DNA of 64,000 nucleotides from the NCBI GenBank assembly GCA_017442535.1, contig JAFRZL010000010.1, positions 62,001 through 126,000 of the forward strand. Direction: 5' to 3'. How positions within the stretch are numbered: position 1 is the first letter of the stretch; the number at the start of each line of letters is the position of its first letter. This DNA comes from Bacillota bacterium (GTDB taxonomy: Bacteria; Bacillota; Clostridia; Lachnospirales; Bianqueaceae). Made by a program: the position numbers and the translations under genes. The notes beneath the pieces were generated by a model that saw only the letters and a program-made list of their open reading frames with translations, did no database searches and was not told where the DNA came from. Positions 1-64,000 of this stretch are shown in pieces.

Positions 1-437
1 CGCTTCTGTGGATCAAATCGCGGCATCTGTCGATCTTTATCTCGTTCCTGATGGTACTGCCGGTCATCTGGTCCGGCGTGGATCAGGGACTCTCCCAGAT
101 CGATCAGGGGCTCGCAGAGGTGGCCAAAGTCTATCGCCTGAGCCGTTGGCAGCGGGTCAGGCACGTGGACCTGCCCGCCGTCGCGCCCTTCCTGAAATCC
201 GCCTGCCGCGTGGCGCTCGGCTTCGCCTGGAAGTCCGGCATCGCGGCGGAAGTCATCGTTACTCCGATCGGCTTCATCGGCAAGAAGCTCTATGACGCCA
301 AGGTGACGCTGGTCACCGCGGATATGTTCGCGTGGACGGCGGTCGTGATACTGCTGTCCTTCCTGTTCGAAAAACTATTCGGCCTGCTGCTTGACAGGCT
401 GCCCGGGAGGGAGGTCAGGACACATGGACCCAAGTGA
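1..437 (+). CDS. ABC transporter permease, NitT/TauT type (5'-truncated by window edge)
   Basis: Inner-membrane permease half of an importer; the reading frame is open from base 3 and already running at the window edge, so the N-terminus lies outside. The visible ~145 residues hold the conserved cytoplasmic coupling loop of binding-protein-dependent permeases (around LAEVAKVYRLSRWQRVRHVDLP, an EAA-like motif with the usual Gly replaced) followed by two hydrophobic segments. The arrangement GLAEVAKVY...VDLPAVAPF and the tail resemble the SsuC/TauC/NrtB group (nitrate, sulfonate, taurine or pyrimidine precursors); the substrate cannot be read from this part. The stop overlaps the start of the ATPase gene by 14 bases, so the two are translationally coupled. 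Confidence 0.85.
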   Translation, partial: LLWIKSRHLSIFISFLMVLPVIWSGVDQGLSQIDQGLAEVAKVYRLSRWQRVRHVDLPAVAPFLKSACRVALGFAWKSGIAAEVIVTPIGFIGKKLYDAKVTLVTADMFAWTAVVILLSFLFEKLFGLLLDRLPGREVRTHGPK

Positions 438-1089
438 ACCCAGAACAAGCCCCGGGATGGTGCAGATGATGGCGGATCTTTCACTCGAGCGGGACCGTCT
501 GAAAGATCTGGTCTTTGACGATGTCAGCTTTGCGTACACGCAGCCAGACGGGACCAAACGCACCGTACTGGATCACTTCAGCGCACGCTTTCCTGACCGG
601 CTTCTGACGCTGATCTCTGGGCCCTCAGGCTCCGGCAAAACCACGCTTTTCCGACTTGCGGCGGGCCTGATCAAGCCCGATTCCGGGACGATCACCGGCT
701 TTCCCGAGGAGGGCGCCGGGATCCTGTTCCAGGATGACCGGCTGTTCCCGCACCTGAATGTGCTGCAGAATCTGCTGCTCTGCGCTCCGGAGAGGACGGA
801 GGAAGAGCTCCGTGAGATGCTATCCGAACTGGAGATCGCGGATGTGGCCGATCAGTATCCCGATACGCTCTCGGGCGGGCAGAGCCGCCGCGCGGCGATC
901 CTGCGCGCGGCCGCGGTGGACAGACCGCTGTATCTGCTGGATGAGCCTTTTAACGGACTGGATCCGGAGACGCGGGACCGTACAGCCGCCTGGCTGATGA
1001 ACCGGCTGCGCGGCCGCACCGTCCTCCTGATCACGCATGTGGAGGCGGAAGGCATGGAAGGCGAAAAACTGATGCTGAGGACGCTATAG
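424..1089 (+). CDS. ABC transporter ATP-binding protein, NitT/TauT type
   Basis: Cytoplasmic ATPase that energises the permease encoded just upstream. Walker A is GPSGSGKTT, the signature is LSGGQSRRA, Walker B is LYLLDEPF, and a switch His lies in LLITHVE. About 221 residues, slightly short for the family, because the C-terminal regulatory extension is absent. I chose ATG 424 rather than the in-frame GTG-type start at 391 because a GGGAGGGAGG Shine-Dalgarno run sits 8-16 bases upstream and the 391 start would lie deep in the permease gene. A hairpin repeat begins six bases after the stop. Substrate unknown; nitrate/sulfonate/taurine-like or riboflavin/thiamine-precursor import are the usual family options. 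Confidence 0.88.
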   Translation: MDPSEPRTSPGMVQMMADLSLERDRLKDLVFDDVSFAYTQPDGTKRTVLDHFSARFPDRLLTLISGPSGSGKTTLFRLAAGLIKPDSGTITGFPEEGAGILFQDDRLFPHLNVLQNLLLCAPERTEEELREMLSELEIADVADQYPDTLSGGQSRRAAILRAAAVDRPLYLLDEPFNGLDPETRDRTAAWLMNRLRGRTVLLITHVEAEGMEGEKLMLRTL

Positions 1090-1095
1090 TGTGTC

Positions 1096-1167
1096 GCCCC
1101 CGGTCCCCCTTCTCGACGCTCGGTTTTGCTAACGCAAAAATATCGTCTCGAAGGGGGACACGGGGGC
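1096..1167. repeat. Hairpin repeat R1 (copy 1 of 3)
   Basis: A ~72-nt imperfect palindrome: left arm GCCCCCGGTCCCCCTTC, right arm the complementary GAAGGGGGACACGGGGGC, with a loop that itself contains TTTTGC-TAAC-GCAAAA. Closely similar copies lie at 3038-3107 and 7885-7954. All three directly follow an ABC ATPase coding sequence. The arms differ between copies but stay complementary, as expected for selection on a hairpin. The tail TTTGCTTGTTTC is T-rich, so a terminator role is possible, but there is no clean U-tract. Confidence 0.8.
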
Positions 1168-1241
1168 TTTGCTTGTTTCGAGAGATTAGGCTGACGGGGA
1201 CACGGAGAAAAAAGGCAGTACTCGACTCTTTTTCAATGATG

Positions 1242-2483
1242 TTATTCTTGTGAAGCGTCACGCTCCAGCAAGGCCGCGATAGCATCGTGTGCGTCAGTAA
1301 CATTTACAATGTGAAGCTGCCAGTCCAGGTAAGTACCGTACTGGAAGCAGAAGTACTGATCGTCATAGGCTTTTTCGTTCAGGTGGTAGCCTGCTTTCAG
1401 CGGATAGAGTTTTCCGGTTTTCCAGTCATAGATAAGGGGGGCAGCCATATAATTGTCGCAGGGGATGATGGCGATAAAGCCAGCACGCGACAGACCCAAT
1501 TGATAGCTGGTATAAACCTGGATCATGTATTCCCCGGGCAATTCGCCAAGCAGGTCTTCTTGGTGAGAGTCGATATCAGTCAAATAGAACTGGGTTTTGC
1601 CGGCTTCCGTTTGCGAAAAGATGCCGGAAGATTCGCTGAGAAGAACGCAGCCGTTTCGGAGTCCGCCAGAAACAATGACTTCACGGCTCCAATCTTGAAG
1701 AGAATAACGGCAATATTCGCGTTTCGTGGTTTCTTTATCGTATTCCTCCAGCAGCAGATATTGATCGGTCAAAGCGATCGGCCAGTGATCCCATAGTTTG
1801 TTAGGGATGGAATAAAGTATCTGCTGTTTTTTGCTGTGGAAATCAAAAACTTCTACATAGGTGTCAGGAAGTGGCATGGAGTCGGGAGAGCCGTACTCAC
1901 CATATTCATAGTTAGGCATATCCATTTCGGATCGAAAAACATATAGTTTTTGATTACGCAAACAAAAGAATTCCAGACCGGTATTTCGCAGGGGATCCAA
2001 ATCATATTTGAATTCCCATATTTTATTCCTCGTTTTGGCATTCAGATTGATTTCATATAAATCATAGCCATAATAAAGCTGCGTCAGCCCAGCTACTGGC
2101 GCCATCTCACTGTTTGCCTGAAGGACATAAACGCTTTCATCAGTACAGCTAAGTATGAATGTGGAAGATGTGTCGAACAAAGCAGGGCAATCCGGGAAAT
2201 CTTCTCGATCATGTGTACATTCCGGGTTCCAGCACAGGACATACTCCTGCGAGCTATCTGCATGATACGTTAATGTCAAGTTCCTGAAGTTATTAGTATC
2301 CTCCACAAAGAAGAAAAGGCCGTTGCCATCCATTGCACAATCGGCATAAGGAGAAAAAGCACTGGGAGAGTATTGGTAGATTTTTGAGAAGGAACTGGTG
2401 GAATTGGTTAACGAGGGCGGGGAAGAGCAGCCTGACAGAAATAACAATGCCAATATAAGACAAATACAACTGTTTTTATTCAT
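1242..2483 (-). CDS. Secreted lipoprotein, beta-propeller-like, unknown function
   Basis: A 413-residue predicted lipoprotein: signal peptide MNKNSCICLILALLFLSGC with a lipobox LSGC (Cys19), then a Ser/Thr-rich linker and a long extracellular domain. The body is rich in repeated Tyr/Trp-containing strands such as the YVLCWNPECTHDREDFPDCP block and DQYLLLEEYDK, reminiscent of the DUF5050-type beta-propeller lipoproteins common in Clostridia; that family match is a judgement from pattern only. No catalytic motif was recognised. It is transcribed convergently with the ABC operon on its left. A shorter, frameshifted lipoprotein of similar style occurs at 44390-45023. AT-richer than its neighbours, suggesting acquisition. 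Confidence 0.7.
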   Translation of the reverse strand: MNKNSCICLILALLFLSGCSSPPSLTNSTSSFSKIYQYSPSAFSPYADCAMDGNGLFFFVEDTNNFRNLTLTYHADSSQEYVLCWNPECTHDREDFPDCPALFDTSSTFILSCTDESVYVLQANSEMAPVAGLTQLYYGYDLYEINLNAKTRNKIWEFKYDLDPLRNTGLEFFCLRNQKLYVFRSEMDMPNYEYGEYGSPDSMPLPDTYVEVFDFHSKKQQILYSIPNKLWDHWPIALTDQYLLLEEYDKETTKREYCRYSLQDWSREVIVSGGLRNGCVLLSESSGIFSQTEAGKTQFYLTDIDSHQEDLLGELPGEYMIQVYTSYQLGLSRAGFIAIIPCDNYMAAPLIYDWKTGKLYPLKAGYHLNEKAYDDQYFCFQYGTYLDWQLHIVNVTDAHDAIAALLERDASQE

Positions 2484-2538
2484 ACCGGGAACTTCTTAGA
2501 GGAATCGAAAAAAGGGGGATAACAAGCGCGACAAGACG

Positions 2539-2922
2539 TCAGTAATAAAACGAAACATAATATACTTCCAAAGAACCGGTCGCGGTTGTAATGCCAGAAA
2601 AGCTAAAGGAAAAATAACGTCCGTTGTTGGCATAAACATAAATGCTGGAAGGATTGTAAAACGTCAGAGACGATCCTCCCATAACATTGGAATAATCGGT
2701 TATTTCCATGTGATATCGATCAACATGTTCGCCAGTACCATCATATATTAGATCATACCCAATTCTAATCCAGGTTCCATCACTTAACTGTTTAACAGTA
2801 TAGTCATCATAACTATAATTCTGTGAAACAGGAATGGCTTCTACAGCCCTGCCCTTCGATCCGGCAGCAAGAACAGAAATCGGACTGCAAAAAAAAGCAA
2901 GGATAAATACGACGCAGAGGCA
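2539..2922 (-). pseudogene. Start-less secreted protein gene, truncated at an ABC-gene remnant
   Basis: The minus strand carries an open frame ending with TGA at 2541-2539. It reads a hydrophobic signal-peptide-like stretch (CVVFILAFFCSPISVLAAGS) followed by about 100 residues of a plausible secreted domain (for example SYDDYTVKQLSDGTWIRIGY and VMGGSSLTFYNPSSIYVYAN). No ATG, GTG or TTG precedes the signal sequence in this frame before a stop at 2952-2950. The upstream DNA is instead a piece of an ABC ATPase gene (2918-3014). The simplest reading is that a recombination removed the promoter and first few codons. The product is not recognised. Confidence 0.6.
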
Positions 2923-3014
2923 ACAAGGACAAAGTCTTTGATTGTTCCGTTACTCTGATCGAAGACGTCTGTGAAGAGACCGAGCCCACGCCCGACAACT
3001 ACGTGATCGGCATC
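2918..3014 (+). pseudogene. Remnant of an ABC ATPase gene (C-terminal fragment)
   Basis: Read from 2919, this stretch gives GNKDKVFDCSVTLIEDVCEE followed by TEPTPDNYVIGI, which matches residues GNKDKVFDYPVALVEDTREK and TEPTSENYVIGV of the complete ATPase gene at 6604-7878 almost residue for residue. No start codon or Walker motifs are present, so only a ~32-codon C-terminal piece survives. It is followed by the same type of hairpin repeat that follows the intact gene, and then by a terminator. This indicates that a paralogous ATPase gene, perhaps a whole second operon, once stood here and was deleted. Confidence 0.8.
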
Positions 3015-3037
3015 GGAGGAACGGAAGAAAAAAAGAC

Positions 3038-3107
3038 ACCCCCGGCCCCCCTTTTTCAGCGCTCGGTTGCGCTGCGCAAATATCGCTTCAAAAGGGGGCA
3101 CGGGGGC
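3038..3107. repeat. Hairpin repeat R2 (copy 2 of 3)
   Basis: Palindrome with left arm ACCCCCGGCCCCCCTTTT, right arm AAAAGGGGGCACGGGGGC and an inner stem TTGCG-CTG-CGCAA. The loop sequence CTCGGTTGCGCTGCGCAAATATCG is shared almost exactly with copy R3 and partly with R1. It follows the ABC ATPase remnant. Confidence 0.8.
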
Positions 3108-3159
3108 ATAGCTTTGGCCGGGAGACACCTTTCGTCCAGCCTGCACCGGGCGCAATTTT

Positions 3160-3189
3160 GGCCGTATTCCATAAGAGACGGCCTTTTTT
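3160..3189 (+). terminator. Rho-independent terminator
   Basis: Stem GGCCGT / ACGGCC around a 12-nt loop, followed by six Ts. It closes the remnant ABC unit and isolates the promoter of the next operon. Confidence 0.75.
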
Positions 3190-3224
3190 CGTGATAATTT
3201 TTTGACAATATTCCCAATTTATGG

Positions 3225-3253
3225 TTGACAATTATAATGAATGCGAGTACAAT
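3225..3253 (+). promoter_or_regulatory. Sigma-A promoter of the ABC importer operon
   Basis: TTGACA (3225-3230), 17-nt spacer, TACAAT (3248-3253). This leaves a leader of about 100 nt before the binding-protein gene. Confidence 0.8.
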
Positions 3254-3363
3254 ATGCTTACCAACAGATCAGACGGGTCACGATATACATACAGAGATCA
3301 CACCGAAATAAACGTCCCCGCGGGCGTTTATGATACTATTTTACACAAAGTGAGGGATTTGAA

Positions 3364-4704
3364 ATGAAAAAGTATGTGGCGCTGATGATGGCGGTACTGA
3401 TGCTCGCTATGGCCGCACTGACATCCTGTAGCGGAAGCCAGGGTGGAGGCAGCAAAGAGAAGAGCGAAGTCCAGAAGATCATCGAGCAGGCGCAGAACAT
3501 GAGCATGGAAGAGCTTGCGAAAAAGGCCATCGAAGAATCCAAGGGCAAGACTTTCTACGGCGTCGGTAACTCCAGCCGCGGCAAGAGCGCGCTCCCCGTA
3601 TTCATCGATTACCTTAAGACCATCGATCCGTCTTACACGATGGAATTCGACTGGCAGCAGCCCAAGAACAACAAGATTTTCGATCAGCTGACCGCTGAGG
3701 GCCAGAAAAGGACCGGTACCTACGCGATGACGCTGATCCAGGACGGTAACCAGATCGAGTCCAAGATGGTCAAGACCGGCGTTCTGGATACCTTTATTCC
3801 CAAGGAATGGGCCGAGGCCAAGGGTGTGAAGGCCTCCGAGTACAAGGGCTATCTGCCTCTGCAGACCCTGAATAAAGTCTTTATGTTCAACTGCACCGGC
3901 GACAAGACCTTCGACAACTGCTGGGACTACGTAGCCGAAGGCGCCCATGGCCAGTTCATGGACATCAACAGCGAAATCGTCGGCAAGAATTTCCTGTACA
4001 TGCTGACCAAGGCTGAGTATTCCAAGTATCTGAAGGATGCGTTTGACAAGCTGAGCGATGCCGAAAAGGCCTACCTGCAGCCCACTATCGACGAAGTCGA
4101 GCAGACCGCCAAGGATTACAACCTGGGCGAGAACGGCAAGTATGCGCTTGCCTGGATCAAGCTCTGGGTCGGCAGCTACAACGCGGTTGAGGACGACGGC
4201 CCCATCTGCAATAACCTGACGGACGCTTCCGCTACGGACGAGTTCGGCCTGCTGGTTTACTCCAAGCTTCGCTCCATCACCGAGTCCGACGGCAAGTCCG
4301 TCAACAATATCAAAGTTGCGGCTTACGAGGACGGCTATGAGGGCATCGGCGGCTATGGCTACTGCCATTATCTGTTCCTGACCGACAACAGCCCGCTGCC
4401 CTGGACCGCCTGCGCGTTCATCGCTTTCATGACCTGCACGCAGGAAGGCTTCGAGGCGTGGGGCAAGGATATGGGCGGATATTCCTCCAATCCCAAGGTC
4501 TACGCAGCCAACGAAGAGAAGCACAACCACTCCAAGGGCGGCTACGACGAAGCCGGCAACAATGCGTTCCCGGCCAAGAACGACCGCGGTTATGACTGGT
4601 GGGTCGGCGAAGGCAAGCTGGTTCTGGAAGATCCTGAATACTGCGCCAGCGTTGCTTTCACGGTCGGCTCCTGGATCGAAACCCTGGACAAGTACAAAGG
4701 CTGA
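3364..4704 (+). CDS. ABC transporter substrate-binding lipoprotein
   Basis: Extracellular receptor of the importer encoded by the next two genes. The 446-residue protein begins with a lipoprotein signal (MLAMAALTSCSG, lipidated Cys at about residue 22), followed by a Gly/Ser-rich linker and a two-lobed binding fold. FYGVGNSSRGKSALPVFIDYLK and AFIAFMTCTQEGFEAWGKDM are typical of iron/polyamine/sulfate-type class II binding proteins, but no ligand residues could be assigned. RBS GTGAGG precedes ATG 3364. A strong hairpin follows the stop, as is usual for binding-protein genes that need higher expression than their permease. Partner genes: fused permease and ATPase. Confidence 0.88.
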   Translation: MKKYVALMMAVLMLAMAALTSCSGSQGGGSKEKSEVQKIIEQAQNMSMEELAKKAIEESKGKTFYGVGNSSRGKSALPVFIDYLKTIDPSYTMEFDWQQPKNNKIFDQLTAEGQKRTGTYAMTLIQDGNQIESKMVKTGVLDTFIPKEWAEAKGVKASEYKGYLPLQTLNKVFMFNCTGDKTFDNCWDYVAEGAHGQFMDINSEIVGKNFLYMLTKAEYSKYLKDAFDKLSDAEKAYLQPTIDEVEQTAKDYNLGENGKYALAWIKLWVGSYNAVEDDGPICNNLTDASATDEFGLLVYSKLRSITESDGKSVNNIKVAAYEDGYEGIGGYGYCHYLFLTDNSPLPWTACAFIAFMTCTQEGFEAWGKDMGGYSSNPKVYAANEEKHNHSKGGYDEAGNNAFPAKNDRGYDWWVGEGKLVLEDPEYCASVAFTVGSWIETLDKYKG

Positions 4705-4725
4705 TAATCCGGCACTGAGACAATC

Positions 4726-4756
4726 ACCAAAGGCGTCCTCATAAGACGCCTTTGGT
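4726..4756 (+). terminator. Intercistronic hairpin (attenuator or mRNA stabiliser)
   Basis: Perfect 12-bp stem ACCAAAGGCGTC / GACGCCTTTGGT with a 7-nt loop lies between the binding-protein and permease genes. A short T-run is included in the stem. It probably reduces read-through into the permease and protects the 3' end of the upstream message. Confidence 0.65.
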
Positions 4757-4775
4757 TTACTAAGAGGATGAGAAT

Positions 4776-6602
4776 ATGCAAACCAATAATTCAAAGCCTG
4801 TCAGCAGGGCAGCCGTAATGCGGAACAAGGTCGCGACCTTCTTTTCCAAGCCGCAGAATACGATCCTTGTCCTTATGGGGCTGATCTGTACCTTCACTAC
4901 GTTTGCGCCGATTGTCGCAATCCTCGAAGATACGATTAAGATTCACCCCGGAACCATAGACCAGAATCTGACCGGATTGTCGTCCGGATATTCTTTCATC
5001 AACTATATTGACCTGTTTACCAGCAATATCGCTAAAATCCACCTGTGGACGCCGCTGCTGAACACGCTGATCCTGGCGGTCGGCTCCTGCGCGGTCGCGA
5101 TCCTGTACGGCGGCATATTCGCATTCCTGGTAACCAGAACCAATCTGTCGTGCAAGAAATACCTGAGTTCGATTTTTATCTTCCCTTACATCATGCCCCA
5201 GTGGACACTGGCAACGGTGTGGAAGAACCTTTTCGACTCGATCGCGGTAACCCATACCAAGGACGGTCTGCTGGCCGGCCTCTTCGGCATCCATATGCCT
5301 GAGTGGTGGTGTATGGGGCTTTTCCCCAGCATCCTGGTACTGGGCCTGCACTATGCTCCCTTCGCTTATATCCTGATCGGCGGCATCTTCCGCAATATGG
5401 ACGCCAACCTGGAGGAAGCGGCAACGATCCTGAATACGCCCAAGTGGAAGATCATGACGCATGTCACGCTTCCGTTGATCCGGCCGGCCATTCTCTCGAC
5501 GATCCTGCTGGTATTCGGCAGCTCCATGGGCTCCTACCCCGTACCGCATTTCCTGAAGCTGACCACCCTGTCCACCAAGTACATCGAACTTAATTCGAAC
5601 CGGACGGGCCAGGCGAGTATTCTGGCGGTCATCATGATGCTGCTTGGCGTCGCGATCATGTATTTCAACCAGCGTTCGCTCAAAAGCCGCAAGAGCTATA
5701 CGACGGTCACCGGCAAGTCCGGACAGACGTCCAAGATCAATCTGGGCAAGGTCGGCAAGGTCCTGATCGCGGTAATTTTCATCGTGATCACCTTCTTTAC
5801 CAGTATCTTCCCGATCATCTCGTTCACGTTTGAGACCTTCCTGCCCAACCCCGGCGATTACAGCTTCCTGAGGACACTGAATCCGGACAATCTGACCACC
5901 AAATGGTGGCTGACCGCAGAAAATGTGACCGAGAACGGTATGTACGGCCAGAAGGGTATGCTCTTTAATGAAATGATCTGGAAGGGCTTCGGCGGCACCA
6001 TGCTGGTATCCGTCGTTTGTGCTGTGACGGCCGGTGTGCTGGGTACGCTGATCGGCTACGCCGTTTCCAAGAACCGCCGCTCCAAGCTGGCCGGCTATGT
6101 GAACAGTGTCGCTTTCCTGCCGTACCTGATGCCGTCCATCGCCGTCAGTATCGCGTTCTTCAAGCTCTTCTCGGGCGGGATCAATTTGTACAATACCTAC
6201 TGGCTGCTGATTATCGTCGGTACTGTGAAGTACATACCTTTTGCCAGCCGAAGCTCGCTCAACTCGATGCTGCAGCTGTCCGGCGAGATCGAAGAGGCAG
6301 CCATCATCCAGGATATTCCTTGGCGCAAACGCATGACACGCATTATCGTACCCATTCAGAAGGCCTCGATCGTCAGCGGCTTCCTGCTGCCGTTCATGAC
6401 CTGTCTGCGTGAATTGTCCCTGTTCATGCTGCTCTGCGGCCAGGGCCTGATCCTGAGCACACAGCTCGACTACTTCGACGAAATGGGCCTGTACGCGTTC
6501 TCAAGTGGTATCAACCTGATTCTGATTGTAACGATTCTGATCTGCAACGCCCTTGTAAACAAGATCACCGGCGCGAGCCTGGACAAGGGCATAGGAGGAT
6601 AA
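4776..6602 (+). CDS. ABC transporter permease, two permease domains fused (FbpB-like)
   Basis: A 608-residue integral membrane protein made of two complete permease halves. Each half has about six membrane segments and its own cytoplasmic EAA loop: EEAATILNTPKWKIMTHVTLP in the first half (residue ~210) and EEAAIIQDIPWRKRMTRIIVP in the second (~510). Fused permeases of this length are usual for iron(III) (FbpB/AfuB/SfuB) and some 2-aminoethylphosphonate or polyamine importers; the substrate is not decided by sequence. It has RBS AAGAGGATG at ATG 4776 and is spaced by a single base from the ATPase gene, so translation is coupled. Confidence 0.88.
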   Translation: MQTNNSKPVSRAAVMRNKVATFFSKPQNTILVLMGLICTFTTFAPIVAILEDTIKIHPGTIDQNLTGLSSGYSFINYIDLFTSNIAKIHLWTPLLNTLILAVGSCAVAILYGGIFAFLVTRTNLSCKKYLSSIFIFPYIMPQWTLATVWKNLFDSIAVTHTKDGLLAGLFGIHMPEWWCMGLFPSILVLGLHYAPFAYILIGGIFRNMDANLEEAATILNTPKWKIMTHVTLPLIRPAILSTILLVFGSSMGSYPVPHFLKLTTLSTKYIELNSNRTGQASILAVIMMLLGVAIMYFNQRSLKSRKSYTTVTGKSGQTSKINLGKVGKVLIAVIFIVITFFTSIFPIISFTFETFLPNPGDYSFLRTLNPDNLTTKWWLTAENVTENGMYGQKGMLFNEMIWKGFGGTMLVSVVCAVTAGVLGTLIGYAVSKNRRSKLAGYVNSVAFLPYLMPSIAVSIAFFKLFSGGINLYNTYWLLIIVGTVKYIPFASRSSLNSMLQLSGEIEEAAIIQDIPWRKRMTRIIVPIQKASIVSGFLLPFMTCLRELSLFMLLCGQGLILSTQLDYFDEMGLYAFSSGINLILIVTILICNALVNKITGASLDKGIGG

Positions 6603-6603
6603 T

Positions 6604-7878
6604 ATGCCGAAAATTACTTTAACTGATATTACCAAACGGTGGGGCGACTTCTATGCCGTTGACCATCTGGATCTTGTCATCGAAGATTGTTCCTTTGTAA
6701 CCCTGCTGGGACCGTCCGGCTGCGGCAAAACCACGACCCTGCGCATGATCGCGGGTCTGGAGACCCCGACCTCCGGCCGCATCGAGATCGGCGATACGGT
6801 CGTCTTTGACAGCGAGCGCGGCATCAACGTGCCCGCGAACAAGCGCCACGTCGGCTTCCTGTTCCAGAACTACGCGTTGTGGCCCAACATGACGGTCTAT
6901 CAGAACATTTCCTTCGGCCTCAAGAACCTGAAGAAATACACCAAGCAGGAGATCGACGAGATCGTGCAGCGCGTGGCCAAAGTCGTGAAGATCGAAATGT
7001 TCCTGGACCGGTATCCCTCCGAGCTTTCCGGCGGACAGCAGCAACGTGTCGCTATCGCGCGTACGCTGGCACCCGAGCCCGAAGTCATCTTTATGGACGA
7101 GCCGCTGTCCAACCTGGACGCCAAGCTCCGTCTGGAAATGCGCTCCGAACTGCAGCGGCTGCATCTGACGACCGGCCGCACCTTCGTCTATGTAACCCAT
7201 GACCAGATGGAGGCCATGACCCTCGCCACCAAGATCTGCCTGATCGAAAACGGCGTGCTGCAGCAGTACGATCCGCCGCTGACCGTCTACGAAAAGCCCA
7301 ATAACCTCTTTGTGGCCGACTTTGTCGGAAGCCCCTCCATCAATTTTGTGGATGCCGAAGGCAAGCAGGCCGAAGACGGCACAATGGAGCTTAAGGTGCT
7401 GGGCGGCAAGAACGCGAAGTTCCGCTTCACCGAGCCCGTCAAAATGACGGAGTGGCGCCAGGCCGAAACCCGTGCCGACGAAGAGCTCGCCGCCGTCAGG
7501 GCCGAGCGTGCCAAGCACAAAGACCACGTGGAGAAAGGCAACAAAGACAAAGTCTTTGACTATCCTGTTGCCCTGGTCGAAGATACACGCGAAAAGACCG
7601 AGCCTACCTCCGAGAACTACGTGATCGGTGTACGTCCCGAAATGCTTGAAATCTGCGAAGAGGGCGGCATCGAAGGCGAAGTCTACAGCGCCATGCCCAC
7701 CGGTATGGAAACCACCGTCCGTGTCCGCATCGGCAACTTCCTGCTGACCGGCGTCGTCTTCGGCGGCGTCACTTACGAGATCGGCAGCAAGATCCATGTC
7801 AGATTCCGCGACAACGGCATCATGCTCTTCAGCCGCCTGTCCGGCAAGCTGATCGGCACCGGAGGACTGGAAGTATAA
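6604..7878 (+). CDS. ABC transporter ATP-binding protein with C-terminal TOBE region
   Basis: Cytoplasmic ATPase of the importer. Walker A GPSGCGKTT (residues 37-45), Q-loop in FLFQNYALWPNMTVYQNISF, signature LSGGQQQRVAIARTLA, Walker B VIFMDEPLSNLDAKLR and switch His in VYVTHDQMEAM. The 424-residue length includes a C-terminal OB/TOBE-like part (YVIGVRPEMLEI and later), with an unusually charged insertion around residues 290-330 (RAERAKHKDHVEKGNKDKVF). This insertion region is the part duplicated as a remnant at 2918-3014. Family: CUT1/MOI-type ATPases (FbpC, PotA, CysA). It is the last gene of the operon, followed two codons later by hairpin repeat R3. Confidence 0.92.
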   Translation: MPKITLTDITKRWGDFYAVDHLDLVIEDCSFVTLLGPSGCGKTTTLRMIAGLETPTSGRIEIGDTVVFDSERGINVPANKRHVGFLFQNYALWPNMTVYQNISFGLKNLKKYTKQEIDEIVQRVAKVVKIEMFLDRYPSELSGGQQQRVAIARTLAPEPEVIFMDEPLSNLDAKLRLEMRSELQRLHLTTGRTFVYVTHDQMEAMTLATKICLIENGVLQQYDPPLTVYEKPNNLFVADFVGSPSINFVDAEGKQAEDGTMELKVLGGKNAKFRFTEPVKMTEWRQAETRADEELAAVRAERAKHKDHVEKGNKDKVFDYPVALVEDTREKTEPTSENYVIGVRPEMLEICEEGGIEGEVYSAMPTGMETTVRVRIGNFLLTGVVFGGVTYEIGSKIHVRFRDNGIMLFSRLSGKLIGTGGLEV

Positions 7879-7884
7879 TGTGAC

Positions 7885-7954
7885 GCCCCCGGACTCCTTC
7901 TATAGCGATCGGTTGCGCTGTGCGCAAATATCGCTTCAAAAGGGGTCCGGGGGC
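7885..7954. repeat. Hairpin repeat R3 (copy 3 of 3)
   Basis: Left arm GCCCCCGGACTCCTTC, right arm GAAGCG-like strand ending AAAAGGGGTCCGGGGGC, inner stem TTGCGC-TGT-GCGCAA. The junction with the preceding stop (TAATGTGACGCCCCCGG) closely resembles that of R1 (TAGTGTGTCGCCCCCGG). Confidence 0.8.
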
Positions 7955-7974
7955 ATTGCTTATTTCGGTGTTTG

Positions 7975-7997
7975 CGGCCCGGCAAGGCCGTTTTTTT
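7975..7997 (+). terminator. Rho-independent terminator
   Basis: CGGCC-CGGCAA-GGCCG followed by seven Ts; ends the ABC importer operon just downstream of R3. Confidence 0.8.
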
Positions 7998-8017
7998 GTG
8001 GGAAAGGGAAGGCCGGA

Positions 8018-8887
8018 TCAACTCAGGATGTCCCCCACCATCAGGCAGGGGCCGAGGAAGCGGCGGCCGACGGCTGGTTCGCCGGCGAGGTCTTTAGGGT
8101 TGATGTAGACGATGCAGGGGCTGCCCATGACGTCGAGGGAGAGCTGGTAGACCCATTCTTCGGAGAAGGGGTTCAGGATCTTGCGGATGCGGCGGATGGT
8201 ACCGAGGACGTGGTAGTAGGCAGGCGTCGCTTCGTCAATGGGATCCATGAGTCCTTCCAGGATGGTGTAGACGTCTTCCTGATCCAGGCGGTCCAGGACG
8301 TCTTCCTGCAGGGCATCCTCTTCTTCGCGGAGTTCGCGTTCGGCGGAGCGGTCGCCCCGGCGCAGACGCCGGGCCAGGCTGCGGCGCAGGGCGTCTTCTT
8401 CTTTCCAGGCGGCTTCGTCCTCGGCGGTATGGGTCACGGCCAGAAGGATTTTGCCGGAAACGGAGAGGGCGGCCGAACCCACAACAATGCTTTCGGGGCG
8501 CGGCATGGCAGACGGGAGCCGCTGGAGGCGCTGGATGATCAGGTCGATGGTGGAGTCATAAGTGGGGTCCACGGCAAAGAGCACGGGGGTGCGCCGGTCG
8601 GTCGATACGACTTCCCAGTCCTCCAGGCGCTGCCCTTCGGCAAAATCGAGGATGGCCGGCATCAGCTCATGCACCTCGACCTGCCCCGGTGCGGAGATGC
8701 GGCCGCGCAGCACCAGCCCGAAATGATCCATCGACCAGACGAGCTCCACCAGGTGGTCGCCGCTTGAGGGATCCCGCACCAGAGCCGGCTCATTCTGCGG
8801 ATGCTGCAGAAAATGCTGCACCAGGCGCGAAGCCGCTTTGACGGTGATGCACCGGCTCATGCCGATGGCGGATAAATAACGTATCAT
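8018..8887 (-). CDS. DUF3881-like protein, unknown function
   Basis: A 289-residue soluble protein without signal peptide or membrane segment. The opening MIRYLSAIGMS and the closing region with CIVYINPKDLAGEPAVGRRF and CLMVGDILS fit my memory of the DUF3881 family, which is restricted to Lachnospiraceae and relatives and uncharacterised. The centre (residues ~165-215) is highly charged and probably helical (RRSLARRLRRGDRSAEREL, EEEDALQEDVLDRLDQEDVY). It overlaps the next minus-strand gene by four bases (ATGA), so the two are cotranscribed and translationally coupled. The family call is from pattern recognition only. Confidence 0.65.
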   Translation of the reverse strand: MIRYLSAIGMSRCITVKAASRLVQHFLQHPQNEPALVRDPSSGDHLVELVWSMDHFGLVLRGRISAPGQVEVHELMPAILDFAEGQRLEDWEVVSTDRRTPVLFAVDPTYDSTIDLIIQRLQRLPSAMPRPESIVVGSAALSVSGKILLAVTHTAEDEAAWKEEDALRRSLARRLRRGDRSAERELREEEDALQEDVLDRLDQEDVYTILEGLMDPIDEATPAYYHVLGTIRRIRKILNPFSEEWVYQLSLDVMGSPCIVYINPKDLAGEPAVGRRFLGPCLMVGDILS

Positions 8888-9501
8888 AATGCAGAGTCCT
8901 TAATCATAAGATAGACGGAAGCGGTCCGGCCGCCCCACGAAGCCTTGATTTCAAACACACCCGCGTGGTCGGGCGCCGTGTAGACGCCGTCTTCGCGGAT
9001 CCTGCCTCCCTGCGGCTCGGTGATGCTCCAGACCACCGGAGGCCCACCCTGCGGTTTTACCACCGTAAAAGCGAACTGCTCGCCGGCCCGCAGATAATTC
9101 GGCACTTCCAGGATATAAAAGGGTTCCTCGTCCGCGGCCTCAGCCGTCACCGGAGGATCCTCTGTCCGCCAGGCGCTCCAGAGAACGGTCAGCTCGCGGG
9201 CCGAAGTGTTTTCCAGCAGGCGGACGCCGATCACAAAACTGCCCTCGTCGGGCTGCAGCAGGGCGCCGAGCCGCGCATCCGGAAGGCGTACGATGGTCTC
9301 ATAGGCAGCCCAGACAGCAGCGTTACCGTAGAGGAGCGCGCCCGAAGGATCCTTAAGGGCTAAACTGAGGCCCACGGGCCCTTTTCCCAGCCCGTGCGAA
9401 ACAGGCTTGCTGTAATAGCAGCGGCCCGCATAGCCGCCCGGTGACAGCGGTAGGGTCACCTCACCCGAGTTTTGCCGCGGGAAATTGCCTTCATGTACCA
9501 T
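8884..9501 (-). CDS. Hypothetical protein with C-terminal Ig-like domain
   Basis: A 205-residue protein with no signal peptide seen. Residues ~1-115 form an unrecognised domain with a Gly-rich start (LPLSPGGYAGRCYYSKPVSH). Residues ~125-205 look like a bacterial Ig-like strand sandwich (VVWSITEPQGGRIREDGVYT followed by AGVFEIKASWGG). A good RBS, AAGGAGG, lies nine bases before ATG 9501. It is the first gene of a two-gene operon with the DUF3881-like gene. Its function is unknown. Confidence 0.6.
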   Translation of the reverse strand: MVHEGNFPRQNSGEVTLPLSPGGYAGRCYYSKPVSHGLGKGPVGLSLALKDPSGALLYGNAAVWAAYETIVRLPDARLGALLQPDEGSFVIGVRLLENTSARELTVLWSAWRTEDPPVTAEAADEEPFYILEVPNYLRAGEQFAFTVVKPQGGPPVVWSITEPQGGRIREDGVYTAPDHAGVFEIKASWGGRTASVYLMIKDSAL

Positions 9502-9622
9502 AGGGAACCGCCTCCTTGGGAACTTTCATCTATGTATATATCTTATTACGAAATACTGAGCCAGTCAAGAAGGGATTTTTGCTTCGCCATTTCAAAAATC
9601 CCCGAATCCGTCAAAAAAACAC

Positions 9623-9651
9623 TTGCAAATTCGGCCGATTTGGGCTATACT
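9623..9651 (+). promoter_or_regulatory. Promoter of the tRNA-Arg gene
   Basis: TTGCAA, 17-nt spacer, TATACT, placing transcription start a few bases before the tRNA at 9666. Confidence 0.7.
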
Positions 9652-9665
9652 ATGTTCGTTCGATT

Positions 9666-9738
9666 GCACTTGTAGCTCAGGGGACAGAGCGGCGGCTTCC
9701 GGAGCCGCGCGTCGAGGGTTCGAATCCTTCCAGGTGCA
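9666..9738 (+). tRNA. tRNA-Arg (anticodon CCG)
   Basis: A 73-nt cloverleaf. The acceptor stem is GCACTTG / CAGGTGC (one G-U pair), the D-arm contains AGCTCAGGGGACAGAGC, and the anticodon stem GCGGC / GCCGC closes the loop TTCCGGA with anticodon CCG. The T-arm is GGGTTCGAATCC, and the discriminator base is A. The CCA end is not encoded. Its own promoter and terminator make it a single-gene unit. Confidence 0.93.
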
Positions 9739-9744
9739 TATGAT

Positions 9745-9775
9745 AAAACCCGCGTTCTACGGAACGCGGGTTTTT
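9745..9775. terminator. Bidirectional rho-independent terminator
   Basis: AAAACCCGCGTTC-TACG-GAACGCGGGTTTTT: a 13-bp stem with A-tract on one side and T-tract on the other. It serves the tRNA and the convergent isomerase-like gene. Confidence 0.85.
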
Positions 9776-9797
9776 GCTTGCACAGGACATCACGCCG

Positions 9798-10610
9798 TCA
9801 GCCGAGACGCCGCATTTGGGCCACCCAGGCCGCCGTCCCGGCCCGCACGGCTTCTACAGAGGGCAGATTAAAGCACTCGAACGAAATGTATTCGCGGTAG
9901 CCCGAATCCCGGATCATTCGCATGATCCCTTCCAGGTCCAGATGGCCGTAGCCCGGGAAAAAGCGGTTGGAATCCGCGACATGGACGTGCTGCAGGCGGC
10001 TGCCCATCAAACGCAGGGCTTCGGCATAATCGGGATCCTCGATATTGGCGTGGAAAAGATCCCAGAGGATGCCGACATGCTCCGGCGCGCCGAGGTCGTT
10101 TTCGATAAAGTCGAGCATTTCGGCAGTGGTATTTAAGAGGGAGGTTTCGTAGCGGTTCAGGGGCTCCAGGACCAGCGTCACGCCGTGGCGGCCGGCGCAG
10201 TCCACTAGCGGCAGCATGGATTCGCAGAGCTCGCGGCGCCTCTCAGGCAAAGCCCCGTCCGCCCCGCGCAGCAGGCCGATGGTGACTTTGGAGCCGAGTG
10301 CGGCTGCAGCCCGGATATGCTGCTCGAAACGCTCGACGGTGCGCTCGCGAATCTCCCGCGGGACGCCGCTTAACGACAGGCCTTCCAGGCCCCTTGACTG
10401 CCCGGTGGAAAGCGTGGAGCACGCGAGGCCGCGGCGATCAAGCGCCTCGCGGATACGGGGGAGATCAATGCCCTCATAATGGCTGATACACAGCTCGGCC
10501 GCGTCCAGCCCGCACGCGCGGACCCAGTCCAGGCCGCGCTCCCACTCGGCCGCGGGAAAAGCCGAAAAAGGCGTATCATACTGGACGCTGATAATCGTAC
10601 TGAAAAGCAT
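9798..10610 (-). CDS. Sugar phosphate isomerase/epimerase family protein (xylose isomerase-like TIM barrel)
   Basis: A 270-residue cytoplasmic TIM-barrel protein of the AP-endonuclease-2/IolE/hydroxypyruvate isomerase superfamily. Metal-binding acid/His positions are visible in order: LVLEPLNRYE (Glu), ILWDLFHANIED (Asp, His), LQHVHVADSNRFFPGYGHLD (His, Asp) and YISFECF (Glu). Substrate is not predictable; inositol, tagatose or hydroxypyruvate epimerisation are family options. I start it at ATG 10610 rather than a TTG six bases upstream because AGGAGGGG lies six bases before the ATG. Single-gene unit. Confidence 0.82.
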   Translation of the reverse strand: MLFSTIISVQYDTPFSAFPAAEWERGLDWVRACGLDAAELCISHYEGIDLPRIREALDRRGLACSTLSTGQSRGLEGLSLSGVPREIRERTVERFEQHIRAAAALGSKVTIGLLRGADGALPERRRELCESMLPLVDCAGRHGVTLVLEPLNRYETSLLNTTAEMLDFIENDLGAPEHVGILWDLFHANIEDPDYAEALRLMGSRLQHVHVADSNRFFPGYGHLDLEGIMRMIRDSGYREYISFECFNLPSVEAVRAGTAAWVAQMRRLG

Positions 10611-10686
10611 GGACAACCCCTCCTATTGTCATAATACTCCATTATTTTAACACAAGCCGCGCGGCTCGTCAATCCGCCGCCGCGGG

Positions 10687-10715
10687 TTGCATTTTGGCCC
10701 GGAATCGGGTATAAT
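10687..10715 (+). promoter_or_regulatory. Promoter of the methyltransferase gene
   Basis: TTGCAT, 17-nt spacer, TATAAT; transcription would start about 25 nt before ATG 10748. Confidence 0.75.
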
Positions 10716-10747
10716 AAGACAAAATCTTGCAGGAGAGGGCTGGAGCG

Positions 10748-11497
10748 ATGTACGAAGAATTTGCTTTCGTCTATGATGAGTTTATGCAGGAGGTCCCGTA
10801 CGAGGCCTGGGCCGATTATATTGAGAAAATCTGGGAGACATGGGGGTGTCGCCCCGAACTGGTGCTCGATCTCGCCTGCGGTACCGGGAACCTGACAAGG
10901 ATCCTCGCGCGGCGCGGCTATGAGATGATCGCCGCCGACCAGTCGGAGGAAATGCTGGAACTGGCCCGCGCGAAGGCGTGGGAGGACGGGACGGATATCC
11001 TTTTTCTGCAGCAGGACATGCGCGAATTCGAGCTCTACGGGACCGTCGGCTCGATTATCTGCACCTGTGACAGCCTGAACTATCTGCTGGAGGAAGACGA
11101 GCTGCTGCGGGTCTTCCGGCTCGCGGACAACTATCTGGACCCGGAAGGACTCTTTATCTTTGACGTCAACACCGAATACAAATTCCGTGAAGTGCTCGCC
11201 GATCAGGTCCGCGCCGAAACCTTTGAGGACGCGGCCTATATCTGGGAGAACAGCTACGATGAAGAGCAGAGGATCAATGAATACCTGGTGACTTTTTTCC
11301 GCCGCGAAGGCGAGCTGTACCGCCGCGACGAAGAAGTGCATTATGAGCGGGCTTATCCGGCCGCGACTCTCACCGCCCTGCTGGAGCAGGCCGGACTCAA
11401 AGTCCTCGGGGTCTATGACGCTTTCACGCTGGAGCCGCCACGGCCGGACAGCGAGCGGATCTGCTTTGTCGCCCGGGAACAGAAGAAAACCAAGTAA
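10748..11497 (+). CDS. Class I SAM-dependent methyltransferase
   Basis: A 249-residue cytoplasmic methyltransferase. Motif I is LVLDLACGTGNLTRILARRG, the acidic end of strand 2 is MIAADQSEEML, motif II is FLQQDMREFEL and post-motif is ICTCDSLNYLL. The arrangement with YDEFMQEVPYEAW at the N-terminus and YLVTFF...EVHYERAYP towards the end is common in Firmicutes enzymes of unknown target. Start ATG 10748 is supported by GGAG five bases upstream; a TTG at 10727 in the same frame is less likely. A strong terminator follows directly. Confidence 0.85.
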   Translation: MYEEFAFVYDEFMQEVPYEAWADYIEKIWETWGCRPELVLDLACGTGNLTRILARRGYEMIAADQSEEMLELARAKAWEDGTDILFLQQDMREFELYGTVGSIICTCDSLNYLLEEDELLRVFRLADNYLDPEGLFIFDVNTEYKFREVLADQVRAETFEDAAYIWENSYDEEQRINEYLVTFFRREGELYRRDEEVHYERAYPAATLTALLEQAGLKVLGVYDAFTLEPPRPDSERICFVAREQKKTK

Positions 11498-11524
11498 AAA
11501 AAGCGCCCCGCGGGGCGCTTTTTT
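11496..11524. terminator. Rho-independent terminator between convergent genes
   Basis: AAGCGCCCCG-CGGGGCGCTT flanked by an A-run and a T-run, so it can work in both directions for the methyltransferase and the 807-aa gene. Confidence 0.85.
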
Positions 11525-11533
11525 CGTGCAGGA

Positions 11534-13957
11534 TCATTCGTCCTCCTCGTCCACTTCCGAAACGATTTTGGAGTTGTCCAGCCATTCGCTGTTGGGCCGG
11601 CAGAGCAGGCGGGCGTCCACATATGCCATCTCCAGCGTCAGAATCGTCTGACCCTGATAGTTGCCGGACTCCGTCAGCTCCACCACCAGAGCCACGTCGG
11701 CGACATCGTCCCGCTGCAGGCAGAGGGGCAGCATCTGGCTCATGGAATTGCCGGCCGGGAAATAGCAGGGGATGGCCGTCTTGTAGTTCCAGCGGACCTG
11801 GTCGCGGGCCAGGTTGATGGCCGCGGAAATATCATCCTGGATTTCGTTGAAAATGTCCTCATCATCGCGGATGATGGTGCGCAGATTATCATACAGGGGG
11901 CTCTTCTTCTGCAGCCAGACCGGCACCGCCTCAATCTGCTGCAGCAGAGAAAGGGCCTCGGAGCTCCAGCGGCAGGCATCCTTCAGGAAAGGAATCGGCA
12001 GGCGGGGCAGGTTGTCCAGAATAATGTGGTCGTAGTCGACGTACAAATCCTTCTCCAGGTCGAAGAGCAGATGCTCCTTCTGCTCCAGATAAGAAGCGCG
12101 GCGAGGCACCGGATTGAAGCACTGAATCAGCTTCTTGCCGTAACGGCGGATACCCTCTTCGCAGAAGGCGACGAAGCGCCAGGGCGACCCCTGTCCCTCG
12201 ATATTGGGCTCGAAGCAGGCGTAAATATTGTGATAATGCTTGGTTACCAGACCGGTATCGAACGCCGCGAAGTCCTCGCGCCCGGACATATCCGTGTGAA
12301 TGCAGACTTTATCCTCCAGCTGAAGCCGGTAAAACGTATACTGAATGTAGCTGCGCAGAATCGCATACTGGGGGACGCCATCGTTAGAAGCCTTAAAATC
12401 CCAAAGCTCGGGCAGAGCCATCTTCGCCAGCGTCTCCAGAAAATCGGACCAATCGCCGAGGAATGCAAAACGCTCCAGCTCCTTGCCCGGCGCCACGCGC
12501 CCGTACATAGGCTTTTCCTTCAGGCCGACAAAGCTCAGATACCAGGGAAGTCCGGCGGCCCGGTCGGAACGGCGGACAGCCGCGTAAATCGGAATTCCCT
12601 CCGGAGAAGTGAGCCTGGAATTAAACACAAAACTATCCTTATACCGCGAAAAAGCCTGGCTGGCGCGCGCGGCGTCATAATCCTCGCAGAGTGTCTTGAC
12701 CATATCTTCCGGCGGGGTTACCTCGCGGCCTGTGACGAACTTGTTCAGCAGAATCAGGGTCTTGGATGGCAAGTCAATCAGCCCGTCCATATGCTCCGGC
12801 AGCTCGTCCGCCGCGGACTCGGACGTATCTGGAACTTCCGGCGTAATAACGTAGTTGCTGTACTTCTCGCTCCGGTGCAGCGTAATCATCACCTGGGGAA
12901 CACCGTTGATGAGCTCCTCACGCGTCGAAAGGAATTCGCTCAGGTCGTCCATCATGTCGCGCATCTTATGGTAATTAAAGCGCTCCTTCTGAAAGCCGCC
13001 GTCGTTCAAGGCCTTGCTGACCTTGGCCATGTGATATTCTTCTTCCGTGACGAACTGCTCCAGCAGGAAATCATAGATGTTCTTGCGGTCGTCGTCATCG
13101 AGAGGCATAACCAGAGTCTCGACGTCGACCGGCTCAGCGGCTTTGGCCGCAACAGCGACGCCCGCCGCAAGGGGAGAGACCTCCATCTGGGGCATTTCTG
13201 CCGGCGCGGGCTGGTCCGCCGTGAGCTCGGACTTGCTGAGCGGAATGGTGCCGACCGAAAGCAGCACCCAGGGGAAACGGTTATTGACTTCCTTGTTCTT
13301 GCGGAAGCCGCATGTGATTTCATGGTGCTTGCCATCCGTCAGAATGCCGGTCGGGAAAATGCAGGCGCCGCTGGGCTTAATGGTGACTTTGCCCTTGGCG
13401 CGAGCCGTGGCATATCCGTTAATCAGGGCCTGAATCAGTTCCGGAGCGGGGCTGTCTTCGCTGCCGGTTGCGAGCAGGTTAAGGCGGGCCAGGCTTTTGG
13501 GCAGAAGGAAAATCTGTTCCACGATTTCGGTGGGCAGTTCGTCGAGGGTCGGGACATAAACATTTTCTTTGGACTCCGGCGTGGGCTCCTCAGCGGGTGC
13601 GGGCTCCTCAGTGGGTGCGGGCTCCTCAGTGGGTGCGGGCTCCTCAGTGGGTGCGGGTTCCTCGACGGGCTTCGCCACGGCCACCTCCTTCTCGGGGGCA
13701 ATCACCTGCGAAGCGTCAAAATCCGGCCACTCGCGCAGCGTCCCCAGAAATGCATTTAACGTGGACGGGTCCGGGGCAATATCCAGGAAAGCCGACATCT
13801 CCGCCATGACCTGAGACCACTTCTTTTTATCAAACTGCTTCGGGGTATAACCCTGCTGGGACATAACAATACCAAGACGCGAAAACGGATACTGGCTGCC
13901 CACAGTCAGTTCCTTACTAAGAACGGAATAAACGGTATGAAGAGCTGATTGACACAT
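11534..13957 (-). CDS. Multidomain protein with LOTUS-like winged helices and C-terminal DUF3825
   Basis: An 807-residue cytoplasmic protein. Residues ~5-70 (SALHTVYSVLSKEL, LGIVMSQQGYTPKQF) and ~300-375 (RKNIYDFLLEQFVTEEEYHM, LNDGGFQKERFNYHKMRDMM) look like two OST-HTH/LOTUS-type winged helices, a predicted RNA-binding fold. They are separated by a Glu/Pro/Ala/Thr linker (residues ~97-127). Two middle segments repeat a related pattern (residues ~140-235 and ~410-505; compare LDELPTEIVEQIFLLPKSLA with MDGLIDLPSKTLILLNKFVT). The C-terminus (~520-720; DTGLVTKHYHNIYACFEPN, DYDHIILDNLPRLP) matches DUF3825 as I know it, a nucleic-acid-linked domain. RBS AGGAGG precedes ATG 13957. An RNA-binding or RNA-processing role is inference. 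Confidence 0.68.
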   Translation of the reverse strand: MCQSALHTVYSVLSKELTVGSQYPFSRLGIVMSQQGYTPKQFDKKKWSQVMAEMSAFLDIAPDPSTLNAFLGTLREWPDFDASQVIAPEKEVAVAKPVEEPAPTEEPAPTEEPAPTEEPAPAEEPTPESKENVYVPTLDELPTEIVEQIFLLPKSLARLNLLATGSEDSPAPELIQALINGYATARAKGKVTIKPSGACIFPTGILTDGKHHEITCGFRKNKEVNNRFPWVLLSVGTIPLSKSELTADQPAPAEMPQMEVSPLAAGVAVAAKAAEPVDVETLVMPLDDDDRKNIYDFLLEQFVTEEEYHMAKVSKALNDGGFQKERFNYHKMRDMMDDLSEFLSTREELINGVPQVMITLHRSEKYSNYVITPEVPDTSESAADELPEHMDGLIDLPSKTLILLNKFVTGREVTPPEDMVKTLCEDYDAARASQAFSRYKDSFVFNSRLTSPEGIPIYAAVRRSDRAAGLPWYLSFVGLKEKPMYGRVAPGKELERFAFLGDWSDFLETLAKMALPELWDFKASNDGVPQYAILRSYIQYTFYRLQLEDKVCIHTDMSGREDFAAFDTGLVTKHYHNIYACFEPNIEGQGSPWRFVAFCEEGIRRYGKKLIQCFNPVPRRASYLEQKEHLLFDLEKDLYVDYDHIILDNLPRLPIPFLKDACRWSSEALSLLQQIEAVPVWLQKKSPLYDNLRTIIRDDEDIFNEIQDDISAAINLARDQVRWNYKTAIPCYFPAGNSMSQMLPLCLQRDDVADVALVVELTESGNYQGQTILTLEMAYVDARLLCRPNSEWLDNSKIVSEVDEEDE
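13583..13670 (-). repeat. 18-bp tandem repeat encoding EEPAPT linker
   Basis: About four to five in-frame copies of an 18-bp unit (GGGCTCCTCAGTGGGTGC on the plus strand) code for repeated EEPAPT hexapeptides in the 807-aa protein. It is a likely site of copy-number variation. Confidence 0.9.
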
Positions 13958-13987
13958 AAATACAAATCCTCCTATATGATATAAAAC

Positions 13988-14743
13988 TCAGCAAAGCAGC
14001 GAATCAGCCGTCTGCTGGATCGTTGAGATGATGGCAGGGTCAGCCGGCACGTCGGGGAGAAACGCGGATGCAGGCGGCAAAGCAAGGCCGGACACCCGAA
14101 TCCCCGCGATTGCCCGGGCCCAAATGCAGGCCAGAGCATAGCGGCCATACAAATAGTGCATGTGAAAACCATCGCGGCAGATGCGAAGCGGCCCGTCCGG
14201 ATAGCGGAAGACCGGCAGCGCGCGCAGCTTCTGAATCAAATCTGCGCAAGGAATCAAAGGCAGCCCATAACGGGCAGCCGCCTCCCGGTAGCAGCTGCTC
14301 AGCCGAAGCATCATCTCCGCTTGATCCCGGTGGTAGCGCATGAAATTCGGATGCGGACTGTCCGGCTCATACGCCCAGGTCTTCTGCATAAAGATTTTGG
14401 CGCGCGGAGCTTCCTTCCGAATATACTCGACCAAAAGCCCCAGGAAAGGTTCGTATGTTTCGGCCCAGCCGCTGTCGTGGCTCGCCTGCTGCGTGACGAT
14501 AACATCCCAGTCTCTCAGCAAAAGCGCCTCCTGGATGGAGATCAGGCGCTCGGTCTTGATGCCGTTCTCCTGGAACTGATAGTCAGCAGCCTGCTTTTCG
14601 ATATTCTGCCAGTGGCGCTCAAGCGAACAGCCGCCGATATAAAGGTTGACGACGTAGGACTCGACGCCGGCCGCATCCAGAACAGAATGCAGATAGTAAG
14701 TGGCGTCTTCAGAAAAGCTGTTTCCGATTGCGAGAATATTCAT
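13988..14743 (-). CDS. SGNH-hydrolase-like protein (DUF4886 type)
   Basis: A 251-residue protein without signal peptide. The N-terminal block ILAIGNSFSEDATYYLHSVL holds the SGNH nucleophile-type motif GNSFS that defines the DUF4886 group. VIVTQQASHDSG supplies a block III-like segment and DGFHMHYLYGRYA a His near the end that could be catalytic. Related proteins act on acyl groups of carbohydrates, but no substrate is known for this group. It is transcribed leftwards; the palindrome array at 14887-15218 lies upstream of its start, where its promoter should be. Confidence 0.75.
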   Translation of the reverse strand: MNILAIGNSFSEDATYYLHSVLDAAGVESYVVNLYIGGCSLERHWQNIEKQAADYQFQENGIKTERLISIQEALLLRDWDVIVTQQASHDSGWAETYEPFLGLLVEYIRKEAPRAKIFMQKTWAYEPDSPHPNFMRYHRDQAEMMLRLSSCYREAAARYGLPLIPCADLIQKLRALPVFRYPDGPLRICRDGFHMHYLYGRYALACIWARAIAGIRVSGLALPPASAFLPDVPADPAIISTIQQTADSLLC

Positions 14744-14886
14744 GATTCAAGGAATTCCTTTCCTGACATGGAGTATACTGGTATTTAACCACAAAAAGGT
14801 CATCCTGTCAACGCTTTCGCATTCAACTGATAGTTGAATGGGCTGATGCACCCAGATAAGGCGATTTTAGTGGAAAAACATCGGCC

Positions 14887-15218
14887 TTGGGCATAACCTC
14901 AACAGATGTTATACCCAAAGCGCGAGGAATGGCGCGGGAAGATATTTAAAGTGAGTATAACGCTTCAAAGCGTTATACTCACTTTAAGGGAATTCTTTCC
15001 GCGAATTCATGAGAATGCGTATAACTCCCCCTGGAGTTATACGCATTCCAGAAGAAATGTTGTCATAAATTTCAGAATTTGAGTATAACTCCCGGAAGAG
15101 TTATACCCAATCCTGGGAAAATACTGGTGAAAATCCCATAAATGAGTATAACTTAAAGGACCGTTATACTCAAAGCACCGGCTTTGCGTTGCCAAAGCGC
15201 CGGATTGAGTATAACTCT
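14887..15218. repeat. Array of five palindromes plus a half-site with core GTATAAC/GTTATAC
   Basis: The 628 bases between 14744 and 15371 have no gene. They hold palindromes at 14887-14918, 14946-14987 (perfect 20-bp arms, 2-nt loop), 15013-15048 (16-bp arms), 15079-15110 and 15143-15172, and a half-site at 15206-15218. All share (G)AGTATAAC...GTTATACTC or a close variant, while the outer arms differ between copies but stay self-complementary. Spacing is about 30-35 bases. A separate small palindrome, CATTCAAC-TGATA-GTTGAATG, lies near 14821-14841. The rest of the gap (15219-15371) holds no feature I can name. Confidence 0.85.
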
Positions 15219-15371
15219 CTCTGGTTTTGCCCCAGGCGCCGTCAAGGCAGCGGCTTTTGATGTAACAAAAGCGGCGTCTTTGGATAAAAAAGTCAGATTC
15301 TCGTCAAAAAAGCAATAAAAAAGCTCCGTGGGACGGAGATGAGATTTAGATTGCCCGGATCAGACGGACGA

Positions 15372-16112
15372 CTAGTGACGCTGAACATAACGAAGCATTC
15401 GATTTGGCTTCACGAGATCATATGAAACCATCAGCCAGGCGATCTTGGGCAGGCGGATATAATTGCGCATAACGTTTTTGCCGTCGAGGTAGGTGTAGTC
15501 GCGGGAGATGATCAGGTTTTTGCCCACGCGATAGCCCATTCCGTCGTAGATCTTCACCTTTTCGCACAGACGGGCCAGATAAGCTTTCAGGCCGAGCATG
15601 CCGGCATGTTCCCATTGGACTTTGCCGTCCTGGTTTTCAGCGCCAAAGTCGGATTCCATCCACTCGTCCGGGCTCCCGAGAATGTTGTGATGCTCGTATT
15701 TCACGCCGAATAGATCCATTAGAAGGGAAATAATCAACTCGTTTTTGGAGTCGAGGATGGATCCGTCGAGATACTGGTTTTTGTGGACCCGGTCGGGGAT
15801 TTTGTCGAGGGCCTCCAGCAGGCGGATTTTCTGACGGACAAGGCGCCGCTCATGGCTCTCCAGAGCCTGAAACGTGGCTTTGGCCTCGCGGTAGCAGGAT
15901 TTGATCTTTTTCTTGCGGGTAAAGGCGTCGAGATCGGCCTCCAGGTTTTCTTTGGAGATGATTTTCTGTTTGCGCTTGCCGTTCTCCGTCCATTGGCGGT
16001 AGAAATACTGGTGGCCTTTGATGGTGCGGGGCGAAATGCTGAAGTTCGCGCAAGCATGACGGGCCGCATCCAGGTGATAGAGGACAGTCGGCAAATGATG
16101 ATTGGTAGTCAA
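15372..16112 (-). CDS. Hypothetical protein with PD-(D/E)XK-nuclease-like C-terminal half
   Basis: A 246-residue protein. The N-terminal third is basic and helical (KGHQYFYRQWTENGKRKQ, FTRKKKIKSCYREAKATF). The second half follows the pattern of a large Firmicutes family of PD-(D/E)XK-like hypothetical proteins: SKNELIISLLMDLFGVKYEH (the RSKSE..IA..L...GI.Y segment), WMESDFGAENQDGKVQWEHAGM (acidic residue then WEH.G) and KVKIYDGMGYRVGKNLIISR. The usual Arg/Ser-Lys-Ser-Glu is Asp-Ser-Lys-Asn-Glu here. Nuclease activity is inferred from pattern, not shown. RBS GGAGG lies upstream of ATG 16112. Single-gene unit. Confidence 0.55.
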   Translation of the reverse strand: MTTNHHLPTVLYHLDAARHACANFSISPRTIKGHQYFYRQWTENGKRKQKIISKENLEADLDAFTRKKKIKSCYREAKATFQALESHERRLVRQKIRLLEALDKIPDRVHKNQYLDGSILDSKNELIISLLMDLFGVKYEHHNILGSPDEWMESDFGAENQDGKVQWEHAGMLGLKAYLARLCEKVKIYDGMGYRVGKNLIISRDYTYLDGKNVMRNYIRLPKIAWLMVSYDLVKPNRMLRYVQRH

Positions 16113-16273
16113 TAACAGGCCTCCTTCCGGTGGAATGCGGCTATTATAGCATGGCGAACGTGCCTTTTCAATGGCGGGACGGAGAACTTGTCCGGGACTT
16201 TTTTTGCCAGGGGGTTGACCTTTTTGACACTTAAAGGTAAAATAAGGTATGATGCAGAAAGGGGGCCGCGAGC

Positions 16274-16759
16274 ATGGAGATTGAGAGGAAGTTTTTGTTT
16301 GAGGCGCTTCCGCCGCAGGAGCCCGCGCTTTGGCTTCAGATCGAGCAGGGCTATATCTGCACGGACCCGGTGATTCGCATTCGCCGCCGCCATACCAAGG
16401 CGGGCACGGACTATGTGCTGACAGTAAAGGGACGCGGACTGGTCGAGCGCGAGGAGTGGGAAATGGCGCTTTCCGAGGAGCAGTTTGAGGGGCTTCGCGG
16501 ACGCTGCATCGGCAAAATGATTACTAAGACAAGGTACTGTTTTCCGCTGGAAGAAGGGCTGACGGCGGAAGCGGATGTTTTTGAGGGGCATATGCAGGGG
16601 CTTAAGATGGTCGAGGTGGAGTTTCCCGACAGCGAGGCCTGCGCCCGCTTTGTGAAGCCGGGGTGGTTCGGACGCGAGGTGTCCGACGATGTGCGGTTCC
16701 ACAATAATAATATGATTTTTAGATCAGGGAGCGAGGAGCTAACGGATGGTAACGGATGA
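16274..16759 (+). CDS. CYTH domain protein (triphosphate tunnel metalloenzyme)
   Basis: A 161-residue protein with the family-defining start MEIERKFLF (ExExK), then basic strand residues VIRIRRRHTK and VLTVKGRG, and acidic strands EADVFEGH and MVEVEFPD. These line the eight-strand tunnel that binds inorganic or nucleoside triphosphate with divalent metal. Bacterial members are tripolyphosphatases or, less often, adenylate cyclases; a choice is not possible here. Its stop lies 14 bases inside the next gene, so the two are translationally coupled. Confidence 0.85.
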   Translation: MEIERKFLFEALPPQEPALWLQIEQGYICTDPVIRIRRRHTKAGTDYVLTVKGRGLVEREEWEMALSEEQFEGLRGRCIGKMITKTRYCFPLEEGLTAEADVFEGHMQGLKMVEVEFPDSEACARFVKPGWFGREVSDDVRFHNNNMIFRSGSEELTDGNG

Positions 16760-18233
16760 GTTGCGTCAGCATGCGGCGGCCGGGGACTTGGCCGCACAGT
16801 ACCAGCTGGCTTTGAGATTATATAAGGACAGCGGCGAGGATAACAATCCGCGCCAGGGTTTTCTGTGGATGCGGGTAGCCGCCGAATCCGGTTATTTGCG
16901 CGCGCAGAAGGCTTTAGGGCTGCTGTATACGAGTGCGCAGTATGCGCCGTATCCAGATGAAAACCCGGAGGAAGCGATCCGTATGTACCGGATGGCTGCC
17001 GAGCAGGGGGATCCTGAGGCTCAGTATTGGCTCGGCCGCTGCTATCTGACGGGGTACGGGACTCCGGTGCAGGAAGAGGAGGGCAAGCGCTGGATCAGCG
17101 CGGCGCGCTCCCGTGGCTATGAAGAGGATCCCGATCTGGTACGCAACGAGGGCCATTATGCCCGGGAGCAGGCGGAAGCGCCGCGCCGGGAGTGGGAGTT
17201 TTCCAAGGAAGAGCGGCGCGAGAACGAGCCTGACGAGGTGCGCGCGCCGGAGTATGGCGCGATCGAGCCCGAGACGGTGGAGCGGGGCAAGAGCCCGGCG
17301 ATCGGCGAAGCGGAACCGATGGCGCGTGCGCCGAGGTTTTCGCGCGATTACATTACGACGGGGCTGCTGTTTGCGGTGCTTGGAGTCCTGGGCGGGCTGC
17401 TGCTCGCAGGGGTCCTGGTGCTGCTCGTGGCGGTCTTTGGCGGGTTTGCCCATCCGTGGGTGGTTTTCTTGGTCTTTGGGCTGATCGGTGCGGGAGTCGG
17501 CTTTTATGCGGGCTACCGTTATGGTTATCAGCGGGCGGTCGACCGGATTTATTTCCGGAATACGGCTTTTTATACACAGGTGCAGAAAGATTTTGAGGAG
17601 CTGGACCGTGTGCAGCAGAGTTTGTACGAGATTTGTGTGCGCCTGCAGAAAGAGTTTCAGCCTTTCTGCTACCGCAGTGCCAGGCTGCCGCGCTCGCCTT
17701 TCAGCAGCTACCGGGGATATATGGTGCCTTATATGATCATGCCGGGCCGCCGCGGGATGACAGTGATCGACCTGCTGCTGGTGACGGAGAAGGCGATCTA
17801 TGTGATCAATCAGAGCGGCCTGAGTGGTACGGTAAGCGGCAATGGCGAGGACGAAGAGTGGAAGGTGCAGAGCATGACAGGACGTGTCCGCTTCCTGACC
17901 AACCCTCTGCTCGTGAATGAAAGCTGCATCCAGTCGCTGCAGGACGCACTCAGGGCGCTTTGCCCCGGGTTCTGGCTCCATGACATTCCGATCTACTCGG
18001 TCGTGGTTTTCGGCAGCCACACGTCGATCGATAAAGTGGAAAACGTTCCGCATGACGAAAATAAATATATCTTGTCCGGCAGCGGGGAAAAAGTCCGCAG
18101 CTTTGTGGAAATGCAGGAGAGCAAGCACTCGCTGCGCACCCGGGAGATGACCGAGGTGATGAAGGCGGTGGAGCACCTGCTCAAACAGTACCCTGAGTAC
18201 AAACACCAGGCGGGCAAGCAGCATGCGCTTTAA
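16746..18233 (+). CDS. Membrane protein with Sel1 repeats and a NERD-type nuclease-related domain
   Basis: A 495-residue protein in three parts. Residues 1-120 are Sel1/TPR-like repeats (AAQYQLALRLYKDSG, GFLWMRVAAESGYLRAQKALG, AIRMYRMAAEQGDPEAQYWLG). Residues ~200-260 hold two adjacent membrane segments. Residues ~310-490 look like a NERD domain (VIDLLLVTEKAIYVINQSG, LTNPLLVNESCIQSL, VYSVVVFGS-like strand IYSVVVFGSHTSID). The linker (140-195) is charged. NERD is a restriction-nuclease-like fold of unclear activity; the usual Glu-x-Lys (as in ETKN) is replaced by INQSG, which may mean no catalysis. Coupled to the CYTH gene upstream; terminator at 18263. Confidence 0.75.
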   Translation: MVTDELRQHAAAGDLAAQYQLALRLYKDSGEDNNPRQGFLWMRVAAESGYLRAQKALGLLYTSAQYAPYPDENPEEAIRMYRMAAEQGDPEAQYWLGRCYLTGYGTPVQEEEGKRWISAARSRGYEEDPDLVRNEGHYAREQAEAPRREWEFSKEERRENEPDEVRAPEYGAIEPETVERGKSPAIGEAEPMARAPRFSRDYITTGLLFAVLGVLGGLLLAGVLVLLVAVFGGFAHPWVVFLVFGLIGAGVGFYAGYRYGYQRAVDRIYFRNTAFYTQVQKDFEELDRVQQSLYEICVRLQKEFQPFCYRSARLPRSPFSSYRGYMVPYMIMPGRRGMTVIDLLLVTEKAIYVINQSGLSGTVSGNGEDEEWKVQSMTGRVRFLTNPLLVNESCIQSLQDALRALCPGFWLHDIPIYSVVVFGSHTSIDKVENVPHDENKYILSGSGEKVRSFVEMQESKHSLRTREMTEVMKAVEHLLKQYPEYKHQAGKQHAL

Positions 18234-18262
18234 AAGGCGAACAAATTGTGAAGAACGGGATG

Positions 18263-18298
18263 AAAGCGGCGAACACGAAACGAGTGTTCGCTGCTTTT
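18263..18298 (+). terminator. Rho-independent terminator
   Basis: AAAGCGGCGAACAC-GAAACGA-GTGTTCGCTGCTTTT, a ~13-bp stem with one mismatch ending in four Ts; it closes the CYTH/NERD operon. Confidence 0.75.
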
Positions 18299-18468
18299 GA
18301 TAAATGGCTTAAATAAGCGAAAAACCGATATTCTACAAGCGTAAATCCGGCTTTGGGCTGCAGAAGTCTGCAACTGTCAAAATTGATCGAACATTCCGAA
18401 AATTCAGACAATTCGCACAAGTTGTTTGTAACACAATTGTAACAATCCGATTTTTTTGGATATTTACG

Positions 18469-18498
18469 TTATTCACAAAGTTATCCACATTGTCCACA
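18469..18498 (+). promoter_or_regulatory. Cluster of three DnaA-box-like 9-mers upstream of hpf
   Basis: TTATTCACA (18469-18477), TTATCCACA (18481-18489, the consensus DnaA box) and TTGTCCACA (18490-18498) lie head to tail on the same strand. An AT-rich stretch precedes them (18449-18468). The 471-base gap between the NERD gene and hpf otherwise contains the terminator at 18263 and a small hairpin TGCCGG/CCGGCA at 18642-18664 in the presumed hpf leader. DnaA binding is inference from sequence. Confidence 0.5.
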
Positions 18499-18704
18499 TT
18501 CCCCGGGCACCATGCACCTGGAACTGTTCGCCCTGTTCGCCTCCTGCAGAATGCATTTTATCATGCAGCTTCCTGCCCGGCAGAATTTGCCGGACAAAAA
18601 AAGGATACACCCCCTCCGTGTCGAATATAAAAAATAGAAAGTGCCGGAGCCTACCTTTCCGGCAACGGCATGGTTTCATAGATTGATAAAAAGGGGTGTT
18701 AGGA

Positions 18705-19244
18705 ATGAAGTACGAATTTACCGGTCGTGGAATTGAGATCACAGATCAGCTCAAAGAGATTTCGATGAAGAAGCTGGACCGTCTGGATCGCTACTTTGCT
18801 GACGATACCAAGATCTTTGTCAAATACCGCACAGAGAACCGTGATGCGGTGGTAGAGATCACCATCCCCGTTCAGGGATCGTCACCCATTCGTTCAGAGG
18901 TGCGCGATAAGGATAAACTGACGGCGCTGGATCTTTCCTGCGACAAGCTGGAACGCCAGGTGGTGCGCTACCGCAAGAAGCTGCAGGCCAAGGGCAAGAC
19001 GGACAAGACCTTCGACTCCAATTTCTTTGCGACGGCTCCGGCTGATGCCGAAGAAGAGGTCTCCGTGATCCGCCGTGTGAAGAGGGTGGCTGCCAAGCCC
19101 ATGGATCCTGAGGAAGCGATTCTGCAGATGGAGCTTCTGGGACACGATTTCTTCGTCTTCCGCAATAATGCGACTCAGCAGGTCTGCGTTGTTTATAAAC
19201 GTACCGAGGCAGGCACCTATGGCCTGATCGAGACCGTCGAATAA
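18705..19244 (+). CDS. hpf: Ribosome hibernation-promoting factor, long form
   Basis: A 179-residue cytoplasmic protein that binds the 30S decoding region and pairs 70S ribosomes into 100S dimers in stationary phase. The N-terminal domain (MKYEFTGRGIEITDQLKEIS ... EITIPVQG ... DKDKLTALDLSCDKLERQVVRYRKKL) and the C-terminal dimerisation domain (VKRVAAKPMDPEEAILQMEL, HDFFVFRNNATQQVCVVYKR, YGLIE) are both complete. I choose ATG 18705, with AAGGGG about ten bases upstream, over the in-frame GTG at 18696. Terminator at 19284. Confidence 0.94.
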   Translation: MKYEFTGRGIEITDQLKEISMKKLDRLDRYFADDTKIFVKYRTENRDAVVEITIPVQGSSPIRSEVRDKDKLTALDLSCDKLERQVVRYRKKLQAKGKTDKTFDSNFFATAPADAEEEVSVIRRVKRVAAKPMDPEEAILQMELLGHDFFVFRNNATQQVCVVYKRTEAGTYGLIETVE

Positions 19245-19283
19245 TAGATCATTCATCCGGCGCTGCCGGCAGTGGAGGTTTCA

Positions 19284-19329
19284 GGCCGCTTTCATCCCCC
19301 TCTCCGGGAGGGGGATGGGGCGGCTTTTT
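19284..19329 (+). terminator. Rho-independent terminator after hpf
   Basis: Outer stem GCCGC / GCGGC enclosing an inner stem CATCCCCCTC / GAGGGGGATG, then five Ts. Confidence 0.75.
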
Positions 19330-19378
19330 AGGTGGATTCCAGCGCCTCCCGAGCATCTGATAAAGGAAGTTGTGTTTT

Positions 19379-20254
19379 ATGGCAAAGCATTCTAATACGG
19401 CCGGGCTTACCCGGCTGAATATCATTCTGGCGGCTGTGATCGTCGTGCTGCTGGTGCTGCTGATCGTGGTTTCAGGGCAGAAGCGCCGTGCGCAGGAGGA
19501 GAGTTCGCGTGAGGAGGCGGTGGCCTCACGTGAGGAGGTCTCTCTAGAGGAGAGTGTAGAGGAATCCATCCCGGAGTCCCGGACGGAATCCGTCCCCGAG
19601 GCGAACTCGCAGGAAGAATCCTCTGAGGCCGCCGAGTCATCCGTGGAGGAGGTTTCCGAGGTGTCGGAGGAGGAATCCCATGGCCCCGACCTGACAGACT
19701 GGCGCCTGATCCTGGTGAACGGCCGCCACCCGCTCCCGGAGGACTTCGAGCCGGGCGAAATGGTGGATATCGGCGATAACGAAGTGCTGGATGTCCGCGC
19801 GGCCGAGCACTATTTTGAGATGCGGGCTGCGATCGAACAGGCAGGCTATTCCCTTTATGTCGATTCCGCCTACCGCTCCCGCGAGCGCCAGGCTTCTTTC
19901 TGGGAGGCACGGATCCGCGAGAATATCGATAAAGGGCTTACCCGCGAGGAGGCGGAACGCGAGGCCGCGTCCTGGGTCGCGCCTCCCGGCTACAGTGAGC
20001 ACGAAACGGGGCTGACACTGGATATTTCCACCGGCGACCCGGAGGGGCGTTTCCGCGAAGAGGTGCGCGCCTGGCTCCGGGAGCACTGCGCCGAATACGG
20101 CTTTATCCTGCGCTATCCCGAGGGCAAAGAGCATATCACCGGCGCGGCCTTTGAGCCCTGGCATTTCCGTTATGTCGGCGTGGAGGCCGCCCGCGAGATC
20201 ATGGACAACGGCCTCACGCTGGAGGAGTATCTGGGGGATGTGCCGGAGGAGTAG
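19379..20254 (+). CDS. D-Ala-D-Ala carboxypeptidase, VanY-type (M15B), membrane-anchored
   Basis: A 291-residue cell-wall peptidase. An N-terminal membrane anchor (IILAAVIVVLLVLLIVV) is followed by a ~75-residue Glu/Ser-rich linker (repeats such as EESSREEAVASREEVSLEES) and the zinc peptidase domain. Zinc and catalytic residues appear in SAYRSRERQASFW, SEHETGLTLD (SxHxxGxxxD) and FEPWHFRYVG (ExWH). It would trim the terminal D-Ala from peptidoglycan stem peptides. ATG 19379 has AAAGGAAG upstream, favoured over TTG at 19370. The acidic linker would span the wall. Confidence 0.88.
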   Translation: MAKHSNTAGLTRLNIILAAVIVVLLVLLIVVSGQKRRAQEESSREEAVASREEVSLEESVEESIPESRTESVPEANSQEESSEAAESSVEEVSEVSEEESHGPDLTDWRLILVNGRHPLPEDFEPGEMVDIGDNEVLDVRAAEHYFEMRAAIEQAGYSLYVDSAYRSRERQASFWEARIRENIDKGLTREEAEREAASWVAPPGYSEHETGLTLDISTGDPEGRFREEVRAWLREHCAEYGFILRYPEGKEHITGAAFEPWHFRYVGVEAAREIMDNGLTLEEYLGDVPEE

Positions 20255-20265
20255 GCTGTAAGTGC

Positions 20266-20293
20266 TTGCTTTTCCCGCATTTTCCTGTATAAT
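20266..20293 (+). promoter_or_regulatory. Promoter of the pectin-side-chain operon
   Basis: TTGCTT, 16-nt spacer, TATAAT (20288-20293). The -10 hexamer overlaps the upstream in-frame ATG at 20292, ruling that ATG out as a start. Confidence 0.65.
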
Positions 20294-20327
20294 GGGATTA
20301 AACAGAATTATAACAGGGGGGATCGGA

Positions 20328-21677
20328 TTGAACGGCAAAAAACCTTGGGATTTCGGCGCGCTGCGTCCGGCGGCGGGCCGGCCCTATCTGGTGAACGGGG
20401 ATAAGCCTTTTTTCTGGCTGGGCGACACGGCCTGGCTGATGCTTCACCGGCTGACGCTGGAGCAGGCGGATCTGTACTTGCGTAACCGCGCGGAAAAAGG
20501 TTTTACGGTGATCCAGGCTACCATTCTGCATCATGCGCCCGGCACCAATGTGTACGGGCAGAATCCGTTTGTGGACCTGGATATTTCGAAGCCGGACATG
20601 GAGAGCGGCTACTGGGATTATCTGGACAAAGTCGTGCGGATCGCGGCCAATTACGGTATTTACATGGGCCTGCTGCCGCACTGGGGCGTCTTTGGCCGAA
20701 AGGGCGACTACAGCCTCGATCAGGCGGAGGCTTATGCGGAGTTCCTGGCGAAGCGCTACGCGGACGCGCCCAATGTGATCTGGATCGTCGGCGGCGATAC
20801 GCGCGGCAGCGATGCTTTTGCATACTGGACGCGGATGGGACAGACACTGCGCCGGCTGAATCCGGACAAGCTGATCACCTTCCATCCTTTCGGGCGGACT
20901 ACTTCGATTGACTATTTTCCGGACGGAGACTGGCTGGACATGCATATGTTCCAGTCGGGGCACCGCCGGTATGATCAGGTGCAGCTTAAGGCGTGGGATG
21001 ACAATGACCGGGACGGATACAGTTTCGGCGAAGATAACTGGCGCTATGTGGAGAGGGTGCACCGCCTGACGGCGGGCCGGCCGAACGGGCCGATGCCGGT
21101 GCTGGACGGCGAGCCTTCGTACGAGAATATTCCGCAGGGGCTGCACAGCGGAGCCGAGCCCTGCTGGCGCGATCAGGATGTGCGGCGCTATGCCTGGTGG
21201 TCGGTGCTTGCCGGGGCCTGCGGCTTTACCTACGGACACAATGCGATCATGCAGTTCTGGGCGACCAATGACCGCATGGGGAATTTTGCCTGCTGGGAGA
21301 CATGGATGGAAGCCATTCATCACCCGGGCAGCGACAGTGTGGGGCACCTGGCGGGGCTGATGCGGAGCCTGGACTTCACGGCGGGGCATCCCTCGCAGGA
21401 GCTGCTTGCGGAGCCCGAGGGCGAGCGGTATGAGCGGATCAGCGTCTTTGCCGGACCCGATTATCTGGTGGCCTACAGCTATACCGGTCGGCCCGTCTCG
21501 CTGAAGGCCGGAGCCATGGAGGGCGATCTGGAGATGTACTGGATGAATCCGATGACCGGCGTCATGAGCTATGCCGGGCCGGTGGACTTTACCGAGGCCA
21601 GAACCTTGCGCACACCTTCCAGGCAGTACATGCCCAACAGTGACTGGGCGCTCATCATCCGCAAAAAAGAGGTGTGA
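20328..21677 (+). CDS. Glycoside hydrolase, DUF4038 type (apiosidase-like)
   Basis: A ~449-residue cytoplasmic TIM-barrel hydrolase (no signal peptide). The N-terminus PYLVNGDKPFFWLGDTAWLM is the hallmark of DUF4038 proteins; others are GFTVIQATILHH, NVIWIVGGDTRG and MPVLDGEPSYEN, which contain the acidic pair expected of the active site. The C-terminal ~90 residues resemble the collagenase-associated binding domain often fused to it. Characterised relatives (GH140) remove apiose side chains from rhamnogalacturonan II. The start is TTG 20328 behind an AGGGGGG Shine-Dalgarno. First gene of a three-gene operon with an acetylesterase and a six-hairpin protein. Confidence 0.8.
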   Translation: MNGKKPWDFGALRPAAGRPYLVNGDKPFFWLGDTAWLMLHRLTLEQADLYLRNRAEKGFTVIQATILHHAPGTNVYGQNPFVDLDISKPDMESGYWDYLDKVVRIAANYGIYMGLLPHWGVFGRKGDYSLDQAEAYAEFLAKRYADAPNVIWIVGGDTRGSDAFAYWTRMGQTLRRLNPDKLITFHPFGRTTSIDYFPDGDWLDMHMFQSGHRRYDQVQLKAWDDNDRDGYSFGEDNWRYVERVHRLTAGRPNGPMPVLDGEPSYENIPQGLHSGAEPCWRDQDVRRYAWWSVLAGACGFTYGHNAIMQFWATNDRMGNFACWETWMEAIHHPGSDSVGHLAGLMRSLDFTAGHPSQELLAEPEGERYERISVFAGPDYLVAYSYTGRPVSLKAGAMEGDLEMYWMNPMTGVMSYAGPVDFTEARTLRTPSRQYMPNSDWALIIRKKEV

Positions 21678-21678
21678 G

Positions 21679-22677
21679 ATGGCGGCAACCAAGGAAATCA
21701 TCATGAACGGGGAGTACCTCGGCTATATGAAGGAGGTCTGGCTCTGCGGCCGCCGGGGCATGCTGATCGACTATCCGGCGGAAAACGGCAAGTATCTGGT
21801 CGAAATCACCTTTGGCGGGCCGGGCGGGGCCGCGGTCCGGCAGGTCCTGGCTTTCCCGGGGCGGCGTTTGCTCGGGGCCTTCACGGTGGAGCCCGGAGCC
21901 CGGCAGACCTTCCGCTTCGCGCTCGACGTGCGCTTCGGCCGCGTGCAGCTCTTTGTGGAGGGGGAGAATCCGGGTGTGACCGGGTACCGGGTGACGCGGG
22001 ACGATTCGATCAGGACCATCTATCTGATGGGCGATTCCACGGTCTGCGACCAGGAGCAGAGCCCGTATCACGCGGGCTGGGGCGAGCTGTTGCCGGTGCT
22101 TTTTGACGAGCAGATCTGTGTCAGCAATCATGCCCGCTGCGGATATTCCACACAGAGCTTTATCCGGGACGAGCTTTTCGGGCCGATCCGGGAGCGGCTG
22201 CTGCCGGGCGATCTGGTGATGATGCAGTTTGCGCACAATGACCAGAAGGAGGGGACGGACCGTTATGCGCCCGCGTATGGGGCCTATACACATACGCTTC
22301 GCTACTGGTGCCGCAAGGTCCTCGCGGCCGGAGCCACACCGGTGCTGGTCACTGCTCAGCCCAGGCGGCGTTTTGACGAGGCGGGACATATCATCAATAG
22401 TCTGGGAGATTATCCGGAGGCTGCGCGGAGGCTGGCGGCGGAGGATGGGATCCCGCTGATCGACCTGAACCGCAAAGCCACGGCGCTGCTTGAGAAATAC
22501 GGACCCGAGGACAGCAAGGCCCTTTTTGCCTGGGTCGCGCCCGGGGTGACGGAACTGTTCCCGGAGGGGAACGAGGACAATACGCATTTCAGCTACCGGG
22601 GCGCCCTGGAGATGGCGCAGCTGGTGGTGGAAGGCATGCGTGAAATCGGACTTGACGTGGTAAAACACGTAAGATAA
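21679..22677 (+). CDS. Rhamnogalacturonan acetylesterase-like SGNH hydrolase (CE12 type)
   Basis: A ~332-residue deacetylase. The first ~100 residues form a beta-rich accessory domain. The SGNH core follows: block I TIYLMGDSTVCD (Ser nucleophile), block II with HARCGYSTQSF, block III MMQFAHNDQKE and block V NEDNTHFSYRGA (Asp/His). GDSTV plus HND plus DxxHFS is the pattern of rhamnogalacturonan acetylesterase (RgaE/CE12). Its start ATG 21679 lies one base after the stop of the upstream hydrolase, with GAGGTGTGAG as RBS. It has no signal peptide, so it would act on imported oligosaccharides. Confidence 0.82.
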   Translation: MAATKEIIMNGEYLGYMKEVWLCGRRGMLIDYPAENGKYLVEITFGGPGGAAVRQVLAFPGRRLLGAFTVEPGARQTFRFALDVRFGRVQLFVEGENPGVTGYRVTRDDSIRTIYLMGDSTVCDQEQSPYHAGWGELLPVLFDEQICVSNHARCGYSTQSFIRDELFGPIRERLLPGDLVMMQFAHNDQKEGTDRYAPAYGAYTHTLRYWCRKVLAAGATPVLVTAQPRRRFDEAGHIINSLGDYPEAARRLAAEDGIPLIDLNRKATALLEKYGPEDSKALFAWVAPGVTELFPEGNEDNTHFSYRGALEMAQLVVEGMREIGLDVVKHVR

Positions 22678-22696
22678 AAAATGGGAGGCACTGAAT

Positions 22697-24256
22697 ATGA
22701 AGCAGAATGAACAGTATCTGGCAATCGCGGCGCCCGAGTACCGGGCCATGTACGATGCCTGGAAAGCCGGGCTTACCGAGGACTGGGCGGGCCTGCAGAA
22801 GGCCTTTATCCGGATGACCAAGGATTATCTGGACAAAGAGATCCAGAAGCCCCTGGAGATCCACATCGATTCGCATGAGGCGGGCGGGCAGTTCCGCATC
22901 GCTTTCCCCTACCAGACCATCCGCAGCGATGAGAAGCTGGCAAAGTACATGAAGGATATCGTGGAAACCCGCAAGGCCTATACCGATGCCAATCAGTATC
23001 ACGGCTATGTGGACTGCCATGAGGTACATCATGAGATCGAGACCTATATCTACTTCCAGAATCCGCTGTATTATTACGGTCTGCCCGGAGCGGAGACCGC
23101 GGCTGGCAATATCGTGGACGTAGCCCATCACACCGGCAACTGGGTAGAGGGCGTGCCGGACTGGTACAATTGGCAGACGCACGGCTTTGTCAGCAATTAT
23201 CTGGGCACCCGCGGCGTAAGGAATTATCCCCCGCATGATTACCAGGAGGGCAACCATTTCCGCTTTATCGATGAGGCGATCTGCGCCTACAAGATCACCG
23301 GCGAAGAAAAGTATCTGGACCTGGTCAAGGATTACTGTGACCGCTGGTGCGAGCACATCGAAACCCTGGCCGCGGCCGGCGGCCCGATCCCCTGCTCGAT
23401 TCTGCCCGAGCAGGTGCAGGCCAAGGAAATGTCCCGTGCAGGTGTCTTCCAGGAGACACAGTATACGATCTTTTATTCGACGGTGGCGGACAATACCATG
23501 TACGACATTGTCAGCGGCCTGCTGGACGCCTACCGCCTGACCGGGCGCGACCGCTATCTGCGCGCGGCCGAGACCATGATGGAGCAGTTCTGGGTGAATG
23601 GCCGCGACGGGCGTCCCGCCATCCAGTATAAGGACGGAGAGTGGAGAGTGCAGGACGGAACCGGCCGCGAAGGCGACAGGGGCTTTGTCACCGATTGCAC
23701 CTATCTGGCCCGCTTGGCGCTCCGCTATCACCAGATCACGGGCGAGCCCAAGTACAGGGACCGCGTTCTGGCCTGGGCCCGCTCCTGTGACGAAGAGAAC
23801 AAGAAGGGCGACCAGGTCATGGCCAATGTCTTCTTTGCGGCACATTTCTACGACGGCGACCCGCGCTGGCTCGCCCGTGCTTATGAAGAGCTGCTCAAGA
23901 TGGGCGCTGTCTGCGAGGCGGACGACCAGTTCCATCAGTGCGCGTGGAGCTTTACCCGCCAGGGCGGCCGTTTCCTGATGGAATACGGCTTCCAGCCGAT
24001 TACGGGCTGCAGCGAGTGGGCGACCCGCGGCAGCATGCCGCAGGAGATCCTCCGGCACGTCACCGACGGCAAGCTGTATCTGGATCCTGCGATCAGCTTC
24101 CGCCTGTGGTGGAAAGAGGGCAATACCTACTGCTACGAGGCAGTGAATTCCGCCAATACCGCCAAGACCTGGGATATTCAGACCTGGGAGGGCCGGCCGG
24201 TGACGACGGTGACGGTTCCCGCGGGCGGCAGCACCTGCGGCGAGTTCACGCTGTAA
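22697..24256 (+). CDS. Putative (alpha/alpha)6-barrel glycosidase, pectin-degradation operon
   Basis: A 519-residue cytoplasmic protein with repeated helical-hairpin patterns (RFIDEAICAYKITGEEKYLD, LLDAYRLTGRDRYLRAAETM, LARLALRYHQITGEPKYRDR, HFYDGDPRWLARAYEELLKM), typical of six-hairpin glycosidases, unsaturated-uronyl hydrolases and related proteins. The last ~70 residues look like a beta domain. I cannot name a CAZy family. Its position as third gene behind an apiosidase-like and a CE12-like enzyme argues for work on rhamnogalacturonan fragments. RBS GGGAGG precedes ATG 22697. Confidence 0.6.
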   Translation: MKQNEQYLAIAAPEYRAMYDAWKAGLTEDWAGLQKAFIRMTKDYLDKEIQKPLEIHIDSHEAGGQFRIAFPYQTIRSDEKLAKYMKDIVETRKAYTDANQYHGYVDCHEVHHEIETYIYFQNPLYYYGLPGAETAAGNIVDVAHHTGNWVEGVPDWYNWQTHGFVSNYLGTRGVRNYPPHDYQEGNHFRFIDEAICAYKITGEEKYLDLVKDYCDRWCEHIETLAAAGGPIPCSILPEQVQAKEMSRAGVFQETQYTIFYSTVADNTMYDIVSGLLDAYRLTGRDRYLRAAETMMEQFWVNGRDGRPAIQYKDGEWRVQDGTGREGDRGFVTDCTYLARLALRYHQITGEPKYRDRVLAWARSCDEENKKGDQVMANVFFAAHFYDGDPRWLARAYEELLKMGAVCEADDQFHQCAWSFTRQGGRFLMEYGFQPITGCSEWATRGSMPQEILRHVTDGKLYLDPAISFRLWWKEGNTYCYEAVNSANTAKTWDIQTWEGRPVTTVTVPAGGSTCGEFTL

Positions 24257-24283
24257 ACACATTCGACAAAAGAGTATCAAAAA

Positions 24284-24306
24284 GGAGGAGGCCCCGGGCC
24301 TCCTCC
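24284..24306 (+). terminator. GC-rich intergenic hairpin
   Basis: GGAGGAGGCC-CCG-GGCCTCCTCC, a 10-bp stem without a T-tract, 17 bases before the next start codon. It may end the upstream operon weakly. Confidence 0.5.
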
Positions 24307-24323
24307 GGTAGGGAGTAATCAAT

Positions 24324-25388
24324 ATGAAAAATGCTTTGATCAAGATGTCGGCGTTCCTGCTTGTGCTGCTCCTTTTCGCAGGCTGCCAGCCCGGAAGCTC
24401 CGGAAAAACGCAGGACGATTCTTCTCAGAAGGCGCAGGTGTCTTCGGGGACGGAGAAGCCTACCGACAGCTCGAAGGAAGAGTCGAAGCCGGCGGAGCCT
24501 TCAAAAACGGAGAGCACAGAATCCCAGGCAGAAGAACCGGCTGAGAAAAGGCCGTACGACCTCTATATGGAAGCGGCCAAAATCAGCGAGGAAGCTCATT
24601 ACGGGGAAGAGGGGGCTTACGGCATCTTCGACCGCTCTCTGGAGGAAACTTCATTTCCTATGTACGATGACGATCAGGCCTTTCTGTATTTCAGCGACCG
24701 GCAGTATTGCGTGGAAAGCGACAGGGAGAGCGGAGAGGTGCACAAGGTTTCTCTGCATTCCGAGGGGCAATGCTGGACGACCGCGTATATTTACTATCCC
24801 AATCTTCCATTGAAGAAGCTGCACGACTCCGACAAAGATTCCGACCTGGCGGTCGTTTACAAATTCGGCAGCCTGTATTCCTATGCCGACGAGATCGAAG
24901 AGGCCCCGGAACAGGCCGAATATAACGGAGTCCCTTGCTGGTGCTTTACGGTCATCCGTGACTTCGCCTCTAACAGCTATCCCGAGGGCTCTTTCCAACG
25001 GATACGGATCCTGTTCCGTCAGGAGGATCTAATCTTCGTCTATGCCAGCCGGGAAGTGATCACGCCGGACGGGACGGAGATCCTGGTCGCCGAACGGAGG
25101 ATCATGGGCGGGAAGGAAACGGAAGAGTTCTATCAGGCCCATGCGCAGGATCTGGCGGACGCCGAGAGCCGTGACTCCACCGGAAGCTGTACCTTGACCG
25201 TTGTGGTCATCCCCCGCAAGGGCAGCGAATTTAGCTACCGCTGTCCGGTGAACGTTGGTGAGAGCCTGCAAAACCGCGGCACCGCGGGTTACACGTTGTA
25301 TTGGGACCGTGAAGGAACGAAGGAAGTCGAAGTGTATGCTGAAATAGTAAACGCTGCCGACGTAACGGTCTATATGATCCAGAAATGA
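24324..25388 (+). CDS. Lipoprotein of unknown function
   Basis: A 354-residue lipoprotein: signal MSAFLLVLLLFAGC (lipobox LFAGC), a Ser/Lys/Glu-rich linker (residues ~23-75, e.g. SSKEESKPAEPSKTESTESQ) and a globular extracellular part with no motif I recognise. Towards the C-terminus the strands TLTVVVIPRKGSEFSYRCPV and AGYTLYWDREGTKEVEVYAE suggest a beta-rich fold. RBS GGGAG precedes ATG 24324. Probably monocistronic; convergent with pcp. Confidence 0.65.
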   Translation: MKNALIKMSAFLLVLLLFAGCQPGSSGKTQDDSSQKAQVSSGTEKPTDSSKEESKPAEPSKTESTESQAEEPAEKRPYDLYMEAAKISEEAHYGEEGAYGIFDRSLEETSFPMYDDDQAFLYFSDRQYCVESDRESGEVHKVSLHSEGQCWTTAYIYYPNLPLKKLHDSDKDSDLAVVYKFGSLYSYADEIEEAPEQAEYNGVPCWCFTVIRDFASNSYPEGSFQRIRILFRQEDLIFVYASREVITPDGTEILVAERRIMGGKETEEFYQAHAQDLADAESRDSTGSCTLTVVVIPRKGSEFSYRCPVNVGESLQNRGTAGYTLYWDREGTKEVEVYAEIVNAADVTVYMIQK

Positions 25389-25461
25389 CGGACTTTACGG
25401 GAGAGACGGCTTCTTTAACGAAACCTCGCTCCCACTTTTTTTGTCCGGCACAAGACGCATG

Positions 25462-26085
25462 CTAATCGTTTTCTGGTAGCCTTGCGGATCCGCACAGATA
25501 CTCCAGGGCCCGCTGCAGGGTCGCGGCGCAGATGTCTGCGGATAGTGCCGGGGAGTCAACCGGCCGCTCCTGGTCCTCCAGATAAGGAATGTGGACGAAA
25601 TCACAGCGGCAGCCGGGCAGATAGCTTTCCAGATAATGCCTGGCCCGATAGAAAAGTGCGTTGCAGACAAAGGTGCCGGCTGTGTTGGAGATGGCGGCGG
25701 GCAGCCGCCGATCCCGGAGATGCTGCACCAGATCGGCCAGCGGGATGGTATGGAAATAAGCCGCCGGGCCGCCGGCCACGACCGCTTCCTCCCGCGGCTG
25801 AAAGCCCGCGTTATCAGGAATGCGCGCATCCATGCAGTTGATCGCGACGCGTTCAAAGGTCACGGCGGGACGTCCGCCGGCCTGACCGAGCATCAGCAGC
25901 AGATCCGGCCGGTGCAGACGGATCGCTTCTTCGAGCACCTGCGGGCCCAGGACAAACTGCGTGGGCAGGATCTGCTTTACAAGCTGTACCCCCGGAGCGG
26001 GCGCCTCCAGACGCGCCAGAATTTCAGCTGAGGCGTTGCAGGACTCACCCCCGAAGGGGTCAAAAGCCGTGAGCAGTATTTTCAT
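25462..26085 (-). CDS. pcp: Pyroglutamyl-peptidase I
   Basis: A 207-residue cytosolic cysteine peptidase (C15) that removes N-terminal pyroglutamate from peptides. Starts MKILLTAFDPFGGE as the family does. The Glu-containing block is GQAGGRPAVTFERVAIN, the nucleophile lies in ISNTAGTFVCNALFY, and the catalytic His in CDFVHIPYLEDQ, so the Glu-Cys-His triad is complete. Family length is ~200-215. Single gene, convergent with the lipoprotein gene. Confidence 0.93.
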   Translation of the reverse strand: MKILLTAFDPFGGESCNASAEILARLEAPAPGVQLVKQILPTQFVLGPQVLEEAIRLHRPDLLLMLGQAGGRPAVTFERVAINCMDARIPDNAGFQPREEAVVAGGPAAYFHTIPLADLVQHLRDRRLPAAISNTAGTFVCNALFYRARHYLESYLPGCRCDFVHIPYLEDQERPVDSPALSADICAATLQRALEYLCGSARLPEND

Positions 26086-26274
26086 GGGTGGGCTCCTTTC
26101 CGGCGCGGCGGCGCCTAAAGCGGTTTTTTATGGGAGAAAAGGCCCAAAACCTGAAATTGGGTCTTTACTTTTGTCGAAATTATTATATAATAATAACTGT
26201 GCGTTTGCAAGCATTATCGGCCTTATGGCTGTAGATACTGCCTTTACCGGCAGATGGAAAGGAAGAAGAGTTAA

Positions 26275-27486
26275 ATGGCAACAACGATTGATGTAATTTC
26301 CGGGTTTCTTGGAGCGGGTAAAACGACCCTGATCAAGAAACTGTTAAAAGAGGCGCTCGCGGGCGAGCAGGTCGTGCTGATCGAGAACGAGTTCGGCGAG
26401 ATCGGGATCGACGGCGGCTTCCTGAAGGATGCAGGCATCCAGATCACCGAGATGAGCCAGGGCTGCATCTGCTGCACCCTGGTGGGCGATTTTGGCCGCG
26501 CGCTGCAGGAGGTGCTCGACACCTACCATCCCGACCGCATCCTGATCGAGCCCTCGGGCGTCGGCAAGCTGTCGGATGTCGTGCGCGCCGTGCATGAGAT
26601 CACGGAGCGTATGCCCGAGGTGAAGCTTGGCGGCAGCGTGACCGTGGCGGACGTGACCAAGTGCCGCATGTATATCAAGAATTTCGGCGAGTTCTACAAT
26701 AACCAGATCGAAAGCGCCGGCACCATCGTGCTCTCCCGCACGCAGAAGGTTTCCGAGGACCAGGTGGAGGCCTGCGTGGCGCTGCTGCGCGAGCATAATC
26801 CTAAGGCTACGATCATTACCACGCCCTGGGATGATCTGTCCGGCAAGCAGATCCTGGAAGCCATGCTGTCAGGGACTTCGCTGGAGGAAGAGCTGCTCGC
26901 GGCGATGGTCTTTGACGACGACGAGGAGTGCGACGATCCCGAGTGTGAGTGCCACCATCATCATCACCATCATCACGACGGCGAGGAGTGCGATGATCCC
27001 GAGTGCGAGTGCCATCATCACCATCACGATTACGATGACGACGATGATGACGAACACGAGCATCACCACCATCACCACGATGACGACGATGACGAGCACG
27101 AGCATGAACATCATCACCACGATGACGACGATGACGAGCATCACCATCATCACCACGATGACGACGATGACGAGCATGAACATCATCACCACCACCATCA
27201 TCACGGCCACGACGCGGATGAAATCTTCGCGAGCTGGGGCTTTGAGACTTCCCGCAAGTATACGGAAGAAGAGATCCGTCAGGCCCTCGCCGCGCTGGAG
27301 GACGGCACCTACGGCACGATCCTCCGCGCCAAGGGATATGTGCCTGCCGACGGTGAGTGGATCCATTTCGACTACGTACCCGGTGAGGCCGAGGTGCGCC
27401 ACGGCGTGGCCGAGGTCATCGGCCGCCTGTGCGTGATCGGCAGCGAACTTAAGGAAGACAAGCTGGCGGAGCTTTTCCGCAAATAA
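26275..27486 (+). CDS. CobW/G3E-family GTPase, putative metallochaperone with long His/Asp-rich region
   Basis: A 403-residue cytoplasmic GTPase (COG0523). Walker A GFLGAGKTT is at residues 10-18 and the metal-binding CxCC motif at 64-67 (GCICC). The base-recognition site is SRTQK instead of NKxD. Residues ~222-318 are an extreme His/Asp/Glu stretch made of tandem blocks of His6-8 and Asp4-6, flanked by repeated ECDDPECECHH units. The C-terminal CobW domain (residues ~325-400) is intact. Such regions store or buffer zinc, nickel or cobalt; the metal is not decided here. It is followed by a second G3E protein. Confidence 0.88.
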   Translation: MATTIDVISGFLGAGKTTLIKKLLKEALAGEQVVLIENEFGEIGIDGGFLKDAGIQITEMSQGCICCTLVGDFGRALQEVLDTYHPDRILIEPSGVGKLSDVVRAVHEITERMPEVKLGGSVTVADVTKCRMYIKNFGEFYNNQIESAGTIVLSRTQKVSEDQVEACVALLREHNPKATIITTPWDDLSGKQILEAMLSGTSLEEELLAAMVFDDDEECDDPECECHHHHHHHHDGEECDDPECECHHHHHDYDDDDDDEHEHHHHHHDDDDDEHEHEHHHHDDDDDEHHHHHHDDDDDEHEHHHHHHHHGHDADEIFASWGFETSRKYTEEEIRQALAALEDGTYGTILRAKGYVPADGEWIHFDYVPGEAEVRHGVAEVIGRLCVIGSELKEDKLAELFRK

Positions 27487-27560
27487 ACCGCCGCAAGGCT
27501 TTTTAGGAGTCGGGTTTCTCCGCGAGACCCGGCTCCTGTTGACAGAGAGGAGGCAGGACC

Positions 27561-28517
27561 ATGTTTAACAAACAGGTGCCTATTTATATTTTCAATGGCT
27601 TTTTCGAGAGCGGCAAGACGCGGATGATCAAGGATCTGCTGGAGGACGAGCAGTTCATCGGCGACGACAAGCCCCTCCTGATCGTCTGCGAGGAAGGCGA
27701 GGAGACCTACCCGCAGGAGCTTCTGGACCGCGCCCACGCCAAGATGGTGACGGTGGAGAGCCTGGACGAGCTGACCTACGGCTTCATGGCCAAGCTGAAT
27801 AAGCGGGAGAAGCCGGACCTCGTGATCGTCGAGTACAACGGGACATGGCTGATGAATGATTTCTTTATCAAGGAGTTCCCGGCAGGGTGGCAGCTGGCGC
27901 AGATCATTACGCCGGTGAATGCGCAGACCTTTGATCTGTACATCAACAACATGAGGCAGCTCATGACGGATCACCTGATCTGCTCGGACCTGATCCTCTT
28001 TAACCGCTGCACGCCCGATATGCCGATCGCCATGTATTTCCGCAACATGCGGATGACCAATACCAACCGCGCCAATATCGTCTTTGAGGATATGAACGGG
28101 GATGTAATGGAGATCGACAGTGCCGAGATCCTGCCGTACGACATGAACGCGCCGGTGATCGACATCGCCGACGATGATTTTGGAATTTTCTATGTGGACG
28201 CGTGGGAGCATCCGGACCGCTACGAGGGTAAGGAAGTACGCTTTACCGGGATGGTCTACCGCGATCCGCAGATCCCCAAGGGGTATTTTGTGCCGGGCCG
28301 CAAGATCATGACCTGCTGCGCGAACGATATCCGCCTGATGGGGTATCTGTGCAAGAGCAAGGCCGCGGACAAGCTTAAATCCAACGCCTGGGTCAAGGTG
28401 ACGGCCAAAGTTCATAAGGAGTATATGGATCTCTATCAGGGCGAGAAGCCCGTCCTCTACGCGACCCAGCTGGCCGCGGCGGACAAACCGGAGAACGATT
28501 ATGTCAGTCTGTATTGA
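27561..28517 (+). CDS. CobW-like GTPase fused to a YcgQ/TIGR03943-like C-terminal domain
   Basis: A 318-residue protein. The N-terminal ~200 residues are a degenerate G3E GTPase: P-loop [32 protein letters not shown]. The CxCC motif is absent. The C-terminal ~110 residues ([40 protein letters not shown]) match the CC-containing domain of YcgQ/TIGR03943 proteins, which in other genomes are separate partners of YcgR-type permeases. Thus a putative metal-trafficking fusion. RBS GAGAGGAGG precedes ATG 27561; the end overlaps proA by 17 bases. Confidence 0.75.
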
Positions 28518-29751
28518 GGAGCTTGGAAAGAGGGCCAGGGCGGCGGCTGCCCGGCTCGCGCTGCTTTCCGACAAGGATAAAAACCTTGTACTGGAGGCCG
28601 CAGCGGATGAACTGATCCGCCATAAATACGAGATTCTGGCCGCAAACGGGCTGGATGTGGCCGCGGCGCGGGCCAAAGGGATGAAGGAGTCGCTGGTGGA
28701 CCGGCTGACCCTTTCCACGGCCCGGATCGAGGGGATCGCAGAGGGCGTCCGCCAGGTAGCAGCGCTGCCCAACCCGGTGGGTGAAGTGGTGACGGATACC
28801 GTCCGGCCCAACGGCCTGCATATCCGTGAGGTGCGCGTCCCCCTGGGCGTCGTGGGCATGATCTACGAAGCCCGGCCCAATGTGACGGCCGACACGTTCG
28901 CCCTCTGCTTCAAGACGGGTAACGCCGTGATCCTGCGCGGCGGGAGCGATGCGCTCCAGTCCAATAAAGCAATTGTGGCGGCGCTTCACGCAGCGCTTAA
29001 GGCCTGTGGCCGGCCGGAGGACGCGGTCCTCCTGGTCGAGGATACCAGCCGTGAAGGCGCGGCGCAGATGATGCGTCTGCGCGGGCTGATCGACGTCCTG
29101 ATCCCGCGCGGCGGCGCCGGCCTGATCCGCTCGGTGGTCGAAAACAGCACGGTTCCGGTGATCGAGACCGGGAGCGGCAACTGCCATATCTACGTGGATG
29201 AATCCGCGGATCCGGACATGGCAGTACGGATCATCCATAACGCCAAGACCCAGCGGACAGGCGTCTGCAACGCCTGCGAATCCCTGGTGATCCACCGGAA
29301 TATCGCCGACCGGGCGATCCCCGCGATCGGCGCGGACCTGCTCGCTGCCGGCGTCCGGATCCATGGCGATGAGGAGACCTGCCGGCTGCTGCCTCAGGCC
29401 GAACCCGCGACGGATGAAGACTGGTATACCGAATATCTGGATCTCGAGATCTCCATCAAAGTGGTGGATGACCTGGATCAGGCGATCGAACATATCAACC
29501 GCTGCAGCACGCAGCATTCCGAAGCTATCATTACGCGTGACCCGGCGGCTGCGGCACGATTCCGGGCCGAGATCGATTCCGCCTGTGTCTATGTGAACGC
29601 GTCCACACGCTTCACGGACGGCTTTGAATTCGGCTTTGGCGCGGAGATCGGCATCAGTACGCAAAAGCTCCATGCCCGCGGCCCGATGGGCCTCAGGGCG
29701 CTGACGACTTCCCGGTATCTGATCGACGGGGACGGACAGATCAGGGGCTGA
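28501..29751 (+). CDS. proA: Gamma-glutamyl phosphate reductase
   Basis: A 416-residue NADPH-dependent enzyme that reduces gamma-glutamyl phosphate to glutamate semialdehyde in proline synthesis. Conserved blocks: [32 protein letters not shown], the catalytic Cys in [16 protein letters not shown], and the terminal [20 protein letters not shown]. Full family length. No glutamate 5-kinase (proB) is adjacent, which is unusual. Its start lies inside the end of the CobW-fusion gene, so the two are translationally coupled despite unrelated roles. Confidence 0.95.
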
Positions 29752-29781
29752 GACAGTTCATACTTTTACGAGGTGCGGAAC

Positions 29782-30618
29782 ATGAAGAAGTTTTTGGCAT
29801 GTTTATTGATTTTTCTCCTGATGATCGGCAGCATCGGCTGCTTCGGAGAGGGAGGCAGCCGTGCGGAGTCTTCCGCGGGGCCGAAGACATCGGCTTCCAA
29901 GACCGAGTCCTCCGCGCCCGGGGCGTCCTCGGCGCCGGAGAGCTCACAGCCCGCGGAGGAGTCTTCCGGGGAGGAGTCTGAACCCGCGGAAGCGGATAAG
30001 CGCGCCATGATGCAGGCTTATCTGGAAGTGGTCCACCGCATGACGGCAGAGCATGGCGCGCCCGAGGTTCGGCAGACCCGCGACGGGCTGAACAAGCTCT
30101 GGGGCGTCGGCACGGTCCGGCTGATCGATTTTAACGGAGACGGCGTGGAAGAGCTGTATATCGCCTACACCAAGGATCCCGATAAGTCTCCTTATGTGGA
30201 CCGCCAGGCGTTGTATGTCTATCATGACGGCCAGGCGGTGGAGGTCATGAGCGACCTGATCACCAACAAAGGCGGCGACGTGTCTCCCATCACCTGCATT
30301 GTGCAGAAGGACGACCGGTATTATCTGGGTGTTGGTACGCCTTTTTACCTGGCCGGTTATTACCTGACCGTCGATCTGGACGCGGAGGACTTGGTCCGCA
30401 AAGACCTGGAATTCCAGACGGGCTATATGAGCGACAATGGCAAATTCGTGGTCAACGGCGAAGAAGTGACCATGGCACAATACGAGTTTTACCGGGATGA
30501 TTTTCTGAATGGAGCTGTCGTTACAGAGATCCCATATTACTATCCTGACACGGAAAGCGAGGAAAATCTGGCGACGACCATGTCCGTCATTGAGGATATC
30601 GAACAGCAGGCCGGATAA
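29782..30618 (+). CDS. Lipoprotein of unknown function, upstream of an ABC-2 exporter
   Basis: A 278-residue lipoprotein: signal with lipobox IGSIGC, a Ser/Ala/Pro/Glu-rich linker (~residues 28-75), then a domain with LIDFNGDGVEELYIAYTKDP, which resembles an FG-GAP/VCBS or calcium-loop-like DxNxDGxxE motif common in Clostridia lipoproteins. Start ATG 29782 is supported by GAGGTG six bases upstream; the GTG at 29773 is in the RBS. The following ATPase gene starts nine bases after its stop without its own strong RBS, indicating coupling. Confidence 0.65.
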   Translation: MKKFLACLLIFLLMIGSIGCFGEGGSRAESSAGPKTSASKTESSAPGASSAPESSQPAEESSGEESEPAEADKRAMMQAYLEVVHRMTAEHGAPEVRQTRDGLNKLWGVGTVRLIDFNGDGVEELYIAYTKDPDKSPYVDRQALYVYHDGQAVEVMSDLITNKGGDVSPITCIVQKDDRYYLGVGTPFYLAGYYLTVDLDAEDLVRKDLEFQTGYMSDNGKFVVNGEEVTMAQYEFYRDDFLNGAVVTEIPYYYPDTESEENLATTMSVIEDIEQQAG

Positions 30619-30626
30619 TTCAGAAA

Positions 30627-31364
30627 ATGGAACTTCGACTGGAGCATGTCACCAAACGATATGGTAATTTAACGGCGTTATCTGATTTTACGATGACTTT
30701 TATGCCCGGGATCTATGGGATCCTGGGTGCGAACGGTGCCGGCAAGAGCACCATGATGAATCTGATTACCGATAATATCAAACGCGACGAGGGGGCCATC
30801 CTGTATGACGGGAAGGAAATCCTCGAACTTGGTGATGCTTTCCGCAGCATTTTGGGATATATGCCGCAGCAGCAGGGCATGTACGAACACATGACGGCCG
30901 ATTCTTTCCTGACGTATATTGCACGGCTGAAGGGCCTGAAAGGCCGCACGGTCCGCGAGCAGGTGGATCACGTGCTGGGGCTCGTGAATCTGCAGGAGCA
31001 GCGGCACAAGAAGCTCGCGGAGTATTCCGGCGGCATGAAGCAGCGGATCCTGCTGTCGCAGGCGCTTCTGGGCGATCCGCAGGTACTGATCCTGGACGAG
31101 CCCACGGCGGGCCTTGACCCGCGCGAACGGGTGCGCATCCGCAATTTCATCCATGAGCTCTCCAAGGAGCGCATCGTATTGCTCGCGACGCATATTGTAA
31201 GCGATATCGAATCCATCGCCGACCAGGTGATCCTGATGAAGAAAGGGAAAATCGAGCAGATGGGGACGCCTGCCGAGCTGATCGCGCGGATTCCCGCCGA
31301 GTGGACGCCGATCGCCTACCGGCTGAGCCTGGAAGACGTCTACATGTATTTCCTGGGGGACTGA
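30627..31364 (+). CDS. ABC-2-type transporter ATP-binding protein
   Basis: A 245-residue ATPase. Walker A GANGAGKST, Q-loop YMPQQQGMYEHMT, signature YSGGMKQRILLSQ, Walker B LILDEPTAGLD and switch His LLATHIVSDIE. This is the pattern of export-type ATPases (DrrA/CcmA class) used for drugs, peptides or lipids. There is little Shine-Dalgarno sequence before ATG 30627. The permease gene starts four bases after its stop, so lipoprotein, ATPase and permease form one operon. Confidence 0.9.
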   Translation: MELRLEHVTKRYGNLTALSDFTMTFMPGIYGILGANGAGKSTMMNLITDNIKRDEGAILYDGKEILELGDAFRSILGYMPQQQGMYEHMTADSFLTYIARLKGLKGRTVREQVDHVLGLVNLQEQRHKKLAEYSGGMKQRILLSQALLGDPQVLILDEPTAGLDPRERVRIRNFIHELSKERIVLLATHIVSDIESIADQVILMKKGKIEQMGTPAELIARIPAEWTPIAYRLSLEDVYMYFLGD

Positions 31365-31367
31365 GCC

Positions 31368-33686
31368 ATGGGTGAATGGAGACGGATTCTGGCCAATCCC
31401 AGACGTCTGGCCGTCCTGATACTGATCCCCGTTGTCAGCCTGATTATCTATTTTATGGGCTGGTCGGACAGCATCCGGCTGCGCGACATGGGCCAGGTGA
31501 TGGAGGATAAACGGTTTCTTGCCGGCCTGATCGAGGAATACCGCGGACGGCCGCTGGAAGAGGCCTCGCAAGAGCTGCGGGAGAGATCCAACCGGCTTGC
31601 AGCGGTCTCTTCCTGGATAAACGGCTGGGGAGAGAGTACCCGCGAGGATGTGCAAGCGATTCTGGAGGATTATCCGGAACTGCTCCCCCTGTTCGAGGCG
31701 GAAGACTATACGACGCTCCGGCGCACGATCGGCCGGATGAATACGCAGCGGACCAAACTCGCGGAGCAGATAGAATACTGGAAGGGTTACCCGGCGTATC
31801 TCGTCAAAATCCGCGACCAGGCGGAGCAGCAGACCAAGACGGCGATCTTCGGCGATCCCAAGAGCTTTGCCTATCGCAATCTGGTCAAGACGGCCGCCCA
31901 GTTCGAGAGGCTGCGGCTCAAGGGCGTTACCGCGGAGTACGGCAACAATCAGGCAGTGGAAGCTTTCCTGCAATACCGCCTGGCGGACTATCTGTATGTG
32001 GTCATCATGATCATCATGGTGATGGCTTTCCTGGAGGAGCGCAGGAAAGGCCTCTGGAGCACGATCCGCTCATGTCCGGGCGGGCGCCTGAAGCTTGGCC
32101 TGGTGCGGCTGGGGATCCTGGCCGCGACGGCAGCGATCTATACGCTGCTGCTCTACGGCGCGAATCTGGTGGTCGGCTTTGCCCTGGAGGGCGGATGGAG
32201 TGATCTGGCCAGGCCCCTGCAGTCGATCGAGAGCTTTAAGACCTGTTCGCTGAATGTGACGATCGGACAGTGGATCCTGATCTACCTGGGGCTCAAGGTG
32301 GTCACGGGTGTGCTGATCGGGACATCGCTCTGGCTGATCCTCGGCCGCATCAGCAATATCCAGTTTTCGATCGCGGTGCTCGGCGTGGTGCTCGCGGCGG
32401 AATATCTGCTATTTGCGCTGCTGCCGGTGCAGAGTGTTTTCAATCCGGTCAAATATATCAATCTGTTCTCGTATATTCATCTGTCGGAGCTGTATACACA
32501 GTATCTGAATATCAATCTGTTCGGCTATCCGGTCGGCATCCGGCCGCTGATGCTGGGACTTCTGCCGGTATTGCTTCTTGCCTTTGGCGGGGGCGTGCTG
32601 CTGATGCAGCAGCGCCGCTATCCGGAGGGCAACCGGGACTGGCTCGGCAAGATCGCGGGGCTCTGGCGCCGCGTGATGGATGTGCCGCGCAGGTGGCTTT
32701 CGATTGGAGGCATGGAGGGCTACAAGATCCTTGTGCTGGAGTTGACAGCCGTGATGCTGCTCTTGACCTGGTGGGTCGCGGGGCGGCTAAGCTATGTGCA
32801 CCCGACCTCGAATTCGTTGGATTCCCAGTGGTACCGGGCCTACCTGAAGGACGCGGAGGGCCCTGCCGACGCGCAGATGGATGATTATCTGGCTTTCGCC
32901 AGATCGCAGGTGCCCGCAGAGGGTGAGATGTCAGCCCGGCTTGGGAGTGCTTTGGACCAGCTGGAATACCGCGTGGCGCAGCTGCGCGAGCGGGCCGGTG
33001 CCAGAGATTATGATCCCTGGCTGATCAACGAATCGACCTATGAGAGTATTTACGGCAGCCAGGCCGAGCAGGAACAGCGTCAGACGGCCGCTGTGGCACT
33101 GATCATGACATTGCTCTGCTGTGCAGGCATCATGGCCTACGAAACCCAGTCCGGTGTCGTGCCCCTGGTGAGGTCTCTGAAACGTGGCCGCCGCGGCATG
33201 TGGCGCCGCAAAATCTGCTATGCGAGCCTGCTGGCCGCCGCCGTCTGGGCATTGGTCTACGGCCGCGAATGGGCCTCGTTCCGCAAGATCTATTCGCCAG
33301 AGACACTTGATGCCGCGGTGCAGAATCTGGATATGCTGCAGCGTTTCCCGGTGGTGATGACGCTAAGGACCTACCTGATCGTCCTCTACGCCCTGCGCCT
33401 GCTGATGCTGCTTGCCGCGGCCTGGGCCGCCCTCTGGATCAGCAGCCGCATGAAAACGTTGGAAAACGCTTACATCCTGAACTTAACAGTGGTGGGCTTC
33501 CCGGCCTTCTTCCTGGTCCTGGGGATCGGCGTCTGCGGCTATATCTCGCCGGTGATCCCGGTCGCTTCGGCCGAGCTGATGATCGGCCTTGGCAAGGGTT
33601 GGCAATATCTGATCCCGTGGATCATCTGGCTTAGCTTGGGAACTGCGGGAATGTGCCTTGCGCGGCGCTGCTGGGTCCGCACATAG
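31368..33686 (+). CDS. Large ABC-2-like membrane permease
   Basis: A 772-residue membrane protein encoded directly after its ATPase. Membrane segments are seen near residues 10-25, 205-220 (VVIMIIMVMAFLEE), 250-275, 300-345, 390-415, 455-475, 565-585 and 620-760. A large extracellular loop follows the first segment (residues ~30-200) and a second lies at ~480-560. The layout, two sets of about six helices with extracytoplasmic loops, suggests two fused ABC-2 permease units. Substrate unknown. GAGCC precedes ATG 31368. Confidence 0.78.
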   Translation: MGEWRRILANPRRLAVLILIPVVSLIIYFMGWSDSIRLRDMGQVMEDKRFLAGLIEEYRGRPLEEASQELRERSNRLAAVSSWINGWGESTREDVQAILEDYPELLPLFEAEDYTTLRRTIGRMNTQRTKLAEQIEYWKGYPAYLVKIRDQAEQQTKTAIFGDPKSFAYRNLVKTAAQFERLRLKGVTAEYGNNQAVEAFLQYRLADYLYVVIMIIMVMAFLEERRKGLWSTIRSCPGGRLKLGLVRLGILAATAAIYTLLLYGANLVVGFALEGGWSDLARPLQSIESFKTCSLNVTIGQWILIYLGLKVVTGVLIGTSLWLILGRISNIQFSIAVLGVVLAAEYLLFALLPVQSVFNPVKYINLFSYIHLSELYTQYLNINLFGYPVGIRPLMLGLLPVLLLAFGGGVLLMQQRRYPEGNRDWLGKIAGLWRRVMDVPRRWLSIGGMEGYKILVLELTAVMLLLTWWVAGRLSYVHPTSNSLDSQWYRAYLKDAEGPADAQMDDYLAFARSQVPAEGEMSARLGSALDQLEYRVAQLRERAGARDYDPWLINESTYESIYGSQAEQEQRQTAAVALIMTLLCCAGIMAYETQSGVVPLVRSLKRGRRGMWRRKICYASLLAAAVWALVYGREWASFRKIYSPETLDAAVQNLDMLQRFPVVMTLRTYLIVLYALRLLMLLAAAWAALWISSRMKTLENAYILNLTVVGFPAFFLVLGIGVCGYISPVIPVASAELMIGLGKGWQYLIPWIIWLSLGTAGMCLARRCWVRT

Positions 33687-33723
33687 TATGACAATGTATT
33701 ATTATTACTGAGGAGTGAGTTGT

Positions 33724-34638
33724 ATGGATTATATGGTGAGAGCGACCGCCGCCGGCGGGCAGATACAGGCCTTTGCCTGCATGACCCGCGATACGGTGGA
33801 AGTGGCACGTACCCGGCATAATACGAGCCCCGTTGTGACGGCAGCGCTCGGCCGGACGCTGACAGCCGCGGCGATGATGGGCTGGAAGATGAAGGGCGAC
33901 AAGGATCAGCTGACGATCCGCATCGAGGGCAACGGCCCGATCGAACGCATCAACGTGGATGCCAATAACCGCGGTGAAGTCTGGGGCTTTGCCCTGAATC
34001 CACATATTGAGCTGCCGCCCAATAAACGAGGCCATCTGGACGTGGCCGGGGCGATAGGCCTGGGCGTCATGAGCATCATCCAGGACTTCGGCTTCGGCGA
34101 GCCCTATATCGGTACGACTCATCTGATCACCAGTGAGATCGCCGAGGACCTGACCTATTATTACACCGCTTCTGAGCAGATCCCCTCGGCCGTCGCCCTG
34201 GGCGTTCTGGTGGACACCGACTGCTCGGTCAAAGCCGCCGGCGGCTTCATGTTCCACATGATGCCCGGCGCCACCGACGAAACCGCCGCCCGCCTGGCCG
34301 ACAAGGTCATGGCCTTCCCTCCGCTCACGAGCTACCGGGCCGAAGGCCACACGCCCGAAGAGCTGCTGCAGGACATCCTGGGCGACCTGGATCCGCAGAT
34401 CATGGACAGCCAGGAGATATGCTTCCACTGCAACTGCAACCGCGAAAAAGTGACGCGTGCTTTACTCTCCATCGGCGAGGACGACCTGCGCGATCTGGCC
34501 GACGACGGCGAAGACGTGGAGCTCCGCTGCGACTGCTGCAACGAGCCCTACACCTTTACCTCTGAGGAACTGCGCGACCTGGCCGACGAAGCCGCCCGTA
34601 TCCGCGCGCTGAGGGCCTCGCTGGGGGAAGAGGAATAA
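33724..34638 (+). CDS. hslO: Redox-regulated chaperone Hsp33
   Basis: A ~304-residue cytosolic holdase chaperone activated by oxidation of its zinc centre. The N-terminus MDYMVRATAAGGQIQAFACM, the domain with MGWKMKGDKDQLTIRIEGNG and the C-terminal zinc site (CFHCNCNREKV, then LRCDCCNEPY) are all typical; CxC and CxxC motifs are intact. ATG 33724 has AGGAG eight bases upstream, chosen over GTG 33715. The last 39 bases of the gene are repeated exactly at 37865-37903, marking an insertion point immediately downstream. Confidence 0.94.
   Translation: MDYMVRATAAGGQIQAFACMTRDTVEVARTRHNTSPVVTAALGRTLTAAAMMGWKMKGDKDQLTIRIEGNGPIERINVDANNRGEVWGFALNPHIELPPNKRGHLDVAGAIGLGVMSIIQDFGFGEPYIGTTHLITSEIAEDLTYYYTASEQIPSAVALGVLVDTDCSVKAAGGFMFHMMPGATDETAARLADKVMAFPPLTSYRAEGHTPEELLQDILGDLDPQIMDSQEICFHCNCNREKVTRALLSIGEDDLRDLADDGEDVELRCDCCNEPYTFTSEELRDLADEAARIRALRASLGEEE
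34600..34638 (+). repeat. Direct repeat, left copy (3' end of hslO)
   Basis: These 39 bases, beginning ATCCGCGCGCTGAGG and ending with the hslO stop codon, are identical to 37865-37903. One mismatch upstream, the match continues for two more bases. The pair brackets ~3.2 kb of AT-richer DNA, as attL/attR would. Confidence 0.9.
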
Positions 34639-34870
34639 TTCAAAGTTGGTCAGAATTATTTATTCCGGATTACTGTGTTGTTAATATGTGTTGCTTGCGG
34701 CAGCGACTTTTCCGCGAGTATGTGTCATCACTGCATATTTGTCTAAAATGCGGCGATGGCACATTTTTGTTTTTCTATTGCTGTTGAGGACGGCAATTAT
34801 ATTCTCGAGATATGCTACACAGAAAAAACAGAGGCTATTTTCGCACGCTGTAAAAATGTCGAATTTAAAC

Positions 34871-34899
34871 TTGACATTTTGAATGCAAGGAACTATAAT
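34871..34899 (+). promoter_or_regulatory. Strong promoter of the protease cassette
   Basis: TTGACA, 17-nt spacer, TATAAT: a near-perfect sigma-A promoter ~110 nt before ATG 35010. The 371-base gap after hslO otherwise shows no convincing gene; its GC content drops sharply compared with hslO. Confidence 0.85.
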
Positions 34900-35009
34900 A
34901 AAATTGACTGGTGGATGTGGAAGACAAAAGATAGGAGGCACAAAGCCCCGCGGCTCTTTAGCTGTATTCCCATCTAATTAATGAAAGATTTGCAAAGGGG
35001 GCAACCAAA

Positions 35010-36227
35010 ATGAAAGAGATTCTTAGAAAAATTCTTGCAATAGTGCTCGCGTGCGTGTTGATGCTTGCGAATCCATGGAAACATTACACAGTCCGTGCTA
35101 GCGCTCCAGGCAACTATTGCTACACTCTTCCTAAAGATGTTCAGGAGAAAATGGCTGCACAAGAGCCGGCGATAGAAGCTTATATGGTTTTGACTTCTCT
35201 CTTTGGAATGACAGAATATGGAATTCCAAATTATCCTGACAACTATGCTGGTGAGTATATCGATGATTACAACCAATTAGTTTTGTTGGTGACGGACAGA
35301 ATGTGGTTTTTGTCCAGCGAATATGGCATGGCAGTTAAGGATATTCCCGTTATTGAAATCCAGGAAGTTGACTATTCCTATAAGGATCTTCAGGCATGCC
35401 GATGGGTCGTTCAGGAAGTAATAGATAAGAATATTACTGTTAATGCATTCGGCGTTGATATCCTATTAAATCGCTATTATATTGGCATTGAAGAATCTGA
35501 TTATAATGATAATTATGATGAGTTAATGCTTTATCAGGATTTTTATCCTGTGGTATTCGGGATAGAGAATAAAGGCTATGCAGACATGGCTCTTTATGGC
35601 GGATACAAAATAACCAAATCTAATAATGCTGGCAGTTCGATTGGTATTTGTGGCACCTATAACGGATCCAATGCTATTATAACATGTGGCCATGGTTATA
35701 GCACTTCAGACGCCGTTTTTCGAAGTGGCACTAATATTGGATCTGTTTCGTATCAGAGAGCGAATCAAAACGCGAATATTTGGCAGACTTATGTAACCGC
35801 ATCATTGGGAGATTTCTCAATTGTTACATTAAATAGTTCGGCATCTATTACTAATCGTGTTTATAGCTCTGGCGGAACCATTCCTATTACGGGCACATAT
35901 TCCTCCGTTCCTGTTAATACGGTTGTTTATAAATATGGATATGCGACCGGTTATTCATATGGAAGTGTCGTCGCTACAAGCATGAGCTTTAGTTATGGTT
36001 CTCCTCCAGGTTACTATATTGACGGATTATATAAAACGCTTCTGAATTACGGATCTATTGGTGCCGGAGATAGTGGTGGGCCTGTATGGCGTGTCAGTGG
36101 TTCTTCTAATTTGATTCATGGAATCGTAGACGCACATTCAGTCAATACTTCTACTGGAAACACATATATGTATTCAACGCCGATCTATTATGCAGTCAAT
36201 ATCGGTTTCTCGCCTAAACTAAACTAA
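35010..36227 (+). CDS. Secreted chymotrypsin-fold serine protease with N-terminal prodomain
   Basis: A 405-residue exported S1-type protease. Residues 1-31 are a signal peptide. Residues ~48-195 are a prodomain (IEAYMVLTSLFGMTEYGIPN, AGEYIDDYNQLVLLVT, EVDYSYKDL, LLNRYYIGIEE) related to the alpha-lytic/streptogrisin type. Residues ~205-405 form the protease: His228 in ITCGHGY, Asp268 in LGDFSIV, Ser355 in GAGDSGGPVW. The triad is complete; the catalytic His context TCGHG differs from the classic TAAHC and lacks its Cys. Two genes downstream a separate membrane-anchored copy of the prodomain is encoded. RBS AAGGGGG precedes ATG 35010. Substrate unknown. Confidence 0.85.
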   Translation: MKEILRKILAIVLACVLMLANPWKHYTVRASAPGNYCYTLPKDVQEKMAAQEPAIEAYMVLTSLFGMTEYGIPNYPDNYAGEYIDDYNQLVLLVTDRMWFLSSEYGMAVKDIPVIEIQEVDYSYKDLQACRWVVQEVIDKNITVNAFGVDILLNRYYIGIEESDYNDNYDELMLYQDFYPVVFGIENKGYADMALYGGYKITKSNNAGSSIGICGTYNGSNAIITCGHGYSTSDAVFRSGTNIGSVSYQRANQNANIWQTYVTASLGDFSIVTLNSSASITNRVYSSGGTIPITGTYSSVPVNTVVYKYGYATGYSYGSVVATSMSFSYGSPPGYYIDGLYKTLLNYGSIGAGDSGGPVWRVSGSSNLIHGIVDAHSVNTSTGNTYMYSTPIYYAVNIGFSPKLN

Positions 36228-36237
36228 TGGGAAAAAC

Positions 36238-37080
36238 ATGAAAAAACGATTACTTATAATAGCGGACATTCTAGTTGCCGCCTGTCTGGGATGCTGTTTA
36301 TGGTTCGGCTCCCTGAATCAGGAGTTCAGGAATTTTCTTACAAAAAGTGCAATCAATATGGATTTGTCTCTTCCTGTAGGCACGGATTCTTCGGCAGATT
36401 ATCTCCAAAAGCTCGCCACAGCATCGGGAGAGCACGTAGCTTTAAGCGATCTGTATTTTGAATATTTGCCATATTATCAGCAGCCTTCTTCGGAAGAGAT
36501 AGAGAGTCTGGAAACTCCGGTCGAGCTCTCCTATTATGCGAGACCGGGGGACTCCGAGCCTGTGTATGTCATTCCCAAAGGCACCAAAATAGTCATCACG
36601 ACTCTATACGGAGGCTATGGGTATAATTCTTTTCCCACCGCCGAACGCGGCTGGCGGGTGGCGCATCCATTTATTAGTGAGGGTGGAGGAGAAGAACGGC
36701 AAGGGCCCTATTATATCCGCACGAAGGACTTACGCGCGTTAGTGAATTATTATCTGCATAACTGCCAGCCGGTATTGGGTGATCGATGGTCGCAGTATTC
36801 CTATTGGGATCTGATCAGTGGACAAATCGCTACAACCGGCATCTCCCTTTCAAAGAGGGCAGCCGCACATTATTTGCTTGTGTCGAATGATGTGAATCTT
36901 CTTGCGTTAAGGATCTTTCGTTCCAAGGACCTGTTTTATCCGGTCCCGGCCTTATGGGTCACGATATTCCTGTGTATCGTGTTTGCAGCAGCCAACGTAA
37001 CCGCACTGATGCTGCGGATACGTAATAAAAGACACAATAAGTGTGAAAACAAGATGGAAAAGGAGGAAGGACTAAAATGA
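36238..37080 (+). CDS. Unknown membrane protein with N- and C-terminal anchors
   Basis: A 280-residue protein with a membrane segment at residues ~5-25 (LLIIADILVAACLGCCLWF), an extracellular middle part, and a second segment at ~235-260 (LWVTIFLCIVFAAANVTALM) before a short basic/acidic tail. The centre (residues ~98-160, PVYVIPKGTKIVITTLYGGY, then FPTAERGWRVAHPF) has an SH3-like look. A second, truncated copy of this region plus membrane segment occurs at 44105-44432. It is spaced 10 bases from the protease gene and overlaps the orphan prodomain gene by four bases, so all three are one operon. No function recognised. Confidence 0.7.
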   Translation: MKKRLLIIADILVAACLGCCLWFGSLNQEFRNFLTKSAINMDLSLPVGTDSSADYLQKLATASGEHVALSDLYFEYLPYYQQPSSEEIESLETPVELSYYARPGDSEPVYVIPKGTKIVITTLYGGYGYNSFPTAERGWRVAHPFISEGGGEERQGPYYIRTKDLRALVNYYLHNCQPVLGDRWSQYSYWDLISGQIATTGISLSKRAAAHYLLVSNDVNLLALRIFRSKDLFYPVPALWVTIFLCIVFAAANVTALMLRIRNKRHNKCENKMEKEEGLK

Positions 37081-37844
37081 ATTTTGTAAAACACAGAATA
37101 CTTGTTTTGCTTGCAGTTGTATTTCTGTGTACTGTGTTTTTGGGGGAACCTGTTGTCAGTGCGCAGGAAGAAAGCGGTGGGGCAGAAAGCTTTTTCGATG
37201 AGCTCCCCTCAGAAGCATATGATTTGGCGGCCAAGCAGGATGCCGCGCTGGAAGCGTATGATGCGATTGTTTCACAATTCGGCATGTCTCCCACCGGAGT
37301 CCCCGACTATCCGGATTTTTGGGCCGGGGAGTATATTGATGACGATAACCGGCTCGTTGTGCTTGTCACCAGTCTGGAAGCGCTTCAAAAAAGTCCGTAT
37401 TATGCCGTGATCGAGAATAATCCGGTTGTTGTTGTCCGGGAGGTTGCCCATTCCTATAAGGAACTGGTCGAACTGCGCCAGGTTGCGGCCGAACTTGCCG
37501 AAAAAGGGATTATTGCTGTTTCTTCCTATGTGGATGTCATCCGGAACCGCTTCATCATCGGTATCAGCGAAGCAGATCTGACCCGGCATGCGGCCACACT
37601 GGAGGCGCTGTCCCAGCAGTACCCGATCATCTTTGAAGCAGAACAGGCCGGCATTGCTCTGGCAGCGACGTCTACCACGGGTAGCCTTCAGGCGGAGGAA
37701 ACCTCGCATACATCTAAGAGCAGCCCGATCCTTCTGATTGTTGCAGGCTGCCTCGCCGTAGTGGCTGCTGGAATTTTCGTCTATGCAAGGCAGAAAAAGG
37801 CAAACACTGTATATAGCAGCACATCTAAAGGATCTATTAATTAA
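37077..37844 (+). CDS. Stand-alone, membrane-anchored protease prodomain
   Basis: A 255-residue protein: signal peptide (1-29), then residues ~50-195 homologous to the prodomain of the protease at 35010 (shared blocks FGM..TGVPDYPD.WAGEYIDD, LVVLVTS, EVAHSYKEL, NRFIIGISE), and a C-terminal membrane segment (SPILLIVAGCLAVVAAGIFVY) with a basic tail. There is no protease domain. Its role is inferred: prodomains of this class fold and inhibit their protease, so a cell-bound copy could be an immunity-like inhibitor or a chaperone in trans. Translationally coupled (ATGA overlap) to the upstream gene. Better GC match to the host than the protease gene. Confidence 0.8.
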   Translation: MNFVKHRILVLLAVVFLCTVFLGEPVVSAQEESGGAESFFDELPSEAYDLAAKQDAALEAYDAIVSQFGMSPTGVPDYPDFWAGEYIDDDNRLVVLVTSLEALQKSPYYAVIENNPVVVVREVAHSYKELVELRQVAAELAEKGIIAVSSYVDVIRNRFIIGISEADLTRHAATLEALSQQYPIIFEAEQAGIALAATSTTGSLQAEETSHTSKSSPILLIVAGCLAVVAAGIFVYARQKKANTVYSSTSKGSIN

Positions 37845-37864
37845 TTTGCCAGATGATTGCTCGC

Positions 37865-37903
37865 ATCCGCGCGCTGAGGGCCTCGCTGGGGGAAGAGGAA
37901 TAA
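37865..37903 (+). repeat. Direct repeat, right copy (hslO 3' end duplicate)
   Basis: Exact 39-base copy of the hslO 3' end including its TAA, without any upstream hslO sequence. It closes the protease cassette. Confidence 0.9.
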
Positions 37904-37920
37904 AATAATAGTATTATAAT

Positions 37921-37969
37921 GTGCCGGAACCGCGTTTTCAGAGGGGAAAAAGCAGTTCCGGCACATTTT
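37921..37969 (+). terminator. Repeated terminator hairpin T1
   Basis: GTGCCGGAACCGC ... GCAGTTCCGGCAC followed by ATTTTGT. The same hairpin recurs at 39750, 41180 and 44054. With the promoter behind it, it fills the 299-base gap 37845-38143, which has no other gene. Confidence 0.8.
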
Positions 37970-37971
37970 GT

Positions 37972-38009
37972 GTTAGATGATTGAATATAAAAGAGCATTA
38001 TGCTATGCT
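37972..38009 (+). promoter_or_regulatory. Repeated promoter P1 with GTTAGA box
   Basis: Box GTTAGATGA abuts the -35 TTGAAT; a 17-nt spacer ends in the extended -10 element TGC-TATGCT. The same arrangement recurs upstream of 39871, 40370 and 41301. Confidence 0.7.
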
Positions 38010-38143
38010 TGGTATAATAAATAAAGAGAGAGGTGATGCTTCCAAACAACAGAGGATAATAAACACCAATGGATACTTGTATTATCAGTTCAGAGCTTAA
38101 GAATCAGGCGCTTTATTTCATGAAGGACGGGAGGAATTTAATC

Positions 38144-38881
38144 ATGCTTCACAAACTATTATCTAAACTGCTGCTGTTAGTGCTGGTTTTCAGCTGGTCT
38201 CCTTAATCAAGTGGAGATGCTTTTATAAGCGAAGCAAAGAATACAAGTACAATTAGTGAGATGAAAGGTGTTATGAATTCATCGACGTATATTAGACTAA
38301 TTCACGATTCAAGTACAGACATCCCCTCAGCCAATAGCAGTATAGCTTACTATTTTTCATATAATGGATACACAAATATTATGAGCCATACGGCCACAGG
38401 AGCAGCTACGGTACATGGGTATTTTGCTACCGCAAAACTAATCCATATTTGCGGGCATGGATTTCCGGGTGGAATACACTGCTATAATGGTACATCCATC
38501 TCAGCACAGGGGTCCAGCACAAGTACAAACAAACCATTAAGCTCATATGGATCTTCTGGGCTTACAAACGTTAAATTTGCCTTCTTTTCCGGATGCAAGA
38601 CAGCCAGATGGGATTCGACATTTGGAGATCTTGATGATTATGCTTACTATACATTAGGCATTCATGGAACGCTCGCTTTTTATTCGAATGTATACTATAC
38701 CACTGGAAATAGTTATGTTGGTTTGCCTCTTTACAATAAGCTGGTATACGACTATCTTCTGTATGATAATTACACATTGACAGAGGCGACAGCGGCAGCC
38801 AGACTGGGAGTAATTCAAGCTGGGAATGATGATGCGGGCACGTATTCAATACGTATCCACGGATCATTTTCGTTATCATAA
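38144..38881 (+). pseudogene. Secreted clan-CD (caspase/CHAT-like) peptidase with in-frame stop
   Basis: ATG 38144 (RBS GGGAGG nine bases upstream) opens a signal peptide (MLHKLLSKLLLLVLVFSWSP), but codon 21 is TAA (38204-38206). The same frame then continues without stop to 38881. The downstream part has the clan-CD pattern: a strand ending in His-Gly, LIHICGHGFPGG, and ~40 residues later a strand ending in Cys, VKFAFFSGCKTARW, then helical segments (LPLYNKLVYDYLLYDN, LTEATAAARLGVIQAG). Unless read through or internally started at 38261, the protein cannot be exported. The body of the frame otherwise looks intact, so the nonsense change appears recent, or it is a sequence error. Confidence 0.65.
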
Positions 38882-38904
38882 ACACTAAAAAAGGAGTGAT
38901 TGAA

Positions 38905-39708
38905 ATGAAGAAAACACACCTGATAATCATTGCAACCATCCTTCTCACAGCAGGTATCATTATATCTATCGGCTTTGCTTCAAACAAGAGCTATGTATTC
39001 CCTGAATCGATAAAGGGTATAACAGGAGAAACTGCGAAGTTCCAGCATACGATCGGTTCCGAGGATCCCACAGTTCTGGAAGCTTACATCGGAGATGGGC
39101 TTTATGAGGACGACCGATATCTTTATGCGGTAGATCGGAAGGAGGGATATATTAAGTTCCTGAAACTGAAGCACTCAGAAGACTGGGATGCGATAGTCAA
39201 GGATACTGAGCAGTCATTGTCCGAGGAAGAAGTTTCCAATCTCGCAATCCGGCACACGAGAGACATCTTAGGGACGTATTTGAATAATAAAAGCGAGCTA
39301 AGCACCATAGTAAAGGATGGGGAGTACTATTCTATTGAGATTATTGAATATCTGAACGGGAAGCCGACCGGCATCTCTGTCCCGACCATCATGATTTCAC
39401 ATAATGGACAGGTGTTAATTGCGATGTTTCGCGTAGCTCGCGCAAATTCGAATAAAACACCCATTTCCAAAGAGGATGCAGAGAATACAGCCATTGAAGC
39501 ATTTATTAGCTGGTCACAAAACCCTGTCGAATCCGTCAAAGTGAGCCGGGAAGAGCAGTCGCTGCTGCGAACCAATCAAAAAGGCAGAATGGAATGGAAA
39601 GTCTACTTAAGCTTTGTGGATCCTAATCTTCCCAGCCTTGAGAGAACAGCAATGGTCAGGCTTGATGCAATCACCGGCAAATTGATTGAAGTCATGCTGT
39701 CTGCATAA
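38905..39708 (+). CDS. Membrane-anchored protein with tandem PepSY-like domains
   Basis: A 267-residue protein with an N-terminal signal anchor (THLIIIATILLTAGIIISIGF) and an extracellular part. The second half contains two PepSY-like units: SEEEVSNLAIRHTRDILGTY ... SVPTIMISHNGQVL, and SKEDAENTAIEAFISW ... EWKVYLSFVDPNLPS ... VRLDAITGKLIEVML. PepSY domains occur in M4 protease propeptides and are thought to inhibit peptidases. The last domain is present again at 39969-40218 and 40919-41138. RBS AAAGGAG eight bases before ATG 38905. It lies 23 bases after the clan-CD gene, so the two are likely cotranscribed from P1. Confidence 0.72.
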   Translation: MKKTHLIIIATILLTAGIIISIGFASNKSYVFPESIKGITGETAKFQHTIGSEDPTVLEAYIGDGLYEDDRYLYAVDRKEGYIKFLKLKHSEDWDAIVKDTEQSLSEEEVSNLAIRHTRDILGTYLNNKSELSTIVKDGEYYSIEIIEYLNGKPTGISVPTIMISHNGQVLIAMFRVARANSNKTPISKEDAENTAIEAFISWSQNPVESVKVSREEQSLLRTNQKGRMEWKVYLSFVDPNLPSLERTAMVRLDAITGKLIEVMLSA

Positions 39709-39749
39709 AGTTTTTTTGATAAGGGACCGTCGGTTATCGGTATTTGTAT

Positions 39750-39795
39750 GTGCCGGAACTGTTTTTTCTCCGAAAATTGCAGTTCCGGCACAGTT
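39750..39795 (+). terminator. Repeated terminator hairpin T2
   Basis: GTGCCGGAACTG ... GCAGTTCCGGCAC with a short T-run after the stem; near-copy of T1, T3 and T4. Confidence 0.78.
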
Positions 39796-39798
39796 TAA

Positions 39799-39836
39799 GT
39801 TAGAGGATTGTAAGTTGAGAAATAGTATGCTATACT
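39799..39836 (+). promoter_or_regulatory. Repeated promoter P2 with GTTAGA box
   Basis: GTTAGAGGA box, -35 TTGTAA, 17-nt spacer, extended -10 TGC-TATACT (39831-39836), and RBS GGGGGAGGAGG shortly after. Confidence 0.72.
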
Positions 39837-39870
39837 TAGATAAACAAACAAGGGGGAGGAGGAACTCAAA

Positions 39871-40218
39871 ATGCGCAAACCTATGATCATCATTGTTCCC
39901 GCAGTCATTCTTCTGATCGCGGCGGTCGTTCTTCTGGCATCTATCGGCTGGGGAACGACTGACTTGTCCCCAATTTCCAAAGAGGACGCAGAGAATACAG
40001 CCATTGAAGCATTTATTAACTGGGCAAAGAATCCTGTCGAATCCGTCAAAGTGAGCCAGGAAGAGCAGTCGCTGCTGCGAACCAATCAAAAAGGCAGAAT
40101 GGAATGGAAAGTCTACTTAAGCTTTGTGGATCCTAATCTTCCCAGCCTTGAGAGAACAGCAATCGTCAGACTTGACGCAATCACCGGCAAACTGATTGAA
40201 GTCATGCTGTCGGCATAA
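39871..40218 (+). CDS. Chimeric small PepSY protein
   Basis: A 115-residue protein: membrane anchor (MIIIVPAVILLIAAVVLLAS) plus one PepSY-like domain (SKEDAENTAIEAFINW ... VRLDAITGKLIEVML). The first 89 bases (39871-39959) are identical to the start of the gene at 41301, while the remainder is nearly identical to the 3' end of the gene at 38905. It is therefore a fusion of modules from its two neighbours. It has its own promoter P2 and a good RBS, so it is probably expressed. The role as peptidase inhibitor is inferred from PepSY. Confidence 0.75.
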   Translation: MRKPMIIIVPAVILLIAAVVLLASIGWGTTDLSPISKEDAENTAIEAFINWAKNPVESVKVSQEEQSLLRTNQKGRMEWKVYLSFVDPNLPSLERTAIVRLDAITGKLIEVMLSA

Positions 40219-40250
40219 AGCGCACTTGATAAGGTGTTTGGGTTTGTGAT

Positions 40251-40285
40251 AGAAGATGGAATGTGGAGAAGGATTATGCTATGAT
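40251..40285 (+). promoter_or_regulatory. Repeated promoter P4 (divergent copy)
   Basis: Box GATAGAAGA abutting TGGAAT, 17-nt spacer, extended -10 TGC-TATGAT. No terminator copy precedes it, unlike P1-P3. Confidence 0.6.
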
Positions 40286-40369
40286 TAGATTAACAAAAAG
40301 GAGAGGATGCTTTTATTAGGGCATGAACTGTCAGATTATTCTGAGCGAATAAAAAGGGGGATTTTCATT

Positions 40370-40624
40370 ATGAAAAAAGCACTTGCATTTTTCATGGCAA
40401 TGGTTTTAGCTATGACAGCAGTTAGCATTACTGCTTCTGCTAAGCAAAATGAGGAACAGATGGAGAATACTTATGACATCTGTTTGGCCTCAGAAGACAA
40501 TGAACATCATTCTTGTGAATATGTTGTACATCAAGGCAAGAAGGATGAATATAGGATATTTGTGGATATTGACAAGAATACTGTGACTATGGTTTATCAA
40601 GACAATGCGCTGGGGAGAACGTAA
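40370..40624 (+). CDS. Small secreted protein, unknown
   Basis: An 84-residue exported protein: signal peptide MKKALAFFMAMVLAMTAVSITASA, then an acidic mature part with NTYDICLASEDNEHHSCEYV and a C-terminal strand YRIFVDIDKNTVTMVYQDN. It contains two Cys that could form a disulfide. RBS GGGGG precedes ATG 40370. Its stop is followed at once by the ATG of the next gene (TAAATG), so a secreted/membrane pair is made together. No family recognised. Confidence 0.6.
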   Translation: MKKALAFFMAMVLAMTAVSITASAKQNEEQMENTYDICLASEDNEHHSCEYVVHQGKKDEYRIFVDIDKNTVTMVYQDNALGRT

Positions 40625-40912
40625 ATGGGTGGAGCAATATTCGGGCTATTTATGGCCATCATTGATTTGTTCGATTTCTTCCCCAACCTAAAAATGAGTG
40701 CTGCTATCCGAAAAAAAATGCGACGATACCGAGTGATAGGATGGATGGTGTTCACTATTTCTTCAGGAGCTGTATGGTATTACGAAAGGATACTTGGGAA
40801 TAAGCTTTCACCACAAATAATTGTATTACTATGTATTCTGTATGGGATAGTTGCCCTGACACAATGGTTGATCTCTTGGCATTTCCTACAAATTAGCAAA
40901 CAGGAACAATAA
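40625..40912 (+). CDS. Small membrane protein, unknown
   Basis: A 95-residue protein with three membrane segments: residues ~2-20 (GAIFGLFMAIIDLFDFF), ~38-55 (VIGWMVFTISSGAVWYY) and ~63-86 (IIVLLCILYGIVALTQWLIS), joined by a basic loop (RKKMRRYR). Start directly abuts the stop of the secreted protein gene upstream. The pair (small secreted protein, small membrane protein) recalls a toxin/immunity or signal/export pair, but no homology supports a specific role. Confidence 0.55.
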   Translation: MGGAIFGLFMAIIDLFDFFPNLKMSAAIRKKMRRYRVIGWMVFTISSGAVWYYERILGNKLSPQIIVLLCILYGIVALTQWLISWHFLQISKQEQ

Positions 40913-40918
40913 CCTAAA

Positions 40919-41138
40919 CGCGATTGAAGCGTTCACTAACTGGTCCGAGAAGCCGGTCGAATCCGTCAAAGTCAGTCAGAAAGAACCTTCCCAGCTTCGA
41001 ACCAATCAGAAGGGTCGAATGGAGTGGAAAGTTTATTTAACCTTTGGAGATCCTAATCTTCCCGGTGTCGAGAGGTCGGCAATCGTCAGGCTTGACGCAA
41101 TCACCGGCAAACTGATTGAAGTCATGCTGTCGGCATAA
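40919..41138 (+). pseudogene. PepSY domain remnant (5'-truncated)
   Basis: A start-less third copy of the PepSY-like domain, readable as AIEAFTNWSEKPVESVKVSQ ... GRMEWKVYLTFGDPNLPGVE ... VRLDAITGKLIEVMLSA and ending at TAA 41136-41138. It begins seven bases after the stop of the membrane protein gene. The secreted/membrane pair with promoter P4 appears to have replaced its 5' part. Confidence 0.8.
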
Positions 41139-41179
41139 AGCTCTCCTGATAAGGGATCTGAGTTTATCGAAATCCGAAT

Positions 41180-41230
41180 GTGCCGGAACCGCGTGTTTTC
41201 CTTGAAAACTGCAGTTTCGGCACAGTTTTT
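41180..41230 (+). terminator. Repeated terminator hairpin T3
   Basis: GTGCCGGAACCGC ... GCAGTTTCGGCAC followed by AGTTTTTG; third copy. Confidence 0.78.
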
Positions 41231-41268
41231 GTTAGACGATTGCGTGTAGAGGAATAGTATGCTATACT
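41231..41268 (+). promoter_or_regulatory. Repeated promoter P3 of the two-component operon
   Basis: GTTAGACGA box abutting TTGCGT, 17-nt spacer, extended -10 TGC-TATACT. It drives the gene at 41301 and the regulator genes behind it. Confidence 0.72.
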
Positions 41269-41300
41269 TGGATTAACAAACAGGGAGGGAGGAACCCTAA

Positions 41301-42074
41301 ATGCGCAAACCTATGATCATCATTGTTCCCGCAGTCATTCTTCTGATCGCGGCGGTCGTTCTTCTGGCATCTATCGGCTGGGGAACGACGGCGCTGTCTC
41401 CAACGGATCAAGCGCTTTCACCGGCGTCGTTGGCTAAACATATCGGCTCCACACAGGAGAGGATGATATCACTTCTGAAAAAATACGACCTGATCCTGAA
41501 CGTGGATGAGCGAAGCGACAGCAGCTCGCTGATGGCTACAGTTGCCGACAAGTCAAGTCACAACCCCACGGAGATTCGCCTCTACGATACGCACGTCAAA
41601 GTTCAGCTGCATTTCATGAACGTTGATGGCAAGTTGCTTTTTGTGGGAGAAGTATACTATCAGAGCTATGCCCAGGATAAAGCAAAGCAGGCCATTAAGG
41701 ACTATGGCAGGATTCTGGAGGGCTTCGCCTTTAAATCGGAGGCGCTGACTAACAAGAGGTCTCCCGGACGTTATTTTGACAATCCGCGCGGATGGACGCC
41801 GGAGGAAACGTTCGAGCATACACATGGATTCAGCGAAGGCTGGGCAATTCAGGATGAGAAAGATTTCGAGTGCGTGAAGCCTTTCCTGAAGGATCATATT
41901 CTGGATCCTTCGAATCCGTATAACATATATACTTGCTCAGCGATTATGATGAGCGGGATGGGCCCGATTCAGAAAGACCCATATGCGGAGCCCTATGATG
42001 ATCAGGCGATCGACATGAGAATCCGTATCTGGCCGATGTCATTAAGAAACGAGAACGATCAGCCGATCATATAA
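41301..42074 (+). CDS. Membrane-anchored extracellular protein, cotranscribed with the two-component system
   Basis: A 257-residue protein with the same N-terminal anchor as the chimeric PepSY protein, followed by a ~225-residue extracellular domain I do not recognise. Notable segments are SLAKHIGSTQERMISLLKKY, IRLYDTHVKVQLHFMNVDGK and CVKPFLKDHILDPSNPYNIY. RBS GGGAGGGAGG precedes ATG 41301. Its stop is only five bases before the response regulator start, so it is the first gene of the regulator operon; a role as sensor partner is possible. It could equally be another member of the secreted cassette set. Confidence 0.65.
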   Translation: MRKPMIIIVPAVILLIAAVVLLASIGWGTTALSPTDQALSPASLAKHIGSTQERMISLLKKYDLILNVDERSDSSSLMATVADKSSHNPTEIRLYDTHVKVQLHFMNVDGKLLFVGEVYYQSYAQDKAKQAIKDYGRILEGFAFKSEALTNKRSPGRYFDNPRGWTPEETFEHTHGFSEGWAIQDEKDFECVKPFLKDHILDPSNPYNIYTCSAIMMSGMGPIQKDPYAEPYDDQAIDMRIRIWPMSLRNENDQPII

Positions 42075-42079
42075 CAGCT

Positions 42080-42907
42080 ATGCCATTTTCAGTATTTCTA
42101 TTTGATGACAGTCTGCGGGATGTGACGGATCTGGCAGGATTACTGGATCCTGAATCCCCGCTTTCCGGCAATTCAATTACAGCAGAGGCAGTCAGGCGCG
42201 AACTTCGAACGCAGGATTTTTTCTGGTATGCCGACTTTGCGGAGGCACAGAAAGCTGTGCGGGAATCCACCTATCAGCTGTTTCTCCTGGATATCCGCCT
42301 GGAGGGTAGGAGTGAGAACGGGCTGGAGCTGATTCCTCTGATTCGTCAACACCACCCGTATGCGGAGATTTGGATCTGGAGCTCTCTCAGGCATATGAAA
42401 GAAGAGGTTGTCCGGAATTTGGGATCGGATGCCTTTTTCAGCAAATCGGATATGCCGTACCTGGTTGAAAGAATCCATCAGGCAAAGAATTACAGCCTCC
42501 AAACCCCCTTTACGGGGATTCAAATCAATGATGCGGAGGGAGAGGAGTTCATCTTTTTCAGAGACATAATAGCATCGCAACGGATAGAAGAGACATATTC
42601 ATTATATCTGTTCCAGGAAAATGGAGCATCCTGCCGGATTCGCGAGATCGGACGCAGGAAAAATATAAATCGTTTTTTAACCGCCCTTTCGCCCGGCGTC
42701 AGCGCGTGTTTTTTGCGAATCAGCAAGAATACGGTTGTCAATATCCTGATGATTGAAGAGGCCCGTATGGACAATAAAGGATATTATCTACGCATGCGGC
42801 AGAACGCGGGGAGCTTTGAAATCGGTCGGAGTTATCTGAAGAATGTGTTCAATTGCATAGGGAAGCAGGCTTTTGCGAAGGAGGAGAAGAGCCGTGATTC
42901 TTTATGA
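42080..42907 (+). CDS. LytTR-family response regulator
   Basis: A 275-residue transcription regulator. The receiver domain (residues ~1-140) has the phospho-acceptor Asp in LFLLDIRLEGR and the Lys in DAFFSKSDMP. The C-terminal ~105 residues have the LytTR pattern of strands: EEFIFFRDIIASQRIEETYS, CRIREIGRRKNINRFLTAL, CFLRISKNTVVNILMIEEAR, YLRMRQNAGSFEIGRSYLKN. AgrA/VirR/ComE-type regulators of this class control secreted peptide and virulence loci. Overlaps the kinase gene by 14 bases. It may act on the repeated GTTAGA box, which is inference. Confidence 0.85.
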   Translation: MPFSVFLFDDSLRDVTDLAGLLDPESPLSGNSITAEAVRRELRTQDFFWYADFAEAQKAVRESTYQLFLLDIRLEGRSENGLELIPLIRQHHPYAEIWIWSSLRHMKEEVVRNLGSDAFFSKSDMPYLVERIHQAKNYSLQTPFTGIQINDAEGEEFIFFRDIIASQRIEETYSLYLFQENGASCRIREIGRRKNINRFLTALSPGVSACFLRISKNTVVNILMIEEARMDNKGYYLRMRQNAGSFEIGRSYLKNVFNCIGKQAFAKEEKSRDSL

Positions 42908-44027
42908 TATCTCTACGCTGCTGGAAGTACTGACCGTAATGCTCTGCGCCAATATGATCCTGGGCAAATGGGACCGAACGTTCCTGCGTTACGGCGGGAT
43001 CATCATAATCATCGGACAAATTGCGGCAACCCACTTTACGTTTATGGATATCCCGGTTTGGATACAGCTAATGATTATCATTGCCTGGATCCGGTGTCTG
43101 TATGTCAGACATTCATGGAGACAGATTCTGTATACCGGACTTGTTTCCTATGGCGGCATGCTTCTTTTCCTGCAGGCACTGGCAATGCTGCAGATCATGG
43201 ACTATTACACCATGACCGATCCCTATCTACTGGGACTGATCATGAATGGAATCGTCTTTGTCCTCATGCTGCTGATCTATGGCGGGGTCAGATTGATCCG
43301 GAAGAAGTACCCTTCTGTAAAAAGCAATCAGGCTATGCGGATAACTTTATGTGCGGCTTCGATAGCGATGATGATCATCTGTCAGCAGTTCAGGAAAGAA
43401 GTCCTGCAAACATATCGAATGGAATCCAGATGGGCATCACTCGTTATTGTTCTGACGCTACTGGCTTGCGCCGTATGGATGATCCTTGACGGAGCCAAAA
43501 AGAACAGAGCCATGGAAAAGAAGCAGCATGATTATGTGAGAGCATTGCGGTATCTGCGGGAAAATGCGAATACACATCAGGAAGTGATACAGCAGCTCGA
43601 GTTGGAATCCGAAACAGAAGAGTTGCTGCTTGAGCTTGAACCGGCGCTGCAGCAGGTTCTGCGATATTATGGCAGCCTATGCCGGCAGCAGGGGATCGAT
43701 CTGAGGATAACCGCTACCCCCATGCTTTTTAGCACAGGGCTGTCTGAAAAAGACGCATTGACGGTTCTGGGCAATCTCCTGGATAATGCGATCCGGGCTG
43801 TTAATGAATGCGATCTGTCCGAGCGCTGGATTGAGTGGAGAATGCAGTACGATGACCGTACGATACGGATCACCAACCCGTATCTGCCCACAGCAAAAAC
43901 ACCTCAGCACGGACATGGCTACGGACAACAGATCGTACAGGAGGCTCTGTCCGAGTATCATGTACAATTTGAGGCTTTTCCTCAGGAAGAGGTCTACCGT
44001 GTGATACTGAAATGGGGCGTCGTATAA
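42894..44027 (+). CDS. AgrC-like sensor histidine kinase (GHKL type)
   Basis: A 377-residue kinase. About six membrane segments occupy residues ~1-205, then a helix with the probable phospho-acceptor His in KKQHDYVRALRYLREN (the HDY motif of AgrC-type kinases) and a GHKL ATPase domain with NLLDNAIRAVNE (N box) and HGHGYGQQIV (G box). I chose GTG 42894, seven to eight bases after AAGGAGG, over TTG 42873. No agrB- or agrD-like gene is visible nearby, so the ligand may be different or encoded elsewhere. Confidence 0.85.
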   Translation: MILYDISTLLEVLTVMLCANMILGKWDRTFLRYGGIIIIIGQIAATHFTFMDIPVWIQLMIIIAWIRCLYVRHSWRQILYTGLVSYGGMLLFLQALAMLQIMDYYTMTDPYLLGLIMNGIVFVLMLLIYGGVRLIRKKYPSVKSNQAMRITLCAASIAMMIICQQFRKEVLQTYRMESRWASLVIVLTLLACAVWMILDGAKKNRAMEKKQHDYVRALRYLRENANTHQEVIQQLELESETEELLLELEPALQQVLRYYGSLCRQQGIDLRITATPMLFSTGLSEKDALTVLGNLLDNAIRAVNECDLSERWIEWRMQYDDRTIRITNPYLPTAKTPQHGHGYGQQIVQEALSEYHVQFEAFPQEEVYRVILKWGVV

Positions 44028-44053
44028 AGCAATGATATAATCGTTAATGGCTT

Positions 44054-44100
44054 TGCCGGAACTGCGATTTTCAAAGGAAATGTGCAGTTCCGGCATTTTG
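44054..44100 (+). terminator. Repeated terminator hairpin T4
   Basis: TTGCCGGAACTGC ... GCAGTTCCGGCA then TTTTGTGTG; fourth copy, ending the regulator operon. No promoter copy follows it; it joins directly to a truncated gene. Confidence 0.78.
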
Positions 44101-44104
44101 TGTG

Positions 44105-44432
44105 TGTGGGGGGGTATGGTTTTAATACCTGGCCAACCGCCGAGAAAGGCTGGAGACTCGCAAGACCGTTTGTCTCTGCAGAGAGGCCGGAATTACAGGG
44201 ATATTATTATGTTAAGGTGGAGGCATTGCAAGCTCTGCAGCAGATCAGATATAAAGCCGATTCCGCGCAGGCGCCTGATCTTTTCAAGGGCGCCCTTCCG
44301 CTATGGGCAGTCATCACGCTGGCAGAAGTTGTTGTGCTGGCGAATATTGTTCTGATAGTGAGAGCGGGGCAGAAAAAAGACAAAACAGCTTATCCGTCTT
44401 TGATTTCAAACGAGTCCGGCATATCCTTGTAA
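44105..44432 (+). pseudogene. 5'-truncated copy of the unknown membrane protein (36238 type)
   Basis: In frame with 44082, the sequence reads GGYGFNTWPTAEKGWRLARPF, then YYYVKVEALQALQQI, and a membrane segment LWAVITLAEVVVLANIVLIV. It corresponds to the middle and C-terminus of the protein at 36238 (GGYGYNSFPTAERGWRVAHPF ... YYIRTKDLRALV ... membrane segment). The N-terminal anchor, start codon and promoter are missing; T4 lies directly upstream. A short peptide could start at an in-frame ATG inside T4 (44082), but this is unlikely to be functional. Its end overlaps the convergent lipoprotein remnant by 43 bases. Confidence 0.72.
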
Positions 44433-45023
44433 GGGATTTCGAACAGAGGGGAGGAAGTATCACGATTGATATCATAGACATACCATGTGGTTGTCGTGGT
44501 TCCTACCCGCACCACAACATAATCCCCATAGAATCTCCAGGTATAAAACAGAGGGCGGGATTTATCATGCAGTTCAAAAATGGCTTTGCCCGGGTCAGAA
44601 GAATCGTTGAGGTCATATTGCTTTACAAACAGAATGTTCTCTGGCACACCATCAGACACCTCTTGAACAGAGAAGGCATAGTAAAGATAACCACGATGAA
44701 TCACAGCAGCCGGGGTGGCAACTCCGGAAGCCACGGTATTCGCCATTCGAACCATCTGTCTGGTGTTGGATAACGGTCAGTCCGCTGGCGGGATCATAAC
44801 AATATCTGACATAGTTAGAATTTGAGTAAAAAAGTATGGATTTGTCAATAATTGTCATCCTGCAGGAAGGCGTCAGGAACTGATTTGAAACATCTAAAGG
44901 GGCTGATTCGGGGACGAGCAGGTTTACATTAAAATCTTCCACGACAGCAGAGGGTGATTGTTTACAGCCGGAAAGCAAGAAGAGGAGGATAATGGACAAC
45001 AAGGAAATAGTAATAGATTTCAT
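44390..45023 (-). pseudogene. Frameshifted small lipoprotein
   Basis: The first ~90 codons (from 45023) give a lipoprotein signal MKSITISLLSIILLFLLSGC and YSNSNYVRYCYDPASGLTVI; then the coding sense moves to another frame near 44750-44770 (MVRMANTVASGVATPAAVIH, RGYLYYAFSVQEVSDGVPEN, ending SFEIKDG at 44390). Together they would make ~205 residues, shorter than the 413-residue lipoprotein at 1242 of similar style. One missing or extra base explains the break; a sequencing error cannot be excluded. No strong RBS lies before 45023. Confidence 0.65.
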
Positions 45024-45113
45024 GGGTGTTTACCAAATTGATGCGCCGGAAAACAAGGAATCTCAGAAGATGGGATCAAATAATAATCCCGATTTCTTCA
45101 ATATACCCGGAAT

Positions 45114-45173
45114 CTATATAATAAGAACACCCACCGCTTTTAGCAGAAGAAAAAACGCTATTCGTTTAATCAT
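45114..45173 (-). CDS. Very small hydrophobic peptide ORF (19 aa) or gene remnant
   Basis: ATG 45173 stands behind an excellent RBS (AAAGGAGG, seven bases) and 113 nt after a consensus minus-strand promoter. It encodes only MIKRIAFFLLLKAVGVLII before TAG. The frame continues after the stop with IPGILKKSGLLFDPIF, so this may be a broken longer gene, a leader, or a small membrane peptide. It precedes the frameshifted lipoprotein on the same strand. Confidence 0.4.
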   Translation of the reverse strand: MIKRIAFFLLLKAVGVLII

Positions 45174-45285
45174 AATATAACCTCCTTTGAATAATAATGA
45201 TGTGTAAGCAATGAGACGGGCTGATCTAGAGGAATTGGATAGATATTAAATCAAAACAAAGGCCCGCAGACGCCTCCGCGTGTTT

Positions 45286-45314
45286 GTTATATCATATAAT
45301 AAGGTTACTGTCAA
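45286..45314 (-). promoter_or_regulatory. Minus-strand promoter for the small peptide/lipoprotein unit
   Basis: On the minus strand TTGACA (45314-45309), 17-nt spacer, TATAAC (45291-45286). Leader of ~110 nt contains a GC-rich segment followed by T-rich sequence. The rest of the gap to pepF holds only the pepF terminator. Confidence 0.75.
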
Positions 45315-45381
45315 GCGCATTTGTTTAAAACACGTCTCAGAAAATTATGCGAAAAGGCTGAGAAATACATGCCATCATTTT

Positions 45382-45420
45382 AAAATAAAACCAGCACCCT
45401 TTTTTTAAGGATGCTGGTTA
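45382..45420 (-). terminator. Rho-independent terminator of pepF
   Basis: On the minus strand AACCAGCATCCTT-loop-GGGTGCTGGTTTTATTTT: 10-bp stem with a T-rich tail. Confidence 0.8.
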
Positions 45421-45445
45421 ATCCAATGACTCAGTATTCCATCGA

Positions 45446-47254
45446 TTACTCCCCCAGCAGTTTCCGCGCGGTTTCCTCCGCGTCGGCCAGGACGCGCTCG
45501 AACTTGTCCAGGGCCGTGTCGATGGGGGCCGGGGTGTCCAGATCGACGCCCGCGTGGCGCAGTTCGTCCAGCGGATCCTGACTTCCGCCCATCGAGAGGA
45601 ATTCCAGGTAGCGCTTGACGGCGGGTTCGCCCTCGCGCAGGATCCCTTCGGACAAAGCCACGGCGGTCGAATAGCCGGTCGCGTAGACGTAAACGTAAAA
45701 CGGACGGTAGAAATGCGGGATTCTGGACCATTCATAAGCAACTTCATCGTCCCAGACCATATCGGGTCCGAAATACTCCAGGATCAGGCGCTTGTAGAGC
45801 GCGTTCAGGGCGGAGGGGCTCAGGGCTTCGCCGCGTTCGGCCATGGCGTGCGCCTCGCGCTCGAATTCCGCGAACATGGTCTGGCGGTAGACCGTGCCCT
45901 TGAAGTTCTCCAGATACTGGTTCAGCAGGACCAGGCGCTCGGCCGGGTCGGATGTTTTGGCCAGCAGCTGCTCGATCAGCAGGTTCTCGTTGACCGTGGA
46001 GGCGACTTCCGCGACGAAGAGCGTGTAGCCCGCGTAATGATAGGGCTGGTTCTGGTGCGAATGCCAGGAGTGCAGCGAATGCCCCATTTCGTGTGCAATC
46101 GTGGAGACGCTGTCAAGCGTGCCCGTGAAATTGGTCAGGATATAGGGGTTGGAGTCATAGGTGCCGGAAGAGAAGGCGCCGCCGCGCTTGCCCTTGTTCG
46201 GGTAGACGTCGATCCAGTTGTCGCGGAAAGCGCCGCGGACCACGTTCACGTAGTTTTCACCCAGGGGCGCGACCGCGTTCAGGACCAGCTCCTGCGCGTC
46301 CTCATAGGAATACTGCTTCTCGCTGCCCTTGACAAGGGGAGCGTAGACATCGTAATAATGCAGCTCGGGCAGCTTCAGGAGCTTCTTGCGGAGCGCGACG
46401 TAGCGGTACATCGCGGGCATGTGTTTGTGCACCGTTTCCACCAGGTTGTCGTAGACCGAGATCGGAATGTGCGCGCCGGCCAGCGACATCGCGCGGGAAG
46501 ACTCATAATGGCGGGCGCGGGCCTCGGCCACAGCTCCCTTGACGGCGCCGGAGTAGGCGGCGGCCAGCGTATTGGAATGCTGGCGGTAGCTCTTGTAGAA
46601 GCTCCTGAACGCGTTTTCGCGCAGGGTCCGGTCGTCGGAGGACTGCAGCAGGATATAATTGGATCCCGAGAGCTCATGTGACTGGCCCTCGGCGTCGGTT
46701 ACCGGGTCAAAGACCATGTCGGCGTCCATCAGGCTGCTGGAAATATCGCGGGGTGCGCCGAATACTTCGCCCAGACCGGCGAGGAGCTGTTCTTCCGCGG
46801 CGGAGAGGGTGTGGGGCTGACGGCGCAGCAGCTTGGTCAGGATGAACTTGTAATCGGCGAGCAGCGGATCCTCCACCAGAGCCTGCAGCTGATCCTCGGG
46901 CAGGGCCAGGATCTCGGGTTCGGCCCAGGCCACGCGGGCAAAATACTGCACCAGCTTGGAGTGTGCGCGGGCGATCATGCTCTGGGCTTTCTCGGCGCGG
47001 GTGTCCTCGCTGCGGCGCAGGGACGCGTAGCAGAACAGGTTCTCGATCTCGCGCTCCACGGCATAGCTCACTTCCAGATAGCGGCGGATGTTTTCTGCCG
47101 TATTCAGGGTGCCCTGCATGGCAGGCACGTCGCCAAGCTTACTGTCGATGGCGGCAAAAGCTGCCTCCCAGGCGTCGTCATCCGCGTAAAGCGTGGACAG
47201 ATCCCACTGGTAGCGCGGATCCATTTCGGAACGTTCTTTTAATACATCGGGCAT
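45446..47254 (-). CDS. pepF: Oligoendopeptidase F
   Basis: A 602-residue cytosolic zinc metallopeptidase (M3B) that cleaves oligopeptides. The zinc site is TIAHEMGHSLHSW (HExxH) and the distal Glu lies in LFVAEVASTVNENLL. N-terminal YQWDLSTLYADDDAWEAAF and the M3 core (DVYPNKGKRGGAFSSGTYDS, NFTGTLDSVSTIAHE) are complete and of normal length. RBS GAGGAGG precedes ATG 47254. It is followed on its left by its own terminator. Confidence 0.95.
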   Translation of the reverse strand: MPDVLKERSEMDPRYQWDLSTLYADDDAWEAAFAAIDSKLGDVPAMQGTLNTAENIRRYLEVSYAVEREIENLFCYASLRRSEDTRAEKAQSMIARAHSKLVQYFARVAWAEPEILALPEDQLQALVEDPLLADYKFILTKLLRRQPHTLSAAEEQLLAGLGEVFGAPRDISSSLMDADMVFDPVTDAEGQSHELSGSNYILLQSSDDRTLRENAFRSFYKSYRQHSNTLAAAYSGAVKGAVAEARARHYESSRAMSLAGAHIPISVYDNLVETVHKHMPAMYRYVALRKKLLKLPELHYYDVYAPLVKGSEKQYSYEDAQELVLNAVAPLGENYVNVVRGAFRDNWIDVYPNKGKRGGAFSSGTYDSNPYILTNFTGTLDSVSTIAHEMGHSLHSWHSHQNQPYHYAGYTLFVAEVASTVNENLLIEQLLAKTSDPAERLVLLNQYLENFKGTVYRQTMFAEFEREAHAMAERGEALSPSALNALYKRLILEYFGPDMVWDDEVAYEWSRIPHFYRPFYVYVYATGYSTAVALSEGILREGEPAVKRYLEFLSMGGSQDPLDELRHAGVDLDTPAPIDTALDKFERVLADAEETARKLLGE

Positions 47255-47268
47255 GGTAGTACCTCCTC

Positions 47269-48213
47269 TTATATTTGAATTTCAGAATAATCATTTGATT
47301 GCGGCCCATCGCCGAGGGAAAAAAGCACGTGAACCATGTCCGGCGGCATGGGCGCCTCAAAGTGCATGGGCTCCCCGGTCATCGGGTGGCGGAAATCCAG
47401 GCTGCAGGAGTGCAGGGCCTGGCGGCCGATCCACTCGTAGTCGGGATTATACAGATAGTCGCCGATCAGCGGATAGCCCAGATACTGCAGGTGAATCCGG
47501 ATCTGATGGGTGCGGCCGGTCTCCAGCCGAAGCTCCACGAGGGTATGTCCGTTGGATGAATACAGGCAGCGGTAATGGGTGACGGCCTGTTCGCCGTGCT
47601 CCGGGTCGATCATGCGCTCGATAATGGAGCCGGGTTTGCGGCCGAGCGGGACGTCGATCACGCCCTCCGGAGGATCGGGGCGCCCCCGTACGATGGCCAG
47701 ATACCGCCGCATGATCTCTTTGCGGGCAGCCATTTCGGAGAGGATCCCCGAGGCCGCGTAATGCTTGGCGATCAGTGTAAGCCCCGAGGTATCGCGGTCC
47801 AGACGGTTGCAGCAGCGAAAGACGAATGGTTCTTCCCGCGCCGCAAAATAAGCCGTGAGGCCGTTTGCAAGGGTGTTCTCGTAATGATTCATGGAAGGAT
47901 GCGTGGGGACGCCGGCCGGCTTGTGGATCACCATGATGTCATCGTCCTCGTAGCGGATATCCAGGGGCATATCGGAGGGCACGATGTGGGGCGAAGAAAG
48001 GGCTTCGATGATCTGCAGCTGCAGATGATCCCCGGGCTGCAGGCGTTCCACCATGTATACCGGACTTCCGTTCAGCAGCACGCCCTCGGGCCATTTTTTG
48101 AGTTCGACCAAGGTGTGGCCGGTGAGACCCTGCCTCCGCAGGAAATGATCGATCCTGCGCCCTGCGTCCTCTTCCGGCACCACATAATCCAGGACGCGGA
48201 TACGCGGCTTCAT
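47269..48213 (-). CDS. RluA-family pseudouridine synthase
   Basis: A 314-residue RNA-modifying enzyme. The catalytic Asp lies in CCNRLDRDTSGLTLIAKH (RLDxxTSG). Other family segments are VIHKPAGVPTHPSMNHYENT, MRRYLAIVRG, VELRLETGRTHQIRIHLQYL and HSCSLDFRHPMTGEPMHFEA. N-terminal ~60 residues form an S4-like domain (AGRRIDHFLRRQGLTG). Target uridine in rRNA or tRNA cannot be chosen among RluC/RluD/YlyB types. Its start overlaps the end of the DUF3783 gene by four bases (one operon of three genes). Confidence 0.92.
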   Translation of the reverse strand: MKPRIRVLDYVVPEEDAGRRIDHFLRRQGLTGHTLVELKKWPEGVLLNGSPVYMVERLQPGDHLQLQIIEALSSPHIVPSDMPLDIRYEDDDIMVIHKPAGVPTHPSMNHYENTLANGLTAYFAAREEPFVFRCCNRLDRDTSGLTLIAKHYAASGILSEMAARKEIMRRYLAIVRGRPDPPEGVIDVPLGRKPGSIIERMIDPEHGEQAVTHYRCLYSSNGHTLVELRLETGRTHQIRIHLQYLGYPLIGDYLYNPDYEWIGRQALHSCSLDFRHPMTGEPMHFEAPMPPDMVHVLFSLGDGPQSNDYSEIQI

Positions 48214-48608
48214 TGGCGTGAGCGGAGCGACCGTGTGATCGCAGCGCGCTCCTGATCCAGTTCCCGCACCAGCATCGCGGCGCTCCAGTTCGCGTTGGTC
48301 GGTGTCAGGATGGCTTTGTTCATGGTGACGGGGATGCCCGCCTGCTTATAGGCAGCGAGGAAGCGGTCCAGCCCCTCATCTCCCAGCCGGCAGAAAACGA
48401 TCAGGTCGGGGAGATTTGCCCCCGCGGAGGGCATGCCGAAAGGCAGTCCCGGAGGGATCGTCTGCGTCCCCGCGAGAACTCCGAGCGGTACAAACCATTC
48501 CGAAGCCGCAAGTTCCCGCGAATCCAGCCCCAGCTCGCGGCAGAGAGCCATGACACGGGATTTCTTGACCGGATCCCCGAAATGGTACAATATCAGCGCA
48601 TTATTCAT
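48210..48608 (-). CDS. DUF3783-type protein
   Basis: A 132-residue soluble protein. The C-terminal half, LIVFCRLGDEGLDRFLAAYK followed by AGIPVTMNKAILTPTNANWS, matches the DUF3783 pattern as I know it. No function is known for this family. It is coupled by four-base and eight-base overlaps to the pseudouridine synthase and to the membrane protein gene. Confidence 0.75.
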   Translation of the reverse strand: MNNALILYHFGDPVKKSRVMALCRELGLDSRELAASEWFVPLGVLAGTQTIPPGLPFGMPSAGANLPDLIVFCRLGDEGLDRFLAAYKQAGIPVTMNKAILTPTNANWSAAMLVRELDQERAAITRSLRSRQ

Positions 48609-49260
48609 CGGCAGAAGCCGCTCCTTTCTTTTTCAGCAAATGGCAGGTGACATAGGTATTAAAGAACTGGATGAACGGCCCGAGGCCAAAGGCGCAGACC
48701 AGTGTCCCGACACCGACGATCCCGCCTGCCAGGTAGCAGGCGAGTGCCGCCATCCCGTCCACAAAAATGCGGCACCAGAAATAGGGAATCCTGGGAAGCT
48801 TCTGGTCCAGGATCAGCGCCAGGCTGTCATATGGTGCGACGCCCACATCAGGCAGCTGGTACATGGAGAGGCCAAGGCTGCATACGATCACGCCCACCGC
48901 GACCAGGATAAGCCGTGCCGCGAGCCCCGCCGGAGGCGTCATAAAAAGCCCCATTACGCTGTACCAGAACGACGCCAGATACCCCAGAAAGAGCATGTTC
49001 AGGATCGTTCCGATCCCGATCAGCCGCCTCGCCCAGGCCAGCTGGACGGCGAAAAACACCAGATTCAGGCAGATCTGAAACAGCGGATAGGACATGCCGA
49101 TCTTCGCTGAAACAGCCATCATCATGCCGCTGAACGGGTCATTCCCCATCGTGGACATTTTAAATATCGCGACGCCAAGACCTGTCAGGATATTGCCGAT
49201 CACCATGACCAGGATCCTGCGCGGCCCGATCTGCGTGAAATACTGTTTAATCCAGTTCAA
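48601..49260 (-). CDS. YitT/YczE-like membrane protein
   Basis: A 219-residue integral membrane protein with about five hydrophobic segments. Features are ILVMVIGNILTGLGVAIFKM near the N-terminus, STMGNDPFSGMMMAVSAKIG and DVGVAPYDSLALILDQKL, which are the G-x-D/AP-x-D/S-type repeats of YczE/YyaS proteins. Function is unknown in this family. First gene of the three-gene operon ending with the RluA-type synthase. Confidence 0.75.
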   Translation of the reverse strand: MNWIKQYFTQIGPRRILVMVIGNILTGLGVAIFKMSTMGNDPFSGMMMAVSAKIGMSYPLFQICLNLVFFAVQLAWARRLIGIGTILNMLFLGYLASFWYSVMGLFMTPPAGLAARLILVAVGVIVCSLGLSMYQLPDVGVAPYDSLALILDQKLPRIPYFWCRIFVDGMAALACYLAGGIVGVGTLVCAFGLGPFIQFFNTYVTCHLLKKKGAASADE

Positions 49261-49382
49261 AGTATTGTCCCCCTTGACCGGGACCTCTATATGTTCTGGT
49301 CCCGTGCGATTATTGTATCATTCCGGAGCCCTTTTGTCGAGAGTCGGGAGAGGTTTTTTTGCATCGCACGGTACCAGCCATT

Positions 49383-49424
49383 AAAAAGGCCCCGCCCCCC
49401 GCCGTGACGGCAAGGACGGAGCCT
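49383..49424 (-). terminator. Rho-independent terminator of the pyrophosphatase gene
   Basis: On the minus strand GGCTCCG...TTGCCGTCACGGCGG...CGGGGCC followed by TTTTTAA. Confidence 0.75.
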
Positions 49425-49449
49425 GAAGAACCTGTACGGTCCGCAGCTT

Positions 49450-51567
49450 TTACTTGATCAGTGTAATATTGCGGAATACGGAAGCCAGAACGTTGGAAAC
49501 GGTGGACATCGTCTTGATGAAGATATCCAGCGCGACGCCGACAACGTCCTTACGGGTGTCACCGACGGTATCGCCGGTAACCGCGGCCTTATGCGCCGCC
49601 GTACCCTTGCCATGGCCCTCGAGAGAACCGCTCTCGATGTACTTCTTGGCGTTATCGAACGCACCACCGGAGTTGCCCATGAAGATCGCACGGGGGATAG
49701 CCACGATGGTTGCACCGACCAGAAGACCGCCGACGAACTCTACGCCGAACAGGAAGCCGCCCACGATCGGGATAACCAGAGCCAGAACGGAGGGAAGAAG
49801 CATCTTCTTGAGAGCGTTCTTCGCGGCCAGGCTGATCATGGAGTTGTAGTCGGGCTTTACAGTGCCTTCCAGCACGCCGGGGATGGACAGAAGCTTGTCG
49901 CCTTCATCGGCCATATCGCGGGCCGCGTCGATGGTATTGTCGGTCAGCAGAGCGGAGAAGTACTCAACCAGAGCACCGCCGATGATACCGCCGGCTACGA
50001 CGACGAAGGAAGCGAAGTTCAGAACAGGCTCAGCGCCGGCAGCGGTGTAGTTGCCAACGTAAGCAATGATCAGGGAAACCGTAGCGAAAGCGGCGGAACC
50101 GATAGCGAAGCCCTTGCCGATAGCGGCAGTGGTATTACCGACGGCATCCAGCTTATCGGTGATCTCACGTACATTGTGAGGCAGATGGCAGCTCTCGGCC
50201 AGACCGCCGGCATTGTCGGCGATGGGTCCGAACGCGTCGATGGAAACGGTGGTTCCAACGAAGGAAAGCATACCCAGAGCGGCAATAGCGATACCGTAGG
50301 TGCCGCAAACCTTACCGGAAACAAACAGGGAGATACCAATCAGAAGGACAGGTCCGATAACGGAACGGGAACCGATGGCGTCGCCCTTGGTGATGACGAA
50401 CGCTTCACCCTCGGTAGCCATTTCGGCCAGCGTACGGGTGGGCTTGTACTCGGTAGCGGTGTAGTACTCGGTGATGGTACCGATGGCAACGCCGCTGACG
50501 ATACCCAGTACGGAGCAGATCCACGGAGAAACCCAGCCGGCCTTGAAGTCGGGAAGGAGCTCGATGCCCTTGAATACGAACATGCTGGCGAAGAAGCCCA
50601 GAACAACGGTGATGCCGGCGGAAATATAGGTGGCAAGATCCAGCTCTTTGGAAGGATTGTTGCCCATCTTCTTGATGGAGGCAAAGCCGAGGCCGATCAG
50701 GCAGCCGAACAGGCCGACGCCCGCCAGAACGATCGGGAAAATGATGTAGCGGTTGAAATTCGCTTCCATAATGGCGGTATTGTTGTGATACAGGGTAACC
50801 GCGATCATCAGAGCGGAAGCCATGGTAGCAACGAAGCTTTCCAGAAGGTCGGAGCAGTTGCCGGCGATGTCGTTGACATTGTCGCCGATGAAGTCAGCGA
50901 TGACGTTGGGAACGCGGCTGTCATCCTCGGGCAGGTCGTGACGCAGCTTAGCCAGAATATCGGAGGAGATATCGGCAGCCTTGGTGTAGTTGCCGCCGGC
51001 CACGCGGTTGAACATGGCAACAACGGAGCAGCCCAGAGAATAAGTGGAGATGCGCATGATGGACGGATTGCAGGTCATGTTGACGAGCAGGCCATGTCCC
51101 TCAGCGTGCTGATCAATACCACAGATGATGAGGATGAGCAGCAGACCGATCATACCGAAGCTCTGAACCGCCAGACCGCTGATGGAGCCGCCGCACAGCG
51201 CCACCTTAACGGTTTCGCCGATGCTTAAGGTCTCGCGGGCCTTGTTGGAAGTACGAACGTTGGCATAGGTAGCGGAACGCATGCCCAGAATACATACAAC
51301 GCTGCTCATCAGAGCGCCCAGAAGGAACGTAAGTCCGCTGGTGGCTTCAATAAACAGGCTGAAGATAAGTGCAACGGCGATCACAACGATACCGATGGCT
51401 TTGAACTCCGTTTTAAGGAATGCAGAAGCACCGCTGCGGATGATGCCGGCCATTTCTACCATTTCGTCGGTACCTTCATCCATCTTCTTGATTTTGAAGA
51501 AGTTGAAGATGACGTAGCAGATGGCCAGCACTGCAACACATAAAATGACGTACCAGACCAAATCCAT
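49450..51567 (-). CDS. hppA: Membrane-bound ion-pumping pyrophosphatase (divergent, K+-dependent type)
   Basis: A 705-residue protein of ~16 membrane helices that couples PPi hydrolysis to H+ and/or Na+ export. The active-site segment reads GGNYTKAADISSDILAKLRH followed by DLPEDDSRVPNVIADFIGDN. Compared with the canonical GGG(I)FTKAADVGADLVGKVE, it keeps the Lys, both Asp and the later Lys, but Gly-Ala is Ser-Ser and the motif-ending Glu is Arg. GDNVND replaces GDNVGD. The GNTTAA sequence (Ala at the K+-selectivity position) suggests K+ dependence. Preceded by a good promoter; monocistronic. H+ versus Na+ specificity cannot be settled. Confidence 0.9.
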   Translation of the reverse strand: MDLVWYVILCVAVLAICYVIFNFFKIKKMDEGTDEMVEMAGIIRSGASAFLKTEFKAIGIVVIAVALIFSLFIEATSGLTFLLGALMSSVVCILGMRSATYANVRTSNKARETLSIGETVKVALCGGSISGLAVQSFGMIGLLLILIICGIDQHAEGHGLLVNMTCNPSIMRISTYSLGCSVVAMFNRVAGGNYTKAADISSDILAKLRHDLPEDDSRVPNVIADFIGDNVNDIAGNCSDLLESFVATMASALMIAVTLYHNNTAIMEANFNRYIIFPIVLAGVGLFGCLIGLGFASIKKMGNNPSKELDLATYISAGITVVLGFFASMFVFKGIELLPDFKAGWVSPWICSVLGIVSGVAIGTITEYYTATEYKPTRTLAEMATEGEAFVITKGDAIGSRSVIGPVLLIGISLFVSGKVCGTYGIAIAALGMLSFVGTTVSIDAFGPIADNAGGLAESCHLPHNVREITDKLDAVGNTTAAIGKGFAIGSAAFATVSLIIAYVGNYTAAGAEPVLNFASFVVVAGGIIGGALVEYFSALLTDNTIDAARDMADEGDKLLSIPGVLEGTVKPDYNSMISLAAKNALKKMLLPSVLALVIPIVGGFLFGVEFVGGLLVGATIVAIPRAIFMGNSGGAFDNAKKYIESGSLEGHGKGTAAHKAAVTGDTVGDTRKDVVGVALDIFIKTMSTVSNVLASVFRNITLIK

Positions 51568-51670
51568 GATTTTACCCCCTGTTGAGAGATTGATTTATGA
51601 CTAAGGCCCTGGAAAGAGCCCTTAGGCATTCAGCATAACGGGAATTCACAGGAAGAATTTCCATATTAGT

Positions 51671-51699
51671 AGTATACTCCCCCAAAAGGATTTCGTCAA
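51671..51699 (-). promoter_or_regulatory. Promoter of the pyrophosphatase gene
   Basis: On the minus strand TTGACG, 17-nt spacer, TATACT, ~100 nt before ATG 51567. The remaining bases up to 51891 (gap of 324) show no other feature apart from the RBS of the next plus-strand gene. Confidence 0.75.
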
Positions 51700-51891
51700 G
51701 GGGAAAAGCAGGATTTAATAATATCTTGTGTGTGCGTGCGTGCGGTGAGGGTGGAGGAAGGGGAGCGAGATACCGGGCGGGAAGACCTTTTCCTAAAAAA
51801 CCGTCCGTTTCCGCCGGCGCGGCAAGTTTTTATATCCAAACGGCGGGAAATGTGGTATACTGTCAGAAGAAAGCGAGGTGAGAGGGACACG

Positions 51892-52260
51892 ATGGTGAAG
51901 ACGAGGACGTGGATCATTATTTTCGGCGTGCTGTTAGCGGTATGCGTCGGCGTAAGTGTGCTGGTCTTTTGCAGGCCGGCCGGGCGGGTGGCGAATATCT
52001 ACCGCGACGGGCAGTGTATTTATTCCGTGGACCTTTCACGGGTCGCGGAAGCCTATGAGATGACGTTTGAAGATGAGCGGGGCAGTAATGTCGTGCGTGT
52101 GGAGCCGGGGCGGATCGCGGTGATCCGTGCGGATTGCCCCGACCAGGTCTGCGTGCATGACGGGTGGCTTGCGGACAGCGGGGCGCCCATCGTCTGCCTG
52201 CCTCACAGGCTGGTTATCCGGCTGGAGAAGGAGGCGATGGCCGATGGCGTGGCCCGGTAA
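51892..52260 (+). CDS. NusG domain II-containing membrane-anchored protein
   Basis: A 122-residue protein: N-terminal membrane anchor (WIIIFGVLLAVCVGVSVLVF), then an extracellular NusG-II-type domain (ANIYRDGQCIYSVDLS, VVRVEPGRIAVIRADCPDQV, CVHDGWLADSGAPIVCLPHR). The pair of Cys in CPDQVC and the final IVCLPH are characteristic of this group. ATG 51892 with GAGGTGAG upstream was chosen; the open frame extends further upstream without a good RBS. It overlaps the Gx-transporter gene, its usual neighbour in Clostridia. Confidence 0.82.
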   Translation: MVKTRTWIIIFGVLLAVCVGVSVLVFCRPAGRVANIYRDGQCIYSVDLSRVAEAYEMTFEDERGSNVVRVEPGRIAVIRADCPDQVCVHDGWLADSGAPIVCLPHRLVIRLEKEAMADGVAR

Positions 52261-52768
52261 TGAAGGCCGGTCCCCGGTCCGGCGTATCGTCATGGACGCG
52301 CTTCTTGCGGCCGTGGCACTGACGATTTTTGTCGTGGAGCTACAGATCCCGATGCCCGTTCCCGTCCCGGGCATGAAGCTTGGGCTTGCCAATATCGTGA
52401 CGGTGGCGGCGCTTTTCTGGCTGACGCCCTGGGATGCCGGACTGATTCTGCTGGTCAGGATTCTGCTGGGATGTTTCCTGACGGGGCGTGTGATGGCGCT
52501 GATTTACAGTCTCGCGGGCGGGCTGCTTTGTTATCTGGCGATGCTTGTGATGAGGAGGATCGTGACGCCCCGGCAGATCTGGGTCTGCAGCGTGATCGGG
52601 GCGCTGATGCACAATGTGGGTCAGATGGCCGCAGCACTGCTGGTCACGGGGACCTGGGCACTCCTCGCTTACCTTCCGGTACTGCTTGCGATCGGCATTT
52701 TTACGGGGCTTTTTACCGGGCTCGCGGCGCAGTTCCTGGTCGCCCGCCTGAAAAACCTCAAATTATAG
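52244..52768 (+). CDS. Gx transporter family protein (heptaprenyl diphosphate synthase component I-like)
   Basis: A ~174-residue membrane protein with five or six hydrophobic segments. The segment PVPGMKLGLANIVTVAALFW is the signature of the Hpre_diP_synt_I/Gx transporter group, thought to be an S-component-like substrate carrier. ATG 52244 has AGGAGG nine bases upstream inside the end of the NusG-II gene, so the two are coupled. Substrate unknown; some relatives sit next to polyprenyl synthases, none is seen here. Confidence 0.82.
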   Translation: MAWPGNEGRSPVRRIVMDALLAAVALTIFVVELQIPMPVPVPGMKLGLANIVTVAALFWLTPWDAGLILLVRILLGCFLTGRVMALIYSLAGGLLCYLAMLVMRRIVTPRQIWVCSVIGALMHNVGQMAAALLVTGTWALLAYLPVLLAIGIFTGLFTGLAAQFLVARLKNLKL

Positions 52769-52799
52769 CCCGAAAAACCTGTTGAAGAATTTGTTCACA

Positions 52800-52824
52800 A
52801 AAGAGCCGTAAAATCGGCTCTTTT
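52800..52824 (+). terminator. Rho-independent terminator
   Basis: AAAGAGCCG-TAAAAT-CGGCTCTTTT closing the NusG-II/Gx operon. Confidence 0.8.
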
Positions 52825-52989
52825 CACGTTTTATTCATAAATAGATCGAAATTTGTTCGAAAGATCGTTATGCATTGTTCATCATTGGAGAGGGATTTCT
52901 TCATAACCCATATCGTATAATAAGGGCGTAATCCGAAAGGATACAGATCATATATCAGCACCCTGTTACGGAGGGGAAAGGAGATTACC

Positions 52990-54300
52990 ATGGAGACCAA
53001 TCAGATGAACGAATTTGAGCTGCAGACTGAGCAGCCGGTAATGATAGAGCCTGCGGACAGCCGCAAGCAGAAAAAAACAGGAAAAGGAGCGGCCAGGCTC
53101 GTTGCACTTGCCCTTTGCTTCTCGTTGTTGGGAGGAGCGCTCGGAGCGGGCGGCGCAATCGTTTGGGCTAACAGCCGCACGGCAAATCAGCCCGCGGCAG
53201 TGCAGACGGCGGAGACCGAGAGGGTGACGCCTTCGGTGAATCTGGCTTACACCGGCAACGGCGAGGCCATGTCACTCGAGGACGTCTATGCGATGAATGT
53301 GAATTCGACGGTCGGCATCCGGACTTCCATCACAACCAATTATTTCGGTTATACCACTACCGCGGCAGCGGCCGGATCCGGATTTATCCTGACGGCTGAC
53401 GGCTATATCGTGACGAATTATCATGTGGTGGAGAATTCCCGCTCGATCTCGGTCACGACTTATGACGGCACTTCCTACGATGCCACACTGGTCGGCTATG
53501 ACGAGGACAATGATGTGGCGGTCCTTAAGATCGACGCCTCCGGCCTGCAGGCCGTGACGCTTGGCGATTCGGACAAGCTGGCGGTTGGCCAGGCGGTTGC
53601 CGCGATCGGCAATCCCCTGGGTGAGCTGACTTTCTCGCTCACTTCCGGCGTGGTCAGCGCCCTGGACCGTGAGATCACGATGTCCAACGGTTCCACGATG
53701 AATCTGATTCAGACGGATGCCGCGATCAATTCCGGCAATTCGGGCGGTGCACTGTTCAACCTCTACGGAGAGGTCGTCGGCATCACCAACGCCAAATATT
53801 CTTCGAATTCTTCCAGTGATGCGTCGATCGATAATATCGGCTTTGCCATTCCGATCAATACGGTCAAGAGCATCGTGGAGAGCATCATGGAGAAAGGGTA
53901 TGTTTCCAAGCCCTTTATCGGTGTGACGGTTACCGAAATCAGTTCGGACAATCAGAAGCTCGGCCTGCCGCAGGGCCTGGCCGTGAACGCAGTAACGGAG
54001 GACGGTCCCGCAGCTAAAGCCGGTGTACAGGCGAATGATATTATTACCGGCGCAAACGGCAATGCGATCAGCAGAATGAGCGACCTGGAAGCGGTGCTTA
54101 GAAAAGCTTCGGTCGGCGATACCATTACGCTGTCGCTGTACCGTCAGGGCAAGACGCTGGAGGTCGAGGTCATCCTTGGCGAAAAGGCAACCTCGTCACA
54201 GCAGCAGGAGGCCGAGTCCCAGCAGACGGAGTCTGAAAACGGCCGGAACGGGATGAATATTTTCCCCGGATTCCCTTGGTTCGGAGGCTTCGGCGGCTGA
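52990..54300 (+). CDS. HtrA/DegP-like membrane-anchored serine protease with PDZ domain
   Basis: A 436-residue protein quality-control protease acting outside the membrane. A short cytoplasmic N-terminus is followed by an anchor (residues ~38-58). Triad: His in VTNYHVVENS, Asp in EDNDVAVLKID, Ser in NSGNSGGALFNL. One PDZ domain at ~300-390 (VSKPFIGVTV ... AAKAGVQANDIITGANGNAI). The C-terminal tail is Gln/Glu/Ser-rich, ending in an aromatic/Gly segment (FPWFGGFGG). RBS GGGGAAAGGAG precedes ATG 52990. Terminator at 54345. Confidence 0.93.
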   Translation: METNQMNEFELQTEQPVMIEPADSRKQKKTGKGAARLVALALCFSLLGGALGAGGAIVWANSRTANQPAAVQTAETERVTPSVNLAYTGNGEAMSLEDVYAMNVNSTVGIRTSITTNYFGYTTTAAAAGSGFILTADGYIVTNYHVVENSRSISVTTYDGTSYDATLVGYDEDNDVAVLKIDASGLQAVTLGDSDKLAVGQAVAAIGNPLGELTFSLTSGVVSALDREITMSNGSTMNLIQTDAAINSGNSGGALFNLYGEVVGITNAKYSSNSSSDASIDNIGFAIPINTVKSIVESIMEKGYVSKPFIGVTVTEISSDNQKLGLPQGLAVNAVTEDGPAAKAGVQANDIITGANGNAISRMSDLEAVLRKASVGDTITLSLYRQGKTLEVEVILGEKATSSQQQEAESQQTESENGRNGMNIFPGFPWFGGFGG

Positions 54301-54344
54301 GATCTCTCCCGACTGAAACAGTATAAAATAGACTTTCAAACCAA

Positions 54345-54380
54345 AACACAGGAGAATTTTTGGATTCTCCCGTGTTTTTT
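54345..54380 (+). terminator. Rho-independent terminator
   Basis: AACACAGGAGAAT-TTTTGG-ATTCTCCCGTGTTTTTT. Confidence 0.85.
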
Positions 54381-54401
54381 GATTATTATTTGCGGAATAA
54401 C

Positions 54402-54430
54402 TTGACAAACCCCAAAGATAGTACTACAAT
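54402..54430 (+). promoter_or_regulatory. Promoter of the BlaI-type repressor, with possible operator
   Basis: TTGACA, 17-nt spacer, TACAAT. The -10 is embedded in TACTACAATATACGGCGTAG, which has a TACTACA half-site like BlaI/MecI operators (TACTACA-TGTAGTA), suggesting autorepression. Confidence 0.6.
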
Positions 54431-54477
54431 ATACGGCGTAGGCTTTCAAACAGGATAGAGATACAGGAGGGATTTAA

Positions 54478-54831
54478 ATGGCAGTGCCTAAGATTAACGA
54501 AAGTGAATACCGTCTTTGTCTGATTCTGTGGGAGAACGAACCGGTTTCCAGCCGGAGGCTTTCCGAGATTTGCCAGGAGCGACTGAATTGGTCCAAGACA
54601 ACCACTTATACCGTTATACGCAGATTGGCTGACCGCGGGGTCTGCCAGAATGTGCACTCCATCGTGACCTCCCTGGTTTCTAAGCAGGAAGCCCAGGCCG
54701 GAGCGCTCACCCAGCTTTTTGAGAAGCGCTTTGAATCCTCGCTTCCGAGCTTCCTTGATGCCTTCGCGGCCATGCAGGGCCTGACGGACGATCAGAAAGC
54801 CCGCATCCGTGCGATTGTGGAAGAAGGCTAA
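54478..54831 (+). CDS. BlaI/MecI-family transcriptional repressor
   Basis: A 117-residue winged-helix repressor. Segments INESEYRLCLILWENEPVSS, LNWSKTTTYTVIRRLADRGV and IVTSLVSKQEAQAGALTQLF follow the penicillinase-repressor family. In BlaI/MecI the C-terminal helices dimerise and are cut after antibiotic sensing by BlaR1/MecR1 (M56 peptidase). No BlaR1-like or beta-lactamase gene is next to it, so it either acts alone or with a distant partner. RBS GGAGG precedes ATG 54478. Confidence 0.85.
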   Translation: MAVPKINESEYRLCLILWENEPVSSRRLSEICQERLNWSKTTTYTVIRRLADRGVCQNVHSIVTSLVSKQEAQAGALTQLFEKRFESSLPSFLDAFAAMQGLTDDQKARIRAIVEEG

Positions 54832-54845
54832 TTAAACGGAATACA

Positions 54846-54873
54846 AAAGCTGCCTCGGAGGAGGCAGTTTTTT
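54846..54873. terminator. Rho-independent terminator
   Basis: AAAGCTGCCTC-GGAG-GAGGCAGTTTTTT after the repressor gene. Confidence 0.82.
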
Positions 54874-54969
54874 AAGTAATCCCGGCAGCGGCGCCGTCAG
54901 CATGACTTTACCGCGGCCGGTTTTTATTATACAGAGAAAGGGACGGATGACATCCTCAACTGCAACGTA

Positions 54970-57900
54970 TCATTGTTTCGTCAACCCGATAAAGAAGTTG
55001 TCGACGTTGTGAACCGTGATCTTGTAGCCATCGCGGGTTTCATTGATCGACTGCCTGGACAGCTTCCCGGAGAAGGCCCCAATGGCATCAGAGGACAGCG
55101 ACAGTTCCTTGAGGTTCAGGATCACGTCTTTCAGGCTGATCCATTCGGCGGTTTGGGTGTAGGTGCGTGCTTCGACCGAGATAGACGTGATGGTTCCGGA
55201 GGCGTCAGTTGTAATGTAGAGACGGGCTTTATCCCCGGTTTTATAGCGTACCGAGTAGCTGCCATCCTCCCCTAATTCCTCTTTCAGCAGCGAAAGCGTT
55301 ATTCCGCTGGCGGCCTGGATATCGTCGATTACCTTTTGGGCGGTTTTGACGGCGGGCGAATTCATGGCAGCTTCTTTCCGGCGCTGCTCTTCTTCGATTT
55401 CTTCTCGGGCCAGCTGCTCGTCCTGATCAAGCTGCTTCAGGAGAGCTTTCGCCCGCTCTTCGATGGACTTATAGGTGTTCTCCAGCGCCTCTTCCAGGAA
55501 AGTTTCGTCGTGAATCGTGACATCGACATTTGAATTCGAATAAGTGACAAAATCCAGGTCAAACTTCAGAGCGGACAGCAGCTCCATATGGGAGGTCTGC
55601 AGGGCCGTGTCCCTGAAGTCGGTGTTTCGGGTATGCATTTTGGCATTGTCATCCGTGCCGGGGAGCGACTGGCCCCAGCCGCCGCCGGATACAACGTCAA
55701 ATACCAGTTTGCCGTCCTCCGGATGATAGATGGCAATTGCTGTCGGCCCGTATGTCGTCAGGTCATCCATCTTGCTTTTTCCGAAGAAGTAGGTAATACC
55801 ATCCCACTGACAGGCGGAGACCTCAATAGTACCGTAACTCAGGCGTTCCATGTAGCCGATATTGCGGGGACCGTCGGCGTGAACCACTTCACCGTTAACC
55901 AGTTCGTACAGATCCAGGTCGACCGATACAACCGGCCGTCCAACCTTATATACCAACGAGGCAATCATATTGTCTGTGATTTCCTTTGCGGAAACGGTCA
56001 CCGTCACCATTTCCTGGGAACCGTCACCATCCAGATCGTCCACCAGAGCGCTCAGCAGGCCCGTACCGCCGCCCTTTGCCATATCTTTGTTTTCGAGCAG
56101 GGTCTTAAAGCTGGCGCCGTCACAGGTGCCGATCTCGGGGACGACATTCTTTCTCAGGTATTCATAGAAAAGTTCTTCCCGGTCATGGGTCAGGACTGTA
56201 ACGAAATCGATATAGTTTTCCTCCTCGTCGATCTGCTGCCGGGTGATGTGCTCATGAGCAGGAGAAAACTCCTGACCATCCTCATCCTTCGCATGGACGG
56301 TAAAGGTATAATCGTAGCGGTTGTCGAGCGAGCACTCCCAGCGCCCCTGTTCATCCGTTGTGACCGTGGTGAAGACTTTATCCGGAGCATCGCTGCGGTA
56401 GATCTCGACCACGGCTCCGGTGGCGAGTTTATTCAGGTCAGAAAGCAGGATAGCCCCACCGACCAGGCAGGTGAGCCAGACCGGCTCCGTAAGCTCATCA
56501 CGGACCTGATAGGGCTCATCCGAAATCATAGGAGACGCAGTACTGCCCGTCAGATTCCCGTCAAACCGGGAGGTGTCGTTAAAATTGCACAGGAGACAAA
56601 AGGCCCGGTTCATAATGGTGCGGTACGCAGCAGCTTGCGGAGTATTCTTGTAATCCTGGTTTTTCGTCATTTCCAGGGAATAAGCCAGTGAATAGCTTCT
56701 CTGCGTCGCCCGAAGCGAAAGAAGAATCCAGGAGCGGATCCGGTTCAGACGCTCCTGAGAGACGCAGCCGTTCATGCCGGCTTCCTGGAAGGCAGAACTG
56801 ATTTCGCGATTCATATAATATGTGACGACGGACTGGATGTTAAGCAGGCAGTCGAGCAGATAGGTGGCCGTCCCCATGCTGATTTCTTTTTTCGCAAAAA
56901 GATCAAATGCGCCCAGACAGGTGTCCGCAATGCCGAAAAACGCCCCGAGGGGACACGCCATGGAGAGCCCCGTCTTTACAAAGAATTCCAGGCCTTCTTC
57001 CCAGACGGCCCCTTCCGCAGCCCGGATCGGATCCCGGTATTCTTCTAACAGCATTGTGGAAGCAGCGCTGAGCAGCGTCACCGCACCATTATTTTTAAAA
57101 TGCTTTGCGTCCGCCGTCTCCAGCAGTTCCAATCCGCGGAGGAAGTCATCTTTCCAGACGCTGCTGCGCTCAGCGATCTCCATATAGCTGTGGAAAAGAG
57201 AGAATACCTCAAGGCCGACATCGATCCAGCCCATTTCTGAAAAGGCTGTTTTATAAATATTCAACGGATCCATAGTGCCGCCGGTCTGAAGCTTAATCAC
57301 TTTTGCGGCATACTGATCCGCCTCCTGCAGCATATCATACAAATCGTCCAGGCTCTCGGGGAGGCCGAACAGACCATGAAGCTCCGAAACCCAGGGAGCA
57401 CTCAGTTCAAGAGGAAAGCCCTCTGCAATCTGCTTAAATTCGTCTTCGTTCTCAATGATATAATTGGAATCTTCCTCCGCGAGGGTCAGAAGCGCCTCTT
57501 CGTACTGATCCTGGACGATGGCATCTTCTCCCCACTTGGGTACTATAACACGCCAATCAATACCTCCGTCCACAACGATGCTAAGTGTGGACCGGAACCC
57601 TTCCTGATATAGTTTTCCGTATGTGTGATAGAGATCCTTCTGGCTCAGCTGAACTGCCTCGATATCGTAACCATATTCCAGCCATACCGACAGAATGTCA
57701 TGGTTTTCCGCCCGGGAAATGACGGCAACATCATCCTCGCTGCGGTCATCGTTGACAAACTGGGCTCTGAGATAATGCAGGAGAGGCATCAGGCTGTACC
57801 AACGGCTGCCGTCCGGCGCGTCATAATACGGAACGGTTTGATTATCGTAGCAGATCCCGTCTTCAGACATGCGGAGATTCAGATAAGACCAGATAGGCTC

Positions 57901-58173
57901 CGTAATGCGGGAGAATATATACATGGTATCGTCATGCACCACTTCGAATCCTGCCAGGGATGCCGCGTCATTTACGGTAACATAGATATCACTGTTATGG
58001 CCCAGCCAGGCCCGCATCGTCCGGATAGACTCGTCGCCCAGTAAGCGGTATTCGAATTCGCCCTGGATATACTCCGGCTTTTCCCGGGACTCAGCCGCAC
58101 GGGCCGGACGTGCCGGGAAAAGGCTGAATAAAATCGATAAAACAAGCAGAAGACTCACAAACTTTTTACTCAT
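54970..58173 (-). CDS. Large secreted multidomain protein, unknown function
   Basis: A 1067-residue exported protein: signal peptide ending near ARPARAAES. Residues ~40-150 resemble copper-amine-oxidase-N-type surface domains (IYVTVNDAASLAGFEVVHDD). The middle (~250-560) is helical. Residues ~580-650 look like a carboxypeptidase-regulatory-type Ig domain (GAVVEIYRSDAPDKVFTTVT, TDEQGRWECSLDNRYDYTFT). Residues ~690-870 may bind calcium (LVDDLDGDGSQEMVTVTVS), then a charged coiled coil (~900-945) and a C-terminal beta domain. ATG 58173 sits eight bases after AGGAGG. It overlaps the membrane-partner gene by eight bases. No enzyme motif recognised. Confidence 0.7.
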   Translation of the reverse strand: MSKKFVSLLLVLSILFSLFPARPARAAESREKPEYIQGEFEYRLLGDESIRTMRAWLGHNSDIYVTVNDAASLAGFEVVHDDTMYIFSRITEPIWSYLNLRMSEDGICYDNQTVPYYDAPDGSRWYSLMPLLHYLRAQFVNDDRSEDDVAVISRAENHDILSVWLEYGYDIEAVQLSQKDLYHTYGKLYQEGFRSTLSIVVDGGIDWRVIVPKWGEDAIVQDQYEEALLTLAEEDSNYIIENEDEFKQIAEGFPLELSAPWVSELHGLFGLPESLDDLYDMLQEADQYAAKVIKLQTGGTMDPLNIYKTAFSEMGWIDVGLEVFSLFHSYMEIAERSSVWKDDFLRGLELLETADAKHFKNNGAVTLLSAASTMLLEEYRDPIRAAEGAVWEEGLEFFVKTGLSMACPLGAFFGIADTCLGAFDLFAKKEISMGTATYLLDCLLNIQSVVTYYMNREISSAFQEAGMNGCVSQERLNRIRSWILLSLRATQRSYSLAYSLEMTKNQDYKNTPQAAAYRTIMNRAFCLLCNFNDTSRFDGNLTGSTASPMISDEPYQVRDELTEPVWLTCLVGGAILLSDLNKLATGAVVEIYRSDAPDKVFTTVTTDEQGRWECSLDNRYDYTFTVHAKDEDGQEFSPAHEHITRQQIDEEENYIDFVTVLTHDREELFYEYLRKNVVPEIGTCDGASFKTLLENKDMAKGGGTGLLSALVDDLDGDGSQEMVTVTVSAKEITDNMIASLVYKVGRPVVSVDLDLYELVNGEVVHADGPRNIGYMERLSYGTIEVSACQWDGITYFFGKSKMDDLTTYGPTAIAIYHPEDGKLVFDVVSGGGWGQSLPGTDDNAKMHTRNTDFRDTALQTSHMELLSALKFDLDFVTYSNSNVDVTIHDETFLEEALENTYKSIEERAKALLKQLDQDEQLAREEIEEEQRRKEAAMNSPAVKTAQKVIDDIQAASGITLSLLKEELGEDGSYSVRYKTGDKARLYITTDASGTITSISVEARTYTQTAEWISLKDVILNLKELSLSSDAIGAFSGKLSRQSINETRDGYKITVHNVDNFFIGLTKQ

Positions 58174-58807
58174 GGCTTCCACCTCCTGCCGTCTGGTTTG
58201 AAAGATAGGTGACGAGGCCCCCGGTCAGCGCATCGGAAAGCTCCGAAGTCATCAGAATTTTCCGGGAAGTGACATAATCCAGGACAACGATGCTGACATT
58301 GAATGTCTCACGGGCGGATTTCGGGGATTTTTCGAGTTTTTTCTGCACCGCCGCCAGAATGGCTTCGTTATCCGCATCCGGGGGGAGATCCTTGACGGCT
58401 TCTTCATAGGCAGCCTTAAACCCGGCGGTTTCGATGGTGGCGTTTACCAGAACATACTTCGTTCCATCCTCATTTTGGACCGTCCGGACCTCGCCGACCT
58501 TATACTTCATGCTTTTTGCGATCGCCGACTGGATGGCCGGGAAGGTCAGGCCGTCCATGCCGTTTGCGTATTCAGCCGCTTTGGAATCGCAGTCATGATA
58601 GAGAGCCAGGAAGCAGCTGACGGTTTTGGGCGCGGCCTCTTCCAGAGGCAGTTCTGCCAATTCCTGCTGAGTCAGGATCGCGGAGGACTTCTTCCCGCCG
58701 ATCACGCCCTGCCTGACCAGAATAAAAATCAGGATTCCTCCCAGAATCACAACCAACCCGATGATGAGGATCAACAGCCGGGATCCTTTTTTCGTTTTCT
58801 GATGCAT
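58166..58807 (-). CDS. Membrane-anchored extracellular protein, partner of the 1067-aa secreted protein
   Basis: A 213-residue protein: basic N-terminus, one membrane segment (LLILIIGLVVILGGILIFILV), then an extracellular domain with SAILTQQELAELPLEEAAPK and NVSIVVLDYVTSRKILMTSE. No known family recognised, although the overall layout resembles DUF5105-like lipoproteins. Start ATG 58807 with AGAAGGGAA upstream was chosen; the frame is open to 58879 but lacks an RBS there. It is the first gene of a two-gene operon. Confidence 0.6.
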   Translation of the reverse strand: MHQKTKKGSRLLILIIGLVVILGGILIFILVRQGVIGGKKSSAILTQQELAELPLEEAAPKTVSCFLALYHDCDSKAAEYANGMDGLTFPAIQSAIAKSMKYKVGEVRTVQNEDGTKYVLVNATIETAGFKAAYEEAVKDLPPDADNEAILAAVQKKLEKSPKSARETFNVSIVVLDYVTSRKILMTSELSDALTGGLVTYLSNQTAGGGSHE

Positions 58808-58996
58808 GGTTTTCCCTTCTTTAAGCTGTAATATGAGCCGTGGCAGGAGATTTTCTGTCCTGTACCAGCGGTCTGACAAAAAATATCGAGACTATTATAG
58901 CAGAAATGCCGCTTTTTTTCAAGCCTTAGAAGCAGGGGAAGCCGGTTTTAAGGGATAATTCCCGGGGAGCGGAAACATTTATCCATTTTTTCCCTA

Positions 58997-59025
58997 TTGA
59001 CAAGCGTCCGGAGGTCGGCTATAAT
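58997..59025 (+). promoter_or_regulatory. Promoter of the T-box/tyrS unit
   Basis: TTGACA, 17-nt spacer, TATAAT: consensus; transcription starts near 59032. Confidence 0.85.
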
Positions 59026-59049
59026 AAGCGTGATTTCATAAGTTAAAGA

Positions 59050-59306
59050 CTGTGAAAGGAAGAGTAGTCTGCATGATGGCCTGACAGAGAGTTCCCGGGC
59101 GGTGAGAGGGGCGGGGCAGCGGCAGATGAAGTACATCCGGGAGTCTCGCGCTGAAATAACAGTAGGACGCGACGGCAGGCAGCCGTTATCTGTGCCGGGG
59201 TATCATTGGAGACAATTGTACCTGCAGAGGTGGTTTGCGTGAGCAGGTCACGAACTAAGGTGGTAACACGGGAAGCGCCCCCGTCCTTAAACGGATGGGA
59301 GGCGCT
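59050..59306 (+). ncRNA. T-box riboswitch, tyrosine-specific
   Basis: The leader between promoter and tyrS has stem I with the AGAGAG and GGTGAGAGG elements (59086-59110) and a specifier-loop TAC Tyr codon at 59132-59134 (GAAGTACATC). The T-box/antiterminator AAGGTGGTAACACGG is at 59257-59271, and the terminator stem GCGCCCCCGTCC / GGATGGGAGGCGC at 59275-59305. Uncharged tRNA-Tyr would pair with the TAC specifier and the T-box and allow read-through into tyrS. The terminator is followed by only a weak T-tract. Confidence 0.93.
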
Positions 59307-59331
59307 AAACTTATATTCAGGAGGAAACAAA

Positions 59332-60552
59332 ATGACAACTTTTGAGGAACTGAAGCGGCGCGGACTGATTGCACAGGTGACGGATGAAGCGCTGATTCAG
59401 GAAATGATCGACAGCGGCAAAGCGGTTTTCTACATCGGCTTTGACTGTACGGCAGACAGCCTGACCGCAGGGCATTTTATGGCGCTGACGCTGATGAAGC
59501 GTCTGCAGATGGCCGGCAACAAGCCGATCGCGCTGATCGGCGGCGGCACCACGATGATCGGCGACCCCAGCGGACGCACTGATATGCGCAAGATGCTGAC
59601 ACGTGAAGACATCGACCACAACGCCGAGTGCTTCCGCAAGCAGATGGAGCGCTTTATCGAATTCGGCCCTGACAAAGCCATCATGGTCAACAATGCCGAC
59701 TGGCTGCTGTCGCTGAATTATGTGGAGCTGCTGCGCGAGGTCGGCGCCTGCTTCTCCGTGAACAACATGCTGCGCGCGGAGTGCTACAAGCAGCGTATGG
59801 AGAAAGGGTTGAGCTTCTTTGAATTCAACTACATGATCATGCAGAGCTACGATTTCTACTACCTGTTCCAGCACTACGGCTGCAACATGCAGTTCGGCGG
59901 CGACGACCAGTGGAGTAATATGCTGGGCGGCACCGAGCTGATCCGTAAGAAGCTCGGGAAGGACGCGCATGCCATGACGATCACGCTGCTGACCGATTCG
60001 CAGGGCAAGAAGATGGGTAAGACCGCCGGCAACGCCGTTTGGCTGGATCCCAACAAGACCACGCCGTTTGAGTTTTACCAGTACTGGCGCAACGTCGGGG
60101 ATGCTGACGTCATCAAGTGCCTGAAGATGCTGACCTTCCTGCCCATTGAGGAGATCGAGGCCATGGAAGCCTGGGAAGGCAGCCAGCTGAACCGCGCCAA
60201 AGAGATCCTGGCGTATGAGCTGACTACGATGGTACACGGCAAGGAAGAAGCCGACAAGGCCGAAGCCAGTGCCCGCGCGCTCTTCTCGCAGGGCTCCGCT
60301 GCCGATATGCCGACGACCGATCTCGGCGAAGCCGACCTGACGGACGGGCAGATCGACATCCTGACCCTGCTCGTTAAGGCCGAACTGGTGCCGACCAAGT
60401 CCGAGGCGCGCCGCAATGTCCAGCAGGGCGGCGTCACGGTCAATGATGAAAAGGTGACGGATCTGAAAAAGACTTTCGGACGCGAAGAGCTCGCGGAGGG
60501 CCTGGTCGTCCGCCGCGGCAAAAAAAGCTTCCGCAAGGTCTGCCTGAAATAA
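59332..60552 (+). CDS. tyrS: Tyrosyl-tRNA synthetase
   Basis: A 406-residue class I synthetase. The HIGH-like motif is in FDCTADSLTAGHFMALTLMK; the KMSKS-like motif is GKKMGKTAGNAVWL (MSKS reads MGKT). Tyrosine-binding residues lie in FNYMIMQSYDFYYL and the C-terminal S4 domain is ARRNVQQGGVTVNDEKVTDL. This is the TyrZ-like bacterial subgroup rather than the TyrS of B. subtilis type, judged by the CTADSL/GKT variants; that detail is tentative. ATG 59332 has AGGAGG upstream; it is controlled by the T-box leader. Confidence 0.95.
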   Translation: MTTFEELKRRGLIAQVTDEALIQEMIDSGKAVFYIGFDCTADSLTAGHFMALTLMKRLQMAGNKPIALIGGGTTMIGDPSGRTDMRKMLTREDIDHNAECFRKQMERFIEFGPDKAIMVNNADWLLSLNYVELLREVGACFSVNNMLRAECYKQRMEKGLSFFEFNYMIMQSYDFYYLFQHYGCNMQFGGDDQWSNMLGGTELIRKKLGKDAHAMTITLLTDSQGKKMGKTAGNAVWLDPNKTTPFEFYQYWRNVGDADVIKCLKMLTFLPIEEIEAMEAWEGSQLNRAKEILAYELTTMVHGKEEADKAEASARALFSQGSAADMPTTDLGEADLTDGQIDILTLLVKAELVPTKSEARRNVQQGGVTVNDEKVTDLKKTFGREELAEGLVVRRGKKSFRKVCLK

Positions 60553-60583
60553 GGCCCCCGGCCTGAAAACCGCGGGCTGCGGG

Positions 60584-60612
60584 TTGCGCTCCGGCCCGGG
60601 ATATGGTATAAT
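60584..60612 (+). promoter_or_regulatory. Promoter of the DUF4428 gene
   Basis: TTGCGC, 17-nt spacer, TATAAT. Confidence 0.72.
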
Positions 60613-60648
60613 CAAATCAACGGATCAACGGATAAAGGAGGACTCATC

Positions 60649-61629
60649 ATGGGATTTTTAGGCGGTTTATTTGAGAAAAAATACTGTGCGGTCTGCGGCA
60701 ATCAGGTGTCATTTTTCGGCAAACGCAAGATCTCGGACGGCCTGCTGTGCAAGGACTGCGAGGCCAAGCTGTCGGACTGGTTTGATGACCGGCGCACCAG
60801 CACGATCGCGCAGATCAAGGAGCAGCTGGATTACCGTGAAGAGAACCGCAAGGCTCTCGCGAATTTCAAGGTTACCAAGACCATGGGCGACGGCGACTGG
60901 AGGCTCTTGATCGATGAAGAGGCCGACAGCTTCCTGATCACGGCTGCGGATATCCATTCGATTGTGAAAGTCAATCCGGATATTATTCGCCGCGACGAAG
61001 TGATTACTTCGGGGTATTCCCTGGGCGAGCGCAAGACGGAAGAGACGCAGCTGGTGGACGGCAAGCGTGTCAGCTATGATCCGCCGCGTTTCGAGTATTC
61101 TTACAATATCAAGGTCGAACTTAAGGTCCGGAATCCCTATTTTGACGAAATGAGTTTCCAGGTCCATCCGACGACGCTGCACCTGCACAAGGTGGAGTGG
61201 GCGGCCAAACCCAAGCTTGGCGAAGATCATTCCGACGTTACAAAGTATCTGGAGAACGCCAAAGCCGAGCAGGCCAAGATCGAGCAGTATACGCAGGTGG
61301 CGGATGAGATCGCGCACTGGCTGCGCAGAGAAGCGTATTATGCACCCCAGGCCGCTGCGGTGAATCCTACGGCAGCTGCCGTCTCGCAGACGCCCCTGCA
61401 GCGGGATGCGCAGGCCTTCATCACTTTCTGCAATACCACGGCGACGATGCCCGAAAAGGCACATTACGAGGATCTGCAGAAGCGGATCCGGGATGAACAG
61501 AATGAAATCCGCCGTAAAGGACTGGCTGTGACAGCCACCGGCAAGGCGGATCTTGCTGCACTTGACCAGCTGGCAGAACAGGTCACGGCTGCTTACAAAG
61601 AAGCGGTGCTTCGCTGTTCCGGTGTGTAA
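60649..61629 (+). CDS. DUF4428 zinc-ribbon protein
   Basis: A 326-residue soluble protein. The N-terminal zinc ribbon is KKYCAVCGNQVSFFGKRKIS followed by DGLLCKDCEAKLSDW (two CxxC pairs), which matches DUF4428. Residues ~75-190 form a strand-rich domain with WRLLIDEEADSFLITAADIH, perhaps SHOCT/YbjQ-like. The last ~100 residues are mainly helical, with an Ala/Gln-rich linker. Function unknown. RBS AAGGAGG precedes ATG 60649. Confidence 0.75.
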   Translation: MGFLGGLFEKKYCAVCGNQVSFFGKRKISDGLLCKDCEAKLSDWFDDRRTSTIAQIKEQLDYREENRKALANFKVTKTMGDGDWRLLIDEEADSFLITAADIHSIVKVNPDIIRRDEVITSGYSLGERKTEETQLVDGKRVSYDPPRFEYSYNIKVELKVRNPYFDEMSFQVHPTTLHLHKVEWAAKPKLGEDHSDVTKYLENAKAEQAKIEQYTQVADEIAHWLRREAYYAPQAAAVNPTAAAVSQTPLQRDAQAFITFCNTTATMPEKAHYEDLQKRIRDEQNEIRRKGLAVTATGKADLAALDQLAEQVTAAYKEAVLRCSGV

Positions 61630-61664
61630 GGCCGGCTGCAAACTATCATCCAAGGGAGTCATTT

Positions 61665-61691
61665 CCGGGCCGGAGTTCTCGTCCGGCCCGG
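61665..61691 (+). terminator. GC-rich hairpin before the AEC transporter gene
   Basis: CCGGGCCGGA-GTTCTCG-TCCGGCCCGG followed by TATTATT. It ends 12 bases before ATG 61704, where a Shine-Dalgarno sequence would be expected, so it may terminate the upstream gene or control translation. Confidence 0.6.
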
Positions 61692-61703
61692 TATTATTAA
61701 AAG

Positions 61704-62609
61704 ATGAAAGAGCTAATTATTTTGCAAGTTACGCTCTTCGCGCTTGTGGCCGTGGGGTTCTTTGCGAAGAAAGTTCATATGGTCGGCCGCGAGGGGCAGA
61801 AGAACCTCACGGATCTGGTTATCAACATTGTATTGCCCTGTAATATCATCACCAGCTTTATGATCGATCCGGATGCCGGGCTGTATAAGGAAATGCTGGC
61901 CGTGCTGCTGATCTCGCTCGGCATACAGATTTTCTGTGTGATTCTGGGACATTTTATCTTCCGCGGGCAGAATGAAGACCACCGGCGGAGCCTTCGCTAT
62001 GCGACGATCTGCTCCAACGCAGGGTTTCTTGGCAATCCGATTGCCGAGGGTGTCTATGGCGAGCTGGGATTGATGTACGCGAGTATCTACCTGATCCCGC
62101 AGCGCATCATGATGTGGTCCGAGGGCATCGCGATTTATTCCGGTGAGAAAGATATTAAGGGAACTATTAAAAAAGTCCTGACACACCCCTGCGTCGTGTC
62201 ATGCGCGGCCGGTATTATTCTGATGGTGACCGGCATCAAGCTCCCGGATGTGATCCTGCGGCCGATTCAGACCATCGGACGCTGCACCACGGCGCTCTCG
62301 ATGCTGGTGGTCGGAATGATTCTGGGAGAGATCAACCTCAAGTCTATTCTGGACAAGACAGTCGTGGAGTTTACGATCCTGCGTCTGGTCCTGATCCCGC
62401 TCGTTGTATATCTGATTTGCCTGCTGCTTCCGATCAGCCGCACCGCGCTGGGCGTCTCGGTCCTGCTCGCGGCGATGCCCGCAGGGACCACGACCAGCAT
62501 GCTGGCAGCAAAATATAACCGGGATCCCGCATTCGCGACGAAGCTCGTGATTTTCTCGACGCTGTGTTCGATCCCGGCGATTATGATCTGGAGTATAATT
62601 GTCCGTTAA
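61704..62609 (+). CDS. AEC-family transporter (auxin efflux carrier/malate permease-like)
   Basis: A 301-residue membrane protein with about ten helices in two halves. The N-terminal half shows VINIVLPCNIITSFMID, the second half the conserved MSVLLAAMPAGTTTSMLAAKYN-like segment. Related carriers move malate, malonate or other small organic acids with sodium or protons; substrate unknown. No recognisable Shine-Dalgarno sequence stands before ATG 61704. Convergent with the next gene, whose stop codon touches its own. Confidence 0.85.
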   Translation: MKELIILQVTLFALVAVGFFAKKVHMVGREGQKNLTDLVINIVLPCNIITSFMIDPDAGLYKEMLAVLLISLGIQIFCVILGHFIFRGQNEDHRRSLRYATICSNAGFLGNPIAEGVYGELGLMYASIYLIPQRIMMWSEGIAIYSGEKDIKGTIKKVLTHPCVVSCAAGIILMVTGIKLPDVILRPIQTIGRCTTALSMLVVGMILGEINLKSILDKTVVEFTILRLVLIPLVVYLICLLLPISRTALGVSVLLAAMPAGTTTSMLAAKYNRDPAFATKLVIFSTLCSIPAIMIWSIIVR

Positions 62610-63146
62610 TTAAGAGACGTACACTTTATAGGGCGGCAGGGACTGCCACTCCGGCGTGGCCGCGATGAATTGGATGAGGGACTCAATGGTTTCCGCCAGG
62701 CGGCGCCTGGCTCCTTCGGGAGCCTGATCAGCCGGCACAAGGCCGATACCGTGGCAGACGATGCTCCGGGTCTTGCCGTTTGCTGTCATGGTCAGGATAA
62801 TATTGGTCGTAGGCTTGGAACGATGATCCGGAAACGGATCCAGACTGCCCGGGTACTGCTCCAGGCGGAGGGATTTCAGCATCCGGTAGATCTCCGCACG
62901 CTGGCCTTCGTCAAGGATCAGCTGCGTGGTATATTTTTCGAGATCGGCCTCGATCGAGGATTTGACCAGCTTACCGCTCGTGCTGTCATAGGAGCTGATG
63001 CCGTTCATGCCCCAGGTGAGGGTGAAGCTGAAATCTTCCGGGACTTTAGGCCGGATAGCTGCCCGGATCAGGAAAAAGACGGCGATGAACGTAGCCGCAG
63101 CCGTGATGAGCAGGGGAATCCAGTAAAGATGTGGGTCGAGTTTCAT
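62610..63146 (-). CDS. Membrane-anchored hypothetical protein
   Basis: A 178-residue protein: membrane segment at residues ~8-28 (WIPLLITAAATFIAVFFLIR), then an extracellular domain with FTLTWGMNGISSYDSTSGKL and TTNIILTMTANGKTRSIVCH. Unrecognised, although the strand pattern is frequent in Clostridia proteins of this size. RBS AAAGGAA precedes ATG 63146. Its stop codon abuts the stop of the AEC transporter gene, with no terminator between. Confidence 0.6.
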   Translation of the reverse strand: MKLDPHLYWIPLLITAAATFIAVFFLIRAAIRPKVPEDFSFTLTWGMNGISSYDSTSGKLVKSSIEADLEKYTTQLILDEGQRAEIYRMLKSLRLEQYPGSLDPFPDHRSKPTTNIILTMTANGKTRSIVCHGIGLVPADQAPEGARRRLAETIESLIQFIAATPEWQSLPPYKVYVS

Positions 63147-63239
63147 GGCAATAGTTCCTTTCTATGATTTGTCGGACAGCAGTTATCATTATTATACGAT
63201 AGATTGTCAGAATATGCAATATCGGAAGGGGGGATCCAT

Positions 63240-64000
63240 ATGCATGCGATAGAAAAGATTTTGGCCGGCCACTGCGGCCGCGCCGAGGTCCATACCGGAG
63301 AGATCGTGACGGCACGGGTGGATTTTGCCGAGATCAATGATCTGTATCTTCAGACCGTTTATTCATTTTATGAAATGGGCGGGGAGAAGGTCTGGGACAA
63401 TACACGCTGTGCCTTTGTTTTCGACCATTACGCGCCGTGCCCCGACATCAAGAGCGCGTCCAATCATCGGGAGATGCGAGAGTTTGCGCTTAAGAATCAG
63501 CTGACGCATCATTTTGATATCAATACCGGTGTCTGCCACCAGGTGATGGCGGAGGCCGGACTGATCACGCCCGGTATGATCGTGGTGGCGACGGACAGCC
63601 ATACGACGACGCATGGCGCGTTCGGCGCGATGGGAACGGGCTGCGGGGCGACGGATATGGCGACGATCCTGATGACCGGGGAGCTCTGGTTCAGGGTGCC
63701 GGAGATCATCGAGGTGCGGTTGGAGGGTGAGGCGCCGGCAGGTGTTTTTCCTAAAGATGTGGCGCTCGCGGTGCTTGGCCGGATCCGCGCGGACGGAGCG
63801 GTCTATAAAGCGGTGGATTTCACGGGCAGCTATGTGGAAGGGCTGAATGTAGCCGGCCGCATGACGATCTGTAATATGGCGGTGGAGATGGGCGCTAAAA
63901 CGGCTTATATGCAGCCCAATCAGGATGTTCTGGACTATGTTGCCGCACGGGCCGAACGCCCTTATGAAGTAGTGTATACCGACCCGGGCTACGAATATAC
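63240..64000 (+). CDS. Aconitase-family dehydratase, 3-isopropylmalate dehydratase large subunit-like (3'-truncated by window edge)
   Basis: The first ~253 residues of an iron-sulfur hydro-lyase. ATG 63240 follows GGAAGGGGGG. Segments: MHAIEKILAGHCGRAEVHTG, FVFDHYAPCPDIKSASNHRE, GVCHQVMAEAGLITPGMIVV, ATDSHTTTHGAFGAMGTGCG and the substrate loop GATDMATILMTGELWFRVPE. GDSHT is ATDSHTTTHGA here as in LeuC/HacA/DmdA. The cluster Cys near residue 98 is present (GVCH); the other two lie beyond the window. LeuC, homoaconitase and 2,3-dimethylmalate dehydratase cannot be separated from this part. Confidence 0.88.
   Translation, partial: MHAIEKILAGHCGRAEVHTGEIVTARVDFAEINDLYLQTVYSFYEMGGEKVWDNTRCAFVFDHYAPCPDIKSASNHREMREFALKNQLTHHFDINTGVCHQVMAEAGLITPGMIVVATDSHTTTHGAFGAMGTGCGATDMATILMTGELWFRVPEIIEVRLEGEAPAGVFPKDVALAVLGRIRADGAVYKAVDFTGSYVEGLNVAGRMTICNMAVEMGAKTAYMQPNQDVLDYVAARAERPYEVVYTDPGYEY

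Follow-up and report, generated by a model that had tools for sequence, protein, structure and literature searches.

The window (the whole 64,000-nt stretch of DNA analyzed here) contains three genes arranged in one apparent operon, namely a protease gene at 35010-36227, a middle gene at 36238-37080 and a gene for a stand-alone prodomain at 37077-37844. The gap between the protease gene and the middle gene is 10 nt, and the middle gene overlaps the stand-alone prodomain gene by 4 nt. The operon and its flanking features are as follows.

33715-34638, hslO, the Hsp33 gene (Pfam Hsp33, E=2.7e-91)
34594..34638, + strand, 45-nt direct repeat copy 1, the 3' end of hslO (repeat search)
34871..34899, + strand, consensus promoter TTGACA-17-TATAAT upstream of the operon (12/12 consensus positions match; a sequence pattern only)
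35010..36227, + strand, secreted alpha-lytic/streptogrisin-type S1 protease precursor, 405 aa
35130..35579, + strand, prodomain of the protease, residues 41-190 (AF2 model; Foldseek matches 2pro/3pro/4pro)
35592..36224, + strand, protease domain, residues 195-405 (family profile against streptogrisin B; triad conserved)
36238..37080, + strand, middle gene, a 280-aa membrane protein with transmembrane segments 5-23 and 241-259 and an ectodomain without known family
37077..37844, + strand, stand-alone prodomain with signal peptide and C-terminal membrane helix, 255 aa
37206..37655, + strand, prodomain of the stand-alone protein, residues 44-193 (AF2 model, Foldseek, VIA-align and codon comparison)
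37728..37784, + strand, predicted C-terminal membrane helix, residues 218-236 (mean hydropathy 2.74)
37859..37903, + strand, 45-nt direct repeat copy 2, a duplicated hslO 3' end, 96% identical (repeat search)
37918..37967, + strand, terminator-like hairpin with 22-nt arms that closes the operon (inverted-repeat search)

The two 45-nt repeats flank the three-gene operon in a 3,265-bp unit, and the core of the repeat has only 2 occurrences in the genome. The GC content of the operon is 0.44, whereas hslO has 0.62 and the flanks farther away 0.55-0.59; AT-rich DNA continues for the next 4 kb downstream of the operon. The operon looks like a discrete, mobile-type unit inserted between duplicates of the hslO 3' end. 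No recombinase is present between the two repeats, and an empty insertion site was not found among relatives, in which the hslO neighborhoods differ. No match for the protease was found in plasmid and phage records, and no family member in viral contigs.

In the 35010 product, a signal peptide is followed by a prodomain and then by an S1 protease domain. As a single sequence, its streptogrisin/alpha-lytic match reaches only 0.014; the family profile of the protease domain matches streptogrisin B with E=1.3e-15 and alpha-lytic protease with E=1.7e-14. The catalytic triad H228/D268/S355 is conserved in a 19-member alignment, with His, Asp and Ser in place together with the GDSGG motif. In the AF2 model of this protein the protease domain has a pLDDT under 50 and is not usable, whereas the prodomain is confident. 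Seven alpha-lytic Pro chains are the only Foldseek matches of the model below E=0.001, indicating a pro region of the alpha-lytic fold.

In the 37077 product, signal peptide and prodomain are followed by a linker of ~20 residues, the hydrophobic residues 218-236, the sequence ARQKK and a tail, with about 19 aa beyond the membrane helix. The sequence-only reading of this DNA proposed that it carries the prodomain of the 35010 protease with a membrane segment in place of the protease domain. The first part is confirmed by BLASTP (75/229 identical residues, 33%, E=2e-39), the common part being essentially the signal peptide and the prodomain; the second agrees with the predicted helix at 218-236 that precedes ARQKK. 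The motifs quoted as shared are present in both proteins, with the one exception of WAGEYIDD, for which the protease has YAGEYIDD. The placement of both genes in the same operon is in keeping with the tight gene spacing, but the gene at 36238-37080 between the two had been left out.

Neither single protein gives an informative Pfam or NCBIfam match to the prodomain. PF02983 at its cut-off does not match the 37077 product, and 5 of the 41 family members match it weakly; the same search of the whole genome gives 0 matches, as it does in control genomes. A 41-member family profile searched against PDB finds the alpha-lytic pro region 2pro (E=1.1e-7) as the sole significant match. With the AF2 model of the 37077 product, only the alpha-lytic Pro chains (2pro/3pro/4pro) are found by Foldseek below E=0.001, at E=1e-5, and VIA-align places residues 37-199 on pro residues 5-166 (Z 7.7, rmsd 4.4, 143 residues). 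In this model the alignment extends to pro residue 166, which is the end of the pro region, so that the C-terminal tail appears to be included. Support for the fold is moderate, since Z is under 8 and the model was built from three sequences (five for the 35010 product). Both prodomains are predicted with confidence, and their helices and strands follow one another in an identical order. The structural comparison suggested earlier, in which unlike folds would have spoken against the proposal, gave one fold for both, each matching alpha-lytic Pro chains, and the assignment as an alpha-lytic/streptogrisin-type prodomain holds by profile and by fold.

Codon comparison of the two prodomains aligned 150 codons with 0 gaps, at 39% amino acid identity, with saturated synonymous sites and a dN of 0.61. 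The gapless alignment of 150 codons despite saturation of the synonymous sites is consistent with constraint, and the comparison points to an old duplication rather than a recent copy.

To evaluate how widely the arrangement occurs, profile surveys covered 392 genomes of the order, 391 of the class and 398 of the phylum, and revealed many stand-alone prodomains besides ordinary proteases. Of two scans of the genome contigs, the first found nothing and the second two relatives, L111 and L112. A stand-alone prodomain follows a protease at four loci: in the window and in genomes G002, G689 and G1065. There is no intervening gene in the latter three, in contrast to the window, and their stand-alone copies have an N-terminal lipobox or hydrophobic segment, the window copy a C-terminal transmembrane anchor. 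The copy in G002, which belongs to the same genus as the window genome, has a lipobox, as does that in G689, which is 34% identical to its neighbor. In G1065, a single-contig chromosome, the stand-alone copy has an N-terminal hydrophobic segment (anchor or signal peptide), is 46% identical to its neighbor and stops about where the mature part of the neighboring protease starts. The recurrence of the pairing in these three genomes argues against a one-off accident. It should be mentioned that one candidate prodomain-TM protein, L064, was rejected as a frame-shifted protease. Far from the protease pair, the G1065 chromosome also encodes a tandem of stand-alone prodomains, two genes whose products have hydrophobic N-terminal segments (L135:4914-6154, - strand). 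Elsewhere, the prodomain is joined to another C-terminal extracellular region with no protease domain, at L082:5876-6994 (-), L114:4699-5721 (-), L075:6813-7886 (-) and L077:6505-7461 (+).

A tree of 66 rows groups the copies of the window, G689 and G1065 as sisters with the prodomains of their neighbors (support 99/84, 97/89 and 100/99), so the relation holds at 3 of the 4 loci; the G002 lipoprotein prodomain is not close to that of the adjacent protease. Even when only well-supported branches are counted, 11 or more switches between the attached and the stand-alone label are required, so that stand-alone prodomains arose many times. In 5 of 13 cases, the closest protease prodomain is one from the same genome (p=0.0002 by permutation, from a label shuffle that treats not fully independent rows as independent).

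A decayed protease duplicate could have retained its prodomain by chance, and a truncated prodomain remnant in the same genome (L021:5946-6167) indicates that decay does occur. However, the 37077 gene is an intact ORF whose 150 codons align without a gap at saturated synonymous sites, it encodes a membrane helix and overlaps the middle gene, and the pairing recurs in unrelated genomes. We have rejected this explanation, the least probable of those weighed here.

Folding of alpha-lytic protease is 1e9-fold faster with its pro region, and the active site is spanned by the junction between pro region and protease (PMC2829044). The pro region also inhibits the mature enzyme (PMC2605481). With a little more than even confidence, we propose that the 37077 product binds the co-encoded mature S1 protease at the surface of the producer and blocks its active site, protecting the cell as a self-inhibitor or immunity protein. 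The signal peptide would export the 37077 product, and the C-terminal helix would keep it in the membrane, the prodomain facing outward. The prodomain could dock on the protease like the alpha-lytic pro region, with its C-terminal tail in the substrate cleft. Tethered to the membrane of the producer, a complete pro region should bind and block mature protease near the cell, and it may also retain some folding-helper activity. Homology, fold, gene layout and recurrence are the observations from which we infer binding, inhibition and protection. That the pro region is kept whole up to the cleavage junction, as seen in the VIA alignment to pro residue 166 and in the end of the G1065 copy, was counted in favor of the inhibitor reading. 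Counted against it were the many stand-alone prodomains without a protease, the G183 locus described below, the distance of the G002 prodomain from its neighbor, and the unexplained middle gene. The recurrence in other bacteria suggests that the pairing may be how cells protect themselves against, or sense, their own protease.

The presence of both a tether and a prodomain would also suit a display function, in which the protease is held noncovalently at the cell surface for local proteolysis. However, a bound alpha-lytic pro region occupies the active site (PMC2829044), and a displayed enzyme would be silent until the prodomain is cut; we regard display as very improbable. The tethered prodomain could instead act in trans as a membrane foldase, folding the protease as it emerges from the translocon and then releasing it, in the manner of the lipase-specific foldases. 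In favor of this are the catalysis of folding by alpha-lytic pro regions (PMC2829044), the existence of membrane-anchored steric chaperones within the operon of their client in LipH/Lif (PMC13381987), and the alpha-lytic pro region fold predicted for the 37077 prodomain. However, the protease still has an intact prodomain in cis and shows no obvious need for a second folding helper, and the protease of G183 has no adjacent stand-alone prodomain. A foldase role is considered unlikely. LipH/Lif resembles the 37077 product as a membrane-anchored steric chaperone in its client's operon, but has an N-terminal anchor, a lipase client and an unrelated domain, and the lipase depends on Lif whereas the window protease has its own prodomain. 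The 37077 product, with its C-terminal anchor and alpha-lytic pro fold, has no Lif Pfam match.

The middle gene has no PDB or Pfam relative, and the SH3-like character of its ectodomain is an impression only. A homologue (L091:7098-7847) lies directly 3' of the protease in G183, a genome of another family, where no stand-alone prodomain is adjacent and the whole genome has one prodomain match; the pairing of protease and stand-alone prodomain is hence not obligatory. In the genome of the window, paralogues of the middle gene occur at L021:4345-6167 (-), L107:7479-9194 (-), L108:373-3195 (-) and window 44083-44430. They include two tandem fusions, the L021 paralogue beside a truncated prodomain remnant, and the downstream fragment at window 44083-44430.

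The proposal of a protease/immunity pair in the sequence-only reading is strengthened by the adjacency in G002, G689 and G1065, and is weakened by the wider survey and by an ECF-linked subset of relatives. Among genomes of the order with stand-alone prodomains, about eight have and about ten have no detectable protease of the alpha-lytic type, which is about half lacking one; the situation named in that reading as adverse, a prodomain-TM gene often without any protease, is thus in part encountered. Incompleteness of metagenome-assembled genomes accounts for some of the missing proteases, not all. In contrast, the form with a C-terminal helix and without a sigma factor (G000, G069, G203 and G232) is accompanied by a protease in 4 of 4 genomes, that of G232 being frame-shifted.

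At eight loci, the prodomain is part of a membrane protein whose gene comes immediately after an ECF-type gene encoding sigma-70 regions 2 and 4. These ECF-linked prodomain proteins are as follows.

L069:6654-7490
L094:4639-5949
L117:6429-7613
L118:1114-2055
L119:2184-2897
L120:1600-2319
L121:6031-6750
L123:5381-6163

They are possible protease-sensing anti-sigma factors. The G002 lipoprotein, encoded beside a protease, and the ECF-linked L094 protein (genome G350) are homologues over 362 aa (E=2e-14), which connects the protease-adjacent and the ECF-linked settings. There is precedent in RsiV, a lysozyme receptor, and LbpA, a relative without the sigma-binding part that confers low-level lysozyme resistance (PMC9044953). 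By analogy, the tethered prodomain could be a membrane receptor that captures its own or a foreign protease and reports it, as RsiV does for lysozyme, with the window copy as a non-signaling, LbpA-like form. The eight ECF-linked loci and the G002 homology speak for such a sensor. However, the window operon has no sigma gene or other regulator, and the tail past the membrane helix has only about 19 aa, unlike an RsiV-like receptor with its adjacent ECF sigma gene and sigma-binding cytoplasmic part; we judge this role quite unlikely for the window protein. RsiV and LbpA, from Bacillota, are similar in having an enzyme-binding ectodomain on a membrane protein, with or without a sigma-binding part, and so parallel the ECF-linked and lipoprotein relatives; they differ in domain and ligand. 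It is conceivable, though we lean against it, that alpha-lytic-type prodomains, split off from proteases on many occasions, form a general protease-recognition module on bacterial membranes, serving both as tethered self-protection inhibitors beside the protease and as ECF-linked protease receptors that switch on genes. The ECF-linked relatives provide a direct route to ask whether bacteria sense proteases via prodomains.

We have compared the tethered self-inhibitor proposed here to known systems. Spi of Streptococcus pyogenes is a propeptide analogue encoded next to speB (PMC2873492), and a propeptide-like gene, SUB1-ProM, is adjacent to SUB1 in Plasmodium (PMC6993865). The 37077 gene has the stand-alone propeptide-like layout of the Spi, I9 and SUB1-ProM kind, with no catalytic domain, a position adjoining the cognate protease gene and a propeptide-like product. 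SpeB-Spi shares the separate gene adjoining the protease gene and the propeptide-like product (PMC2873492), but SpeB is a C10 cysteine protease of another clan with another propeptide fold, and the window locus includes an additional, third gene; we found no account of Spi carrying a membrane helix. The MEROPS I9 inhibitors (POIA1 and yeast PBI), Toxoplasma MIC5 and SUB1-ProM likewise use a propeptide fold as a separate inhibitor gene, but belong with the subtilisin family (S8) and are described as small soluble products, SUB1-ProM probably lumenal, with no C-terminal helix anchor. The pro region of alpha-lytic protease and streptogrisin is alike in fold and sequence profile; it is normally attached in cis, whereas in the window it also occurs as a separate membrane-anchored gene. 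In the open-access literature we found no stand-alone propeptide-like inhibitor either for the alpha-lytic family or with a membrane anchor at its C-terminus, and no anti-sigma-like protein that bears a prodomain. The earlier remark that this is not a described system therefore needs narrowing: propeptide-like inhibitors beside a protease are known (SpeB-Spi and SUB1-ProM), and it is the membrane-tethered form and the alpha-lytic-family version that were not found described. The possible novelty lies in the membrane tether and the protease family, and possibly in a larger story in the ECF-linked relatives.

If the self-inhibitor reading is correct, a tethered prodomain copy, produced repeatedly by duplication, would give producers of secreted alpha-lytic-type proteases a simple means of self-protection. 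The survey yields specific testable pairs, one of them on a single-contig chromosome (G1065), and suggests that a domain known for helping folding in cis is reused as a membrane inhibitor or receptor.

Several observations concern the genes downstream of the operon in the window. The 206-aa protein at 38144-38881, with ICGHG and FSGC motifs, resembles a caspase/CHAT-type peptidase, which is an impression only, as there is no Pfam match; its apparent signal peptide is severed by an in-frame TAA. The 39871-40218 product carries a nearly identical copy of the C-terminal part of the 38896-39708 product, and its own N-terminus is found again in the 41301-42074 product. The regions 38896-40218 and 41301-42074 look like the outcome of local duplication and recombination.
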